A stretch of 43,006 bases of DNA, from the IMG/VR virus record IMGVR_UViG_3300005782_000008, positions 1 to 43,006 of that record. One strand, 5' to 3'. This DNA is from a virus. Shown piece after piece: positions 1 through 43,006 of the stretch. The translations under genes and the position numbers were made by a program. How positions within the stretch are numbered: the first letter of the stretch is position 1; every line of letters starts with the position of its first letter. The notes under the pieces were generated by a model. That model made no database searches and was not told where the DNA came from. It saw nothing but the letters and a program-made list of their open reading frames with translations.

Positions 1-1
1 G

Positions 2-118
2 CTACGACGCTACGACCTGACCGTAGATCATATACAACTGATGCGCGACGGCAAGCGGCGGCAATATTACCGGATCGAACGGTTGCAGAATGCGCAACAG
101 TTGGAGGGAGAAGCATGA
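2..118 (+). CDS. C-terminal part of a small phage protein cut by the window start
   Basis: The frame is open from base 2 to a TGA at 116-118 and has no start inside the window, so this is the tail of a gene. The visible 38 residues are basic and tyrosine-rich and contain GKRRQYYRIERLQ. If the window is circular, the unfinished gene at 42813 continues exactly into this frame and gives a 103-residue protein. That protein resembles the N-terminal domain of the gene at 1623, where the matching stretch is YLKCGCTRLKLIREL. The stop overlaps the next start as ATGA. Function is unknown. Confidence 0.7.
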   Translation, partial: LRRYDLTVDHIQLMRDGKRRQYYRIERLQNAQQLEGEA

Positions 119-348
119 GCGAGGAAATGAGCAGTGGTTTGGCTTTGTTGCATGGACTCTTGGGCCGAGTGATTGGGGTTGGAGGTGCCGCTCGTTTCAG
201 CGCGTTGCGTTCTTGGCGTGAGGGCACTATGAGCGTGAATGACTGGGAATTGTTGCGTGAACATGTTGCAGAACTTTCTGAAGCAACGATAGATGTTGAT
301 AAGTGCTGGCGTAACATAGAGCGTACAAAACAGGAGGGCGGAGCATGA
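115..348 (+). CDS. Small hypothetical protein (DWELLRE family)
   Basis: This 77-residue protein is not recognised. The start overlaps the previous stop as ATGA and follows the ribosome site GGAGGGAGAAG. Its second half (VNDWELLREHVAEL) resembles the protein encoded at 572-841 (ADDWELLREDIDSL), so the two look like diverged paralogues. An internal ATG before SVNDWELL could give a shorter 40-residue product, but its upstream region has no good ribosome site. It lies in an overlapping chain of small early genes leading to the resolvase. Confidence 0.6.
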   Translation: MSEEMSSGLALLHGLLGRVIGVGGAARFSALRSWREGTMSVNDWELLREHVAELSEATIDVDKCWRNIERTKQEGGA

Positions 349-572
349 ACACGCGATACCATTATCATCCGCTGGACAATCGGGTGCTCGCGGTCGCGGT
401 CATCAACGAGGAACACTGTCATGGCGATTGGACCGCGTACATCGGCGCGGTGCCCGGCCACGACCACACCGCAGAAGCGAAAGAAGTTGCTGCGCATGGC
501 ACGAAATTACCCGAGCCAATGGCGGGAGTTGTGTTCCCGATGTTGGCAAGACTTTTCAAATGGAGGGACTGA
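345..572 (+). CDS. Small hypothetical protein
   Basis: This 75-residue protein starts in an ATGA overlap with the gene before it, after the site AGGAGGGCGGAGC. It is rich in histidine (HYHPLD near the start, EEHCHGDW, GHDH), which might bind metal, but no family is recognised. Its stop overlaps the next gene's start. Translational coupling within the early operon is likely. Confidence 0.6.
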   Translation: MNTRYHYHPLDNRVLAVAVINEEHCHGDWTAYIGAVPGHDHTAEAKEVAAHGTKLPEPMAGVVFPMLARLFKWRD

Positions 573-841
573 TGATGAACGACGAAACACGAGACCAGCT
601 TCCCGATGCTTCCGATGCTCTAGCCATAATGCACGACAACGCGGAAGACGCACGCAATCATGCAGTTTTCATCCGCGTCAAAACAGAAGCGGGCAATCCT
701 ACGACATGCGCCGACGATTGGGAACTGCTACGCGAAGATATTGACAGCCTTCTCATAGCCGCAGTATCTATACTGGCTGCCGCGAAAGACCTAGAGGACA
801 TCCGCAAGGAACGGGAGGCATCATGCGAACCTACGAGTTGA
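572..841 (+). CDS. Small hypothetical protein (DWELLRE family)
   Basis: This 89-residue acidic protein begins MMNDETRD. The start at 572 is chosen because it overlaps the preceding TGA and follows TGGAGGGAC; the frame extends upstream, but only inside the previous gene. Residues around 48-60 (ADDWELLREDIDSL) match the protein at 115, followed by an alanine/leucine-rich helical end. The last 19 bases overlap the start of the RusA-like gene. Function is unknown. Confidence 0.6.
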   Translation: MMNDETRDQLPDASDALAIMHDNAEDARNHAVFIRVKTEAGNPTTCADDWELLREDIDSLLIAAVSILAAAKDLEDIRKEREASCEPTS

Positions 842-1266
842 GCATCCAGGGCCACTGCGTTCCAAAAAAGAACAGCAGGCCAATCAAAATCAATCCGCGA
901 ACAGGCAAGCGATTCATCGGCAAGTCCACGCCGCTGGAAGAATACGAGGAACACGCGGTGATCCAGCTTCGCGCGCAATGGAAGCACGAGCCAATTGACC
1001 ACGATGTTCTGTGCGCGCTGCGAATCTACTACTATGCCGCGAAAGCCCTGGGCAAACGGCCGGATGCGTTCGGCCCGGCCGAGACGGTGTACGATGTGCT
1101 GGAGGCGGCGGGCGTGGTGACGAACGACGTGCACCTTGTGCCGGGTGGTGCGATTGGTGCCACAGATTTCAGTACCTTGATTCGCCGCGCCATAGACCGC
1201 ATCCCCGTGCGCGACCGCAAGCAGCAGCGCGTGGAGATAACGCTGGTGGACCTGGAGGAAGAATGA
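823..1266 (+). CDS. RusA-like Holliday junction resolvase
   Basis: This 147-residue protein is close in size to phage RusA family enzymes, which resolve or debranch recombination intermediates before packaging. The N-terminus has the family-type strand ending VPKKNSRP (about residues 13-20). The acidic positions expected for metal binding appear as RPD (D81), YDVLEAAGVV (D91) and TND (D102), followed by a C-terminal strand VEITLVDL. The usual PDLDN cluster is degenerate, so activity is not certain. The start is supported by GGGAGGCATC. It fits with the SSB-like and Sak4-like recombination genes that lie upstream if the genome is circular. Confidence 0.7.
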   Translation: MRTYELSIQGHCVPKKNSRPIKINPRTGKRFIGKSTPLEEYEEHAVIQLRAQWKHEPIDHDVLCALRIYYYAAKALGKRPDAFGPAETVYDVLEAAGVVTNDVHLVPGGAIGATDFSTLIRRAIDRIPVRDRKQQRVEITLVDLEEE

Positions 1267-1586
1267 TGCCTAGCACGCAATACGTCACGCTGACCGCAGA
1301 GCATGAAGGCCACACATACGAGGCCGAGTTCAAGGTGAACGCGGGCACGCCAGCACAAACCTACGGTGACCCTGATGACTGCTACCCCGCCGAAGGGCCG
1401 GTGATAGGGCTTGTGTGCGTGCGCACACTCGACAACGATGCGCTGCGGTACACATGCGACGACCTGGACGCGGACACGTTTGACAAACTGTTCCCGGACG
1501 AGGACGTGCTGGCGGTCGCGCAGCGCGAGGCGGAAGACGAGGCGTGGGATAACCGGGGGCGAAGGCGGAGGGCGCGCCAATGGTGA
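1266..1586 (+). CDS. Hypothetical acidic protein
   Basis: This protein of 106 residues is not recognised. Two adjacent ATG codons (1263 and 1266) are available; 1266 has the better distance from GGAGG at 1254-1258. The sequence is acidic (DDLDADTF, DEDVLAVAQREAEDEAWD) and ends in a basic tail GRRRRARQW. The first 40 residues look beta-rich (YVTLTAEHEGHTYEAEFKV). It follows the resolvase with overlapping start and stop codons. Confidence 0.55.
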   Translation: MPSTQYVTLTAEHEGHTYEAEFKVNAGTPAQTYGDPDDCYPAEGPVIGLVCVRTLDNDALRYTCDDLDADTFDKLFPDEDVLAVAQREAEDEAWDNRGRRRRARQW

Positions 1587-1622
1587 GCCGTCAACCGCCC
1601 CAACAGTGTAGGAGAAGCAGCA

Positions 1623-2303
1623 ATGATAGTCTACAAGCTAACAGACGAGAACATGCAGACACACGACGAATTTCAATGGAAGGCTGGCAAGTGGTACGAA
1701 ATCCCGGCGGACGACCGAGGGCAGGGGCTATGTTCGCGCTCATGGTTCCATGTCTACATAGACCCTGTGCTGGCACTATTCCTGAACCCCATCGGCGCAC
1801 ACTTCACGAATCCCCGCTTGTTTGAGGCGGAAGGCGATGGCGAATGGAAGAACGACCGATATTTGAAGTGCGGTTGCACACGGCTCAAGCTCATTCGTGA
1901 ATTGCCTGTGCCGACAATCAGCCACGAACAGCGGATAGCATTCGCAATCTACTGTGCGGTGCAGGTGTATCGCAATCCAAACTTCCTCCAATGGGCCGAT
2001 GCGTGGCTCGATGGGTCTAACCGTTCGGCAGACGCGGCATACGCGGCATACGCGGCAGACGCGGCGGCAGACGCGGCATACGCGGCGGCAGACGCGGCAC
2101 ACGCGGCGGCATACGCGGCAGACGCGGCACACGCGGCGGCATACGCGGCATACGCGGCATACGCGGCGGCATACGCGGCATACGCGGCGGCATACGCGGC
2201 AGACGCGGCAGACGCGGCGGCAGACGCGGCGGCATACGCGGCGGCAGACGCGGGCGCAATCCTCGTGCTCGCCGCCCACGCTGCGGCCGATTTCGAGGGG
2301 TGA
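1623..2303 (+). CDS. Two-part protein: small phage domain plus alanine-rich repeat tail
   Basis: This 226-residue protein has two parts. Residues 1-135 form a beta-rich domain (VYKLTDENMQ, FQWKAGKWYEI, CTRLKLIRELPVP) that resembles short phage domains often placed before low-complexity repeats (DUF7666-like; by eye only). Residues about 137-210 are almost only Ala with Tyr, Asp or His every third or fourth position. That 3/4 spacing suits a continuous Ala-rich helix with one polar face. The start follows TAGGAGAAGCAGCA. The joined terminal gene 42813-118 is a paralogue without the repeat. Function is unknown; a surface or ice-binding-like helix is only a structural guess. Confidence 0.7.
   Translation: MIVYKLTDENMQTHDEFQWKAGKWYEIPADDRGQGLCSRSWFHVYIDPVLALFLNPIGAHFTNPRLFEAEGDGEWKNDRYLKCGCTRLKLIRELPVPTISHEQRIAFAIYCAVQVYRNPNFLQWADAWLDGSNRSADAAYAAYAADAAADAAYAAADAAHAAAYAADAAHAAAYAAYAAYAAAYAAYAAAYAADAADAAADAAAYAAADAGAILVLAAHAAADFEG
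2027..2252 (+). repeat. 9-bp tandem repeat (GCGGCATAC / GCGGCAGAC)
   Basis: The DNA is a tandem array of 9-base units GCGGCATAC, GCGGCAGAC and GCGGCACAC, with extra GCG triplets inserted between some of them. It encodes AAY, AAD and AAH triplets and AAAx quartets. All insertions are multiples of three, so the frame is kept. Because the repeat has no stops, several other frames and the opposite strand stay open through it; these are artefacts. The array is likely prone to slippage and length change. Confidence 0.95.
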
Positions 2304-2332
2304 AATATGGTGCGCGAGATGGAGACACAGGA

Positions 2333-2611
2333 ATGACCGGCACCTGCCCACACTGCGGCGGCACGGGTTTCGAGCCGTGGAGCAAGCCGTGGGCGACGAC
2401 GGAGGATAAGCCAGTGGTGACTGACGCGATTCAAGAACTTGAGGTCAAGCGGATACAACGTGCTGTTATGCGCCGCGTGTGGCGCGCGCTCCAGGCATAC
2501 GGAGACGCCCTACATGATGGTTGCGACCCTAATGGAGCATGGGATTGCGCAACGAGTGCTGTGGGCGAATTAGAGGACCGACTGGACCGTGGGGAAGATG
2601 ATAAAGAATGA
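2333..2611 (+). CDS. Small zinc-ribbon protein (CxHCGGT family)
   Basis: This 92-residue protein begins MTGTCPHCGGTGFEPWSKPW, with a half zinc-ribbon CxxC. The start at 2333 is preferred over an upstream GTG at 2300 because it has GGAG at a normal distance. The next gene starts with a near-copy of this motif (CQHCGGTRMEPYRKPW), so the two are paralogous at their N-termini. The rest is helical (VKRIQRAVMRRVWRALQAY) and acidic at the end. It is probably a small nucleic-acid- or protein-binding factor, but function is unknown. Confidence 0.6.
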   Translation: MTGTCPHCGGTGFEPWSKPWATTEDKPVVTDAIQELEVKRIQRAVMRRVWRALQAYGDALHDGCDPNGAWDCATSAVGELEDRLDRGEDDKE

Positions 2612-3092
2612 CCTATGCCAGCACTGCGGAGGCACGCGCATGGAGCCTTACCGCAAGCCGTGGAGCAGGCAATGCCCGACCGGCGGCACGAGCGGGTTCA
2701 CGTTCACGGCGTTGCGATGCAAGAAGTGCGGGGGACAGACAGATGGAGAGGAGAAGGGAATGAATGAGAACGACAATAGAGAGTGGGGGCGCATAATGAA
2801 AGCTGACCGCGAAGAAGACCTTGCAAGAGAAGGCGATGATGACGAGGATCGCAAAGAGCACATCCGCTTGACAGCGTTGCCGGTCAATGAACGTCACGCG
2901 GTGTGGCGCGATTGGCCGCATGTCGGGGAATGCTACCGCGTCAGGAATCGCGGGGGCAAATCGGCCTTTTCCCGGGAAGGTTTTCTGTGGACCGATAGCT
3001 ACGCCAAAGCGGTTGACCGTCCAAGTATACAAATCAGATTCCACGGTGGCCCGAACGATGGGATGGTTACAATGATGGACAAGACATGTTGA
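2598..3092 (+). CDS. Zinc-ribbon hypothetical protein with possible internal start
   Basis: The protein has about 164 residues from ATG 2598, which overlaps the end of the previous gene. Residues 1-50 form a full four-cysteine ribbon, CQHC and CKKC. After it, an internal in-frame ATG at 2761 is preceded by a very strong site (GGAGAGGAGAAGGGA), so a shorter second product is plausible. The C-terminal part (WPHVGECYRVRNRGGKSAFSREG) is not recognised. It is the last gene before the promoter at 3111. Confidence 0.55.
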   Translation: MIKNDLCQHCGGTRMEPYRKPWSRQCPTGGTSGFTFTALRCKKCGGQTDGEEKGMNENDNREWGRIMKADREEDLAREGDDDEDRKEHIRLTALPVNERHAVWRDWPHVGECYRVRNRGGKSAFSREGFLWTDSYAKAVDRPSIQIRFHGGPNDGMVTMMDKTC

Positions 3093-3101
3093 AAAAACAT
3101 G
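3085..3101. promoter_or_regulatory. Inverted repeat CATGTT-5-AACATG (operator candidate)
   Basis: CATGTT at 3085-3090 and AACATG at 3096-3101 form a perfect dyad with spacer GAAAA. It ends 9 bases before the -35 box of the promoter at 3111. The same half-site (CATGTTGCG / CGCAACATG) flanks the -10 box of the promoter at 40142, suggesting one regulator for both. The left half also covers the stop codon of the preceding gene, so a hairpin role in the upstream mRNA is possible. Confidence 0.5.
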
Positions 3102-3110
3102 AGACAGGTC

Positions 3111-3139
3111 TTGACTCCCGCGCGGGCGCGTGGTAGGAT
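3111..3139 (+). promoter_or_regulatory. Sigma70-like promoter for the replication operon
   Basis: The -35 box TTGACT (3111-3116) and -10 box TAGGAT (3134-3139) are separated by 17 bases. The predicted start near 3146 coincides with the first base of a long-stemmed leader RNA. The architecture (weak G-containing -10, 17-base spacer) resembles the terminase promoter at 35053-35081. Confidence 0.65.
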
Positions 3140-3144
3140 GGGGG

Positions 3145-3271
3145 CGGTTGGTACAAGGTGGGAGTTCATGTACAAAGCAAACTGGGGCCTACGGAGCGAC
3201 ACGGTACGCGCGCAAGCCTGTGCCGTTTCCTCACCCGCCTGTACCAACCGGCGACGTAGGCCCTTTTCTTT
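3145..3271 (+). ncRNA. Structured leader RNA with interleaved stems, upstream of the initiator gene
   Basis: Three perfect or near-perfect stems are visible. Stem A pairs 3145-3155 (CGGTTGGTACA) with 3240-3250, and continues after a bulged A as GGTGGG 3157-3162 with CCCGCC 3234-3239. A hairpin pairs ACGGTAC 3201-3207 with GTGCCGT 3220-3226. Stem B pairs GGGCCTACG 3185-3193 with CGTAGGCCC 3255-3263, followed by TTTTCTTT. A and B are interleaved, so they form a pseudoknot or exclude each other. GTACA 3151-3155 can also pair locally with TGTAC 3169-3173. The RNA starts at the promoter's expected start site and ends about 12 bases before ATG 3283. It is probably an attenuator, riboswitch or replication-control RNA; no known class is recognised. 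Confidence 0.6.
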
Positions 3272-3282
3272 CGAGACATAAG

Positions 3283-4200
3283 ATGCCAACAATGCCTTGG
3301 GTAAAGTTCTATGTGACCGACTGGCGGGGAGATGAGGCCGTGCAGGAGATGCCCTTGCGCGGCCGGGGAGCCTGGATCGAAACCCTGTGCCTGATGTGGC
3401 GCAAGCAAACCCACCAGATTTCAAAGACGGTCCCGGATTGGGCGAAGCTCTGGCGCTGCTCACAGGAAGAAGCATTGGCCGCACTTGATGATTTTGCTGG
3501 ACAGCAGGTCTGCGAAATGACAGGGCTGTCACAGGCTTGTGACGGTGGCCGTGACGCATGGTGTGACACGCTGGTGACGGTGACTTGTAGGCGACTGGAG
3601 AAGGAACATAACCGCCGCGAAGCCACACGGTTACGCACCCAACAATGGCGCAAGGGCAAGCATGGTGACGCTGCGGTGATGCCTGATGTGACGCCCAAGA
3701 AACGCGTTGGTGACGCTTCAGGTGACGCCCCTTGTGACGGACAGAGTATTAGAATCTTAGAAGCTCAGAGTCTTAGAAACTCAGAAAACCAGAAACCAGA
3801 AACCCCGGAATTGCTTTCTTCGTCGAAGACTCCAAAGAAAGCGCGCAAACGGCCTCCCATGAAGACGAAAGCTCCTTCCGAGCACCGGAGCTTCATCGAA
3901 TGGTGGACAGCGAAGTACCTGGAGCTTCGCGGCGTCGCCTACGTGTTCGGCGGCGGCAAGGATGCTACGGCGGTCAAGGCGATCCTATCGAAGCTCGGGC
4001 TGGCCGAAGCACAGACACGCGGCGAACGCTATCTACGCGACGACGATGAGTTTGTCCAGAAGCAAGGGCACACGCTGGCGTTCTTCCAGTCCCGGCTGAA
4101 CGCCTACGCGAAAGAGCATAGGACCGCTGACGCGAAGAAGTACCGGCGTGGGGGCGCTGCGCTGGGCATGGAGAACCCGTTTTTGGAGGATGGGAAGTGA
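3283..4200 (+). CDS. Replication initiator / replisome organiser-like protein
   Basis: This protein has about 305 residues. The N-terminus MPTMPWVKFYVTDWRGDEAVQEM and GRGAWIETLCLMWR match the opening helix-turn-helix type module of phage replication proteins (DUF1376/replisome organiser-like). A long low-complexity linker follows (residues 120-200), then a C-terminal helical domain (SFIEWWTAKYLELRG...). A GTG at 3130 would extend the frame, but that extension lies within the promoter and structured leader; ATG 3283 (or 3292) fits the protein family. The DnaC-like loader downstream supports a role in origin melting and helicase loading. Its own coding DNA holds an iteron-like array, as in lambda O. 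No strong Shine-Dalgarno site precedes the start, so translation may depend on the leader. Confidence 0.65.
   Translation: MPTMPWVKFYVTDWRGDEAVQEMPLRGRGAWIETLCLMWRKQTHQISKTVPDWAKLWRCSQEEALAALDDFAGQQVCEMTGLSQACDGGRDAWCDTLVTVTCRRLEKEHNRREATRLRTQQWRKGKHGDAAVMPDVTPKKRVGDASGDAPCDGQSIRILEAQSLRNSENQKPETPELLSSSKTPKKARKRPPMKTKAPSEHRSFIEWWTAKYLELRGVAYVFGGGKDATAVKAILSKLGLAEAQTRGERYLRDDDEFVQKQGHTLAFFQSRLNAYAKEHRTADAKKYRRGGAALGMENPFLEDGK
3528..3738 (+). other. Iteron-like GTGAC array: candidate replication origin
   Basis: GTGAC occurs ten times in direct orientation at 3539, 3551, 3563, 3574, 3580, 3665, 3688, 3710, 3722 and 3734. Spacings are 12, 12, 11, 6, 85, 23, 22, 12 and 12, mostly one or two helical turns. 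One inverted copy at 3528 makes the dyad GTCACA-4-TGTGAC. The motif is read as Cys/Gly/Arg-Asp in some places and Val-Thr in others, so DNA-level conservation is suggested. It sits in the linker region of the initiator gene and is followed by an AT-richer tandem repeat, the usual order in iteron origins. Confidence 0.55.
3755..3786 (+). repeat. 16-bp tandem repeat, AT-richer (possible unwinding element)
   Basis: TCTTAGAAGCTCAGAG (3755-3770) is followed directly by TCTTAGAAACTCAGAA (3771-3786). They are flanked by AGTATTAGAA upstream and two ACCAGAA copies downstream. The strand is purine-rich and clearly AT-richer than its surroundings. Its place immediately after the GTGAC array fits a duplex-unwinding element. 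Confidence 0.6.
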
Positions 4201-4394
4201 ACGAAATCGAAGGCGCTATTTGCGACGAATGCGGAACGAAAATCGGGCCGATGGGATGTTGTGCCACCATACGTCGTCTGCGACGACAAGTGGTCCAAGA
4301 GCTTGACAAAAGAGTAGCCTTGTTGAACGTGGATGGAATATCCAGCCCCACCAACGATTGTCGCAACAAGCAGACTCGTGCAGTACGACGATAG
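4197..4394 (+). CDS. Small CxxC hypothetical protein
   Basis: This 65-residue protein starts at GTG 4197 inside the stop of the initiator gene, after GGAGGATGGGAA. It has CDECG near the N-terminus and a CC pair near residue 22, possibly a small metal site, followed by a basic helix (IRRLRRQVVQEL). Function is unknown. The GTG overlap suggests translational coupling to the initiator. Confidence 0.5.
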   Translation: MNEIEGAICDECGTKIGPMGCCATIRRLRRQVVQELDKRVALLNVDGISSPTNDCRNKQTRAVRR

Positions 4395-4421
4395 CGTTGA
4401 AGGTCGCTCAGGAGATAAGTG

Positions 4422-4667
4422 ATGCCTGATGTTGGCTATTATGATGGCAAATTGTTAGAATGTCAGAAGCGCACAAGGACAGGCAAACTGATGATGCGTG
4501 AACGACCTCACTGCCGCGACTGCAAGTATTGGCGAAGGATCGGAAGATCAACCCTCGTGCCAGGGCTATGGGGCGAGTGCCAATACGCTAGTGATAATGA
4601 TTGGTGTCTGATGCGCGAAAATGATGGCGTAGGTTGCGCGGTGTTCAAGGCGAAGGAGAAGTCCTGA
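4422..4667 (+). CDS. Small Cys-rich protein (CRDCK family)
   Basis: The protein has 81 residues from ATG 4422 with GGAG at 4411-4414. It contains HCRDCKYW, then WGEC, a tryptophan and a final cysteine GVGCAVF. This layout matches phage small proteins of the form CxDCxxW...GxC...C. A paralogue with CRDCKHW...WGEC...CRAF is encoded at 8661-8873. It probably binds one metal ion; function is unknown. Its stop overlaps the start of the helicase loader. Confidence 0.6.
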   Translation: MPDVGYYDGKLLECQKRTRTGKLMMRERPHCRDCKYWRRIGRSTLVPGLWGECQYASDNDWCLMRENDGVGCAVFKAKEKS

Positions 4668-5395
4668 TGGACGCGTTCAAGGAAACGATGGAGGGGTACA
4701 AGGGCAAGTTCAAGGAGAGGCGCAAGGATATACCGATGGGCAAGTGTGATGTGTGCGGGAAAGAGACAGAACTGCGCACGCCAAGCTTTCTAGCGCACGG
4801 CGCAGCATGGATATGTGACTCGGCGATCTGCATGTTGATTGCAGCGTTTCGACACAACCCGTACAGTGGCATGGAAGAGGTGGGAGTTCCTTACGCATAC
4901 AGGGGATGTGTGGTTGAGAAGGCAACGTGCGATCTCTCTCCAACGCCTACCATCACTCAGGGTCCGCCGGGGATGCTCTTCGTGGGCTTGCCCGGTCGGG
5001 GCAAGACGTGGTACGCAGCGGCCTATTTACACATGGTGCTCAAGGCAGGCCATTATACTACTGTCAAAACACGCTGGATCAACGCCTCGTGGTTCTGCTG
5101 GAAACTCCGCGACGCAATCAAGAACGGACACGAATACCAGGCGTTGCAGAGCTTGCTCAAGCCCGAATGCCTTGTGCTCGATGACTTGGGCAGCGAGCAG
5201 CAAACGGAGTATATTCGCGGTGCGTACTACACCGTGATAGACCATCGGCAGCAGGCGGGCAAGTTTACGCTCATCACCACGAATCACACACAGGCGGAGC
5301 GGCACGACCAAGACGCCACGCTTGCGAGCAGGCTTGGCGCATTCACGGTCGTGAAGTTCACCGGCCCGGACCTGCGGCTGGGAGAGAGCAAGTGA
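4667..5395 (+). CDS. DnaC/IstB-like helicase loader ATPase
   Basis: This 242-residue AAA+ protein has Walker A GLPGRGKT (107-114), Walker B CLVLDDLG (168-175), sensor-1-like TTNHT (204-208) and an arginine-finger-like LASRL (R222). The first 60 residues hold four cysteines (C27, C30, C50, C55), likely a zinc module for partner or DNA binding. Proteins of this family load the host replicative helicase with an initiator, here the gene at 3283. The start at 4667 follows AAGGAGAA and overlaps the preceding TGA. The 3' end carries a 27-base cassette (5369-5395) that recurs at two later gene ends and supplies the next ribosome site and GTG start. Confidence 0.85.
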   Translation: MDAFKETMEGYKGKFKERRKDIPMGKCDVCGKETELRTPSFLAHGAAWICDSAICMLIAAFRHNPYSGMEEVGVPYAYRGCVVEKATCDLSPTPTITQGPPGMLFVGLPGRGKTWYAAAYLHMVLKAGHYTTVKTRWINASWFCWKLRDAIKNGHEYQALQSLLKPECLVLDDLGSEQQTEYIRGAYYTVIDHRQQAGKFTLITTNHTQAERHDQDATLASRLGAFTVVKFTGPDLRLGESK

Positions 5396-6363
5396 GCAAG
5401 AAAACAGGGCGAATCATCAGCGAAGAGATGCTGCGAACGCGGCTGGTGTATCCCTACGACCTCAAAGTGTCCTGGGCGAAGCAGCGCATTCGCCAGTGGT
5501 ACTATCACTACCACGGCAAGGTCTACGTCGCTTTTTCCGGCGGCCTCGATTCCACGGCGCTGCTGCACTTGGTTCGCGAGGAGTTTCCCGACGTGCTCGG
5601 TATTTTCGTGGACACGGGATTAGAGTATCCTGAAATTCGGGATTTTGCGATGGCAACGGAGAACGTCAAGACCGTGCGCCCGAAGATGGCGTTCCCGGCA
5701 GTCCTGAAGAAGTATGGCTATCCCGTTGTCAGTAAGCGTGTCGCGCAATATGTCGGTGAAGTGCAGCGAAGCAAGAGTGAAACAGCAACAAAACACTTGC
5801 GCCTCACCGGATACAAGAGCAACGGCGAATACAATCCAATGGGCAAGATACCTGACAAGTGGCAGTATCTCTGCCAGGCTCCATTCAAGATTAGCCATCG
5901 TTGCTGCGATGTGATGAAGAAAAAGCCAGCCAACAAGATTGCAAAGGAGCTAGGATTGTATGCTATTCTCGGGACTCGTGTCGCCGAGAGCAAACAACGC
6001 GAACTGACTTACATCCAGTACGGCTGCAACGGGTTTGATATGCGGTATCCGGGATCAACCCCGCTGGCGCTCTGGTCTGATGCAGATGTGCGGCAATATC
6101 TCCGAGAGCATGACATCTCCTACTGCTGCATCTATGACATGGGGTACAACCGTACAGGCTGCATGTTCTGTATGTTCGGTGTTCACATGGAGAAAGAGCC
6201 GAACCGGTTTCAGCGTATGGCACAGACACACCCGAAGCAGTACCGCTATTGCATGGACAATCTCGGCCTGCGCGACGTGCTCAAGTACCTGAACATATCG
6301 AGCGAGCCGACGCCGACTTTGTTTGCGCACGCGATGGACCTGCGGCTGGAGGAGAGCGAGTGA
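5392..6363 (+). CDS. PAPS-reductase-family PP-loop enzyme
   Basis: This 323-residue protein starts at GTG 5392 in a GTGA overlap. It has the PP-loop SGGLDS (49-54), a CC pair in HRCCDVMKKKP (C171, C172) and RTGCMFCMFGVH (C257, C260), which could hold an iron-sulfur cluster. The segment GCMFCMFGVHMEKEPNRFQRM is highly typical of phage PAPS-reductase-like proteins. Related enzymes use ATP in sulfur chemistry, and some (DndC-like) modify DNA; the phage form's substrate is unknown. It lies between the helicase loader and two DNA methyltransferases, consistent with but not proof of a nucleic-acid modification role. Confidence 0.85.
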   Translation: MSKKTGRIISEEMLRTRLVYPYDLKVSWAKQRIRQWYYHYHGKVYVAFSGGLDSTALLHLVREEFPDVLGIFVDTGLEYPEIRDFAMATENVKTVRPKMAFPAVLKKYGYPVVSKRVAQYVGEVQRSKSETATKHLRLTGYKSNGEYNPMGKIPDKWQYLCQAPFKISHRCCDVMKKKPANKIAKELGLYAILGTRVAESKQRELTYIQYGCNGFDMRYPGSTPLALWSDADVRQYLREHDISYCCIYDMGYNRTGCMFCMFGVHMEKEPNRFQRMAQTHPKQYRYCMDNLGLRDVLKYLNISSEPTPTLFAHAMDLRLEESE

Positions 6364-7487
6364 ACTACCACAACGACAATGAGCCGTATGTCGCAGAGTG
6401 GTTGCGCAACCTCATTGCCGCTGGCCTGATTCCCAAGGGAGACATAGATGAGCGACCAATCCAAGAAGTACAACCGCAAGACCTCACAGGCTACACGCAA
6501 TGCCACTTCTTCGCCGGAATCGCCGGCTGGCCGCTCGCCCTGCAACTCGCCGGCTGGCCCGAAGACCGCCCTGTTTGGACGGGGAGTTGTCCCTGCCAGC
6601 CGTTCTCCGTCGCCGGCAAAGGTGCTGGCACAGCCGATGCTCGGCATTTATGGCCCGCCTGGTTCAGTCTCATCAAGGAGCGCCGACCTCCAGTTATCTT
6701 TGGAGAGCAGGTTGCGGCGAAAGCTGGACGTGAATGGCTCGCTGGAGTACGCGTTGACTTGGAAACTGTGGGATATGAGGTCGGGGCCGCCGATTTGTGC
6801 GCTGCGAGCGTCGGCGCGCCGCACAGAAGGCAAAGGCTGTGGTGGGTGGCTTACGCCGAAGTGCCCGAGCGGAGGCGGACAGGCAGTCCGGAGGACTCCG
6901 GGCGGGGGTTTGCGCAAGCTGGAAGACCAAGTGCTGACGGCAGGATGGGCGACACCACGAAAAGCCGATGCAGACAAGAACATGAGGACGCGCCAAGGGG
7001 CGCTCAACGAAATGCAGAGAAAGGGTGCGAACAACGACCTTGGGACGACAGCGGCACTGGCGGGCTGGGCAACGCCAAAAGCGGCGACGGGAGATTACCA
7101 GTACCCCTCGGGCAATCACTCGAAGAAAGTGCTGAATCTGGCAGGCCAAGCGAAGTTGTCGGGATGGGCGATGCCAGCGGGCCGGGATTGGAAGGACACG
7201 CCGGGGATGGCACTAACGGGAAAGAGTCCAGACGGCTCCATTCGGGACAGGGTGGACCAGCTTCCCAGACAGGCGCATCTGGCGGACGTGGATTCTGGGC
7301 CGACTTCGATCTCATCCCCTGCGCCGATGGAACGGCGCGGCGCATTGAACCCGGAACATTCCCGCTGGCTGATGGGATTTCCAACAGAGTGGGGAAACTG
7401 CGCGCCTACGGAAACGCCATCGTCCCGCAAGTAGCGGCGGTTTTCATACGGGCAGCGATGGACCTGCGGCTGGGAGAGAGCAAGTGA
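6360..7487 (+). CDS. C5-cytosine DNA methyltransferase
   Basis: This 375-residue protein starts at GTG 6360, overlapping the previous stop. Motif I is HFFAGIAGW (about 49-57), motif IV is GSCPCQPFS with catalytic C79, motif VI is a variant GEQV in place of ENV, and motif VIII is HRRQRLWW. Motif X is LRAYGNAIVPQVA near the C-terminus. The middle (target-recognition region) is glycine/arginine-rich and repeats GMGDAxxG-like units. It probably transfers a methyl group from SAM to cytosine to protect phage DNA. The locus is unusual because another frame encodes a second plausible protein over most of its length. The 3' end carries the shared MDLRLGESK cassette. Confidence 0.9.
   Translation: MNYHNDNEPYVAEWLRNLIAAGLIPKGDIDERPIQEVQPQDLTGYTQCHFFAGIAGWPLALQLAGWPEDRPVWTGSCPCQPFSVAGKGAGTADARHLWPAWFSLIKERRPPVIFGEQVAAKAGREWLAGVRVDLETVGYEVGAADLCAASVGAPHRRQRLWWVAYAEVPERRRTGSPEDSGRGFAQAGRPSADGRMGDTTKSRCRQEHEDAPRGAQRNAEKGCEQRPWDDSGTGGLGNAKSGDGRLPVPLGQSLEESAESGRPSEVVGMGDASGPGLEGHAGDGTNGKESRRLHSGQGGPASQTGASGGRGFWADFDLIPCADGTARRIEPGTFPLADGISNRVGKLRAYGNAIVPQVAAVFIRAAMDLRLGESK
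6448..7434 (+). CDS. Nested gene inside the cytosine methyltransferase, different frame
   Basis: This frame encodes 328 residues entirely within the methyltransferase gene. It has its own ATG 6448 with a good site (AAGGGAGA at 6436-6442, spacing about 5). The product looks like real protein: EYALTWKLWDM, ICALRASARR, four GW-x-(T/M)P units (GGWLTPK, AGWATPRK, AGWATPKA, SGWAMPAG) and an ending LNPEHSRWLMGFPTEW. From memory, similar GWxTP plus WLMGxPxEW proteins occur with phage cytosine methyltransferases, so conserved dual coding is suspected. Function is unknown. The alternative is that only remnants of an ancestral C-terminal region persist in this frame. Confidence 0.55.
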   Translation: MSDQSKKYNRKTSQATRNATSSPESPAGRSPCNSPAGPKTALFGRGVVPASRSPSPAKVLAQPMLGIYGPPGSVSSRSADLQLSLESRLRRKLDVNGSLEYALTWKLWDMRSGPPICALRASARRTEGKGCGGWLTPKCPSGGGQAVRRTPGGGLRKLEDQVLTAGWATPRKADADKNMRTRQGALNEMQRKGANNDLGTTAALAGWATPKAATGDYQYPSGNHSKKVLNLAGQAKLSGWAMPAGRDWKDTPGMALTGKSPDGSIRDRVDQLPRQAHLADVDSGPTSISSPAPMERRGALNPEHSRWLMGFPTEWGNCAPTETPSSRK

Positions 7488-8452
7488 ACTGGCGCGTTAT
7501 CCATGGTGATGTGCTCGACGGCCTGCGGTCGCTCGAAGCCGAATCCGTCCAGTGCGTCGTTACGTCACCGCCATACTGGGGACTTCGAGATTATGGCGTT
7601 GATGGGCAAATCGGGTTGGAAAAGACACCCGAAGAGTGGGTTGATAAGATGGTCGCCGTCTTCCGCGAAGTGCGCCGCGTGCTGCGGAAGGACGGGACCG
7701 TGTGGTTGAACGTAGGTGATGGTTATGTTGGGGCGGGACATGGGCCAGGTGGCAAGGGTGATGAACACGGACAAAGAGTCCGTCGGCCTACTCCAGCAAA
7801 GGGAACAAATCTCAAGCCCAAAAACCTGATGATGATGCCGGCACGATTGGCGCTGGCGTTGCAAGCAGACGGCTGGTGGCTGCGGAGTGACATCATCTGG
7901 GCGAAGCCGAACCCGACGCCGGAAAGCGTGACGGACCGGCCTACGAGCAGTCACGAGCACGTCTTCCTGTTGGCGAAGGCGGCGAGATATTTCTACGATG
8001 CGGACGCAGTGAGGGAAACACTTGTCGGAACAATTCACAAGCCTGGGAATAACTTTCATCCTGATAAGGTGCGTGGTCCCAATGCCCGTGGGGGGCATAG
8101 CCAGTGGGAAGACACAAAGGATAGGGCGTGGGGTAACCCCGCCGGCCGCAATCTCCGCAACGTCTGGACTATCCCGACACAGCCTTATCCAGAGGCGCAT
8201 TTCGCCACGTACCCGGAGCGATTGGTGGAACCGTGTATCAAGGCGGGAAGCAAGTTAGACGACACGGTGCTCGACCCGTTTTGCGGGAGCGGTACTACCG
8301 GCGTGGTGGCGCTCAAACTCGGGCGCGCCTTCATCGGCATAGAACTGAAAGAAGAATATGTGCGGCTCGCGGAGAAGCGAATCGGACGCGCGATGCCGCT
8401 GTTCGCGAACGCTGACCTGGGATGGAGGGGAAGTGATGGACGAGAACGCTGA
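7484..8452 (+). CDS. Site-specific amino-DNA methyltransferase (N6-A or N4-C)
   Basis: This 322-residue protein starts at GTG 7484 within the repeated GAGCAAGTGA cassette. Motif IV TSPPYWG lies at 27-33 and motif I DPFCGSGTTG at 264-273, in the order catalytic motif before SAM motif (beta class). Further family blocks are WLRSDIIWAKPNPTPESV and HFATYPERLVEPCI. SPPY occurs in both N4-cytosine and N6-adenine enzymes, so the base cannot be decided. With the cytosine methyltransferase it probably protects phage DNA from restriction; no partner endonuclease is present. Confidence 0.9.
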   Translation: MNWRVIHGDVLDGLRSLEAESVQCVVTSPPYWGLRDYGVDGQIGLEKTPEEWVDKMVAVFREVRRVLRKDGTVWLNVGDGYVGAGHGPGGKGDEHGQRVRRPTPAKGTNLKPKNLMMMPARLALALQADGWWLRSDIIWAKPNPTPESVTDRPTSSHEHVFLLAKAARYFYDADAVRETLVGTIHKPGNNFHPDKVRGPNARGGHSQWEDTKDRAWGNPAGRNLRNVWTIPTQPYPEAHFATYPERLVEPCIKAGSKLDDTVLDPFCGSGTTGVVALKLGRAFIGIELKEEYVRLAEKRIGRAMPLFANADLGWRGSDGRER

Positions 8453-8873
8453 ACTTGAACGCGTGCGAGAGATCATCGCGGACCTCGTGGCACAAGATTG
8501 TACTCGGCCTGGCTATGCCGATGAACTCGATAGCCGTGGTCATGCGGCATACGCCGACGCTATGAGATATTTGGCTGCCTGCGGTCGCGTGACAATCAGA
8601 GATGAATTGTGGCACAAGTGGGCGGCGGCTGATAGGCAATTGGGTGAAAGGGGGGAAGTGATGGATGAAAAGACGTACTGCCGCGACTGCAAACACTGGC
8701 GGCTAATCGGCGAGACAACCCATCCGGAACGTCACGCGACTTGGGGCGAATGTCTCGCGGAAATACCATACGCGGTGCACATCGGAGATGGCGGTTGGAG
8801 CCTCATGGAAGATTGTGATGGCCATTGGTGCCGGGCGTTCGAGGCCAAGGACGCACAAGGAGACGAAAGATGA
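8436..8873 (+). CDS. Hypothetical protein with CRDCK-type Cys domain and a second internal start
   Basis: This 145-residue protein starts at ATG 8436 after GGAGGGGAAGTG. Residues 1-70 are helical and unrecognised (MDENAELERVREIIADLVAQD). Residues 76-145 repeat the small Cys family seen at 4422: CRDCKHW, WGEC, CDGHWCRAF. An in-frame ATG at 8661 at the start of this domain is preceded by the same GGGGAAGTG context as the main start, so the domain may also be made alone. It looks like a fusion of a helical protein to a formerly separate gene. Confidence 0.6.
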   Translation: MDENAELERVREIIADLVAQDCTRPGYADELDSRGHAAYADAMRYLAACGRVTIRDELWHKWAAADRQLGERGEVMDEKTYCRDCKHWRLIGETTHPERHATWGECLAEIPYAVHIGDGGWSLMEDCDGHWCRAFEAKDAQGDER

Positions 8874-9241
8874 AAACCATGCACCAGACTTTTGAGAGTG
8901 ACGATGGGTTCGGCGAACGGCAACTTGATTTTGCCGTTGAGGGCGACACCATAATTGTTGGGGAAGAATTTGAAGCGCACATACCGTCCTACGCTGCGGC
9001 CCGGTCGAGGCGTTCTGTTATTCATTTGCTGGAACATGAGGCCCGCTGGCTGCGCGACCAGATTGACGTGGCGCTGGGGGAGGGAAAGCCATGGGCGGAG
9101 CAATGTGCCAAACTCATTGAGCAAGCCCAAGCGCTTCTCTTGCGCAACGCAGAGCCGGATTCGTTGGGCTTCTGCACAAAACGGACGAGCGCACTAGCCG
9201 GCACTTTAGAAGATGTAGCCCTAATGGTGCGCGGGGAATGA
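8870..9241 (+). CDS. Hypothetical protein
   Basis: This 123-residue protein starts in an ATGA overlap after AAGGAGACGAAAG. The N-terminal 40 residues are beta-rich and acidic (FGERQLDFAVEGDTIIVGEEFEAHI), then helices follow (SVIHLLEHEARWLRDQIDVAL). It is not recognised. The next gene is separated by about 40 bases, with a purine-rich ribosome site and nothing else visible. Confidence 0.55.
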   Translation: MKTMHQTFESDDGFGERQLDFAVEGDTIIVGEEFEAHIPSYAAARSRRSVIHLLEHEARWLRDQIDVALGEGKPWAEQCAKLIEQAQALLLRNAEPDSLGFCTKRTSALAGTLEDVALMVRGE

Positions 9242-9282
9242 GGCGCAAGATGTGTGGCGTATAGGGGAGAAGAAGAAAGGGG

Positions 9283-9543
9283 ATGGAAATGACTGTATGG
9301 GCTGTATGGCATAATGCGCACCTGGAAACCTATCTTCTCGGCCTGTACTTCACGCAAGCGCGAGCACGCGGGAAGATGCTGGAGTGGGTGAAAAACGAAA
9401 ACACGAACATCGCAAGGATACAGCGAAAATGGGCCGAACAGGGAAGAGAATATTCTGTGACTCTCTACGAGAAAATCAACGCCGACGATTGGGAGAGTGA
9501 GCTGGACAGCGTGTCAGTTCGTGAAGTGGAGGTGAAAGAATGA
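9283..9543 (+). CDS. Hypothetical protein
   Basis: The protein has 84-86 residues; starts at 9283 and 9289 are both possible, the second being better spaced from GAAGAAAGGGG. The sequence MTVWAVWHNAHLETYLLGLYFTQARARGKM has an N-terminal strand then a helix, with an acidic C-terminus. No family is recognised. Its stop overlaps the next start as ATGA. Confidence 0.5.
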   Translation: MEMTVWAVWHNAHLETYLLGLYFTQARARGKMLEWVKNENTNIARIQRKWAEQGREYSVTLYEKINADDWESELDSVSVREVEVKE

Positions 9544-9782
9544 GCGAACGACGATACGGACAGTGGGCGGGCGACCCCAAGGGCACAGCAGAAGACCCTG
9601 CGCGGTGCATTGCGGAGGTGTACCCGGGGGCTGCTGCGCATACCTGGATCCCGCATCAATGCCGCCGCAAACGCGGGCATGGCCCAGGTGGCTTGTTCTG
9701 CAAGCAGCACGGGAAGAAACAACAGGAGCTTATGGATAGAGTCCATGATGTGTTTACGGCAGAGGTGTTTCCGCGCGGCTGA
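9540..9782 (+). CDS. Small Cys/His protein (GGLFCKQHGK family)
   Basis: This 80-residue protein holds C23, then HQCRRKRGHGPGGLFCKQHGKK, a Cys/His set able to bind zinc. From memory the GG-(L/Y)-(F/Y)-C-KQHAK pattern is common in small phage proteins of unknown function. It starts in an ATGA overlap with the gene before it. Confidence 0.6.
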   Translation: MSERRYGQWAGDPKGTAEDPARCIAEVYPGAAAHTWIPHQCRRKRGHGPGGLFCKQHGKKQQELMDRVHDVFTAEVFPRG

Positions 9783-9798
9783 ACGAGGAGGCGAAGCC

Positions 9799-10452
9799 AT
9801 GACCAAAGGCATACCCATGTGCGCAAGCAACGTGCTGGCGCTGCTGAACACCGCGATCAGATTGACGCGGCGCTGGAAGTTCAACGAGCCTGCGCCGATT
9901 GATCCGAGCAAGCCGTTCAAGTCGCAGACGCGGCGGATCAAAAAGAACCAGCACTGCATCAGTTGTGGAAACAACTGTTACAAGCCGCCTTATGCTGTCG
10001 GCGATGTGCTGTACGTGAGGGAGGCGCTGCGGCCTTATCCCTGGTTGACCGGAAGTCTGAAGACCGACGGGATCGCTTACGCAGCGGGGTACAACGCGGA
10101 ACGCCATCCCGTAGCTTCCGCTGAACCCTGGCCGTGGAAAGTAAATTACCTCCCCTCCATTTTCATGCCGCGCCGCCTTGCGCGCATCTGGCTCCGCGTG
10201 ACGAGGGTGAGGGAAGAGCGACTATTAGACATCACAGAAGAGGACATCGTGTGCGAAGGCTTGCCGCCGAACTGGGCTGATGCAGTAGAATTTGCCCGCG
10301 AGATATACGGCGACTGTGACGGGCTACGGGCCGATGAACCGCGAGACTGGTATATGACCTTGTGGAATGGCTTGCACGGCAAAGACGCATGGGAACAGAA
10401 CCCGCTCGTGTGGGTCGTGGAGTTCGTGAGGATACGGGAGGACAGAGCGTGA
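9799..10452 (+). CDS. ASCH-like phage protein
   Basis: The protein has 217 residues from ATG 9799, which follows GAGGAGGCGAAGCC. It carries blocks typical of phage ASCH-related proteins: FKSQTRRI near residue 40, VGDVLYVREALRPYPW, LPSIFMPRRLARIWLRVTRV, LLDITEEDIVCEGL, LWNGLHG and NPLVWVVEFVRI at the end. A CISCGNNC motif is inserted after QTRRIKK. ASCH-fold proteins bind RNA or act on modified nucleosides; relatives in phages have been annotated loosely as morphogenetic. The precise role is unknown. Confidence 0.7.
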   Translation: MTKGIPMCASNVLALLNTAIRLTRRWKFNEPAPIDPSKPFKSQTRRIKKNQHCISCGNNCYKPPYAVGDVLYVREALRPYPWLTGSLKTDGIAYAAGYNAERHPVASAEPWPWKVNYLPSIFMPRRLARIWLRVTRVREERLLDITEEDIVCEGLPPNWADAVEFAREIYGDCDGLRADEPRDWYMTLWNGLHGKDAWEQNPLVWVVEFVRIREDRA

Positions 10453-10685
10453 CCTTCAATCGTGAAGCATACCGCGAATTCGTCGTAGACGCCCGCAGGC
10501 GAGACCTGTTTTGTGATGTCGGTAAACTGCGGAAGGCTCTTGCAAAAAAGACATGGGATGTTGACGATCTTGAACGATGTGTCCGGGAGGTTGAAGAACG
10601 CTACGACAACATGCGGTATGACATAGAGGAACTGCATCGTGTGGTGAGCATTTTTCTACGTCACCAGAAGGAGGACGAAGCGTGA
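10449..10685 (+). CDS. Small helical hypothetical protein
   Basis: This 78-residue protein starts at GTG 10449 within the preceding stop, after GGGAGGACAGAGC. It is charged and helical, with a likely coiled coil (LERCVREVEERYDNMRYDIEELHRVV). It ends KEDEA, encoded by a 20-base cassette (10667-10686) that also provides the next ribosome site and GTG start. Function is unknown. Confidence 0.55.
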   Translation: MTFNREAYREFVVDARRRDLFCDVGKLRKALAKKTWDVDDLERCVREVEERYDNMRYDIEELHRVVSIFLRHQKEDEA

Positions 10686-10936
10686 AATGTTATGTGGCGA
10701 TAGGAACGGTGGCGGTGGTGTTTCTCGCGGAGGACGACAAAGAGGCCAAATGGCGAGCAGGGCATTGGCTGGAAGAAGAGCTGGGCAACAACGACTTCCA
10801 AGATGGGACTGTGGATGTGTGCCGAGCAACAAAAGCGAAGGTGTCTAGGGTTGGGTGGTCAGGCGGCGACCTTGTCTATGGCATTCAGCGCGAAGACATA
10901 ACGGTTGCGGAAGCGCTGAAGGAGGACGAAGCGTGA
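10682..10936 (+). CDS. Small hypothetical protein
   Basis: This 84-residue protein starts at GTG 10682 after AAGGAGGACGAAGC. It has a hydrophobic N-terminal strand (CYVAIGTVAVVFLAEDD), then a helix with KWRAGHWLEEEL, and a beta-rich end. It ends LKEDEA through a second copy of the same stop/start cassette (10918-10937). No family is recognised. Confidence 0.55.
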   Translation: MKCYVAIGTVAVVFLAEDDKEAKWRAGHWLEEELGNNDFQDGTVDVCRATKAKVSRVGWSGGDLVYGIQREDITVAEALKEDEA

Positions 10937-11142
10937 AGATTGACGGCGTGGAAGTGGAGAAGATAGTGGTGAAGATGTGGGCTGCGTGGGATTGCCCTTT
11001 CCGGGAGGGAGGCTGCTACTGCGGCGTTGATAGCGGGCCGACTGGCTGCGACCTGGGCGACCACGATGAACCGCCCACAGACTGTCCGCTCCGCGAGCGC
11101 GCGCTGCTGGTGGTGTTGGAGGAGGATGGTGAGCAAACATGA
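10933..11142 (+). CDS. Small Cys-rich hypothetical protein
   Basis: The protein has 69 residues from GTG 10933. A central cysteine cluster (CPFREGGCYCG, GCDLGD, DCPLRE) suggests a metal site. The start is supported by the AAGGAGGACGAAGC cassette, and the stop overlaps the next start as ATGA. Function is unknown. Confidence 0.5.
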   Translation: MKIDGVEVEKIVVKMWAAWDCPFREGGCYCGVDSGPTGCDLGDHDEPPTDCPLRERALLVVLEEDGEQT

Positions 11143-11906
11143 CTGACCAGCGCCGGCTTATCCTCCACCTCGCAGAGAAATACAAGAACATCGCCATGCT
11201 CTGCCCACTCTACAAGAACCTTCCCGCGCCCGCGCACGAAAGCATTGTTGCTCTTGCTGTCACGCTCTCGCGGGGCGGCATGAACCTCGTGCCATTCCAC
11301 GTCAAACATACCTGCATTGTTCCTGCCCGCAATCTGCTTGTAAAGCATTTCGTTGAGAAGCACCGCAACAAGCGCCCTTACGATTTGGCTTTCTGGCTGG
11401 ATTCCGACCATGTGTTCAAGGTAGATGATTTCTTTGCGCTCTTGCACCACTACGATACGTTCCCTGGTAGCACGCTATCCGCCACCTATTATGCCCGCAC
11501 GTTTACAGATGACGACGGCCGTCTCGACACGCATATCTGCGCCTATTCCGAAACGACCAAGGGACGCTACACGCACATGGTACATGGGGCGCGCGAGAGC
11601 GGAGCAATCATCAAGGTTGATGCTGCGGGATTGGGCTTCTGCTTCTGTGCTCCGCAAGTCCTGTGCGATGTGTGGGATAGGTACGGCCTCAAGCAGTTCA
11701 TGCCGGTGCTCCAAGGCGGCAAGCACGATGGGTTCGCGCCGGGCGAAGACTTTACGTGGTGGAAGAAAGTCCGCAAGTGCGGATACGATGTGTACCTGGA
11801 CACTACAGTCGTGGTGGGCCATTGCGGGGGTGTCATCTATGGGCCGAAAGAGGAGAACGAAACCGATGCAGATAGAGCTACCGAAGCTGGTAACGAATTA
11901 CAATAA
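11139..11906 (+). CDS. GT-A-like glycosyltransferase
   Basis: This 255-residue protein has no signal peptide. It shows PLYKNLPAPAHESIVAL, then the VPARNLLVKHFV block and AFWLDSDHVF with the DxD-type motif at 87-91, followed by VDAAGLGFCFC and GEDFTWWKKVRKCG. This series is typical of phage GT-A-fold enzymes that use nucleotide sugars. The acceptor could be DNA, virion protein or a cell-surface glycan; the sequence does not decide. The next gene is a paralogue overlapping its last 41 bases. The position next to DNA-modifying genes makes a DNA acceptor conceivable. Confidence 0.7.
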   Translation: MTDQRRLILHLAEKYKNIAMLCPLYKNLPAPAHESIVALAVTLSRGGMNLVPFHVKHTCIVPARNLLVKHFVEKHRNKRPYDLAFWLDSDHVFKVDDFFALLHHYDTFPGSTLSATYYARTFTDDDGRLDTHICAYSETTKGRYTHMVHGARESGAIIKVDAAGLGFCFCAPQVLCDVWDRYGLKQFMPVLQGGKHDGFAPGEDFTWWKKVRKCGYDVYLDTTVVVGHCGGVIYGPKEENETDADRATEAGNELQ

Positions 11907-12561
11907 GCTTGTCATGCTTATCCCACTCTACGGGTGCATCCCGAGTGCAACCGCGATGAGCCTGCTCTCGCTCCAGAACGCCCTGCTCGCGCTCGGCTTC
12001 CGGCTCTCGCTGATTATGACCGACATGACCACGGTGGCACAAGCCCGCAACCTGATGGCAAAGCATATCGCGGCCAAAGCGGACAAGTACGACTTGGTGA
12101 TGTGGCTTGACTCCGATCAGACGCTCTCCCTTGAGCAATTTCTCATGCTGCTCCAGATATTCCACGCGCTGAAGCCCACCGATATTCTCTCGCCCAAGAT
12201 ACTCGGGAAAGCCCTGGATGCGCCCTACACCAACGGGATGTGGGTTACAGAAGACCAGCGCTTCAACCTGGTTCCGCCGACCGCCACAGGGCTGATTGAA
12301 GTGGACGCCGTGGGGTTCGGCTGTGTGCTCATGTGCCCGGCGATCCTGGCCCGAATGCAGGAAGCGCACCCACACCAGTTCTGTCCGGAGCTTGTAAACG
12401 ATGTCACGGGCATTGTGGGCGAAGATGTGACGTGGTGCTGGAAACTCAAGAAGCTCGCACCCGAGACGCGGTTCTTCTACGCGGCTGACATTTGCATCGG
12501 GCATGTCGGCGCGGAAGTGGGCGAAAACGTGGTGAAGTTGTTGAAAGGAAAAGGCAAATGA
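11866..12561 (+). CDS. GT-A-like glycosyltransferase, paralogue of the preceding gene
   Basis: The protein has 231 residues from ATG 11866 after GAGGAGAACGAAACCG. The order of motifs matches the gene at 11139: IPLYGCIPSA, VAQARNLMAKHI, VMWLDSDQTL (81-85), VDAVGFGCVLM and GEDVTWCWKLKK. The pair probably arose by duplication and may act in sequence on one acceptor. The last codons (VKLLKGKGK) form a cassette that recurs as an orphan fragment at 12806. Confidence is high for the fold, low for the substrate. Confidence 0.7.
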   Translation: MQIELPKLVTNYNKLVMLIPLYGCIPSATAMSLLSLQNALLALGFRLSLIMTDMTTVAQARNLMAKHIAAKADKYDLVMWLDSDQTLSLEQFLMLLQIFHALKPTDILSPKILGKALDAPYTNGMWVTEDQRFNLVPPTATGLIEVDAVGFGCVLMCPAILARMQEAHPHQFCPELVNDVTGIVGEDVTWCWKLKKLAPETRFFYAADICIGHVGAEVGENVVKLLKGKGK

Positions 12562-12809
12562 AGATAATCGAAGATGGAGGAGATGAAGACGCACGTAAGC
12601 TATGCCAATTGAGCGCGGGCGATGTCTTCTTGGCCCAACCAAACGACAGTGAAGTGTATCATGCTTACATGAAAATTCACTCTGATTTTGAGGGGCTTAT
12701 AGCGAACGTAGTGAGACTTGGAGATGGTTCGTCTGACAGGTGGGACCAGGAAGTCACTGTCAAGCGGGTGCCCAATGCCGCGCTGACACTGTATCCAAAA
12801 ACAAGGTGA
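12558..12809 (+). CDS. Small hypothetical protein
   Basis: This 83-residue protein starts in an ATGA overlap after AAAGGAAAAGGCAA. The central region (AGDVFLAQPNDSEVYHAYMKIHS) is probably beta-rich; the end is basic. It is not recognised. It is the last clearly intact gene of the plus arm; a fragment resembling the 3' end of the upstream glycosyltransferase follows. Confidence 0.5.
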   Translation: MKIIEDGGDEDARKLCQLSAGDVFLAQPNDSEVYHAYMKIHSDFEGLIANVVRLGDGSSDRWDQEVTVKRVPNAALTLYPKTR

Positions 12810-12916
12810 AGTTGCTCAAGGAGGGCAAGAAATGAGCCGTTCTTGCCACAAAGCACTGAAATCGCCGCTATGGGGCCATACAGCCCCGTCACGCGATTCT
12901 GGCATTTTCACTGTGG
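12806..12916 (+). pseudogene. Arm junction with orphan gene-end fragment and a questionable start
   Basis: Bases 12806-12835 encode VKLLKEGKK and a stop, a near-copy of the glycosyltransferase end at 12532-12561 (VKLLKGKGK), but without the rest of the gene. It is followed by ATG 12832 with a strong site (AAGGAGGGCAAGAA). That frame runs to 13458, but beyond base 12916 it lies antisense to a clear glycosyltransferase and has shadow-like composition. The junction probably records loss of a gene where the two arms converge. Confidence 0.45.
12872..12887. terminator. Hairpin between the convergent arms (weak terminator candidate)
   Basis: GGGGC (12872-12876) and GCCCC (12883-12887) form a 5-bp stem with loop CATACA. 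The site lies at the convergence of the plus and minus arms, where a bidirectional terminator is expected. No good T-run follows on either strand, so support is positional. Confidence 0.3.
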
Positions 12917-13630
12917 TTAGCCTGTCGGAGGTCCGAGAACGTGTCTTCCCGCACGCCTCTTTTGGTCTGTTTCACGCCGTATTCGGGATTGGCGCTGCAA
13001 TTCGGCCCTGTTCTGCGCCAGCCCCCGCCATTCGGTCACTGTCTCCGGGTGCTTCCGACAGTAATACAGTGCCCAAGGCAGGATTGTTACCTCTACTCCA
13101 CGGTCCAGGCACAGCGGCTCCAGCCAGTCCGTGTTTTCGCCACCCAGAGTCAAGCGCTCATCGCAGCGTAAATCGGTGGGAGCAAACATGCCCGCTGCAA
13201 ACGCAAAGCAGCCTTCCGACACGCCCAAAGGTTCCGGCAAGTGCTTCCACGGCTCTCCCTCGGGTATGTCGTGCATCCACAGGATCGGGCATGTCACATA
13301 TTGTGAAGGATCGTACTCCGCAAGCTGATATTCCAGCCGGTACTTATTCGACAGGTCATCGGAATCCATCCAGCACCACACGTCCCCCTTGGCCTCGTCC
13401 ATCAGCACATTGCGACCGTGCATATGGCTACGGAACTTGTCGCCCCAAACAGGTCTGATACGTTCATCTTTCAGGGCCAGCGCTTTCACAAGCTCAATGG
13501 TTCTGTCGGTTGAGGCATCATCGTAGATAAGCAATTCGAAGTCGCGGTGAGTCTGGCGTAGGATGCTCTCAACTGCTGCCTCAACATACTTCTCCCGGTT
13601 ATACACCGGCATCAGCACAGATGCTTTCAC
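12917..13630 (-). CDS. GT2-family glycosyltransferase
   Basis: This 237-residue protein starts at GTG 13630 with AAAGGAGCGCCT, in a GTGA overlap with the gene upstream; a longer frame exists only by reading into that gene. It begins VKASVLMPVYNREKYVEAAVES, then YDDASTDRT and WCWMDSDD (DxD-type motif about 89-92), and GGENTDW later. It is a classic inverting GT-A family 2 enzyme. It is the last gene of the minus arm and forms a unit with a GT-B enzyme, a radical SAM enzyme and a pyruvyl transferase. Confidence 0.85.
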   Translation of the reverse strand: MKASVLMPVYNREKYVEAAVESILRQTHRDFELLIYDDASTDRTIELVKALALKDERIRPVWGDKFRSHMHGRNVLMDEAKGDVWCWMDSDDLSNKYRLEYQLAEYDPSQYVTCPILWMHDIPEGEPWKHLPEPLGVSEGCFAFAAGMFAPTDLRCDERLTLGGENTDWLEPLCLDRGVEVTILPWALYYCRKHPETVTEWRGLAQNRAELQRQSRIRRETDQKRRAGRHVLGPPTG

Positions 13631-14478
13631 AGGCGCTCCTTTATGGCTTGCAGAAGTACATCCAGCCGTTCGGTTACATCGTGGCATCGTACAGCCCGGC
13701 TGTATGCCGCGCGACCCGCTTCCTCCAGTGCGCCCTTGTTCGCCAGCAGCAGACATGCTCTGTTCACACAATCCGCTGCGTTCTTATAGTAGAATACTTC
13801 GCGGTCGGGAACAAACATTTCCGTTGTGTCATCACGTTCCATTGTCAACACCGGCACAGCACACATTGCAGCCTGAAAGAGCCGTGAACTCATGGAGCTT
13901 GTTGTGTCGGTCAAGTCAAGAGCCAAGTGAGCCAAGTTGTATGAGCGTATCAGTTCATCGCCGGAAACAAAGGCGCGATTGTCGGGGTGCTTGGTTGTCC
14001 AACCTTCTCCAACCGCCAACACTCGCACTCCACGCTCCCGCAGAGCCTCAACAGTAGCCCGTCGGGTCTTGATTCGCGGATGACTTCCCGTGCCGAGAAA
14101 CACACAATCATATTCTTTCGGAATATCCAGCGGCTTGAAGTATCGCTTGTCGGCATGGAGCGGCAGAAACAGCGTGCTTGGATATTCCTTATGTACTACT
14201 GCGCTCCATGTCGCATACAAGTCCGCAGCGTAGAATCGTTCCGGCAAGAAGCGGTCAGGTTCAGCAGAACCAATCACGACCATGAACTTACTGTTAGGGT
14301 TCACAACAGGAATAGTGGAACTGAAAATCCATATCTGGTCAACATCTTCGGGCGCTTCTTCCGGCCGCTTACATAAGACGGTTTCAATCTCCTCTCTCCG
14401 CAAGAGTTCTTCATAGAGTGTCCGAAGAATGCTATAGCTATTCCAATGGTAAGGATTGCATACGTAGGCTACCTTCAC
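13627..14478 (-). CDS. GT-B-like glycosyltransferase (CgeB/GT1-type C-terminal domain)
   Basis: The protein has 283 residues, beginning MKVAYVCNPYHWNSYSI. The C-terminal half has the GT1-like block SRLFQAAMCAVPVLTMERDDTTEMF and FYYKNAADCVNRACLLLAN, which binds nucleotide sugar in CgeB-like enzymes. DCVFLGTGSHPRIKTRRATVEAL fits the second Rossmann domain. It lies 3 bases after the radical SAM gene and overlaps the GT2 gene, so the products are probably made together. The sugar and acceptor are unknown. Confidence 0.75.
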   Translation of the reverse strand: MKVAYVCNPYHWNSYSILRTLYEELLRREEIETVLCKRPEEAPEDVDQIWIFSSTIPVVNPNSKFMVVIGSAEPDRFLPERFYAADLYATWSAVVHKEYPSTLFLPLHADKRYFKPLDIPKEYDCVFLGTGSHPRIKTRRATVEALRERGVRVLAVGEGWTTKHPDNRAFVSGDELIRSYNLAHLALDLTDTTSSMSSRLFQAAMCAVPVLTMERDDTTEMFVPDREVFYYKNAADCVNRACLLLANKGALEEAGRAAYSRAVRCHDVTERLDVLLQAIKERL

Positions 14479-14481
14479 AGG

Positions 14482-15759
14482 CTATCCCTTCGCGTTCTGT
14501 GGTAATGTCTCGGAATATGCGACCATCCGGGCAGTATTCTCCCATTGCTCTTCTTCTGTCATGCCATCTATCCGTAGCGGCGACCACAGTTGCTTACCCG
14601 CAGTCGAGTAGATGTAGAAATTGTACTTGCTCAGATCGCGGGACACAATCTCTACACCAAACTTCTCGGGATGCAACCATATCGGCGTACCCGGTAATGG
14701 CTTGAAGACCTTGATGCTCAAATACACGAACTCTTCCTTGAGTGCTTCCAGCGCAGCGATGTTCAAGTCAACTGTGCGCTTGTAGCTCTCGCCCGGCGTA
14801 GCAAGCATCATCAACACCCGAGCGCCTATGCCCGCTGCATGAGCATTGTGTATCGCCGCGACTGATTGCTCCGGGATGATTCGCTTGTTCAACTGCTTCA
14901 ACACTTTCGGATCAAAACTCTCTACGCCCAATCCGAGTTCTTTGCATCCTGCTTCCCGCATCATCTTGAGCACTTGTGGGTTCACAGAATCCACACGTAC
15001 AGAGAGTCGCCACGTTATGCCCAACGGCTTCACCAGTTCGCAGAACTTCTCATTCCATTCGCGATTGCCTGCAATATTATCGTCAGAGAACCGGAACACA
15101 GTCGTTCCGTATCTGTCCATGCACTCCTTGATTTCATCCACCACATCTTCAGGTGTCCGCCATCTTACTGCCCGCCCCCACATGAGGCGGCTCGCGCAGA
15201 ACGAGCAATTGAACGGGCAGCCACGCGATGCCATGATATTGATGCTCCCCTTGTGTTTCGTTGTCAGCACCCGGCCCCCAAGCCACGATAAGCCATCGCG
15301 GTCAGGACGCGGGAGTTTGTTCAGGTCTACTGTGTTGTCGCCCCGATACATGCCTTTCACGCCACCGCTTATCTGCCAGTCCTTCACGAAGTCTATGATG
15401 GTGTACTCGCCTTCGCCGATGAACACGGAATGCCAGCCGTGCTCCAGCACTTCCGGCTCTCCTGTTGCATGAGGCCCACCCACAATGAACACAGCATCAG
15501 GAAACCGCTGCTGCAACTCTTCGCGCATGTCCAGGACTGTCGCGTAGTCGAGCGAAGTGGCCGTGAAGCCGTACACATCGAACTCGTCCATCTCCTCAAC
15601 TGCTTCTTGAACAGACAGCGCGGAAGCATCCACAAGCTGTGCCTGCACATCGGGACAATTGCGCTTGAGCACAGCGGACAGGTACAGCAGACCCAAGGGC
15701 ACCTGCGTATGCTGCTCAATCAGATACGGCTGGCATGGGTTGATAAGGGCGAGCCTCAT
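14482..15759 (-). CDS. B12-binding-type radical SAM enzyme
   Basis: The protein has 425 residues from ATG 15759, which overlaps the stop of the gene before it; a GTG at 15768 is an alternative but lies too close to the ribosome site. Residues 1-130 resemble a B12-binding Rossmann domain (LALINPCQPYL, PLGLLYLSAVL, VGGPHATGEPEVL, FIGEGEYTI). The radical SAM cluster motif is CPFNCSFC (C181, C185, C188), followed by FRFSDDNIAGN and GLGVESFDPKVLKQLNK. This layout is that of B12-dependent methylases and related enzymes. In this cassette it may methylate or rearrange a sugar or its carrier; substrate unknown. Confidence 0.85.
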   Translation of the reverse strand: MRLALINPCQPYLIEQHTQVPLGLLYLSAVLKRNCPDVQAQLVDASALSVQEAVEEMDEFDVYGFTATSLDYATVLDMREELQQRFPDAVFIVGGPHATGEPEVLEHGWHSVFIGEGEYTIIDFVKDWQISGGVKGMYRGDNTVDLNKLPRPDRDGLSWLGGRVLTTKHKGSINIMASRGCPFNCSFCASRLMWGRAVRWRTPEDVVDEIKECMDRYGTTVFRFSDDNIAGNREWNEKFCELVKPLGITWRLSVRVDSVNPQVLKMMREAGCKELGLGVESFDPKVLKQLNKRIIPEQSVAAIHNAHAAGIGARVLMMLATPGESYKRTVDLNIAALEALKEEFVYLSIKVFKPLPGTPIWLHPEKFGVEIVSRDLSKYNFYIYSTAGKQLWSPLRIDGMTEEEQWENTARMVAYSETLPQNAKG

Positions 15760-16520
15760 AGCGGACACGCTCCCATCAGCCGGTCCAGGTCTATCTCGGG
15801 TTTCTCTGCGTAATCATGCAAGGCATCGTGCAGCGCCAACAGATCAGTTTCATGTGTTACCTGCACCGGCTCGTTCTGTGTCCTGTGAACGCCGGCGAAG
15901 TAATCCCGAAACTTGAATCCTTTGCCCATCACTTGGTCAGACAGTTCTATCCAGAGATTCGGCACGTCCAGAGCATCAGCCACAACCAGACCATGCAAGG
16001 TGCTGGATACAATCATCCGACAAGATGCCACTTCGTCCATGACGTGCTCAATGCCGCCCATGATGTCTATGATTTGCACGCCCCATATCCGGGACATCTC
16101 GGCCACCCAAGGATGATGCTGGTCAATGTAGTGAGGGACGACCCCGAGCACATGCGTCTTACGCGCCACCGGGGGGGAGTAGTAGCGCGGAGCAAGTAGC
16201 CCAGGGTCGCCAAATACCTTCGGACAGGAGTAACCCGATGCTACGACTTTCTCCCATGACAGCGGGCCGCGCACAGCGCATATCCGCTTCGGCCAGTGCT
16301 GGAGACGCCTCTCCTGTGCAATGAAGCCAGCGCCCCACACGATATGCGTAGGAGTCGCCCAGGAGAGGATGCTGCCGGTCACAATGTACGATGGGTCATC
16401 GTCCGTGCCGGGGCCATATTCAGGCCGCTTGCCGGTTATCTTCTCGATGAGCCAAGGCGTGAGGGCGTCGCCCCAGTTGAGCGCATAGGGAGTGTTGTAT
16501 CCGCACCATGTCGCATACAT
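15756..16520 (-). CDS. Polysaccharide pyruvyl transferase-like protein
   Basis: This 254-residue protein has the family's N-terminal NWGDALTPW (15-23), GSILSWATPTHIVWGAGF, CAVRGPLSWEKV, FGDPGLLAPRYY and the late SSTLHGLVVADAL (172-184). Enzymes of this family transfer pyruvate from PEP to a sugar as a ketal, giving acidic glycans. The ATG comes directly after the TAG of the small basic gene upstream, without its own strong ribosome site, so it probably depends on coupling. It suggests that the phage makes or alters a pyruvylated glycan on the virion or the host surface. Confidence 0.8.
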   Translation of the reverse strand: MYATWCGYNTPYALNWGDALTPWLIEKITGKRPEYGPGTDDDPSYIVTGSILSWATPTHIVWGAGFIAQERRLQHWPKRICAVRGPLSWEKVVASGYSCPKVFGDPGLLAPRYYSPPVARKTHVLGVVPHYIDQHHPWVAEMSRIWGVQIIDIMGGIEHVMDEVASCRMIVSSTLHGLVVADALDVPNLWIELSDQVMGKGFKFRDYFAGVHRTQNEPVQVTHETDLLALHDALHDYAEKPEIDLDRLMGACPL

Positions 16521-16667
16521 CTATGCTCGACCGCGACCTTTACCGCGCCCGCCGCCTTTCCCGCGTCCAGGGCCTCCACGCGAACAGCCGCCTTTGTTGC
16601 GGTTGCGCCCACGCCCACCCGCGCGCCCACGTCCCCTACCCGAGCCATCTTTCTTTCCGAGCGCCAT
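16521..16667 (-). CDS. Very small Gly/Arg/Lys-rich protein
   Basis: This 48-residue gene has a strong site (GGAGGTG) 7 bases before ATG at 16667 and a TAG adjoining the next ATG. The protein starts MALGKKDGSGRGRGRAGG and is nearly only Gly, Arg, Lys and Asn, with one Cys in GGCSRGG. It is strongly basic and disordered, like RGG-type nucleic-acid-binding segments. It could bind DNA, RNA or a polyanionic glycan. Its good ribosome site and tight packing make it a probable real gene despite its length. Confidence 0.65.
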   Translation of the reverse strand: MALGKKDGSGRGRGRAGGRGRNRNKGGCSRGGPGRGKGGGRGKGRGRA

Positions 16668-16669
16668 CA

Positions 16670-17209
16670 CTACACACCTCCATTGAGTTCCTGTTCTGCT
16701 GCCAGAAGCGCCTGTGGGTCAGCTACGGCGTCCCGTGTGCGCGCAGCAGAAACAACACCGCGAAGTGCGGCATGTTGCCGTTTCAAGTGTTCATCCCGTT
16801 CGGCCATTCCTTTGCCCATCGAACGAATCTTCACACCTGTCCCGATGCCCAGAGCCGTCATAACGGTTCCCGCCAGAGCAATCAGCTTGCCCCAGCCGAA
16901 GCTCGCTGGCGTTGACGGTGGTACGATGACTTCGTTGCGCTTCTTCAGCGCGAACATCTGGACGTTCAGCGCACTCTTATTCTCCGGGTCAAGCCGCAAA
17001 CGTTCGGCTTCGGTTTGACCGATAGCATCCCACGTGGACTTCTCCGCGATCTTGTCGTGCCGCTCGTCTTCCATTTGCACGTATCCTGTCGTGGCGATGC
17101 AGCCAGAGAATAGCACCAGACACACCAGTAGCGCCATGCCCATAAGCAGAATCAGCATGACGAGCTTATGCTCCGGCTCAACATGCTTCCACCATGTTCT
17201 CATGTCCAT
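16670..17209 (-). CDS. Lipobox-bearing membrane protein (possible spanin-like)
   Basis: This 179-residue protein starts at 17209 with GGAGGTAAGAGGC. Residues 16-36 are hydrophobic and end LVLFSGC, a lipobox-like site with C37. A second hydrophobic stretch (about 106-127, GKLIALAGTVMTALGIGTGV) is followed by a charged tail. A lipid-anchored N-terminus plus a later membrane segment resembles the plan of unimolecular spanins, but the tail after the second segment is longer than usual. No endolysin is visible nearby, so lysis is only one possibility; a virion membrane-channel role is another. Confidence 0.5.
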   Translation of the reverse strand: MDMRTWWKHVEPEHKLVMLILLMGMALLVCLVLFSGCIATTGYVQMEDERHDKIAEKSTWDAIGQTEAERLRLDPENKSALNVQMFALKKRNEVIVPPSTPASFGWGKLIALAGTVMTALGIGTGVKIRSMGKGMAERDEHLKRQHAALRGVVSAARTRDAVADPQALLAAEQELNGGV

Positions 17210-17214
17210 GCCTC

Positions 17215-20200
17215 TTACCTCCCCATCAACCTTTGTTCTTTCAGCAGCGCCTTTGCTTCCGGTGTTCGAGCACCATAGGCGTATTCCCCTACCCGTATCT
17301 CCCCGCGCCGCTCCATTTCATCAAGCTGTTCTTTCATGTCGCGTGTCCAGTTGCGGTGAAGCTCTCGCGGCACATTCAGATGCGCCAGCCGGAAGCCTGT
17401 AAGCAATCGAGCCACCCGCTGTGGAACTGTATAACGTTCATCAAATGCTCGCGATGCTTCTGAGACAGCACCTATCGTGCGCATCAGCGACAGAGCATGA
17501 GGATTCATCTGGTACATTCTACGTCCGCCGCCAAGTTGAATGATTCGGAAGCCGAGTGCCTTCCGCACCGGCCCCGGAGCATATTGCAACCATTGAAATG
17601 CACCATGAACGTTTCGCGGCAGACGGTCGCCGAAGTATGCGTTACGCCCTGTAATATGCTCATACGTTTGCTGGATAATCGGATTCATGTTGCCAAGCAA
17701 CTTCTCCAGATTCCACAGTCCCTTACGCTCGAATGTCAGTATGCGACCGATGTCCTCAAACGGCAATCCAATGCCCCGCAGATACGTTGCAACATCTCCA
17801 TGCCGCCCAAGTCGCAATGCAATACCTTCGCGCTGATAGACCGGGATTGCCGCCGCTTCGTCTGCCGGTACTGCGGCTGTTCCCGGAGCCGTAGCGCGGA
17901 TGATGAATGTCTGCATCATCGGCTTGTCCAAGAACATCTCGGTCTGGAGGCGCACGTTGTTCTTCAGCCATGACCAGAACGGCACAACCGCCTTCATGTA
18001 TTTGCGTTCCCAACTTGTCAACTCGCCATAGTCAAACAAATGCTTCTTCACACTGAACGCGGCAGCCCAAGCGGAATAACCCTGGCTGCGTTTTCCCATG
18101 TAATGAGCCAGTCGGTCCATGTTCTCGATATGACTACCAAACTCACGGCCCCAGTGAGCGGCAAACCATCGGTCAGAAAGGGGATTCGCCAATTGCAAAG
18201 CCTGCATCACCCGGCCTCGATAGCGTGAAGGAACCCGTTTTTGGAACTCACCTATCTGACCGGCGAACTGACCGAGTACCCCCATGTTGTTGACTTCTTT
18301 CAGCACGCGCACATCATCTGCGCCCATAGGGAGATTGTAGAGATTCTTCCAATACGCTCCATACGCCCGCTTGTAAACGCCAGGATCGTAAACACCACCG
18401 AGAGCATTCAGCCACTTATTGCTGTACCAGTTGCGCACATGGAATGCCGGTCGGACACCAGTTACAAACGGCACCCACTTGCGGGTCAGGTAGCGCATGA
18501 GCCGCCATGTGTTGCTGGCGAACTCCGGCACAACGAGGCGCTTCACTGCACGGCTGACTTCAAGAGCATCATCTGCCTTGAGCCAGACGCCCTTGAGCGT
18601 CTTCGAGAATGCATCGCCGGGTATCATGCCTTCTTCAAATGTCTTGCTTGCAACCTTGCGCATGGCCTTCATAAACGCTTGCCCACGCACAGCACGCTTG
18701 ATGCCTTGATGATACACGGCCATGACGCCTTGCGGCGAATCCATGTAGAAACTGCGGTTGGCGGTGTAGCCTAGATACTTCTCAGCAGCCCGCTCAAGGA
18801 ATCCCGGCTCAATTGCTTTCTTGACGAGTTCTAAATGTTTCGTGCTGGCCCGCTGCACCACGTCATCTACTTGGTCCATTGTCATCGGCAACAGGTCATT
18901 ATCGAGCCATGTCCGATGCAGGAAGGCTCTGGTGCGCTCGGCATATACGCGGTCGCCACCGGCCACGCGCTGCCACCATTGCGCGAGCCGTTTGCCTTGT
19001 CCCCGATTACGAGCCATCTTCGCAATGTCGCGTGTAGTCTCCTGAATGTAGTCTGCGGGAGGCATGTTCTCCAGTTGCAGGAGCTTCGCCACTCGGGGTT
19101 GTGCGCGACGGGGCACATAAGAGATACCTTTCTGATGAATCTTGCGCGCCTGCGCTACGGCCGCTTCTTCAAGTGTGCCCGCCAGTTTTGTTTTCCCGGC
19201 TGCGCGAGCAATAGTGGCTTGTTTCGTATAATCCTCCACGATAGACCATGCGCCAGCAAGATGTTCAGGCAAGTCATATCCCGCTGCTTTCATCGCAGGA
19301 TAGTACACATCCAGAGCGCGGCGATAACCCCCTGCCGCCTGTAGTATCTTCTCCGGTGCTTTCGCGACCGCCTTTGCGTAGTCCGGGACAGCTTCAATGC
19401 CACCTTCAGCCGTTACCCGTATCATTTCAGCGAGCCTATATGCCCGCGAATTGTCTTCCACCCCCAAAGCCAGCCGAGCAATGTCATCTTCAAACGGGCG
19501 TATCTTCTCCGCTATCTCATGCCCTAATCTTTCACTTGCCATGCGAGCAATCCAGCCCTGCTCGAAACGCTCAGGCGGTATCGGCATAGTGCTCAAGTTG
19601 CCAAGCAACCAACTACCCCATGCAGTGTGCCTGAACTTATCACCCAACTTGCTGATAATGTTGAATACAGCCTGCCCTTGAATCAACGGGCGTCGTGTCG
19701 CGCGGGTCAAGCCCCAAGTCAATAACGCCCGTTGCCTCTTCAGCGATTGTGCTGCAAGTGTCGGCGCAAGCCCCTTGACTCCCGGAGCAAACCGCTTTGC
19801 CGCCTCGATTCCTTTTGCCGTCTTGCCAAAGGTGGACATGTATGTCATGGGGTTGTAGAGGAACCCAAGACCGAAAGAGGCAATGCGCCGCGCACTCACA
19901 TCCCAATCAGTGAACGGAATACCAAAACGCGGGCCTTCACCTACACCGAGCGCATCAAAGAAATCCTCTGCGGCTTCACCGCCGATGGTCATTTCTTCGG
20001 GCTTGAGAGCCGTCATGCGCTCAAGCTGTTTGATACCAGGGAGTTCGCGAAGCAGCGGAATCGAAAGTGGAATGTTCGCCAGAGCGCGAGCGGCGCGCTT
20101 GGCATACATGGCAACATCGCCCGGTCTTTCGGCCGGGCGTTCTGTAACAGCCGCAACAAGACCGCGACCGGCCTGTTCTGCTACTTCTGCGGCTGATATG

Positions 20201-20385
20201 GCGGGTTGAACTACATACGCAAGACCGCGCAGACCAGCTACTCCAGCGCGCTTCGCATACTGGCCGATAGTAGCGCGTTGGCGTTGGATGCGGCGGCGTC
20301 CCATCGCACGACGGCGGGTCTGCGGAGTCTCGCCGGGGAGCGGGATTCGCTGAGCCAACTTGTAACCCGCCGCGTATTCACCCAC
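17215..20385 (-). CDS. Large internal virion / ejection-type protein
   Basis: This 1056-residue basic protein is one of the two largest products of the minus arm. The block KHLFDYGELTSWERKYMKAV with VPFWSWLKNNVRLQTEMF (about residues 770-805) is typical of long phage proteins carrying a DY-x-LTxxER...PF(Y/W)xW..N motif, thought to be internal or ejected. HVRNWYSNKWLNALGG occurs shortly before it. The N-terminal 120 residues are rich in Ala, Arg and Gln. No clear protease, lysozyme or polymerase motif is seen. It follows two Arg/Gln-rich structural genes, as expected for ejection proteins of short-tailed phages. Confidence 0.6.
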   Translation of the reverse strand: MGEYAAGYKLAQRIPLPGETPQTRRRAMGRRRIQRQRATIGQYAKRAGVAGLRGLAYVVQPAISAAEVAEQAGRGLVAAVTERPAERPGDVAMYAKRAARALANIPLSIPLLRELPGIKQLERMTALKPEEMTIGGEAAEDFFDALGVGEGPRFGIPFTDWDVSARRIASFGLGFLYNPMTYMSTFGKTAKGIEAAKRFAPGVKGLAPTLAAQSLKRQRALLTWGLTRATRRPLIQGQAVFNIISKLGDKFRHTAWGSWLLGNLSTMPIPPERFEQGWIARMASERLGHEIAEKIRPFEDDIARLALGVEDNSRAYRLAEMIRVTAEGGIEAVPDYAKAVAKAPEKILQAAGGYRRALDVYYPAMKAAGYDLPEHLAGAWSIVEDYTKQATIARAAGKTKLAGTLEEAAVAQARKIHQKGISYVPRRAQPRVAKLLQLENMPPADYIQETTRDIAKMARNRGQGKRLAQWWQRVAGGDRVYAERTRAFLHRTWLDNDLLPMTMDQVDDVVQRASTKHLELVKKAIEPGFLERAAEKYLGYTANRSFYMDSPQGVMAVYHQGIKRAVRGQAFMKAMRKVASKTFEEGMIPGDAFSKTLKGVWLKADDALEVSRAVKRLVVPEFASNTWRLMRYLTRKWVPFVTGVRPAFHVRNWYSNKWLNALGGVYDPGVYKRAYGAYWKNLYNLPMGADDVRVLKEVNNMGVLGQFAGQIGEFQKRVPSRYRGRVMQALQLANPLSDRWFAAHWGREFGSHIENMDRLAHYMGKRSQGYSAWAAAFSVKKHLFDYGELTSWERKYMKAVVPFWSWLKNNVRLQTEMFLDKPMMQTFIIRATAPGTAAVPADEAAAIPVYQREGIALRLGRHGDVATYLRGIGLPFEDIGRILTFERKGLWNLEKLLGNMNPIIQQTYEHITGRNAYFGDRLPRNVHGAFQWLQYAPGPVRKALGFRIIQLGGGRRMYQMNPHALSLMRTIGAVSEASRAFDERYTVPQRVARLLTGFRLAHLNVPRELHRNWTRDMKEQLDEMERRGEIRVGEYAYGARTPEAKALLKEQRLMGR

Positions 20386-20388
20386 AAC

Positions 20389-21345
20389 CTAGCGCCTCCG
20401 TCTGGCAGACTGTTGGGCAAATCTCTCACCCCAATGGTACGGCTCCAATCTTTCTTCTGGTGTAAGAGTATATGGTAACAGTTGCCCCTCTTCGCCCCAC
20501 CGCACCGTAACAGGACGGGGTTGTGGTCTCGGCCCTTTGCCAGGATACCATTCTCCTACTTCTCCCGGGCCTCGTGTGATTCGACGCGGCTGACGTTTCT
20601 CTTGAACTTCACGCGAGGGTTCTACTACAGGTTGCTCGCGGGATGCCAACCATCTTCTGAGTGCGCTTGTTCTACGATACGCTGGTCGCTCTTCCAGTGG
20701 ATACCGTTCTGGATATGCAGTTGTATAGGTTCTATATGCCTCTTGGGCTGCGCGTCCAACTCCTCTTCGTTGTTCACCAACGAATCTCTTTGTTCTACCC
20801 CACCAACCAAGACCCGTCTCTCCCAACGCTATCTGTGTCTCGATTTCTTCTGGTGTTGCGCCAGCCGCCTTCATTCTTGCCCTAACATCTTCTTCTGGCA
20901 CGAATCCTTCTTTCATCGCCGTAGGAGCTTCTTCTGGTGCAGCAGGGCTGGGGATTCCACCAAGCTCATAGCCGCGCTCTGTCATAATCTCTCGTGCGCG
21001 TGCTTCAGCTTCAGCAGCAGTATAGAGTGCCTTGTTGTTTTCGTCTCGCTGTTCCATCAGCCTTTGAGCGAGATTATCCAGCATCCCATACATTTGTGCC
21101 TTGCGCACTCTCTCGCGCTCGGAAAGCGTGGCTTCAAGTTGCCGCTCCTGCAAGCCGAACTGCCGCTCGGCCATTGCCGCCCGCCGTCCTTCAGCCGCTT
21201 CCAGCCGCTTGCGCGCAGCTTCCTCGCGCTTGCGCTGTGACATCGCCCGGCTGATTGTGCCCAGCCCGCTCAAGCCCAAAGCCATAGTCCGATACGTTTG
21301 CTCTTCCGGACTCTCGCCTCTCGGCTCATAGTATCGCCTTGCCAT
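20389..21345 (-). CDS. Arg/Glu-rich virion-associated protein
   Basis: The protein has 318 residues from ATG 21345, which overlaps the previous TAA and lies 9 bases after GGAGG; an ATG at 21354 is too close to that site. The first half is a long charged helix (KREEAARKRLEAAEGRRAAMAERQF, LEATLSERERVRKAQM), probably coiled coil. The second half is Pro/Arg-rich and disordered. Its place before the 1056-residue gene suggests an internal virion or ejection component. Function is not recognised. Confidence 0.5.
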   Translation of the reverse strand: MARRYYEPRGESPEEQTYRTMALGLSGLGTISRAMSQRKREEAARKRLEAAEGRRAAMAERQFGLQERQLEATLSERERVRKAQMYGMLDNLAQRLMEQRDENNKALYTAAEAEARAREIMTERGYELGGIPSPAAPEEAPTAMKEGFVPEEDVRARMKAAGATPEEIETQIALGETGLGWWGRTKRFVGEQRRGVGRAAQEAYRTYTTAYPERYPLEERPAYRRTSALRRWLASREQPVVEPSREVQEKRQPRRITRGPGEVGEWYPGKGPRPQPRPVTVRWGEEGQLLPYTLTPEERLEPYHWGERFAQQSARRRR

Positions 21346-21782
21346 TAGAGCCATCCTCCGAACATGCCCAAGCCGAGTCCGGCTTGAGCCGCTTGTGCGC
21401 CATATCCTACCGGCCCTGGGATAAGCCCCGCTGCGCCCAACCCAAGACCAAGCATACCCGTGCGAGCGCCGTAACGGCCGCGTTCACGCTCAAAGCGCTG
21501 TTGAGCGCCTTGCAACTGCGCCATGCGGTCTTCCTCTTCCCATCGAGCGCGCATTCGCGGCTCCATGCCCGTCCAGGCGCGTTCCTTGAGCATACTCTGG
21601 CGCTGTGGACTCATCCAGCCCTGGCGCAAGGCCAAAGAGCCTATATCACGAGCGCCCGCGCCACGCATCCCGCGAGCCGCCTCAACTCTGCGCGTCCGGC
21701 CCACGGCAAGCATATTGCGCGGATCGTCTGCGGCTGTCGGCTGTCTCCATTCAGGCGGTTTGAACCAGTCATCCCATGCCAT
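21345..21782 (-). CDS. Small virion-associated protein
   Basis: The protein has 145 residues from ATG 21782 with AAGGAG at the right distance; the longer frame upstream is inside the previous gene. It begins MAWDDWFKPPEWRQPTA, contains a long Arg/Gln helix (RMAQLQGAQQRFERERGRYGAR), and ends in a Gly/Ala-rich hydrophobic segment (LGLGLGAAGLIPGPVGYGAQAAQAGLG). That tail could interact with membranes, as expected of ejection proteins. Not recognised. Confidence 0.5.
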   Translation of the reverse strand: MAWDDWFKPPEWRQPTAADDPRNMLAVGRTRRVEAARGMRGAGARDIGSLALRQGWMSPQRQSMLKERAWTGMEPRMRARWEEEDRMAQLQGAQQRFERERGRYGARTGMLGLGLGAAGLIPGPVGYGAQAAQAGLGLGMFGGWL

Positions 21783-21793
21783 TATGAGACTCC

Positions 21794-22225
21794 TTACCAA
21801 GGCTTCCACGGCGCTTTGAAAAACGCTTGCTTCTGAAACGCGGACTGTGCAGGTTGTGCTCCTGCTATGCGCGCCGCTCGGCCTCGACCCCACTGTTGCG
21901 GCTGCCACCATTTGTTCATGCGCTTGTACTGATCCATGACCTTATCCGTGTCAACCATCGGCTCTCGCGCTTGACCAAAGCGGTCCGCAAATTGCCCTAC
22001 TGCGCTTCCGAACATCTGCCCGCCTATGCCGCGCCTCATGCCCGCAAGCTGTTCACCGTAACCGCGCCGCATCCGCTTGAACCGTTCCTCTTCCGCCAGA
22101 TTCAACTGGCGCATGAAATCCCCAAGGCTCTCCCGGCGCAAGTATCCCTGCGCCCGACCGTAACCCACGGGAGTCCGGTCGAAGCCCAAGCGCCCCTGAT
22201 ATGCTTGCGATGGGTAAGGCATCAT
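21794..22225 (-). CDS. Small Gly/Arg/Gln-rich virion-associated protein
   Basis: The protein has 142-143 residues; adjacent starts at 22225 and 22222 share the site GGAGGGCAA, and 22222 has the more usual spacing. It begins with a proline/tyrosine-rich part (YPSQAYQGRLGFDRTPVGYGRAQGY), then Arg-rich helices (EERFKRMRRGYGEQLAGMRRGIGG). It overlaps the stop of a tiny coiled-coil gene. It is probably a minor internal component; function unknown. Confidence 0.5.
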   Translation of the reverse strand: MMPYPSQAYQGRLGFDRTPVGYGRAQGYLRRESLGDFMRQLNLAEEERFKRMRRGYGEQLAGMRRGIGGQMFGSAVGQFADRFGQAREPMVDTDKVMDQYKRMNKWWQPQQWGRGRAARIAGAQPAQSAFQKQAFFKAPWKPW

Positions 22226-22380
22226 TTGCCCTCCAGTATCTTGATTCTGTCTTCCTGCTTTCGTATCACGCTGTCTTGGCGCTCTGTCTCTTTCTCCAGG
22301 TCCGTGCGCCAGCGTTCAAGGAGTTTCTTGAAGTCGCGTGCATCATCTATGTTGCCTATCTCGCCGAGCTTCAAGCTCAT
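22222..22380 (-). CDS. Tiny coiled-coil protein
   Basis: This 52-residue gene runs from ATG 22380 (site AGGAGAG) to TGA at 22224-22222, overlapping the next start as ATGA. Residues 13-50 (DARDFKKLLERWRTDLEKETERQD and on) show heptad spacing of Leu, Trp, Val and Ile and many charges, so a coiled coil is expected. It fills the gap between the nozzle-like gene and the gene at 22225. Function is unknown; a structural accessory is likely. Confidence 0.6.
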   Translation of the reverse strand: MSLKLGEIGNIDDARDFKKLLERWRTDLEKETERQDSVIRKQEDRIKILEGK

Positions 22381-22389
22381 TGCTCTCTC

Positions 22390-24993
22390 CTATGTCACCG
22401 GCTTGCCCGCTGTCTTCAACGGCACAAACCGTACACCAGCACTGTAGACCCGCAGGTACGGGACTGTATCCGCCGCAATACCAGCGAACTCAAAGCGGAA
22501 GTACGCGCGTTTCGATTTCCGGTTCGCAAGCGAGAACTCTTGCAGAAAGACCTTGGTGCCTTCGTTCGGCAAAGCATAGGCTGTACGAATCACCTCACTG
22601 TTCCCATCGAAGTACGCGGTCACCTTCAACGTCTTGTTGTCTTGATTGTTGAGCAGTTCAACCCACAAACTTTGCCAGCATTTCTCCACGGTAGGATCGC
22701 CGCCGTCTGATTCCGGTGTGTCTATGTAGTAACTCGACATACCATTCGGCAAGTCATCGGGATACCCGACTTCCGTAAGCGCAACGACCTGCGGATAGCT
22801 GGCTGCATCAAAATCGCAGCCAAGTATGTCGGCGGTCTTCGGCGAAGAGAACATGGGGCAGCCGCCCGTCCAGCGCCACTCAAAGATGCCGCCCGGCGAC
22901 TTTTCGTGCAGAAGAGCAACGAGCGAGCCATGTTCAGAATCTTGGCCTTGATTCAGGACAAGATAATCACCCCACGCAACAAGAGAGGTCCAAGTGTTAC
23001 TCACGGACATATCGTCAATGAAGCTCGATGCCGCGCCCACATCATGCGCTCGCCGCCCATCAAACAGCCACAGGCGACAGTCGTTGTTTCGCTTGCCCAA
23101 CAGAAACGCCACGTTCCCCTTGACGCATACAGCCGCAGAGTTGAGCGCGTTTGCATCATCCGTCTGCTTGATGAACGCCCAATCTACAGGATCGGAACTC
23201 GGCGTATCCAAGCGCCAGATACCGTTTTCCTTCACCGCAAACAGTTCGCCATTCAGAACAAACAGCGCCTTGACCGCTTGATAGTCTGTGCTGACTTCAA
23301 TTACATAGGTGCCACCGTAGTTGTACTCGCCGATTCCAGCCGTTCCCGATATGTCCGCAACACGTCCACTCACCTGAACATCTTGCGCAAACGTCTCCCC
23401 GTAGTTCTCAAAAGGCAGAGCGTCAGTAGGCGTTGTGCTGCGTTCGACTGAATAGAACAGCCGCCCGGCAAACTGTACCAGGGATGTCACGCTGTGGCGA
23501 GGCGGCAGATTGCTCTCATACATATCGGCGGTATCGCTCACGTCACGGCCCGCATCGAGTACAGTATCATCCCAATTAACACCAATACCAGCAGCGTCCG
23601 TGTTGAACTCAATCACGTAAGCATAGTTCGAGAGCACTTCACTTGAAGCTATCGCAGTGCTCCCGTTATCAATGATGCTTTGGAGATGTCCGCAGAATGT
23701 CCGCCAATTGAGTTTGGGAGTTGTGGCGCTTGCGAAGGCAAGAACGGCCGAACAGAATCCAATTGTCGTATTGATGTCCCATGAAGCGGGAGTGTCCACC
23801 TCTTTCTTCAACTGTTCTATCAAACCCAACAGAATAGTACGCTCACCAGCGTCAAGATTGCGGTGCCGGTGATACCCTGCCGCAGCACCATACCATGTCG
23901 CCGAATCCTTTGTGTAGAAGTATCCCTGTGCGGCGAAATGCTCCGCTTCAGCAAGAGTGACAACAGCGACATTGGTGCTATCTGCGGCAAGGGCTTTCGT
24001 GCGATACAACCGCACCGTCTCCGTGCCCACAGGCCAGTATTTCTTGTCACGGAAATCGTCGTGCCTGATACTCACCGCGCTTGTCACAGTCACAGATGCC
24101 GATTCATCGCTTGGAGCGGAATAGTTGCCGTCCGCATCCACATACACCGCGCGATACTTGTACTTACCGGTCAGAGAGCCAGACCCTTGCGTTACAGGAA
24201 CCCATTTCGTTCCCGGTCCTTGGATTGGAGTACTGGCATGGAAATCCTGCCATGTACGCTGACCGAGTTCCGCAAACGTCGTGCCATCCCACTTGAACAG
24301 GCGTGTGCCAGCGTCAGACCATATCAGCACAGCGTCGTGGATGTCCTCGAAAAATACCCGCGCTGTTGTGCCGAAACACTTACGCACGGACCATGCTGCA
24401 TTCAGGGCTGTCCCTGTCGTACCTGTATAGTTCGCTACCAAGGTGATTCGCGTGTGGTGGTCAACGTAGTCAATGTCAGCCCAATACGTTTCCGCAGCAT
24501 CACCGTCCAGCTTGAATTGGTCAGGCACACCGGACACAGGAGCGCCCCACCAGCGGTTAGACATAGGATCATCCGAACCCTGCAACAACTCCAGTATGAA
24601 TGACGTGCGGTCTGTGCCTGTCGCTTCTCCCGTAACCACTTTGGTGACAATCGAAGTCACTTCGCCACGACCCGCGAGCACGTTGATGCGACTCGGCGTG
24701 CCGGAGTAATCCCAAGTGTAGATGTCGCCCTTGATGGCAATGAGCATTTCCCAATTGCCATCAGGTTTCAGCCATTCATGTATGCCTTGAATCTTCTCAT
24801 TCACAAAATCCGCGCCGAAGTTCTTTTGCACTTTCACCAGCGGCATACGGTTCAGTTCGCCGTCACGCACATAGAAGCCCGACATGCGGCTTGTGTGGCG
24901 TGGCTCGACCATGAAGCGCGGCCGGTCGGCCTGGACACCCGCAAGGAAATCAAACCACATCTCGCGTTGCTGTTTGTCACCTTTGTCAGCCAT
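22390..24993 (-). CDS. Tail nozzle / tubular protein B-like, beta-propeller
   Basis: This 867-residue protein has repeated beta-propeller-like blades (IHEWLKPDGNWEMLIAIKGDIYTWD, FAGRLFYSVERS, FVLNGELFAVKENGIWRLD, AWGDYLVLNQG). It includes an Ig-like insert (GKYKYRAVYVDADGNYSAPSDESAS) and a C-terminal jelly-roll-like part ending YLRVYSAGVRFVPL. These features suit podovirus nozzle (tubular protein B) or stabilisation proteins that form the short tail tip. It follows the adaptor-like gene, the normal order. The start at 24993 has AGGGGGCGAGC. The exact family was not confirmed. Confidence 0.65.
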   Translation of the reverse strand: MADKGDKQQREMWFDFLAGVQADRPRFMVEPRHTSRMSGFYVRDGELNRMPLVKVQKNFGADFVNEKIQGIHEWLKPDGNWEMLIAIKGDIYTWDYSGTPSRINVLAGRGEVTSIVTKVVTGEATGTDRTSFILELLQGSDDPMSNRWWGAPVSGVPDQFKLDGDAAETYWADIDYVDHHTRITLVANYTGTTGTALNAAWSVRKCFGTTARVFFEDIHDAVLIWSDAGTRLFKWDGTTFAELGQRTWQDFHASTPIQGPGTKWVPVTQGSGSLTGKYKYRAVYVDADGNYSAPSDESASVTVTSAVSIRHDDFRDKKYWPVGTETVRLYRTKALAADSTNVAVVTLAEAEHFAAQGYFYTKDSATWYGAAAGYHRHRNLDAGERTILLGLIEQLKKEVDTPASWDINTTIGFCSAVLAFASATTPKLNWRTFCGHLQSIIDNGSTAIASSEVLSNYAYVIEFNTDAAGIGVNWDDTVLDAGRDVSDTADMYESNLPPRHSVTSLVQFAGRLFYSVERSTTPTDALPFENYGETFAQDVQVSGRVADISGTAGIGEYNYGGTYVIEVSTDYQAVKALFVLNGELFAVKENGIWRLDTPSSDPVDWAFIKQTDDANALNSAAVCVKGNVAFLLGKRNNDCRLWLFDGRRAHDVGAASSFIDDMSVSNTWTSLVAWGDYLVLNQGQDSEHGSLVALLHEKSPGGIFEWRWTGGCPMFSSPKTADILGCDFDAASYPQVVALTEVGYPDDLPNGMSSYYIDTPESDGGDPTVEKCWQSLWVELLNNQDNKTLKVTAYFDGNSEVIRTAYALPNEGTKVFLQEFSLANRKSKRAYFRFEFAGIAADTVPYLRVYSAGVRFVPLKTAGKPVT

Positions 24994-25002
24994 GCTCGCC
25001 CC

Positions 25003-25704
25003 CTACCGATATGGACTGACTACGACACGATGCTTGACCCGCTTCGCGTTCCGGTCACTCACCATACCCACAGCTTCGCGCAAACGCTGGCGTAAGATTG
25101 CAAGGTCCGTCTGCGCCTGCTGAAACTCGCGGTCGCTGTGCCCCACCATCCATGCCACGTACTCGGGCAGCAACTCCGCTACCGCAGCAGGCAGCCCCAC
25201 GTATTCCTTGGCATCGTCGGTGCCGCCAGTTGCGAGCGCAGCCGCGCGCAGGCGGCACAGAATGCGTATGCCGCTTGACAGCGTTGTGTCCGGCGTAGGA
25301 TAGAGGTAGAGCACTTGCACGTCACTGCTTTCGCTCGTGCCGCTGACCGCAAACTTCTCCGGGTCATTCGTTTCGGGAGTGCTTGTCAGGCTCTCGCCGT
25401 AGAGCGCATCGAATTCGTCTTCATACAGCCGCACCCAATCTCCATCCCCATTTTTCCATTGCACGTAGTCTATGCGCGTGATAGCGTCGTCAAGCGTGAC
25501 GTAAGGCGTGTCAGCAGTAACGTTCTCAAGGCGTTCGCCCCGGATGCACAACGCCACACGCGATGCCCAATCAGCGGCAATATTGAGTTTTGTTTTCAAC
25601 TCTACGTCAGTCCAGCGCGGGGTCGGACTTGTGCTCGGATCGCCGATGAAATCCCGGGTCATTGTGGTTAGGGTCGCGAGAGTATAAGACACGGCCGCCA
25701 TCAT
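25003..25704 (-). CDS. Head-tail adaptor / tubular protein A-like
   Basis: This 233-residue protein begins VSYTLATLTTMTRDFIGDPSTSP and RWTDVELKTKLNIAADW, with late helices PAAVAELLPEYVAWMVGHSDREFQQA. Many phage adaptor proteins that dock on the portal have this plan (short N-terminal helices, beta middle with YLYPTPD, C-terminal helices). Its position before the nozzle-like gene supports the call. The start at 25704 overlaps the preceding stop. Confidence 0.6.
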   Translation of the reverse strand: MMAAVSYTLATLTTMTRDFIGDPSTSPTPRWTDVELKTKLNIAADWASRVALCIRGERLENVTADTPYVTLDDAITRIDYVQWKNGDGDWVRLYEDEFDALYGESLTSTPETNDPEKFAVSGTSESSDVQVLYLYPTPDTTLSSGIRILCRLRAAALATGGTDDAKEYVGLPAAVAELLPEYVAWMVGHSDREFQQAQTDLAILRQRLREAVGMVSDRNAKRVKHRVVVSPYR

Positions 25705-25922
25705 TCCACCCCCAGCTTGTCGGCTATCCTGTCCACGCGCTCGCGAATGTACCGCACATCCACTTCAACCGCCGTCACGCGCCCGCTGTGTTCGCGCAGT
25801 TCGGCGTCCTGTCGGTCGTTGGTGTTCGCGCCAGCGTTCAGGATGTATCCGCCGACACTCACAAGCAGGGCGGCAAGCGCAATCGCAATCACCTTGTACG
25901 TCACGCCGTTACGCTTTTCCAT
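25701..25922 (-). CDS. Small membrane protein with coiled coil (holin-like candidate)
   Basis: This 73-residue protein has one transmembrane segment (about 9-32, YKVIAIALAALLVSVGGYILNAG) followed by a charged coiled coil (ELREHSGRVTAVEVDVRYIRERVDRIADKLG). The arrangement resembles XhlA-type or other small phage membrane proteins associated with lysis. A holin or antiholin role is possible, but no endolysin is found to pair with it. It overlaps the adaptor start. Confidence 0.5.
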   Translation of the reverse strand: MEKRNGVTYKVIAIALAALLVSVGGYILNAGANTNDRQDAELREHSGRVTAVEVDVRYIRERVDRIADKLGVE

Positions 25923-25926
25923 GATG

Positions 25927-26313
25927 TCATATCTCCAGCATCTTCATCGGCGTCAACGTCACTGCACGACGCGGCGCAGTATCGTTCGCCTTGCTCTTGC
26001 AGATGTCCTTATCTGACAGAAACAGCGCGACGTCGAGGTCAAGCGCAACGAGGCCTGTGGCGAGTTCATCAGCAGGAACGTTGCTGTTATCATCTTCGCC
26101 ACAAACCTCTTTGCGTTGCAGAAGCGAGCATTTCTGCCACGCCTTTGCCGCCGTGATGCACGTCTGCAACTCTTCCAACCGCGCGCGCTGTGCGCTGATT
26201 GATTCCGCGTTTTCCACACGTTCCGCTTTCTGTTTCGCATTCAAGCCGTCACCGCTCATCGCAATGAGTTCATCGTATGCCGTGCGCTTCACAATCGGCT
26301 CAAGCTCACCCAT
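25927..26313 (-). CDS. Hypothetical protein in the structural operon
   Basis: This 128-residue protein starts at 26313 with GAGGAACCAGC. The N-terminal half is helical (RTAYDELIAMSGDGLNAKQKAERVENAES), with several cysteines (C52, C62, C71, C104). The middle has ALDLDVALFLSDKDICKSKAND. It is not recognised. It overlaps the end of the LamG-like gene by 8 bases, consistent with coupled translation. Confidence 0.5.
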   Translation of the reverse strand: MGELEPIVKRTAYDELIAMSGDGLNAKQKAERVENAESISAQRARLEELQTCITAAKAWQKCSLLQRKEVCGEDDNSNVPADELATGLVALDLDVALFLSDKDICKSKANDTAPRRAVTLTPMKMLEI

Positions 26314-27652
26314 GCTGGTTCCTCGCGTAGTTCAGTTCCTTTGAGCACCATGCGTCAGACGGCTGCGCGTCATCGTAGACCATTATGTTTTCGACCAGGC
26401 AAGAAAACCCCGAAGCGACAATGAGTGAACCCGAGCGACCGTCGCGGAGTTTCTTGCTGCCTCCAGCACTCGTGGATGCGGCTCCATTCACAACAGCCCA
26501 TATATCTTCCGGCGTATAAAGGAATCCTGCCCGTACACGCGTTCCAATAGCCAGGACGCCTCCTGTGTTGAAGGCCCTCCAAGTGTTGTCTGCCGAGTAG
26601 AATTCGAGCCGGAGGATTGCAGCCAAGGGGCGCAATCGCAGCTTGTTGTTGCCAGGCCCATGCTCATAGAACGCATATCTGTACGCGGCAGGCAGGACAA
26701 GCGGAGTGACATCCATCACAATAGCGCCTCGATTGACGCCAAGTGCTTGCGGCACTGATATTGTTGTATAGTTGCTGGCAGCATCCCTATTCTGCCACAG
26801 CGCATCGCTCTTCAAGTCCACCGCCACGAAGCCGGTATTGGTCGCGGTTGCGCTGTCGCCGCCCGATGTCTTGTCGGCATTGAGCGAGCCGTTGCGGTAG
26901 ACGGCAGCCCACGTACTGTCGGCAATCGCTTCCGCGTCGGTGGGGTCCCAGGTGGGGTCGTAGGCCGCTTTCATGCAGACGACTTCGTATGCGCCCCAGC
27001 AAGCAGTAGTTCCCGTCCGGTAATTTCCTATGCGAAACGGGTCTGGAACTGCATCACGGGCAGTGAATGCACCAGTAAGGGCTCCGCTGATTTTCACCCA
27101 TGCCCCACCACTCCATTGATAGACTGCCAGGTAAGCTGTCTCGATTCCAGCATCGTCATCTCTGACAAACAAGAATCTGTACAACCGACCAGCAACAAGA
27201 CCACCAATAATAGGCGCATCTACACGAGCCTCTACTGCGGCAGGAGAATAGTGGGTAAACCGAATATGCTCACTGTTCCCAAGAATCCTAGCTCCTGTGT
27301 AATTGTTGTGGTCCGCTGCATTATGATTACCAAAGAAATAGCGATTGATCGCAACAGTGCCGCTGCGATCCGGTCGCCATTCGATAATCATGCTCATGTC
27401 GCCCTGCGGGAACGAATTGCCCGCGGCGTAGAGGAGCTTGTTCGTTGCCGCGTCGCCGGGCGAAATCGCATACTTGCCACGCGGCAGTTTGCAGACGTTC
27501 GTTGCTGTGGTGATTGGTGTGCCGCGAGCGAACGCGCCCTGATGAACGCTGTGGAACTGGTCCGCGAATATCAGACCGGGGAAGATGTCCGGGTCGTTGT
27601 TGTCAAGGTTCGCAATCGGATTGCGCGGAAGGGTAGCAAGACTCACACCCAT
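26306..27652 (-). CDS. LamG/concanavalin-like virion protein
   Basis: The protein has 448 residues from ATG 27652, preceded by GAGGAGGGCAGCCCG; a TTG further upstream is less likely. It contains two beta-sandwich regions: about 60-230 (FPQGDMSMIIEWRPD, LYRFLFVRDDDAG, FRIGNYRTGTTACWGAYEVV) and about 285-448 (AIVMDVTPLVLPAAYRYAFYE, LRLEFYSADNTWRAF). It ends in ENIMVYDDAQPS and LNYARNQHG, which is typical of LamG-type folds. It may bind carbohydrate on the host surface or decorate the capsid. Confidence 0.65.
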   Translation of the reverse strand: MGVSLATLPRNPIANLDNNDPDIFPGLIFADQFHSVHQGAFARGTPITTATNVCKLPRGKYAISPGDAATNKLLYAAGNSFPQGDMSMIIEWRPDRSGTVAINRYFFGNHNAADHNNYTGARILGNSEHIRFTHYSPAAVEARVDAPIIGGLVAGRLYRFLFVRDDDAGIETAYLAVYQWSGGAWVKISGALTGAFTARDAVPDPFRIGNYRTGTTACWGAYEVVCMKAAYDPTWDPTDAEAIADSTWAAVYRNGSLNADKTSGGDSATATNTGFVAVDLKSDALWQNRDAASNYTTISVPQALGVNRGAIVMDVTPLVLPAAYRYAFYEHGPGNNKLRLRPLAAILRLEFYSADNTWRAFNTGGVLAIGTRVRAGFLYTPEDIWAVVNGAASTSAGGSKKLRDGRSGSLIVASGFSCLVENIMVYDDAQPSDAWCSKELNYARNQHG

Positions 27653-27669
27653 CGGGCTGCCCTCCTCAC

Positions 27670-28059
27670 TCAATCATCGAATGCAGCACGCCACATCAGA
27701 AAACAGTTCGTCTTCGTGATTGCCGCACCACCTTGATTCTCAAGTGTCCATTTGAGCGGACTCGCGAATCCGGTCACATCCAACGTCAGCCCTTCGGATA
27801 CGACTTCGGTTGTGCCGTTCGCCGCCGCGCCCTTCTTGTGCGTCTGCTCTGCGGTAGTCGTGTAATGCGCATGGTCAGGAGAAGTGATAATGGTCAGTGT
27901 AACCTGTCCACCATCACCCGCCCCATCGAGCTTGAACCGCGAGTAGAACGTCACACGCTTCCAACGAGACGCTATCGGGAACTCTTTGGCAGCCGATGTT
28001 GCTGTGTCCGCAATGTTCGCATCGGGACTGACTCCTCCGACTTTGTTTGGGTCTGCCAT
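27670..28059 (-). CDS. Minor structural protein, beta-rich
   Basis: This 129-residue protein starts at 28059 after GAGGAGTTCCGCT. It is nearly all beta (RVTFYSRFKLDGAG, QVTLTIITSPDHAHYTTTAEQT, TLDVTGFASPLKWTLENQGG). The position directly after the major capsid gene suggests a capsid decoration or stabilising protein, although no family is recognised. A hairpin lies between it and the capsid gene. Confidence 0.55.
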   Translation of the reverse strand: MADPNKVGGVSPDANIADTATSAAKEFPIASRWKRVTFYSRFKLDGAGDGGQVTLTIITSPDHAHYTTTAEQTHKKGAAANGTTEVVSEGLTLDVTGFASPLKWTLENQGGAAITKTNCFLMWRAAFDD

Positions 28060-28089
28060 AGCGGAACTCCTCGAAAACTGTGAGGATGA

Positions 28090-28109
28090 GGAGCGGAATC
28101 AACCGCTCC
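28090..28109. terminator. Hairpin after the major capsid gene
   Basis: GGAGCGG (28090-28096) and CCGCTCC (28103-28109) form a perfect 7-bp stem with loop AATCAA in the 67-base gap between capsid and the next gene. There is no strong T-run, so it may stabilise or process the abundant capsid mRNA, or terminate partially, rather than act as a full terminator. Confidence 0.5.
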
Positions 28110-28126
28110 CCAAATCCCCATCACTT

Positions 28127-29350
28127 CTATGCCGGACCGCTGAACTGGCAAATATCGAGGTGGCATTCCGGGTGACTTATCTGCAACCCGGTCTGCATCC
28201 TGAAGAAGCCAGTTGTCACGTTCCCCGTGTGCGGGTCGGGCTGCCACTTCATGTGCCCGCCCTTCTGGAGGAACCGCTTGCCCACGTATCTCGTGTCGAG
28301 CACGAGGATACGCCCGGTACGCGCTGCTGAATCGGTTTCGATGTACCCGATTGAATCGTCCAGATACACCTTGACCGCCGGTATCGCGGTTGACGCCACT
28401 TCCGAGATGCGCCGCTGGAGCATGGCGTTCTCTTGGCCTGTCTCCACCTTGGCGCGAGTGTACGCCTCCAGACACCGCAGACCTATCGCGTCAACGAATA
28501 TCTTTCCAGGTCGCCCACCCTGCACGATTGGAAGCATGAGGTAGGTAAAGAATTCGTCTTCGTCAAGAGTCCCGCCGTGAGTGGCGTCATCTATCTTCGA
28601 CGCCGCACGACTCGCGATGAACGGCAATACGCCGCCGGTCAGACACCGGTTGCTGCCTGAAGCTGCCGCTTTGCCGACGATGTAACTCCCCGTGGTGGAA
28701 GGACCATAGAGAAATGCCTGGTTGATCTGCTCAAGCATTGTCTCCATGCACTTCTTCTTACGCCCGTTCAGGGTTCCGCTCTGGAGCTTGTTCACCTGAT
28801 CCAGCACGTCCTCGAAACTCATCTGCTTCTGGAACTGCTGGATATAACCCCACCAGCGCCTTCCGGGTTCGCTTACGGCTGTCGCAGCGGTCGCGCTGTC
28901 GAAGTCGCCTGACTTACCCATCTTCTTGAACGTCGTCAGGTTTGGGATAGTCGCAACAGCTTTGGTTCCAGCGTAGGGCCGGGTCGCCAGAGTCAGCACG
29001 TTCGTGCTTTCATTGAGCGCAGTGATACGCCCAATCTCAACTGTCATCGTTGTCGGGTCCGGCAGCGCTATCGTCTCACCTATCTCGTAGAGCGAAGCAT
29101 CAGTCACGGTTATCGTGGTGTCGCCCACGGTACACGACGCGGCAAGCGTGTCGCTGGCATGGGTGACGGAATCCACGTTGAACTCGAACTCGATTTCCTT
29201 CGCATCTTCGATGGTAGGAAGTGCGCGCCACAGGACCGACTTGTACTTGGCAATGAGCAGCCCTGTGTCTTTCAGGTCTTGCTCCTGCCCGAACTCCTGA
29301 AGAATACTCGCCGCCCCTTGGGTGGGAGTACTCGCCCTGGTTATAGCCAT
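28127..29350 (-). CDS. Major capsid protein
   Basis: This 407-residue protein starts at 29350 after AGGAGACTGACCG. It lies just after the scaffold-like gene and downstream of the portal, as expected. The middle has helices FQKQMSFEDVLDQVNKLQSG and KKCMETMLEQINQAFLYGPS, followed by RCLTGGVLPFI and GGRPGKIFVDAIGLRCLEAY. The end is AARTGRILVLDTRYVGKRFLQKGG plus a beta-rich tail. The pattern suits an HK97-fold capsid protein of the DUF5309/SU10 kind, though the family was judged by eye. An inserted beta domain (residues 55-130, TVGDTTITVTDASLYEIGETI) may be a surface domain. Confidence 0.75.
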   Translation of the reverse strand: MAITRASTPTQGAASILQEFGQEQDLKDTGLLIAKYKSVLWRALPTIEDAKEIEFEFNVDSVTHASDTLAASCTVGDTTITVTDASLYEIGETIALPDPTTMTVEIGRITALNESTNVLTLATRPYAGTKAVATIPNLTTFKKMGKSGDFDSATAATAVSEPGRRWWGYIQQFQKQMSFEDVLDQVNKLQSGTLNGRKKKCMETMLEQINQAFLYGPSTTGSYIVGKAAASGSNRCLTGGVLPFIASRAASKIDDATHGGTLDEDEFFTYLMLPIVQGGRPGKIFVDAIGLRCLEAYTRAKVETGQENAMLQRRISEVASTAIPAVKVYLDDSIGYIETDSAARTGRILVLDTRYVGKRFLQKGGHMKWQPDPHTGNVTTGFFRMQTGLQISHPECHLDICQFSGPA

Positions 29351-29385
29351 CGGTCAGTCTCCTGTGCTGCACAAGCAACACTCAA

Positions 29386-30171
29386 CTAGAAGTCGTCTAT
29401 CCTGCCGGGGCTGCCCTCTTGTATCGCTTTCACCATCTGCTGGTCCCAGGTTTGTGCCCCGCCTTTCGGCAGGTCGCCACCCGGAACCGAACCCGGTGTA
29501 GGGCCGGTCACGCCGGCGACACCACTGTTGATTGCCGCCTGTTCTTTCCCCTTTGTTTCTTTCGCTTTGCGGCTTTCATACGCCTGCTTTGCGCGCTTCT
29601 GCTGAACAGCCAGCGGGTCAAGACCACGGTTCCAGCATTCCTGCTGCAACTTGCCTTTATCGAACGTGTCGTCCCCGTACATTCTGGCTACATCTTCAGC
29701 GGCATCAAGGCGTTCTTGAAACATCCGCTCCTCCTCGGCGAGTTGCTGTCTTTCGGCGGTACGCGCAGACATTTTCCATCCATCCACTACCTGCTGCGGC
29801 ACCCCCATAGTCTCGGCGAGATTCGCGTAGGGGTCAGGTGGCGCATTCTTCTGCTGGTCGGCCTGCAACGTTTGTTGCATCCGGTCCTGCATGGAAGCGA
29901 GGTCGAATTCGAGTTTCTGCCGGGCTTCATTGGCGGTTGCTATTTCACCCTGCATCTTCTCAAGCTCTGTTCTCGCCTCTTTACCTTTGCGCGCCAAATC
30001 ACGGAACCTTTCCTGCGCTTTCTCTCCCAAGCCTTCGGGCATCTCTTCGGCTGACGGGGCCGGTACTACGTCGGCGGGCACTGTGGAACCCTGATCTCCT
30101 TGCGGAGTACCTTCAACAGTTGGTTCTGCGGGGGCCGAATCCGCTGTTTGCTGACCTGTAGGTTCGCCCAT
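29386..30171 (-). CDS. Scaffold-like protein
   Basis: This 261-residue protein has a disordered Pro/Thr/Glu-rich N-terminus, then a long coiled coil (ELEKMQGEIATANEARQKLEFDLASMQDRMQQ). The helical middle is charged (AERQQLAEEERMFQERLDAAED) and the tail is short and acidic (SPGRIDDF). Composition and place between portal and major capsid are those of a phage scaffolding protein that directs prohead assembly. No protease domain is seen. Confidence 0.75.
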   Translation of the reverse strand: MGEPTGQQTADSAPAEPTVEGTPQGDQGSTVPADVVPAPSAEEMPEGLGEKAQERFRDLARKGKEARTELEKMQGEIATANEARQKLEFDLASMQDRMQQTLQADQQKNAPPDPYANLAETMGVPQQVVDGWKMSARTAERQQLAEEERMFQERLDAAEDVARMYGDDTFDKGKLQQECWNRGLDPLAVQQKRAKQAYESRKAKETKGKEQAAINSGVAGVTGPTPGSVPGGDLPKGGAQTWDQQMVKAIQEGSPGRIDDF

Positions 30172-30205
30172 AACACAACTCTCCTATCTCCGAGGCTGCG
30201 CGCTT

Positions 30206-30721
30206 TTACCGGGGCGCGCGCTCTCCCCTTTTTCGCGTTCGTTTTGTTTCAGGCGTCGTTCCTTCATACCGGGCCACGACCGCTTTCTCTTCGCTGCGAG
30301 TCATTGTCGGCACCGGCGTGACGGAAAGGTTCTTGAACTCGATTTGCGATTGGCGCTGCACTTCGCCCGCACCGATACGTTTGAGCACCAACCCCCACAT
30401 CGTATCGAAGGTAATTTGGCGTGTAGTCTTACTCGAATGCACCACCTCCATCACTTCGCCATCGAGCACCAGTTGTGTGCCGGGCGGGATTTCCTCGACA
30501 TTCACATCCGACTGCGGCTGAAGCTCCAATGTCTTCGGCCTCTGTGCCTTGCCGTAACGGAGGTGCTGGCCCTCGACTACACGCAGATGCACTTCATTGC
30601 TGTTGATGCCTATTGAGCGCACGAACATGCCGGGCGCCCCCCGGGCCAATCGCACGACATCACCGAGCAGCAACCGTTCTTTGCCCCACCAGAACACCCT
30701 CTGTCCATAGTCTATCGCCAT
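30206..30721 (-). CDS. Hypothetical virion-assembly protein
   Basis: The protein has 171 residues from ATG 30721 (site GAGGAGAACT, 7 bases away), which overlaps the portal stop; a GTG at 30724 is an alternative. The sequence is beta-rich (RVFWWGKERLLLGDVVRLA, EVHLRVVEGQHLRYG, QLVLDGEVMEVVHSS) with a basic disordered end (KRTRKRGERAPR). It sits between portal and scaffold. No family is recognised. Confidence 0.5.
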   Translation of the reverse strand: MAIDYGQRVFWWGKERLLLGDVVRLARGAPGMFVRSIGINSNEVHLRVVEGQHLRYGKAQRPKTLELQPQSDVNVEEIPPGTQLVLDGEVMEVVHSSKTTRQITFDTMWGLVLKRIGAGEVQRQSQIEFKNLSVTPVPTMTRSEEKAVVARYEGTTPETKRTRKRGERAPR

Positions 30722-32643
30722 CACAGTTCTCCTCTTTCCGCGAGCATTTGCATCGCCTCCTGTAGCTCTGCATCTTGGCCCGCACCTTGTTCGGCTCCGC
30801 CCCCCTCAGCTCCCGGTGGCATCAACTGCGGTGCGCCTCGCTGTTGTCCTCCCTGGCCTCCCTGGCCTCCCTGCTGCATCGCTTGCATTTCCATCATTTG
30901 CTGTTGCTGCGCTTCCTGTTCCATCTGCTGGCGTTGCATTCCTTCGACCATCTCCCGCCAATGCGGGAAACTCAATGCCTCCGCCACCGCAGCAAACATG
31001 AACGGAGGCAACCTGGACAACAGCAAGCTGTCTTCCCGCACACGCGCGCGCTCCGCTTCGCGCTCCATTGCGCTACCCTGCTTCAAGACGGGTCGAACCT
31101 CGAACTGTCCCTGCAAATCTTCGCCGGTTATCTCAGGTTCGGCAGTTGTCACTCCTTCGGGCAGTTCCTCACCTACGCGGCCCTCAATCCATTCGCGGTT
31201 GCCTTCGGTCACTTGCATCCGCACGGATACGGGCGCGACGGTGTTGGCGCGCATGATGCGCAGCATGTGTTCGCCCAACTGCATGATGGTCTGCTCAAGC
31301 TGGAACTTCACCGGAATGAGCGGGGTCTGCGACACCTCGGAAGCCAGCGCCAGCGCTCTTGCCGCTGTCTGGCCTTTGAGCATTGCGCTCAAATCCCGGT
31401 GGCCCGAGATGGATTCGATGTCTTCATCTATCTTGGCGAGCAACTGTAAGAAGGCCGGGTCGAAACCGATGCCCCTCTTGTGCTCATACACCTCCCCAGG
31501 TTTTATCTCACGTATGCGGCCGATGGCGGCTTTTTCTTCCTGCTCCAATGATGCGAACATTTCCGGACTCACGAGCGTTTCGGGGATGCCATCGTGAAGC
31601 ATAATCTCAAGCATGTCGTGCATCGCTTCATCGCGCCCATCCTGAGGGTCTATGAGCGGATGAATCATGCTGATGCCCCATAGGTGTTCGGGATGACGCA
31701 GATAGTTGTGCGGGATGATCGGGAATGTCGGATAATCGTAGAGCAGCGGCTCAAGACTCAACACTCCGCCGCGCACCAGCCTCACCATCACGCCGCGCTT
31801 GGCGTATGCTTTGCCGGCATCTTCTGCGCTGTCGTAGTTGTCCACCATATCTTGAATGACCCGCACCGGCAGCTTTCTCGTTTTTATCAGCTTCTTCAGT
31901 TCGACCGTAACCAGCTTGTCCAGACTCGGCAACTGCCGCAGATATGCCCGCACGATAGTTTCATGGGTGTCGGCTTTCTCCCCTACGATAATGATGTTGT
32001 TCTCGACTTCCCCAACCTGCTTCATCCATTCCCAATCCACACCGTAGTTGTCATCATGCTCCAGGTCTCGCCAGCCAGGGTAGAAAATGTCGAGTTGCGC
32101 CTGGGTGGTATCCTCAAGCACTATCACATAGCGCAAATCCTCGGCTGTCCGCGCTTCCGGGTCATGCGCAACACTGTTCACATCGTGGACAAAGAGTGCA
32201 ATCCCGCCCGGGGCTGTGGGACGAGCCGGGTCAGGATGGTATGCGCATTCCAACCATGACAACCCATCCCTCACCGCGACCTGCGCCAGTGAATGCAGAC
32301 GGTAAATGAATCCGCCCTCGCCCCAAATGTCCGCTGCACGCCGCGACAGCGCCTCTCCAAGTGCCGGAGGCTGTCCCTCTTTCGGCATGTATTCAACTGC
32401 GGGTTCCGTGGAGGAGATGATTCCTACTGTCGCATTGTACTTGGGAAAGATCTTATTGTGATGCCGCTTCATTGTCTCGCGGCCGCGCTTGTCAACTGTC
32501 TTGTCCTGAAATTCGGTCTGATGGGTAAACTCGCGATAGATTTTGATATTTTCCCGGTGTTCCGTGCCATCGTTCGATGACATCTCCAGACACCGGCGTA
32601 CAAGGGCGGATAAACGCTCGTACTCGGTTTTCTCTGTTATCAT
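30721..32643 (-). CDS. Portal protein
   Basis: This 640-residue protein forms the likely packaging ring. Typical portal features are the N-terminal helices with HHNKIFPKYNATVGIISS, the DGLSWLECAYHPD block, FPIIPHNYLRHPEHLWGISMI with PLIDPQDGRDEAMHDML, and the long helix region RDLSAMLKGQTAARALALASE. The C-terminus is a Gln/Met/Gly-rich low-complexity tail (QQQQMMEMQAMQQGGQGGQGG) ending acidic. The start at 32643 follows AGGGAGTCGCGCGG and lies just downstream of a good promoter and a dyad operator. Confidence 0.85.
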   Translation of the reverse strand: MITEKTEYERLSALVRRCLEMSSNDGTEHRENIKIYREFTHQTEFQDKTVDKRGRETMKRHHNKIFPKYNATVGIISSTEPAVEYMPKEGQPPALGEALSRRAADIWGEGGFIYRLHSLAQVAVRDGLSWLECAYHPDPARPTAPGGIALFVHDVNSVAHDPEARTAEDLRYVIVLEDTTQAQLDIFYPGWRDLEHDDNYGVDWEWMKQVGEVENNIIIVGEKADTHETIVRAYLRQLPSLDKLVTVELKKLIKTRKLPVRVIQDMVDNYDSAEDAGKAYAKRGVMVRLVRGGVLSLEPLLYDYPTFPIIPHNYLRHPEHLWGISMIHPLIDPQDGRDEAMHDMLEIMLHDGIPETLVSPEMFASLEQEEKAAIGRIREIKPGEVYEHKRGIGFDPAFLQLLAKIDEDIESISGHRDLSAMLKGQTAARALALASEVSQTPLIPVKFQLEQTIMQLGEHMLRIMRANTVAPVSVRMQVTEGNREWIEGRVGEELPEGVTTAEPEITGEDLQGQFEVRPVLKQGSAMEREAERARVREDSLLLSRLPPFMFAAVAEALSFPHWREMVEGMQRQQMEQEAQQQQMMEMQAMQQGGQGGQGGQQRGAPQLMPPGAEGGGAEQGAGQDAELQEAMQMLAERGEL

Positions 32644-32655
32644 CCGCGCGACTCC

Positions 32656-32672
32656 CTACACTATCTGTGTAG
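32656..32672. promoter_or_regulatory. Dyad CTACAC-5-GTGTAG (operator candidate)
   Basis: CTACACTATCTGTGTAG is a perfect 6-bp dyad around TATCT, placed between the predicted transcription start (about 32681) and the portal ribosome site. A near-copy, CTACACTATTTGTGAAG, occurs at 35648-35664 in the divergent region. This suggests a common regulator of late transcription. Confidence 0.5.
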
Positions 32673-32687
32673 TGCCTGTCTGCGCGG

Positions 32688-32715
32688 ACTATACAATATG
32701 TGGAGCGTTTGTCAA
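32688..32715 (-). promoter_or_regulatory. Sigma70-like promoter for the portal/capsid operon
   Basis: On the minus strand, a perfect -35 TTGACA (32715-32710) and -10 TATAGT (32693-32688) are separated by 16 bases. An A/T-rich tract (CAAAAAAATATTTTCGC) lies upstream, like an UP element. It drives the portal and the genes after it; the small gene at 32744 ends just upstream. Confidence 0.75.
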
Positions 32716-32743
32716 GGGGCAAAGCGAAAATATTTTTTTGAGA

Positions 32744-33013
32744 TTATGGCCGTTTGACCATTTTGAGGTTCTCGCGCGCAACCAGAATATGAACGCAGTG
32801 AGTCAAGCCCTTTGCTATCGTCAATGCTTCCTCCGGAGTCATGTACGCGCTCTGATGTGATGTCAAGCTCTTGTATTCAAGCCGCACACAATCAGGTTTG
32901 TAGCTGATGGTAGGGCCGGGATTGTGAACAATCCCGACACGCATGTAGGTGCCGCGAGCACCGGGCTGCGAGTATTCCCAGATGGTGCGCTGGCGTTTAC
33001 GCTTCTTCTTCAT
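32744..33013 (-). CDS. Small hypothetical protein
   Basis: This 89-residue protein starts at 33013 after AAAGGATGAAAC. The N-terminus is very basic (MKKKRKRQRTIWEY), followed by beta-like segments (TYMRVGIVHNP, CVRLEYKSL) and a helix (PEEALTIAKGLTHCVHILVA). It lies between terminase and portal, outside the portal promoter. It may bind DNA; it is not recognised. Confidence 0.5.
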   Translation of the reverse strand: MKKKRKRQRTIWEYSQPGARGTYMRVGIVHNPGPTISYKPDCVRLEYKSLTSHQSAYMTPEEALTIAKGLTHCVHILVARENLKMVKRP

Positions 33014-33024
33014 GTTTCATCCTT

Positions 33025-34602
33025 TCAGAACCATCTCACGCCTGTGCCGCTCCCGCTCTTCTGCGGCACCGCCCGCTTGCGCTCGCTCTTCCTCTGCGCC
33101 TCGACCCGCTTGTATGTCTCATACAACTGCCGCTGATACTCATGCACATCCAAATCCCGGCGTCTCGGCCGACCCGGCAACTCCGTGTGCGCCTGGATCG
33201 CCAGCGCCAGCCCTATCACCCTATCATCATTCACACCACGCGCCGCCTGCGGCTTCCCCTTATCCGTGATGAGAAAGTTCCGCAGTTCATATTCCAGCGC
33301 CGCATCAGACACCTTCAACTCATCTTCCTGCGCCGCCACCCGCAGGTTACTCATCAGCAGTTCCCGCGCCGCCTGCGTTGTGCGCCAAGGCTTGTAATCC
33401 TCCATCCCATATGTCTCGCGCCGGTACGCATAGCTGTGTTTCAGATACTCCTGCACCGCCTCACCCGGCCCCGGGCCGGCCTCCAGCCACACGAACGCAT
33501 CGTTCCACTTCCGCCCCATCTCCGCCAGCACAGCCGCAAATGTCTTGTAGTTCGGATGCCCCACAAACGCCCCCACCTGCCGCATCTCCAGCCTGTCCAG
33601 CACTACCGCTGTGCTCCGCGACCCCTTCTCGCTGTCCCCTGCCGCATCCGCCCCTATCACATACCTCGTGCGGTAAGCATCCCCCTTGCTCACCTCGCCC
33701 CACATCGTTATCTCTTCTCCGCATTCCAGCCGGTGCTTCCGCCCCTCTATCACACTCGCGCATATCCGCTGCAAGGTCGGATGTCCCAGAAAGCTCGCCG
33801 TCCCACCACTCGCAAACTGCCCCAACACCCGCCGCCGCCATTCCGGGTGCGCCTCGGTCCAATGCTTGCGCATGTCCTCGACCCATTTTCGGCTCACCGC
33901 GCCCGAAATCACCTCTTGCCCTGTCTTCACGTTCGGATGGTCAAGTGCGCTCATGTAGAACGAGCGCCAGCCCGTCGCCTTGCCTAAATCGGTGAAAGCC
34001 TCGTAGAACCGCCCTTCCGGCCCCTCAGGGTTCCCTATCGCCAGCCACCGGCACCTCGGCGTCGCCATCAGCGAGTTCGCCGCATCCCACCGCCCCTCGG
34101 GTATCCCCGCAGCTTCATCGAACACCACAAGCACATCAGGAGCATGATACCCCTGCATACTCACCGCCCGCTCCGGACTCAGCCCGACCATGTGGCTCCG
34201 TGCAAGCAGTTTTCCGCTGCTCGATACGAACGGCATATACACATCCATCGCTTTCCGCAGCTTCGGCACATTCAAATCCAGCCGCCGCCTCAAATACAGC
34301 CGCCTCACTTCGCCCCACAGCACATCCTTCAACTGCTCTTTCTGTGTCGCCGTCGTAACCACGTTCGATCCCGGCCGCATCTGCGCAAACCACCACATCA
34401 ACAGCGCCGCCATAAACGTTTTCCCGCTCGTATGGCACGCCGATACCGCCGTTTTCTGCCCGCTCACCACCATCTGCGCGATTCGTTCCTGGTCAGGGGT
34501 GTAATGCTCGATTCCAAATACTATCTTGCCATAAAGCAGGGGGTCATCCCGCAATTTTGCCAGACTCGCCCCAATTCCAGCCTCAATCGCCGCCTCACCC
34601 AC
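33025..34602 (-). CDS. Terminase large subunit
   Basis: This 525-residue packaging motor starts at GTG 34602 after AAGGGGG. The ATPase part has Walker A-like ACHTSGKT (55-62; the first Gly of the consensus is Ala), then VVTTATQKEQLKDVLWGEV and Walker B DVLVVFDEAAG (156-166). The nuclease part begins YVIGADAAGDSEKGSRSTAVVLD and ends with a likely acidic site in ARGVNDDRVIGLALA. The basic C-terminal tail may contact the portal. Gene order (small subunit, large subunit, then portal) is normal. Confidence 0.9.
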   Translation of the reverse strand: MGEAAIEAGIGASLAKLRDDPLLYGKIVFGIEHYTPDQERIAQMVVSGQKTAVSACHTSGKTFMAALLMWWFAQMRPGSNVVTTATQKEQLKDVLWGEVRRLYLRRRLDLNVPKLRKAMDVYMPFVSSSGKLLARSHMVGLSPERAVSMQGYHAPDVLVVFDEAAGIPEGRWDAANSLMATPRCRWLAIGNPEGPEGRFYEAFTDLGKATGWRSFYMSALDHPNVKTGQEVISGAVSRKWVEDMRKHWTEAHPEWRRRVLGQFASGGTASFLGHPTLQRICASVIEGRKHRLECGEEITMWGEVSKGDAYRTRYVIGADAAGDSEKGSRSTAVVLDRLEMRQVGAFVGHPNYKTFAAVLAEMGRKWNDAFVWLEAGPGPGEAVQEYLKHSYAYRRETYGMEDYKPWRTTQAARELLMSNLRVAAQEDELKVSDAALEYELRNFLITDKGKPQAARGVNDDRVIGLALAIQAHTELPGRPRRRDLDVHEYQRQLYETYKRVEAQRKSERKRAVPQKSGSGTGVRWF

Positions 34603-34605
34603 AAA

Positions 34606-35022
34606 TCAACCCCCTTCAGACATCTGGTCCGCAATCAACTGCCCCAAGCTCCCCATCTCCTCCTTCGGCCCTGCCCCATCGTTCAGCCCCATCACCCTGT
34701 CCCGCGCCGCCAGCACCATCCGCTGCTCCGCCACCAGCTTCCGCCTCTCATCCACATTCCCCGCATCCGCCTCCATGTCCCGCAGCCGCTCCAAAAGCGC
34801 CTCATAGCTCGCCACCGCCTGCTTCCGCGCCTCTTCCCCCACCCCCGCACTCACCAACCCCAACGCGGCCTCCCATGTCCGCCCCGCTGCCGCCCGGCCA
34901 CACTCCCATTTCAACCGGCAAGCCTCTATGAACCGCAGATGCGTCATCCCCCCAGCTATCTTCCCTATCGCCCACTCCACCTGCTCATCCAACTCTATGT
35001 CCCATCGCTCACCCTGCGCCAT
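34606..35022 (-). CDS. Terminase small subunit-like protein
   Basis: The protein has 138 residues from ATG 35022, which follows GGAGGGCGAGTG; a more distal start at 35052 would lie at or before the predicted transcription start. It begins MAQGERWDIELDEQVEWAIG and has a helix-turn-helix-like stretch (THLRFIEACRLKWECGRAAAGRTWEAAL), then a long coiled coil (EALLERLRDMEADAGNVDERRKL). Position before the large subunit supports the call. It would recognise the packaging site. Confidence 0.65.
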   Translation of the reverse strand: MAQGERWDIELDEQVEWAIGKIAGGMTHLRFIEACRLKWECGRAAAGRTWEAALGLVSAGVGEEARKQAVASYEALLERLRDMEADAGNVDERRKLVAEQRMVLAARDRVMGLNDGAGPKEEMGSLGQLIADQMSEGG

Positions 35023-35052
35023 CACTCGCCCTCCACCCGCCCATATACCCAT

Positions 35053-35081
35053 ACCCTACCACATGCCCCCGCCCCTGTCAA
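35053..35081 (-). promoter_or_regulatory. Sigma70-like promoter for the terminase operon
   Basis: On the minus strand, TTGACA (35081-35076) and TAGGGT (35058-35053) are 17 bases apart. The predicted start near 35046 gives a short leader to the terminase ATG at 35022. The G-containing -10 resembles the promoter at 3111 (TAGGAT). Confidence 0.55.
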
Positions 35082-35164
35082 CCCCTATACCCCACAAAAT
35101 CCCCAAAATCCCCAAATTACCCGAATTCCGCATTTGCCCCGTCTCTCAAATACCCAAATTACCC
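35082..35164 (-). repeat. G-run tract with direct repeats upstream of the terminase promoter
   Basis: Read on the minus strand, this stretch has many runs of three or four G separated by short A/T-rich loops (GGGG at the TATA, TTTTGT and ATTTT spacers), enough for a G-quadruplex. On the plus strand CCCAAATTACCC occurs at 35111-35122 and 35153-35164, 42 bases apart (four helical turns). It may be a regulatory or packaging-recognition site. Confidence 0.5.
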
Positions 35165-35291
35165 AAAATCCAGAATTGTGCTTTGTCTCGTCCTTGCTTA
35201 TATCTCATGGGTACCGGGGGGTGGCACCGAGGGTCGGGTCGCGCACGCACACCCCCTCGCGCGCGCACGTGCACACCCCACACCCGCGCAC

Positions 35292-35320
35292 GCACGCTTC
35301 CTATCCACGCGAAAGCGTGC
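35292..35320. repeat. Inverted repeat GCACGCTT-13-AAGCGTGC
   Basis: GCACGCTT (35292-35299) and AAGCGTGC (35313-35320) form a perfect 8-bp dyad whose 13-base centre contains CTATCCACG, a DnaA-box-like sequence. It lies in the intergenic region between the divergent arms. Confidence 0.55.
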
Positions 35321-35354
35321 ACGCTCTCCACACGTTTTCCACAACTTATCCACA
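35301..35354 (+). other. DnaA-box cluster (possible origin or regulatory site)
   Basis: A perfect consensus DnaA box TTATCCACA is at 35346-35354. TTTTCCACA (35335-35343) also fits TTWTNCACA, and CTATCCACG (35301-35309) is a weaker match; all are in the same direction. They lie in the 0.9-kb region between the divergent arms, with AT-richer DNA to the right. Host DnaA may act here in replication or in promoter control. Confidence 0.55.
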
Positions 35355-35647
35355 TTACGCTTGTGATGCTCAAAATCTGCACAATTCCCCCGGTTCCTCT
35401 TTAGGCCGGTTCCAATCTCTTTCTCCCGTTTCCTCTCCCTCCCCTCTATCATACCACCACGACAAAAAACGCCCCTATATAATGTAGCGCGCGCGTCTTT
35501 ACTGTAGTTAAGTATTATGTGTGTATCTTTTAGGAAACGAATGATCTGGATGGTGGTGGTCGGCGGGGTCAGTAGGGAATGTGGATCGCGAGAGGAACGA
35601 GATATCCGGCATATATGGTGATATTTTTTTTAGTTTTGGGGGAGTGA

Positions 35648-35664
35648 CTACACTATTTGTGAAG
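35648..35664. promoter_or_regulatory. Second CTACAC-type dyad (operator candidate)
   Basis: CTACACTATTTGTGAAG matches the dyad at 32656-32672 in 15 of 17 positions. It lies about 34 bases upstream of the weak plus-strand -35 candidate at 35698. A shared regulator could therefore act on both arms. Confidence 0.45.
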
Positions 35665-35751
35665 TAGCCAGGTGTGTTGGTATTACACCACTAGATATTG
35701 ATTGTGCAATTACTTGTGGGGGATAGTTTCAATGGGTGTGGGTATATATGC

Positions 35752-35771
35752 TATGGTGTGCCACCACCATA
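35752..35771. repeat. Inverted repeat TATGGTG-6-CACCATA
   Basis: TATGGTG (35752-35758) and CACCATA (35765-35771) form a perfect 7-bp dyad with a 6-base centre. It lies just downstream of the weak plus-strand promoter candidate, so it could be an operator or an RNA hairpin. Confidence 0.45.
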
Positions 35772-35841
35772 TATGGGCATCGTGGCCGAAATCACTCCCT
35801 AATTACGAGAGCGCGAGGCAATCCAAATGAACAGACACAGG

Positions 35842-35914
35842 GATACGGGGTGCAGCCGCCGAACTGCCGGCAGACCTGCCGGAGCTTCGCGTTCTCTCAA
35901 GCTGCACCCCTATC
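35842..35914 (+). ncRNA. Structured leader before the first right-arm gene
   Basis: GATA (35842-35845) plus GGGGTGCAGC (35847-35856) pair with GCTGCACCCC (35901-35910) plus TATC (35911-35914), with one bulged C: a 14-bp closing stem. Inside it CCGGCA and TGCCGG (35867-35882) form a hairpin with loop GACC. The ribosome site AAGGAG follows 8 bases later. It may control translation of the first right-arm gene. No known RNA class is recognised. Confidence 0.5.
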
Positions 35915-35935
35915 ATAAGTGAAGGAGTAGAACCC

Positions 35936-36130
35936 GTGAAATTCTGTGAACGTTGTGGAATCGAGATCGCCACAAAAGACGGCGACAACCTGTGTACTGA
36001 TTGCGGCGAGGCAAAAGCGAACGGCAAGCGCTTGAACAGGCGCAAGCAGCGACAGGAACGGGAGGCAACTCTGCGCGACTTGGGACTCGTGAAAGTACAC
36101 GGTGCCCTTGGCGGCACCTACTGGGAGTAG
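35936..36130 (+). CDS. Small zinc-finger protein (LGGTYWE family)
   Basis: This 64-residue protein starts at GTG 35936 after AAGGAG. It has CERC and CTDC (a four-cysteine site in the first 23 residues), a basic middle (RLNRRKQRQERE), and ends DLGLVKVHGALGGTYWE. From memory, small phage proteins with this ending are common. It is the first gene of the right arm, so an early regulatory role is plausible, but function is unknown. Confidence 0.65.
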   Translation: MKFCERCGIEIATKDGDNLCTDCGEAKANGKRLNRRKQRQEREATLRDLGLVKVHGALGGTYWE

Positions 36131-36135
36131 AGGCT

Positions 36136-36213
36136 GTGAGCAAGCTGAACTGGGCCAACCTGAGTAAACAGGAACGCGCCCGATACATGTTCCTGCAAAC
36201 GCGCCCAGCATGA
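36136..36213 (+). CDS. Possible very small protein
   Basis: A 25-residue frame runs from GTG 36136 to TGA 36211-36213, after GGGAGTAGAGGCT. The product (MSKLNWANLSKQERARYMFL and five more residues) has plausible composition and the preceding gene's stop lies just upstream. The size makes the call uncertain. Confidence 0.4.
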   Translation: MSKLNWANLSKQERARYMFLQTRPA

Positions 36214-36239
36214 CGGCCGACAAGGCGAAGTGAAACACA

Positions 36240-36270
36240 CGCGCGCCGGTGCGCGCAGGCTTGGAAGGAG
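36240..36270 (+). repeat. Hairpin plus ribosome site, first type (copy 1)
   Basis: GCGCGC (36241-36246), loop CGGT, GCGCGC (36251-36256) form a 6-bp hairpin followed by AGGCTTGGAAGGAG and the gene at 36278. A close copy occurs at 38242-38275 (CGCGCGC, loop TGAT, GCGCGCG, then GGCTATGGACAAGGAGG). Sequence similarity runs through hairpin and ribosome site. Confidence 0.6.
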
Positions 36271-36277
36271 ACGAGAC

Positions 36278-36502
36278 ATGGAGAAGAACGTGGAACAAAT
36301 GACCGGGACCGAGTACATCGAAGGCTATGGGGATAATCCAGGAATGAACACTTGGTTGCGAAGTGCATCGAAAGCCGACATTACGAGATGGGCAAAACAA
36401 GTCGCCCCGCACATACGGCGAAGCGAAGGAATTTCCATCACTTCCGTCACCTCATTGATTCAGGCCGCGTTTGAGCGGGCTGCGCAGTTGCGGGCGCGGT
36501 AG
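36278..36502 (+). CDS. Small hypothetical protein
   Basis: This 74-residue protein starts at ATG 36278 with GGAAGGAG 8 bases upstream. The sequence GTEYIEGYGDNPGMNTWLRSASKADITRWAKQV is helical and ends in a basic, possibly DNA-binding helix (IQAAFERAAQLRAR). It is not recognised. Its TAG stop is the first three bases of the repeated hairpin module. Confidence 0.55.
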   Translation: MEKNVEQMTGTEYIEGYGDNPGMNTWLRSASKADITRWAKQVAPHIRRSEGISITSVTSLIQAAFERAAQLRAR

Positions 36503-36574
36503 CCCGTCCCTCCGGGCGTCCCTCCCTGGGGCGCCTCCAGGGGCGCGCTATACCAGCGCGCAATGAGGAAGGAG
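36500..36574 (+). repeat. Double-hairpin ribosome-site module, copy A (divergent)
   Basis: Begins TAGCCCGTCCCTCCGG like copies B and C, then diverges in sequence but keeps two hairpins: GGCGTCCC-5-GGGGCGCC (36515-36535) and GCGCGCT-5-AGCGCGC (36543-36561). It ends in AAGGAG (36569-36574) before the gene at 36583. Structure is kept while bases differ. Confidence 0.6.
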
Positions 36575-36582
36575 AATGAGAG

Positions 36583-36930
36583 ATGGAAAAGGCAATCACG
36601 GTAGATGCGGCAGAGGCGAGACGCTGTCGCAAGCGACGGGCAGAGGCGATAGACCGGCTCGCCTCGTGGGATCATGCGATCCTGTACGTGGATGCCGCGC
36701 GCGAAGTGGCGGAAGCGCTCGGCGCTTCGGCGGACTGCGTGCCAGTACGGCGCTTCACCGGCGAGCAACTCTACAGCGGCAAAGCGAATGACGGCGTAGA
36801 CGCTGCGGAACTCGCGCGCGCAATCTGCGACGCTCTTGAAGTGCCTTACGTCCACCAGCACGGACGTGGCTCGCAACTGCGGATGTGCATCACGGCATTG
36901 CGCGAGGAGGAGGCGAGCTACCGCAAGTAG
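36583..36930 (+). CDS. Hypothetical protein
   Basis: This 115-residue protein starts at ATG 36583 after GAAGGAGAATGAGAG. It is Ala/Arg-rich and mostly helical (EARRCRKRRAEAIDRLASWDHA, AAELARAICDALEVPYVHQ), with a basic N-terminal region. It is not recognised. Its TAG begins hairpin module B. Confidence 0.55.
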   Translation: MEKAITVDAAEARRCRKRRAEAIDRLASWDHAILYVDAAREVAEALGASADCVPVRRFTGEQLYSGKANDGVDAAELARAICDALEVPYVHQHGRGSQLRMCITALREEEASYRK

Positions 36931-37005
36931 CCCGTCCCTCCGGCGCTCGGCAGTCGCCGGGCGCTCAAGGGGCGCGCTGCGATACGCGGGGCGCAAGGGA
37001 AGGAG
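36928..37005 (+). repeat. Double-hairpin ribosome-site module, copy B
   Basis: A 78-base element nearly identical to copy C. Hairpin 1 is GCGCTCGGC, loop AGTC, GCCGGGCGC (36943-36964). Hairpin 2 pairs GCGCGCTGCG with CGCGGGGCGC (36972-36994) with one G-G mismatch. It ends in AAGGAG (37000-37005) before the gene at 37012. Confidence 0.8.
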
Positions 37006-37011
37006 AAAGAT

Positions 37012-37209
37012 ATGGCAGAACGAGAACAGTATGTTGCAACCTTGGTACATGTGGAGGAGAAGGTGTTGAGCGATGAAAGCGTTGTTCATGATGTGCACGT
37101 CACGCTGGACGATGACGAGCATATCACGTTCCACGCAATCAGCGCGGGTGCCGCGCGTGCGCTGGGATGCGCGCTCCGCACAGCAATTCGTAAGTGGACG
37201 TGCGATTGA
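37012..37209 (+). CDS. Small hypothetical protein
   Basis: This 65-residue protein starts at ATG 37012 with AAGGAGAAAGAT. It is beta-rich in its first part (EQYVATLVHVEEKVLSDE, VHDVHVTLDDDEHITFHAI), then a helix (SAGAARALGCALRTAIRKW). It is not recognised. Hairpin modules lie on both sides. Confidence 0.55.
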   Translation: MAEREQYVATLVHVEEKVLSDESVVHDVHVTLDDDEHITFHAISAGAARALGCALRTAIRKWTCD

Positions 37210-37213
37210 GTCG

Positions 37214-37290
37214 TAGCCCGTCCCTCCGGCGCTCGGCAGTCGCCGGGCGCTCAAGGGGCGCGCTGCGATACGCGGGGCGCAAGGAAGGAG
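37214..37290 (+). repeat. Double-hairpin ribosome-site module, copy C
   Basis: This 77-base copy matches copy B except for one missing base near the 3' end. Hairpins lie at 37229-37250 and 37258-37280, and AAGGAG at 37285-37290 serves the gene at 37300. The leading TAG is here not the stop of the gene before it (that stop is TGA 37207-37209), so the module was probably copied in from a place where TAG was the stop. Confidence 0.8.
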
Positions 37291-37299
37291 TACAGGGAT

Positions 37300-37539
37300 A
37301 TGACAGCAGAACAAATAGCGATTGAGAACGCGCGGGCGTTCCGGCGGCTGGTAGACGAGCTTGAGCGCAACGTGCCGGAGTTGCCAGAGCACAAGGAAGC
37401 GCGCAAGCGCGACCTCGCGGATATACTGGAGCGGCTCCACTGTTCCAAAGCCGGACAACCAGGGCACACCTACTGCGGCTCTTGCGAAACGCACCGAACG
37501 CCGCGCGTAGTGTGTGGTTGCCGTTTCGTTGCAAAGTAA
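37300..37539 (+). CDS. Small Cys-rich hypothetical protein
   Basis: This 79-residue protein starts at ATG 37300. An N-terminal helix (ENARAFRRLVDELERNVPEL) is followed by a cysteine-rich end (CSKAGQPGHTYCGSCETHR, VVCGC), which probably binds zinc. It is not recognised. Confidence 0.55.
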   Translation: MTAEQIAIENARAFRRLVDELERNVPELPEHKEARKRDLADILERLHCSKAGQPGHTYCGSCETHRTPRVVCGCRFVAK

Positions 37540-37622
37540 AGGAGCAAGCGAAGGCAAGCAACCAAGGGCACCGCGCGCGTGCGTAGTGCTTGCGGTTGCA
37601 CAGAGTGAAGGAGAAACAGAGC
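37540..37622 (+). other. Intergenic leader with GC-rich potential stems
   Basis: The gap holds GCAAGC...GCTTGC and GCAACC...GGTTGC complementary pairs around a GC-rich core (GCACCGCGCGCGTGC), then GAAGGAG before ATG 37623. It also contains GAGCAAGCGAAGGC (37542-37555), repeated at 38589-38602, within a 17-base repeat seen at 37544-37560 and 38633-38649. Confidence 0.5.
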
Positions 37623-37955
37623 ATGGAACGTACATGGATGAACGTGGGCAAGGAGTACAACGCCAGCGACAAGCAAAAGAAATACCTAGCGCGAGCGTTT
37701 GACGGGCTGGAATGGCAAAGCATCAAGGGCGGGCTTGAAATAGCGGCGATACCGGGCCTGGCAATCAAGGCGGCAATCCGAGAATTGCCCTTGCCGAAGG
37801 TGTCCCACGTTGCCACAAGCAACGCCCTTGCTCCATACGGGCTGTATGGCATACGTGCGCACTACCGGAACGGACGCGCGGACGTGTACATTCTGGACGA
37901 GGGGTCGCGGTCGCTCGTGCTGGCGTCCGACTTCTGGCCGAAAAAGGTAGCATAG
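37623..37955 (+). CDS. Hypothetical protein
   Basis: This 110-residue protein starts at ATG 37623 after GAAGGAGAAACAGAGC. It begins MERTWMNVGKEYNASDKQKKYLARA; later parts include GGLEIAAIPGLAIKAAIRELPLP and a beta-rich end (GIRAHYRNGRADVYILDE). It is not recognised. Confidence 0.55.
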   Translation: MERTWMNVGKEYNASDKQKKYLARAFDGLEWQSIKGGLEIAAIPGLAIKAAIRELPLPKVSHVATSNALAPYGLYGIRAHYRNGRADVYILDEGSRSLVLASDFWPKKVA

Positions 37956-37956
37956 C

Positions 37957-38235
37957 ATGAACAGACCTTCGATTGACCATTCAATCCTCTCACCGTCGGG
38001 CCACTGCTCAAAACGAGCGAGAGCGGCCGCGCTAAAGCGCGAAGCTGCCCGACTCTTCCCCCCGGGCTTTGGACACCACGAGCCAACTGAGGAAGAGAAG
38101 CGACAGGAGACTATCAAGCGCCTGCGACGATCCGCCGCGAATCTTCGGGCACTGGCCGCACGTGGAATGAGTCCCCGGAAGTTTCCTAGAGAGGCCGCCA
38201 AACTTGAAGCGGAGGCGACGGCCCTAGAGGAGTAA
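37957..38235 (+). CDS. Small Arg/Ala-rich protein
   Basis: This 92-residue protein starts at ATG 37957, immediately after the previous TAG, with a poor ribosome site, so it may rely on coupling. It is basic and helical (RARAAALKREAARLFPPGFG, KRQETIKRLRRSAANLRALAARG). The GHHEPTEEEK segment is in the middle. It may bind nucleic acid; function unknown. Confidence 0.5.
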   Translation: MNRPSIDHSILSPSGHCSKRARAAALKREAARLFPPGFGHHEPTEEEKRQETIKRLRRSAANLRALAARGMSPRKFPREAAKLEAEATALEE

Positions 38236-38241
38236 GCAACA

Positions 38242-38275
38242 CGCGCGCTGATGCGCGCGGGCTATGGACAAGGAG
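38242..38275 (+). repeat. Hairpin plus ribosome site, first type (copy 2)
   Basis: CGCGCGC (38242-38248), loop TGAT, GCGCGCG (38253-38259) form a perfect 7-bp hairpin followed by GGCTATGGACAAGGAGG before ATG 38286. It is a close relative of the element at 36240-36270. Confidence 0.6.
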
Positions 38276-38285
38276 GTGCAGGACG

Positions 38286-38510
38286 ATGGCGAAGATAAGG
38301 CTCGTGCTCCGGTTGACGAAACAGGGGCGTAACGCCGCAATAGCCGCAGGCGATGACATAGAATACATAAACAAAGGTCTTGCGGCTATCCAGGCTGAAG
38401 GCCTCTTGTCGCCGGGCACGCAACATGCGATGACAGACCTTGAAGAAGAGATTGCAAACAGAATACGAACCGCCACCGACAAGCTACGGCAGACAAAGGA
38501 GAGTGAATAG
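38286..38510 (+). CDS. Small hypothetical protein
   Basis: This 74-residue protein starts at ATG 38286 after the strong site AAGGAGGTG. It begins MAKIRLVLRLTKQGRNAAIAAG and has helices (DIEYINKGLAAIQAEG, TDLEEEIANRIRTATDKL). It may be a small DNA-binding protein, but is not recognised. Confidence 0.55.
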   Translation: MAKIRLVLRLTKQGRNAAIAAGDDIEYINKGLAAIQAEGLLSPGTQHAMTDLEEEIANRIRTATDKLRQTKESE

Positions 38511-38523
38511 GCGAACAATCTCC

Positions 38524-38580
38524 GGGCGCTGCGGCGTGTGTCGAGCCTTTACTCCTTCCGCTCCCGCGCCGCACGCGCCC
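38524..38580 (+). repeat. Long GC-rich hairpin
   Basis: GGGCGCTGCGGCG (38524-38536) pairs with CGCCGCACGCGCCC (38567-38580), giving 13 base pairs with one bulged G and a 30-base pyrimidine-rich loop. It lies between the genes at 38286 and 38608 and may terminate, protect or gate the mRNA. Confidence 0.55.
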
Positions 38581-38607
38581 ACATACAGGAGCAAGCGAAG
38601 GCCGGTG

Positions 38608-38808
38608 ATGAAGATGAGTAAACGGCAACGGCGCAAGCGAAGGCAAGCACAGGAATTCGATATGACCAACGAGCAAGCGGAAAATGCTATCCGCGAAGGT
38701 TGGCGCATTGGAATGGACCGAGCGAAGGACATGACGCCGGAGCAAATTGACGTTCTGCTCGACGCCATAGACAAGGAGACAAGAAGTGGCAAGCGAACAC
38801 GACTATGA
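38608..38808 (+). CDS. Small basic hypothetical protein
   Basis: The protein has 66 residues from ATG 38608 (site GAAGG, spacing about 6). It has a basic start (MKMSKRQRRKRRQAQEF), then a helix pair (TNEQAENAIREGWRIGMDRAK, TPEQIDVLLDAIDKETR). It may bind RNA or DNA. An upstream extension of the frame runs through the preceding gene and hairpin and is not favoured. Confidence 0.5.
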   Translation: MKMSKRQRRKRRQAQEFDMTNEQAENAIREGWRIGMDRAKDMTPEQIDVLLDAIDKETRSGKRTRL

Positions 38809-39007
38809 CCACCGCACGGCGTTCTTGGGGAACCCACGCTCCGGCTGCACGCTGCACTACAACCCGCGCACGGATGGTGTTACGATAGGCTGGTGGGGCG
38901 ACAGCATCCGCGATACGGTCGAGCGAAGGCAGGTTGCGTTGTCTTGGCTTGTCGCTCAACTGGACTTGCCGTTGAAGCGCAAGCTCGCCAAGGGGGACGA
39001 CGAATGA
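38786..39007 (+). CDS. Small hypothetical protein
   Basis: This 73-residue protein starts at GTG 38786 after AAGGAGACAAGAA and overlaps the preceding gene by 23 bases. It contains CTLHYNPRTDGVTIGWWGDSIRD, probably beta-rich, then a helix with basic residues. Its stop overlaps the next start as ATGA. It is not recognised. Confidence 0.5.
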   Translation: MASEHDYDHRTAFLGNPRSGCTLHYNPRTDGVTIGWWGDSIRDTVERRQVALSWLVAQLDLPLKRKLAKGDDE

Positions 39008-39297
39008 AGCACGAACCCTACGCCTGGATACTGCGCGACTACAATTCCACCCTCGATACCATCCGCGACAAGACCCGCATGATGGAAGCGGACACGCGGA
39101 CGCAACTCAAGCTCGGCCCGCGCGGGCTGGCGGAAGCGCTCGAAGACCTTGCCGCGCGAGTCTACACAAGCGTAGGCGAAAGCGAAGGCACGCGCCAAGC
39201 GAAGGCAACTGCGCTCGCGGCCGCGCATACCGCAATACTGGTGATCCTGGCGCTGGACCGCGAAGGCGGACCGGCAAACGTGTGGGAGCAAGAGTAG
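39004..39297 (+). CDS. Small helical hypothetical protein
   Basis: This 97-residue protein starts at ATG 39004 in an ATGA overlap. It is almost all helical (AWILRDYNSTLDTIRDKTRMMEADT, LAEALEDLAARVYTSVG, ALAAAHTAILVILAL). It is not recognised. Its TAG overlaps the GTG of the next gene by one base. Confidence 0.5.
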   Translation: MKHEPYAWILRDYNSTLDTIRDKTRMMEADTRTQLKLGPRGLAEALEDLAARVYTSVGESEGTRQAKATALAAAHTAILVILALDREGGPANVWEQE

Positions 39298-40145
39298 TGG
39301 CGAAGGCGACCGCTGAACATATCAAGGAAAAGCTCCGCGCATGGGGGCCGCGCAAGCTCGATGAGTTTTACTGGCGAGCGAAGGCGGCGCGTTGCGCGAT
39401 GCTTCCCCGGCTGATTGCGCGCTGCGGCGAATGCCATGCGCTCCTGCCGCCGCGCTGGAGATTCGGCAAGCTCAAATCCTTGCTGCGGCTCGCCGACCAC
39501 ATAGCACCCTACAAGCTCTGTGACCGCTGCCCGATACGCCCAGGCTGTCCCCTGGACGGCAACCGGCCAGGGTTTCTGGTCTGGCTTCCCTGGAAACCCT
39601 ACCCCTACCACACCGACTTCCTGGATGAACTCGCCGCTACCAACGGCGATGTCTGCACGCCGATTGTCGGCTCTATCAACATGCGCCAAGTGCGGCTCGG
39701 GCTGAAGGCTGCGCACGATGTATGGAGCATGAACGAAATCTACGGCATAGTGTGCTGGCCCGGCCCCAAGGACCGCTATGCTCTCGCTCTCACTGTACTG
39801 GACAGGATCGAATGCGTAGTCGCGGACAACTACACCCCGAAGCGCGTAGCTGCGGTGACGCGGCGTTGGGTGACGCCGGTCCTTGTCGAAAGCACCGGCA
39901 AGCTCGAACCTGTGCGCGAGCGTGCCCCATACTGCCGCAAATGTCAGCACCGGCACTGGCCCGAAATGCCTTGCGCGCCGCTGTCCTACATTCAGCGGAC
40001 AAAACACATGCGCCGAGAACTGCTGAAGCAGGTAGACAAAGACTCCGGTTACATGGGCGAACGCGACTGGCTCGCGCATATCGAGCGCGAGAAGAAGGAC
40101 GCGGCGCGGAAACGAACATGGAGGTTTTTTCACAAAAAGGCTTGA
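39297..40145 (+). CDS. Zinc-binding hypothetical protein
   Basis: This 282-residue protein starts at GTG 39297. It has CGEC (about 43-46), CDRCPIRPGC (about 79-88) and CRKCQHRHWPEMPC (about 218-231), so one or more zinc sites are likely. The middle has ADNYTPKRVAAVTRRWVTPVLVEST. The C-terminus is basic (EREKKDAARKRTWRFFHKKA). No enzyme motif is recognised. The promoter at 40142 begins within its last bases. Confidence 0.5.
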   Translation: MAKATAEHIKEKLRAWGPRKLDEFYWRAKAARCAMLPRLIARCGECHALLPPRWRFGKLKSLLRLADHIAPYKLCDRCPIRPGCPLDGNRPGFLVWLPWKPYPYHTDFLDELAATNGDVCTPIVGSINMRQVRLGLKAAHDVWSMNEIYGIVCWPGPKDRYALALTVLDRIECVVADNYTPKRVAAVTRRWVTPVLVESTGKLEPVRERAPYCRKCQHRHWPEMPCAPLSYIQRTKHMRRELLKQVDKDSGYMGERDWLAHIEREKKDAARKRTWRFFHKKA

Positions 40146-40170
40146 CACGCATGTTGCGATGTGATACAAT
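40142..40170 (+). promoter_or_regulatory. Strong sigma70-like promoter for the recombination operon
   Basis: A perfect -35 TTGACA (40142-40147), 17-base spacer and -10 TACAAT (40165-40170) form the best plus-strand promoter in the window. It lies within the stop region of the preceding gene and would transcribe the RHH, SSB-like and Sak4-like genes. A 9-bp dyad brackets its -10 box. Confidence 0.8.
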
Positions 40171-40180
40171 CCGCAACATG
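40150..40180. promoter_or_regulatory. Operator candidate CATGTTGCG-13-CGCAACATG
   Basis: CATGTTGCG (40150-40158) and CGCAACATG (40172-40180) are perfect inverted 9-mers with centres 22 bases apart, two helical turns, flanking the -10 box. Binding here would block RNA polymerase. The CATGTT half-site also occurs in the dyad at 3085-3101. The ribbon-helix-helix protein at 40698 is a candidate binder. Confidence 0.6.
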
Positions 40181-40192
40181 GAGGATAGGACA

Positions 40193-40372
40193 ATGACACA
40201 ACGAGAAGAACGGACCGTGTGTGCCTTGGAACGTATTGCGGATGCCATGATGATAGCAGCAAGCGCCTACGCTCATTCCTCCCACGACACCGTGGTAGAC
40301 AACGGACATCTGCTTGAGCGCCTTGTTGCAGCGATAGAGCAGATGAAGCCCACAACTACTGAAGGGCAATAA
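40193..40372 (+). CDS. Small hypothetical protein, first gene after the 40142 promoter
   Basis: This 59-residue protein starts at ATG 40193 after GGATAGGACA. An upstream ATG at 40178 lies at the predicted transcription start and would be leaderless. The protein (TQREERTVCALERIADAMMIAAS, LLERLVAAIEQMK) is helical. As the first gene behind a dyad-controlled promoter it might be regulatory. It is not recognised. Confidence 0.5.
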   Translation: MTQREERTVCALERIADAMMIAASAYAHSSHDTVVDNGHLLERLVAAIEQMKPTTTEGQ

Positions 40373-40384
40373 GAGGAGAAGGGA

Positions 40385-40696
40385 ATGAATGGAATGAAAG
40401 GAGTCTGTGTCGGCGGGAGTACGACCGTCGCCGGCGGAAGCGAAGTGGCCGTAACATTCGCGGGAGCCATGACACATGACGAACGGACATGCCCCCTATG
40501 CGGGCCAACACTTCTGAAGCTCACGCTCAAAGCCCCCAGCATTGACGGATTCGAGGTGCTCGGGTCTGTCCGCATGAACGCCAGAAGCCTTCATTGGCTT
40601 CGCGACAAAATAGATGCGGCTTTGGCGGGCGCGGGTTCGCGCGAGGCCGTCGCCAAGATTGAGGCGGCGGCGCGGCACAACATAAGGACAACATAG
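40385..40696 (+). CDS. Hypothetical protein with CPLC motif
   Basis: This 103-residue protein starts at ATG 40385 after AGAGGAGAAGGGA. It has a Gly/Val/Thr-rich N-terminus (CVGGSTTVAGGSEVAVTFAG), then CPLCGP, a beta segment (LLKLTLKAPSIDGFEVLG) and a helix (SLHWLRDKIDAAL). The later half resembles small phage proteins with an HWLRDKIDAAL-type helix, also seen at 8870 (RWLRDQIDVAL). Function is unknown. Confidence 0.55.
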   Translation: MNGMKGVCVGGSTTVAGGSEVAVTFAGAMTHDERTCPLCGPTLLKLTLKAPSIDGFEVLGSVRMNARSLHWLRDKIDAALAGAGSREAVAKIEAAARHNIRTT

Positions 40697-40697
40697 A

Positions 40698-40865
40698 ATG
40701 AAGGGCAAGCGATACATGGTGCAACTGGACGAGGCCGAAGTGCGCAAGGTGGAGATGCTTCGCCTGCGGCTCAACTGGCCGTACTCGCTCGTAATACGCG
40801 AAGCTGTGAAACGGGGACTTCCCGAATTGGCGAAGGTAACGAGGTGCAAAGGGAGGATAAGCTGA
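40698..40865 (+). CDS. Ribbon-helix-helix (CopG-like) protein
   Basis: This 55-residue gene runs from ATG 40698 (site AAGGACAACATAGA) to TGA 40863-40865. The sequence MKGKRYMVQLDEAEVRKVEM has a short N-terminal strand with alternating exposed residues, followed by LRLRLNWPYSLVIREAVKRG, the two-helix pattern of RHH repressors. Such proteins bind short inverted repeats as dimers of dimers, so the dyads at 40150 and 3085 are natural targets. It overlaps the SSB-like gene start (TGATG). Target assignment is inference. Confidence 0.6.
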   Translation: MKGKRYMVQLDEAEVRKVEMLRLRLNWPYSLVIREAVKRGLPELAKVTRCKGRIS

Positions 40866-41374
40866 TGCTACCAGACGGCGTTTACACGGGTCATGTGAGT
40901 GAGTGGTGGCCGGACACGAGCAAAGCAGGCAACTCCATGATAGTGCTCGTGCTGCATGTGGATGGTGCGGTCGTACAGGGCAATGAAGTCGCCACCCCGT
41001 ATGAGGGGACCGACTTGCGCAACTACATCAACCTTACACCGCGCGCAGCCGAAATCAGCATGGAGATACTGCGCATGTTGGGCTGGTCGGGCAAGACCTT
41101 CAAGACCCTGGACCGCAATCACCCGGAAGCCGACACCCTGGACACCAAGGTTGCGTTCCGCGTCTTCACTGAACCCGATTTCAAGTACCCGAAGGTGGAC
41201 AGTCTGTGGGAGTTCGGTGCAGAGCAGCCGCGCAAACGCTCCGAGCGGGCTGACCCGGAGAGCGTCACGGGCGCGCTGGACCGCGCGTTGGGGATGCTGC
41301 TTGTGGATGCGCCGGACGTGCCGAAGCAGCCGCCTCCGCAACTGGACGAACCAGACGGCGATATTCCTTTCTAG
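40865..41374 (+). CDS. SSB-like protein (DUF669-like) with DIPF tail
   Basis: The protein has 169 residues from ATG 40865 after GGGAGGATAAGCTG. The N-terminal half looks like an OB-fold-type phage protein (LPDGVYTGHVSEWWPDTSKAGNS, IVLVLHVDGAVVQGNE), then LRNYINLTPRAAEISMEILRMLGWSG. The acidic, proline-rich tail ends DEPDGDIPF, almost the DDDIPF tip by which bacterial SSB recruits partners. The next gene is a Sak4-like ATPase, a usual neighbour. It probably coats single-stranded DNA in recombination. Confidence 0.7.
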   Translation: MLPDGVYTGHVSEWWPDTSKAGNSMIVLVLHVDGAVVQGNEVATPYEGTDLRNYINLTPRAAEISMEILRMLGWSGKTFKTLDRNHPEADTLDTKVAFRVFTEPDFKYPKVDSLWEFGAEQPRKRSERADPESVTGALDRALGMLLVDAPDVPKQPPPQLDEPDGDIPF

Positions 41375-41384
41375 GAGAAACGAT

Positions 41385-42398
41385 ATGAGCACGCCATTCG
41401 ACGCACCGTCACCATTCAAGCACGCGGAGAAAATGCGCAAGCGCCTCAAGCTCATGCTGTGGGGACCGACCGGGAGCGGTAAGACCACGCTCGCGCTTCA
41501 ATTCCCCAATCCCGTAGTGATAGACCTTGAAGGCGGCACCGACCTCTATGGTGAAGCGTTCAACTTCGATGTCATCCGCGCCGCAGATGCAGACGAAGCG
41601 GAAGCGGCGGTCAAATGGCTGCACGAACAGAAGCACAGTTACGAGACAGTCGTGGTTGATCCTGTGACTATATTTTGGGCCGCATTACAGGACCGATGGG
41701 GCGAGCGATTCTTGCGCCGCAAAGACCCGCACAGCAAAGGACACAAGGGCGAATACTACGAACTACAACCTTCCGACTGGCGCTACGTGAAGAACGACTA
41801 CAAGGCGCTGATGCGTGACCTGAACGGCCTCGACATGCACACTATAGTCACCGCGCACGAGAAAGTCTTGTACAAGGGCGAAGGCCGCGACTTCATGCAG
41901 AAAGTCGGCACGACGTTCGACGGCGAGAAAAGCACGGAGTACATGTTTGATGTGGTGCTGCGACTGCATGTGACCCCGAGTGGGAAACACTTTGCGCACA
42001 CCATCAAGGACCGCTCGAACATGCTTCCGCAAACGGATTGGCTGACCGACATTGCCGTGCTGGAGCCGCTCTTGGAGTCTTCCGCAAGTGCCAATTCCCC
42101 CATGAAAGCCCACCTATCAGAGGAGAATCCGGCATCCGCGAAACCGCTTTTGAGCGCGGAGACAATCGCGAAGATTGTTGCCGGTTTCAACGCGCTCGGT
42201 ATCGAACAGGAGCAACTTGAAGACTATCTTGACCGACCGCTCGCCAAGATTGTCGAAGCGGAACGACCGGCGCTACAACGACTGTACAAAGAGTTGAAAG
42301 AAGACAAGGACAAGTTGCGAGAGTTCATGGAGCGCTTGAATGACCGCGAGGCTGCGACCGAAGACCTCACGCCGCCGCCGGGATTGGAATTGCCATGA
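41385..42398 (+). CDS. Sak4-like RecA-fold recombination ATPase
   Basis: The protein has 337 residues from ATG 41385 after AGGAGAAACGAT. Walker A is WGPTGSGKTT (27-35), followed by PVVIDLEGGTDLYG, Walker B-like TVVVDPVT (88-95) and MHTIVTAHEKVLYKG (sensor). Phage AAA_24/Sak4 proteins with this order work as single-strand annealing recombinases with an SSB. The last 100 residues form an extra helical and charged domain (AETIAKIVAGFNALGIEQEQL, LYKELKEDKDKLREFMERL). It pairs naturally with the SSB-like gene before it. Confidence 0.8.
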   Translation: MSTPFDAPSPFKHAEKMRKRLKLMLWGPTGSGKTTLALQFPNPVVIDLEGGTDLYGEAFNFDVIRAADADEAEAAVKWLHEQKHSYETVVVDPVTIFWAALQDRWGERFLRRKDPHSKGHKGEYYELQPSDWRYVKNDYKALMRDLNGLDMHTIVTAHEKVLYKGEGRDFMQKVGTTFDGEKSTEYMFDVVLRLHVTPSGKHFAHTIKDRSNMLPQTDWLTDIAVLEPLLESSASANSPMKAHLSEENPASAKPLLSAETIAKIVAGFNALGIEQEQLEDYLDRPLAKIVEAERPALQRLYKELKEDKDKLREFMERLNDREAATEDLTPPPGLELP

Positions 42399-42598
42399 CA
42401 ACGAAAAAAGAACAGTGCGCCGCACTGGAGGCCGAGCAGCGCCGCCAGCACATAGACCGCAGGCGCAAGCAAGGCCGCTTGTCGTGCTCGCGCTGCGGGT
42501 TCTGTGGCCCGCCTGTGGGCGCACCCGAAGACCCGCACCAGATGGGCTGGGCGGTGATGGACCACAAGATTGTATGCCCGGAGTGCGCAAGACGATGA
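42395..42598 (+). CDS. Small zinc-ribbon protein
   Basis: This 67-residue protein starts in an ATGA overlap. A basic helix (EAEQRRQHIDRRRKQGRL) is followed by CSRCGFC and CPEC, enough for a zinc ribbon. It is probably a small nucleic-acid-binding accessory to the recombination genes. Function is unknown. Confidence 0.6.
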   Translation: MTTKKEQCAALEAEQRRQHIDRRRKQGRLSCSRCGFCGPPVGAPEDPHQMGWAVMDHKIVCPECARR

Positions 42599-42816
42599 CC
42601 GACAACATCTACACCAAATGCGCGTGGTGCGGCGAGCAATACAGACGCCCCGAATCGCGCGAATGGGTGGAGCTTCTGCCTGGCGTGGAGGACTCGTGGA
42701 TACGGCGCGGCTGGGAGTGCTCGCACGGCATTTGCCCGCGCTGCAAGCTGGAGCTAGTTGGAACTGCGGTGCTTGCGCGGCGGGAGCAGGGCGGGGGAGA
42801 AGAGGAGCAATCATGA
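42595..42816 (+). CDS. Small zinc-binding protein (SHGICPxC family)
   Basis: The protein has 73 residues from ATG 42595 in an ATGA overlap. It has CAWCGEQYRR and ECSHGICPRCKLEL, a CxxC pair set often seen in small bacterial and phage proteins with SHGxCPxC. The C-terminus is acidic. It overlaps the next start as ATGA. Confidence 0.6.
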   Translation: MTDNIYTKCAWCGEQYRRPESREWVELLPGVEDSWIRRGWECSHGICPRCKLELVGTAVLARREQGGGEEEQS

Positions 42817-43006
42817 AAAACGCATACAAGGTACTTGCATCAGGAATGCGCTCACCGTTCCAGAATTTCGTCTACGAAGCGGGGAAAGAGTACGTATGCG
42901 AGGATTTCGATCCCGACCCCGCACACGATTGCTCGCGCGGTTTCTACGCCACAGGCATTGATGGATTGCCGTATGCGTGGAACACATCACGGGAAGCCTG
43001 GTGTTG
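42813..43006 (+). CDS. N-terminal part of a small phage domain protein, runs off the window
   Basis: The frame is open from ATG 42813 (site AGAGGAGCAATC) to the window end, 64 codons without a stop. It begins MKNAYKVLASGMRSPFQNFV, followed by YEAGKEYVCEDFDPDPAHDC. The layout matches the gene at 1623 (VYKLTDENMQ...FQWKAGKWYEI). Joined to bases 1-118 the frame stays open and completes a 103-residue protein, so the window is probably a circularised genome. Function is unknown. Confidence 0.65.
   Translation, partial: MKNAYKVLASGMRSPFQNFVYEAGKEYVCEDFDPDPAHDCSRGFYATGIDGLPYAWNTSREAWC

Follow-up and report, generated by a model that had tools for sequence, protein, structure and literature searches.

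Two leader regions on the + strand of the analyzed DNA (hereafter the window, a 43,006-base virus record of an unclassified phage) are predicted to fold into RNAs of one architecture, in which a long stem A encloses an inner hairpin C and is crossed by another stem, B. These elements, E1 and E2, are best explained as cis-acting leader pseudoknots that would gate expression of the downstream gene through a coupled upstream ORF, with intrinsic termination in addition at E1. We assign this reading a probability of about 0.38; because the same shape recurs with a different sequence ahead of a second gene, the element probably does serve as a gene-control switch. The presence of E2, with the same topology, is new relative to the earlier observation of a single element (E1) in a sequence-only reading of this DNA.

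E1 occupies positions 3145-3271 (+ strand), ahead of a presumed replication initiator gene. The features of this region are as follows:

3111..3139, + strand: sigma70-like promoter TTGACT-17-TAGGAT with TG ahead of the -10 box, found by promoter scan
3145..3162, + strand: stem A, 5′ strand (CGGTTGGTACA, bulge A3156, GGTGGG)
3163..3183, + strand: joint J1, where the short ORF starts (ATG at 3168)
3168..3281, + strand: predicted short ORF of 37 codons (MYKANWGLRSDTVRAQACAVSSPACTNRRRRPFSFET), Shine-Dalgarno energy -7.5 kcal/mol
3184..3193, + strand: stem B, 5′ strand
3194..3232, + strand: hairpin C, with an 8-bp core (3201-3208/3219-3226)
3234..3250, + strand: stem A, 3′ strand
3251..3254, + strand: 4-nt joint GCGA, from A3′ to B3′
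3255..3264, + strand: stem B, 3′ strand
3264..3271, + strand: U-tract TTTTCTTT after stem B
3283..4200, + strand: presumed replication initiator (MPTMPWVKFYVTDWRGD...), with a weak Shine-Dalgarno sequence of its own; an alternative ATG at 3292 is possible

The anatomy described in the sequence-only reading was recovered. The promoter leads directly into the RNA, and from its position the transcript is expected to start near 3145-3147, i.e. at the first pairs of stem A. The 17-bp closing stem corresponds to stem A, whose outer part (3145-3155/3240-3250, 11 bp) was independently recovered as inverted repeat I1, and whose inner part past bulge A3156 (3157-3162/3234-3239, 6 bp with one wobble) carries the Shine-Dalgarno sequence of the short ORF. 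The 9-bp stem B was likewise found (3185-3193/3255-3263; 10 bp with the G3184-U3264 wobble), and it crosses A, which encloses the 5′ strand of B but not the 3′ strand. An inner hairpin is present as well, its core being 8 bp and thus slightly longer than the 7 bp proposed. In the MFE fold hairpin C gains two pairs inside the core and five at its base; judging from the lengths, A and B could form together only if these basal pairs opened. The nested MFE fold of E1 contains A and C (z = -2.98; 2 of 200 shuffles were equally good).

Stem B does end in TTTTCTTT, as had been noticed, and together they form an intrinsic-terminator signature with a structured loop of 61 nt. Comparable 8-mers (beginning with TTTT and containing at least seven T) have only eight start sites on the + strand of the window. 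The initiator ATG (3283) is situated 20 nt past B, and the earlier statement that it lacks a strong ribosome site agrees with its Shine-Dalgarno energy of -3.0 kcal/mol.

E2 (35806-35910, + strand) is the best-scoring crossing pair in the window and lies ahead of a small zinc-ribbon gene:

35806..35819, + strand: stem A, 5′ strand, containing GAGG (Shine-Dalgarno sequence of the E2 short ORF)
35827..35922, + strand: predicted short ORF of 31 codons (MNRHRDTGCSRRTAGRPAGASRSLKLHPYHK), Shine-Dalgarno energy -5.9
35847..35856, + strand: stem B, 5′ strand (GGGGTGCAGC), fully paired over 10 bp
35867..35882, + strand: inner hairpin C, CCGGCA-GACC-TGCCGG
35884..35896, + strand: stem A, 3′ strand
35897-35900, + strand: 4-nt joint TCAA
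35901..35910, + strand: stem B, 3′ strand (GCTGCACCCC), with no U-tract after it
35936..36130, + strand: small gene behind E2 for a zinc-ribbon-like protein of 64 aa

Stem A of E2 pairs 35807-35819 with 35884-35896 (13 bp), and the E2 fold has a z of -3.89. The strand order, the 4-nt joint between A3′ and B3′ and the inner hairpin are common to both elements; the first joint is 21 nt in E1 and 27 nt in E2. Because the stem sequences are wholly different, with no shared 10-base seed, the common feature appears to be base pairing and not sequence. A GC-rich stem with a U-tract directly after it is found at E1 and not at E2, and no clear promoter was found directly ahead of E2. The zinc-ribbon-like gene has relatives in other phages.

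A promoter-like sequence, TTGACA-17-TAGGGT (35053-35081, - strand), precedes the minus-strand late genes and resembles the E1 promoter; GTGG before TAGGRT is common to the E1 promoter and the 35081-35053 promoter. A 13-mer, CACTCCCTAATTA, that precedes E2 also occurs in a related phage, but was rejected as a shared signal because in the latter it belongs to an intergenic motif that this phage repeats. In the related phage contig CTCCCTAATTA occurs five times on one strand (L004 817-827 and 1710-1720; G002:C1 85556-94308), and the two copies that were read are intergenic and adjoin both a CCTCTAATTGAGG hairpin and TTGTACTAAT. This arrangement looks like a promoter or terminator module belonging to the related phage.

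Both elements enclose a short ORF in the same manner: its ATG is located in the A5′-B5′ joint, its Shine-Dalgarno sequence in stem A and its stop codon near the next start, and the frame traverses B5′, C, A3′ and B3′. The stop of the E1 ORF (3279-3281) is one base ahead of the initiator ATG at 3283, and that of the E2 ORF is directly ahead of AGGAG, the Shine-Dalgarno sequence of the zinc-ribbon gene. The anti-Shine-Dalgarno energies are -7.5 (E1) and -5.9 (E2) for the short ORFs, compared with -3.0 (initiator) and -8.3 (zinc-ribbon gene) for the genes behind them. With ATG as the only start codon, the ORF arrangement was retained in 0.6% (E1) and 3.7% (E2) of leader shuffles, and with looser settings in 4% and 9%, respectively, the thresholds of this test having also been set after the elements were seen. 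The two predicted peptides are unlike each other, and both short ORFs are treated here as putative, not proven, coding frames.

The gene behind E1 encodes a protein of 305 aa; relatives of its N-terminus (PWVKFYVTDWRGD) occur in phages and prophages, and a DnaC-like helicase loader (E = 5e-22) is encoded shortly downstream. These two features make the label of replication initiator, given in the sequence-only reading, likely but not proven, the match to a PHROG primosomal protein being weak (E = 0.03). Short direct repeats (TTAGAA, CTCAGA) at 3742-3793 (+ strand), inside the presumed initiator gene, recall the iterons within lambda gene O and, by this analogy, are a possible candidate origin of replication.

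The stems, their recurrence in two copies, the U-tract and the ORFs with their spacing are present in the DNA; from these we infer stem formation, ORF translation, coupling and a switch with OFF and ON states. In the OFF state stem A would hide the ribosome site of the short ORF. With A and B formed, the ORF would be little translated, and few ribosomes would arrive at the downstream start, which is very close to the short-ORF stop. At E1 this start by itself is almost devoid of a ribosome site, and stem B with its U-tract would also end part of the transcripts ahead of the initiator gene. The ON state would arise when a ribosome loads before the 3′ strand of A is made, or when something opens A; the loaded ribosome would then read through the whole element, disrupt B and deliver ribosomes to the downstream gene.

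When the E1 MFE fold was followed in transcription order, A was unformed before A3′ emerged and closed once 3234-3250 had been made, so there would be an interval for ribosome loading on the short ORF. Rough sums of energies favor the pseudoknot over the nested fold by about 7 kcal/mol in E1 (about -60.8 vs -54.0) and 10 kcal/mol in E2 (-54.4 vs -44.0). The pseudoknot penalty applied was 9.6 kcal/mol, as in the Dirks-Pierce model. We favor the gate because the same topology occurs twice in one genome, in both cases in a coding-strand leader, and because the ribosome sites of the short ORFs exceed that of the initiator in strength. A shared gate with an added terminator at E1 is preferred since a U-tract follows B at E1 and none does at E2; the parts of the model concerning termination and a missing ribosome site apply to E1 only, as E2 has no U-tract and its gene has a good site. 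Counted against the gate are the lack of an independent homologue among the relatives sampled, the dissimilarity of the short-ORF peptides and the lack of a clear promoter directly ahead of E2.

Initiator leaders with a pseudoknot and a coupled leader ORF are known from plasmids, i.e. IncI-alpha ColIb-P9 (repY/repZ), IncB and IncL/M (repA) (works cited in PMC10724649). In logic, the repY/repZ-type leaders may be the closest counterpart of E1, as an analogy and not as a class assignment. As in the outline of the plasmid system used here, the loop side of an upstream stem may pair with sequence just ahead of the initiator start (the 3′ strand of E1 stem B is 20 nt upstream of it), and the short leader ORF ends at the initiator start. 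Compared with the same outline, E1 differs in that its short ORF begins inside the loop of stem A and spans the whole pseudoknot, and the phage setting differs, as does the second copy, E2, ahead of a non-initiator gene. The likeness to plasmid pseudoknots or to an attenuator, raised in the sequence-only reading, holds with respect to the predicted crossing-stem leader, the terminator-like B and the putatively coupled ORF (3168-3281), but not for a purely initiator-specific device, since E2 precedes another gene.

Scans were performed with a strict definition (upper energy limits of -20 kcal/mol for both A and B and of -12 kcal/mol for C; a joint of 2-6, a first joint of 15-40 and a span of at most 140), which was fixed after E1 and E2 had been seen, so that the resulting counts overstate significance. 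Within the window exactly E1 and E2 were returned, both on the + strand and none on the other, and 100 dinucleotide-shuffled whole windows yielded 0 matches. In a scan for any crossing helix pairs E1 was among the better ones in the window, not alone. With a looser score, the best element of 3 of 30 shuffled windows was better than E1, which is therefore only moderately unusual by this measure, and shuffled windows score about as well once the thresholds are loosened. The background sample comprised 80 loci around PAPS-reductase relatives. Both stems were that strong in none of the matches listed for 787 kb of other phage loci, and 372 kb of loci with a GC content of at least 0.54 contained three strict matches, all in two loci (GC 0.65-0.69). 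Separate support beyond these counts comes from the leader position of both elements and from the promoter and U-tract of E1, which are in register.

Rfam contained no family matching E1 or E2 at the gathering threshold, so the Infernal/Rfam covariance check proposed in the sequence-only reading found no match; at a permissive threshold there were two sub-threshold matches, which scored 13-15 bits where 39 and 80 are required. The strict element was absent from the leaders of 98 initiator relatives, several of which have coding DNA upstream, and from those of 21 zinc-ribbon relatives. Exact-peptide searches with the initiator and the helicase loader gave no relatives, and the search with the terminase gave only a sibling contig, which carries E2 and is identical, without variation, over the two stretches compared. 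An 18-base piece of E1 had no match in viral_contigs, and the E1 and E2 leaders had no real match in the phage collection. Among the sequences sampled, the element appears to be confined to the lineage of this phage. As the sampled relatives are without the element and the sibling contig is identical, the criterion of the sequence-only reading, covariation in related phages, counts neither for nor against it. Antisense matches to E1 or E2 elsewhere in the window did not exceed 10-11-mers in the seed listing, and no minus-strand promoter in or near the E1 leader was listed by the general promoter scan.

Fortuitous crossing complementarity in GC-rich DNA is an unlikely origin of E1 and E2. The scores of shuffled windows under loose thresholds, the three strict matches in the GC-rich loci and the absence of conservation from every relative found would fit this explanation, but the strict definition gave 0 of 100 shuffles, both matches fall in leaders on the coding strand, E1 additionally has its in-register promoter and U-tract, and the z of E2 is low. 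Next in rank after the translational gate, and plausible enough to be kept in view as a minority reading, is that E1 is mainly a transcription attenuator, in which B is the terminator, A or a ligand or protein decides whether it forms, the ORF plays no part and E2 is a device of another kind. A stem of 9-10 bp, GC-rich and followed at once by TTTTCTTT, which is rare in this genome, is what an attenuator would require, and A precedes B in transcription-order folding. However, A and B have no bases in common, so that one does not simply replace the other; the loop would be exceptionally long for a terminator, and E2 has the same topology without a U-tract. A protein-bound autoregulatory operator, i.e. 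a pseudoknot recognized by a phage replication or RNA-binding protein that represses its own gene or both genes, is unlikely, although one shape without common sequence in two leaders would suit it. T4 gp32 recognizes such a pseudoknot in a 5′ leader (PMC535899), and the leader of a phage replication gene is also the setting of E1. The T4 gene 32 operator consists of a pseudoknot of about 28 nt, behind which the ribosome site lies in a UUAAA-containing stretch of weaker structure (PMC535899), whereas the element here is about 120 nt long and no UUAAA/UAAA repeats were found between 3264 and 3292.

It is improbable that E1 and E2 are processive antitermination RNAs acting on the RNA polymerase that made them, like the two put RNAs of HK022, which do so downstream of the early promoters. 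HK022 has putL and putR (PMC9378689), and here too two structured leader RNAs occur in one phage genome, one of them (E1) directly at a promoter. Put RNAs, however, are about 70 nt long, similar in sequence and composed of two stem-loops, with no pseudoknot mentioned in the source consulted (PMC9378689); E1 and E2 are longer, have crossing stems and are unlike in sequence, and E1 is terminator-like at its own end. Very improbable is a self-cleaving HDV-like ribozyme, with A as P1, B as P2 and C as P3, perhaps minimal and theta-like, without P4. The elements share with HDV/theta ribozymes the strand order 1-2-3-3′-1′-2′ and a short C-containing joint before the last strand (GCGA and TCAA are both NCRA, with the C as in the J4/2 joint). 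Minimal HDV-like ribozymes, including theta, lack P4, and such drzs occur in Caudoviricetes (PMC10879173); J1/2 may also be long (PMC11331408), which weakens the long-joint argument by which the sequence-only reading had set E1 apart from this class. An HDV-like fold is not supported all the same. A descriptor drawn from general knowledge (7-bp P1, P3 directly 5′ of the P1 3′ strand, P2 and a C-containing J4/2) could not be placed on the + strand of E1 or E2, with loose placements only on E2 antisense. Unlike in HDV/theta ribozymes, stem A is 17 bp (E1) or 13 bp (E2) and there is no adjacent 3-bp P3; were the strands arranged as in HDV, a 4-nt joint would be too short to bridge A and the B/C junction. 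There was no Rfam match, and no tRNA was found in the window.

E1 and E2 might tentatively be regarded as a new kind of phage leader RNA, defined by shape and not by sequence and present in two leaders of one genome. In such an RNA, A and B would interlock as a pseudoknot around a short ORF, the outer joint would measure 4 nt, and the element would set downstream expression. Leader pseudoknots whose stem sequences differ from phage to phage would escape covariance libraries; a genome that carries one shape twice provides its own control even where homologues are lacking, and viral collections could be searched with the strand-order scan. If the coupled-ORF model is true, plasmid-type initiator control would extend to a phage replication module.

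Other features of the window were also recorded. An intergenic module, TAGCCCGTCCCTCC...GGAAGGAG, is present in three copies between small genes (36500-36585, 36928-37014 and 37213-37302, + strand), two of which are 98.7% identical over 79 bases. All three copies have a closed hairpin and a second hairpin just ahead of a ribosome site; the first copy differs in sequence and has the same predicted fold, which hints at compensatory change. In a DUF7666 protein (1623-2303, + strand), a tandem array of 9/21/30 bp (2026-2242) codes for a long run of alanine-rich repeats. Frames at 12917-16520 (- strand) resemble, judged by eye only, glycosyltransferases and a B12-binding radical-SAM-like protein.
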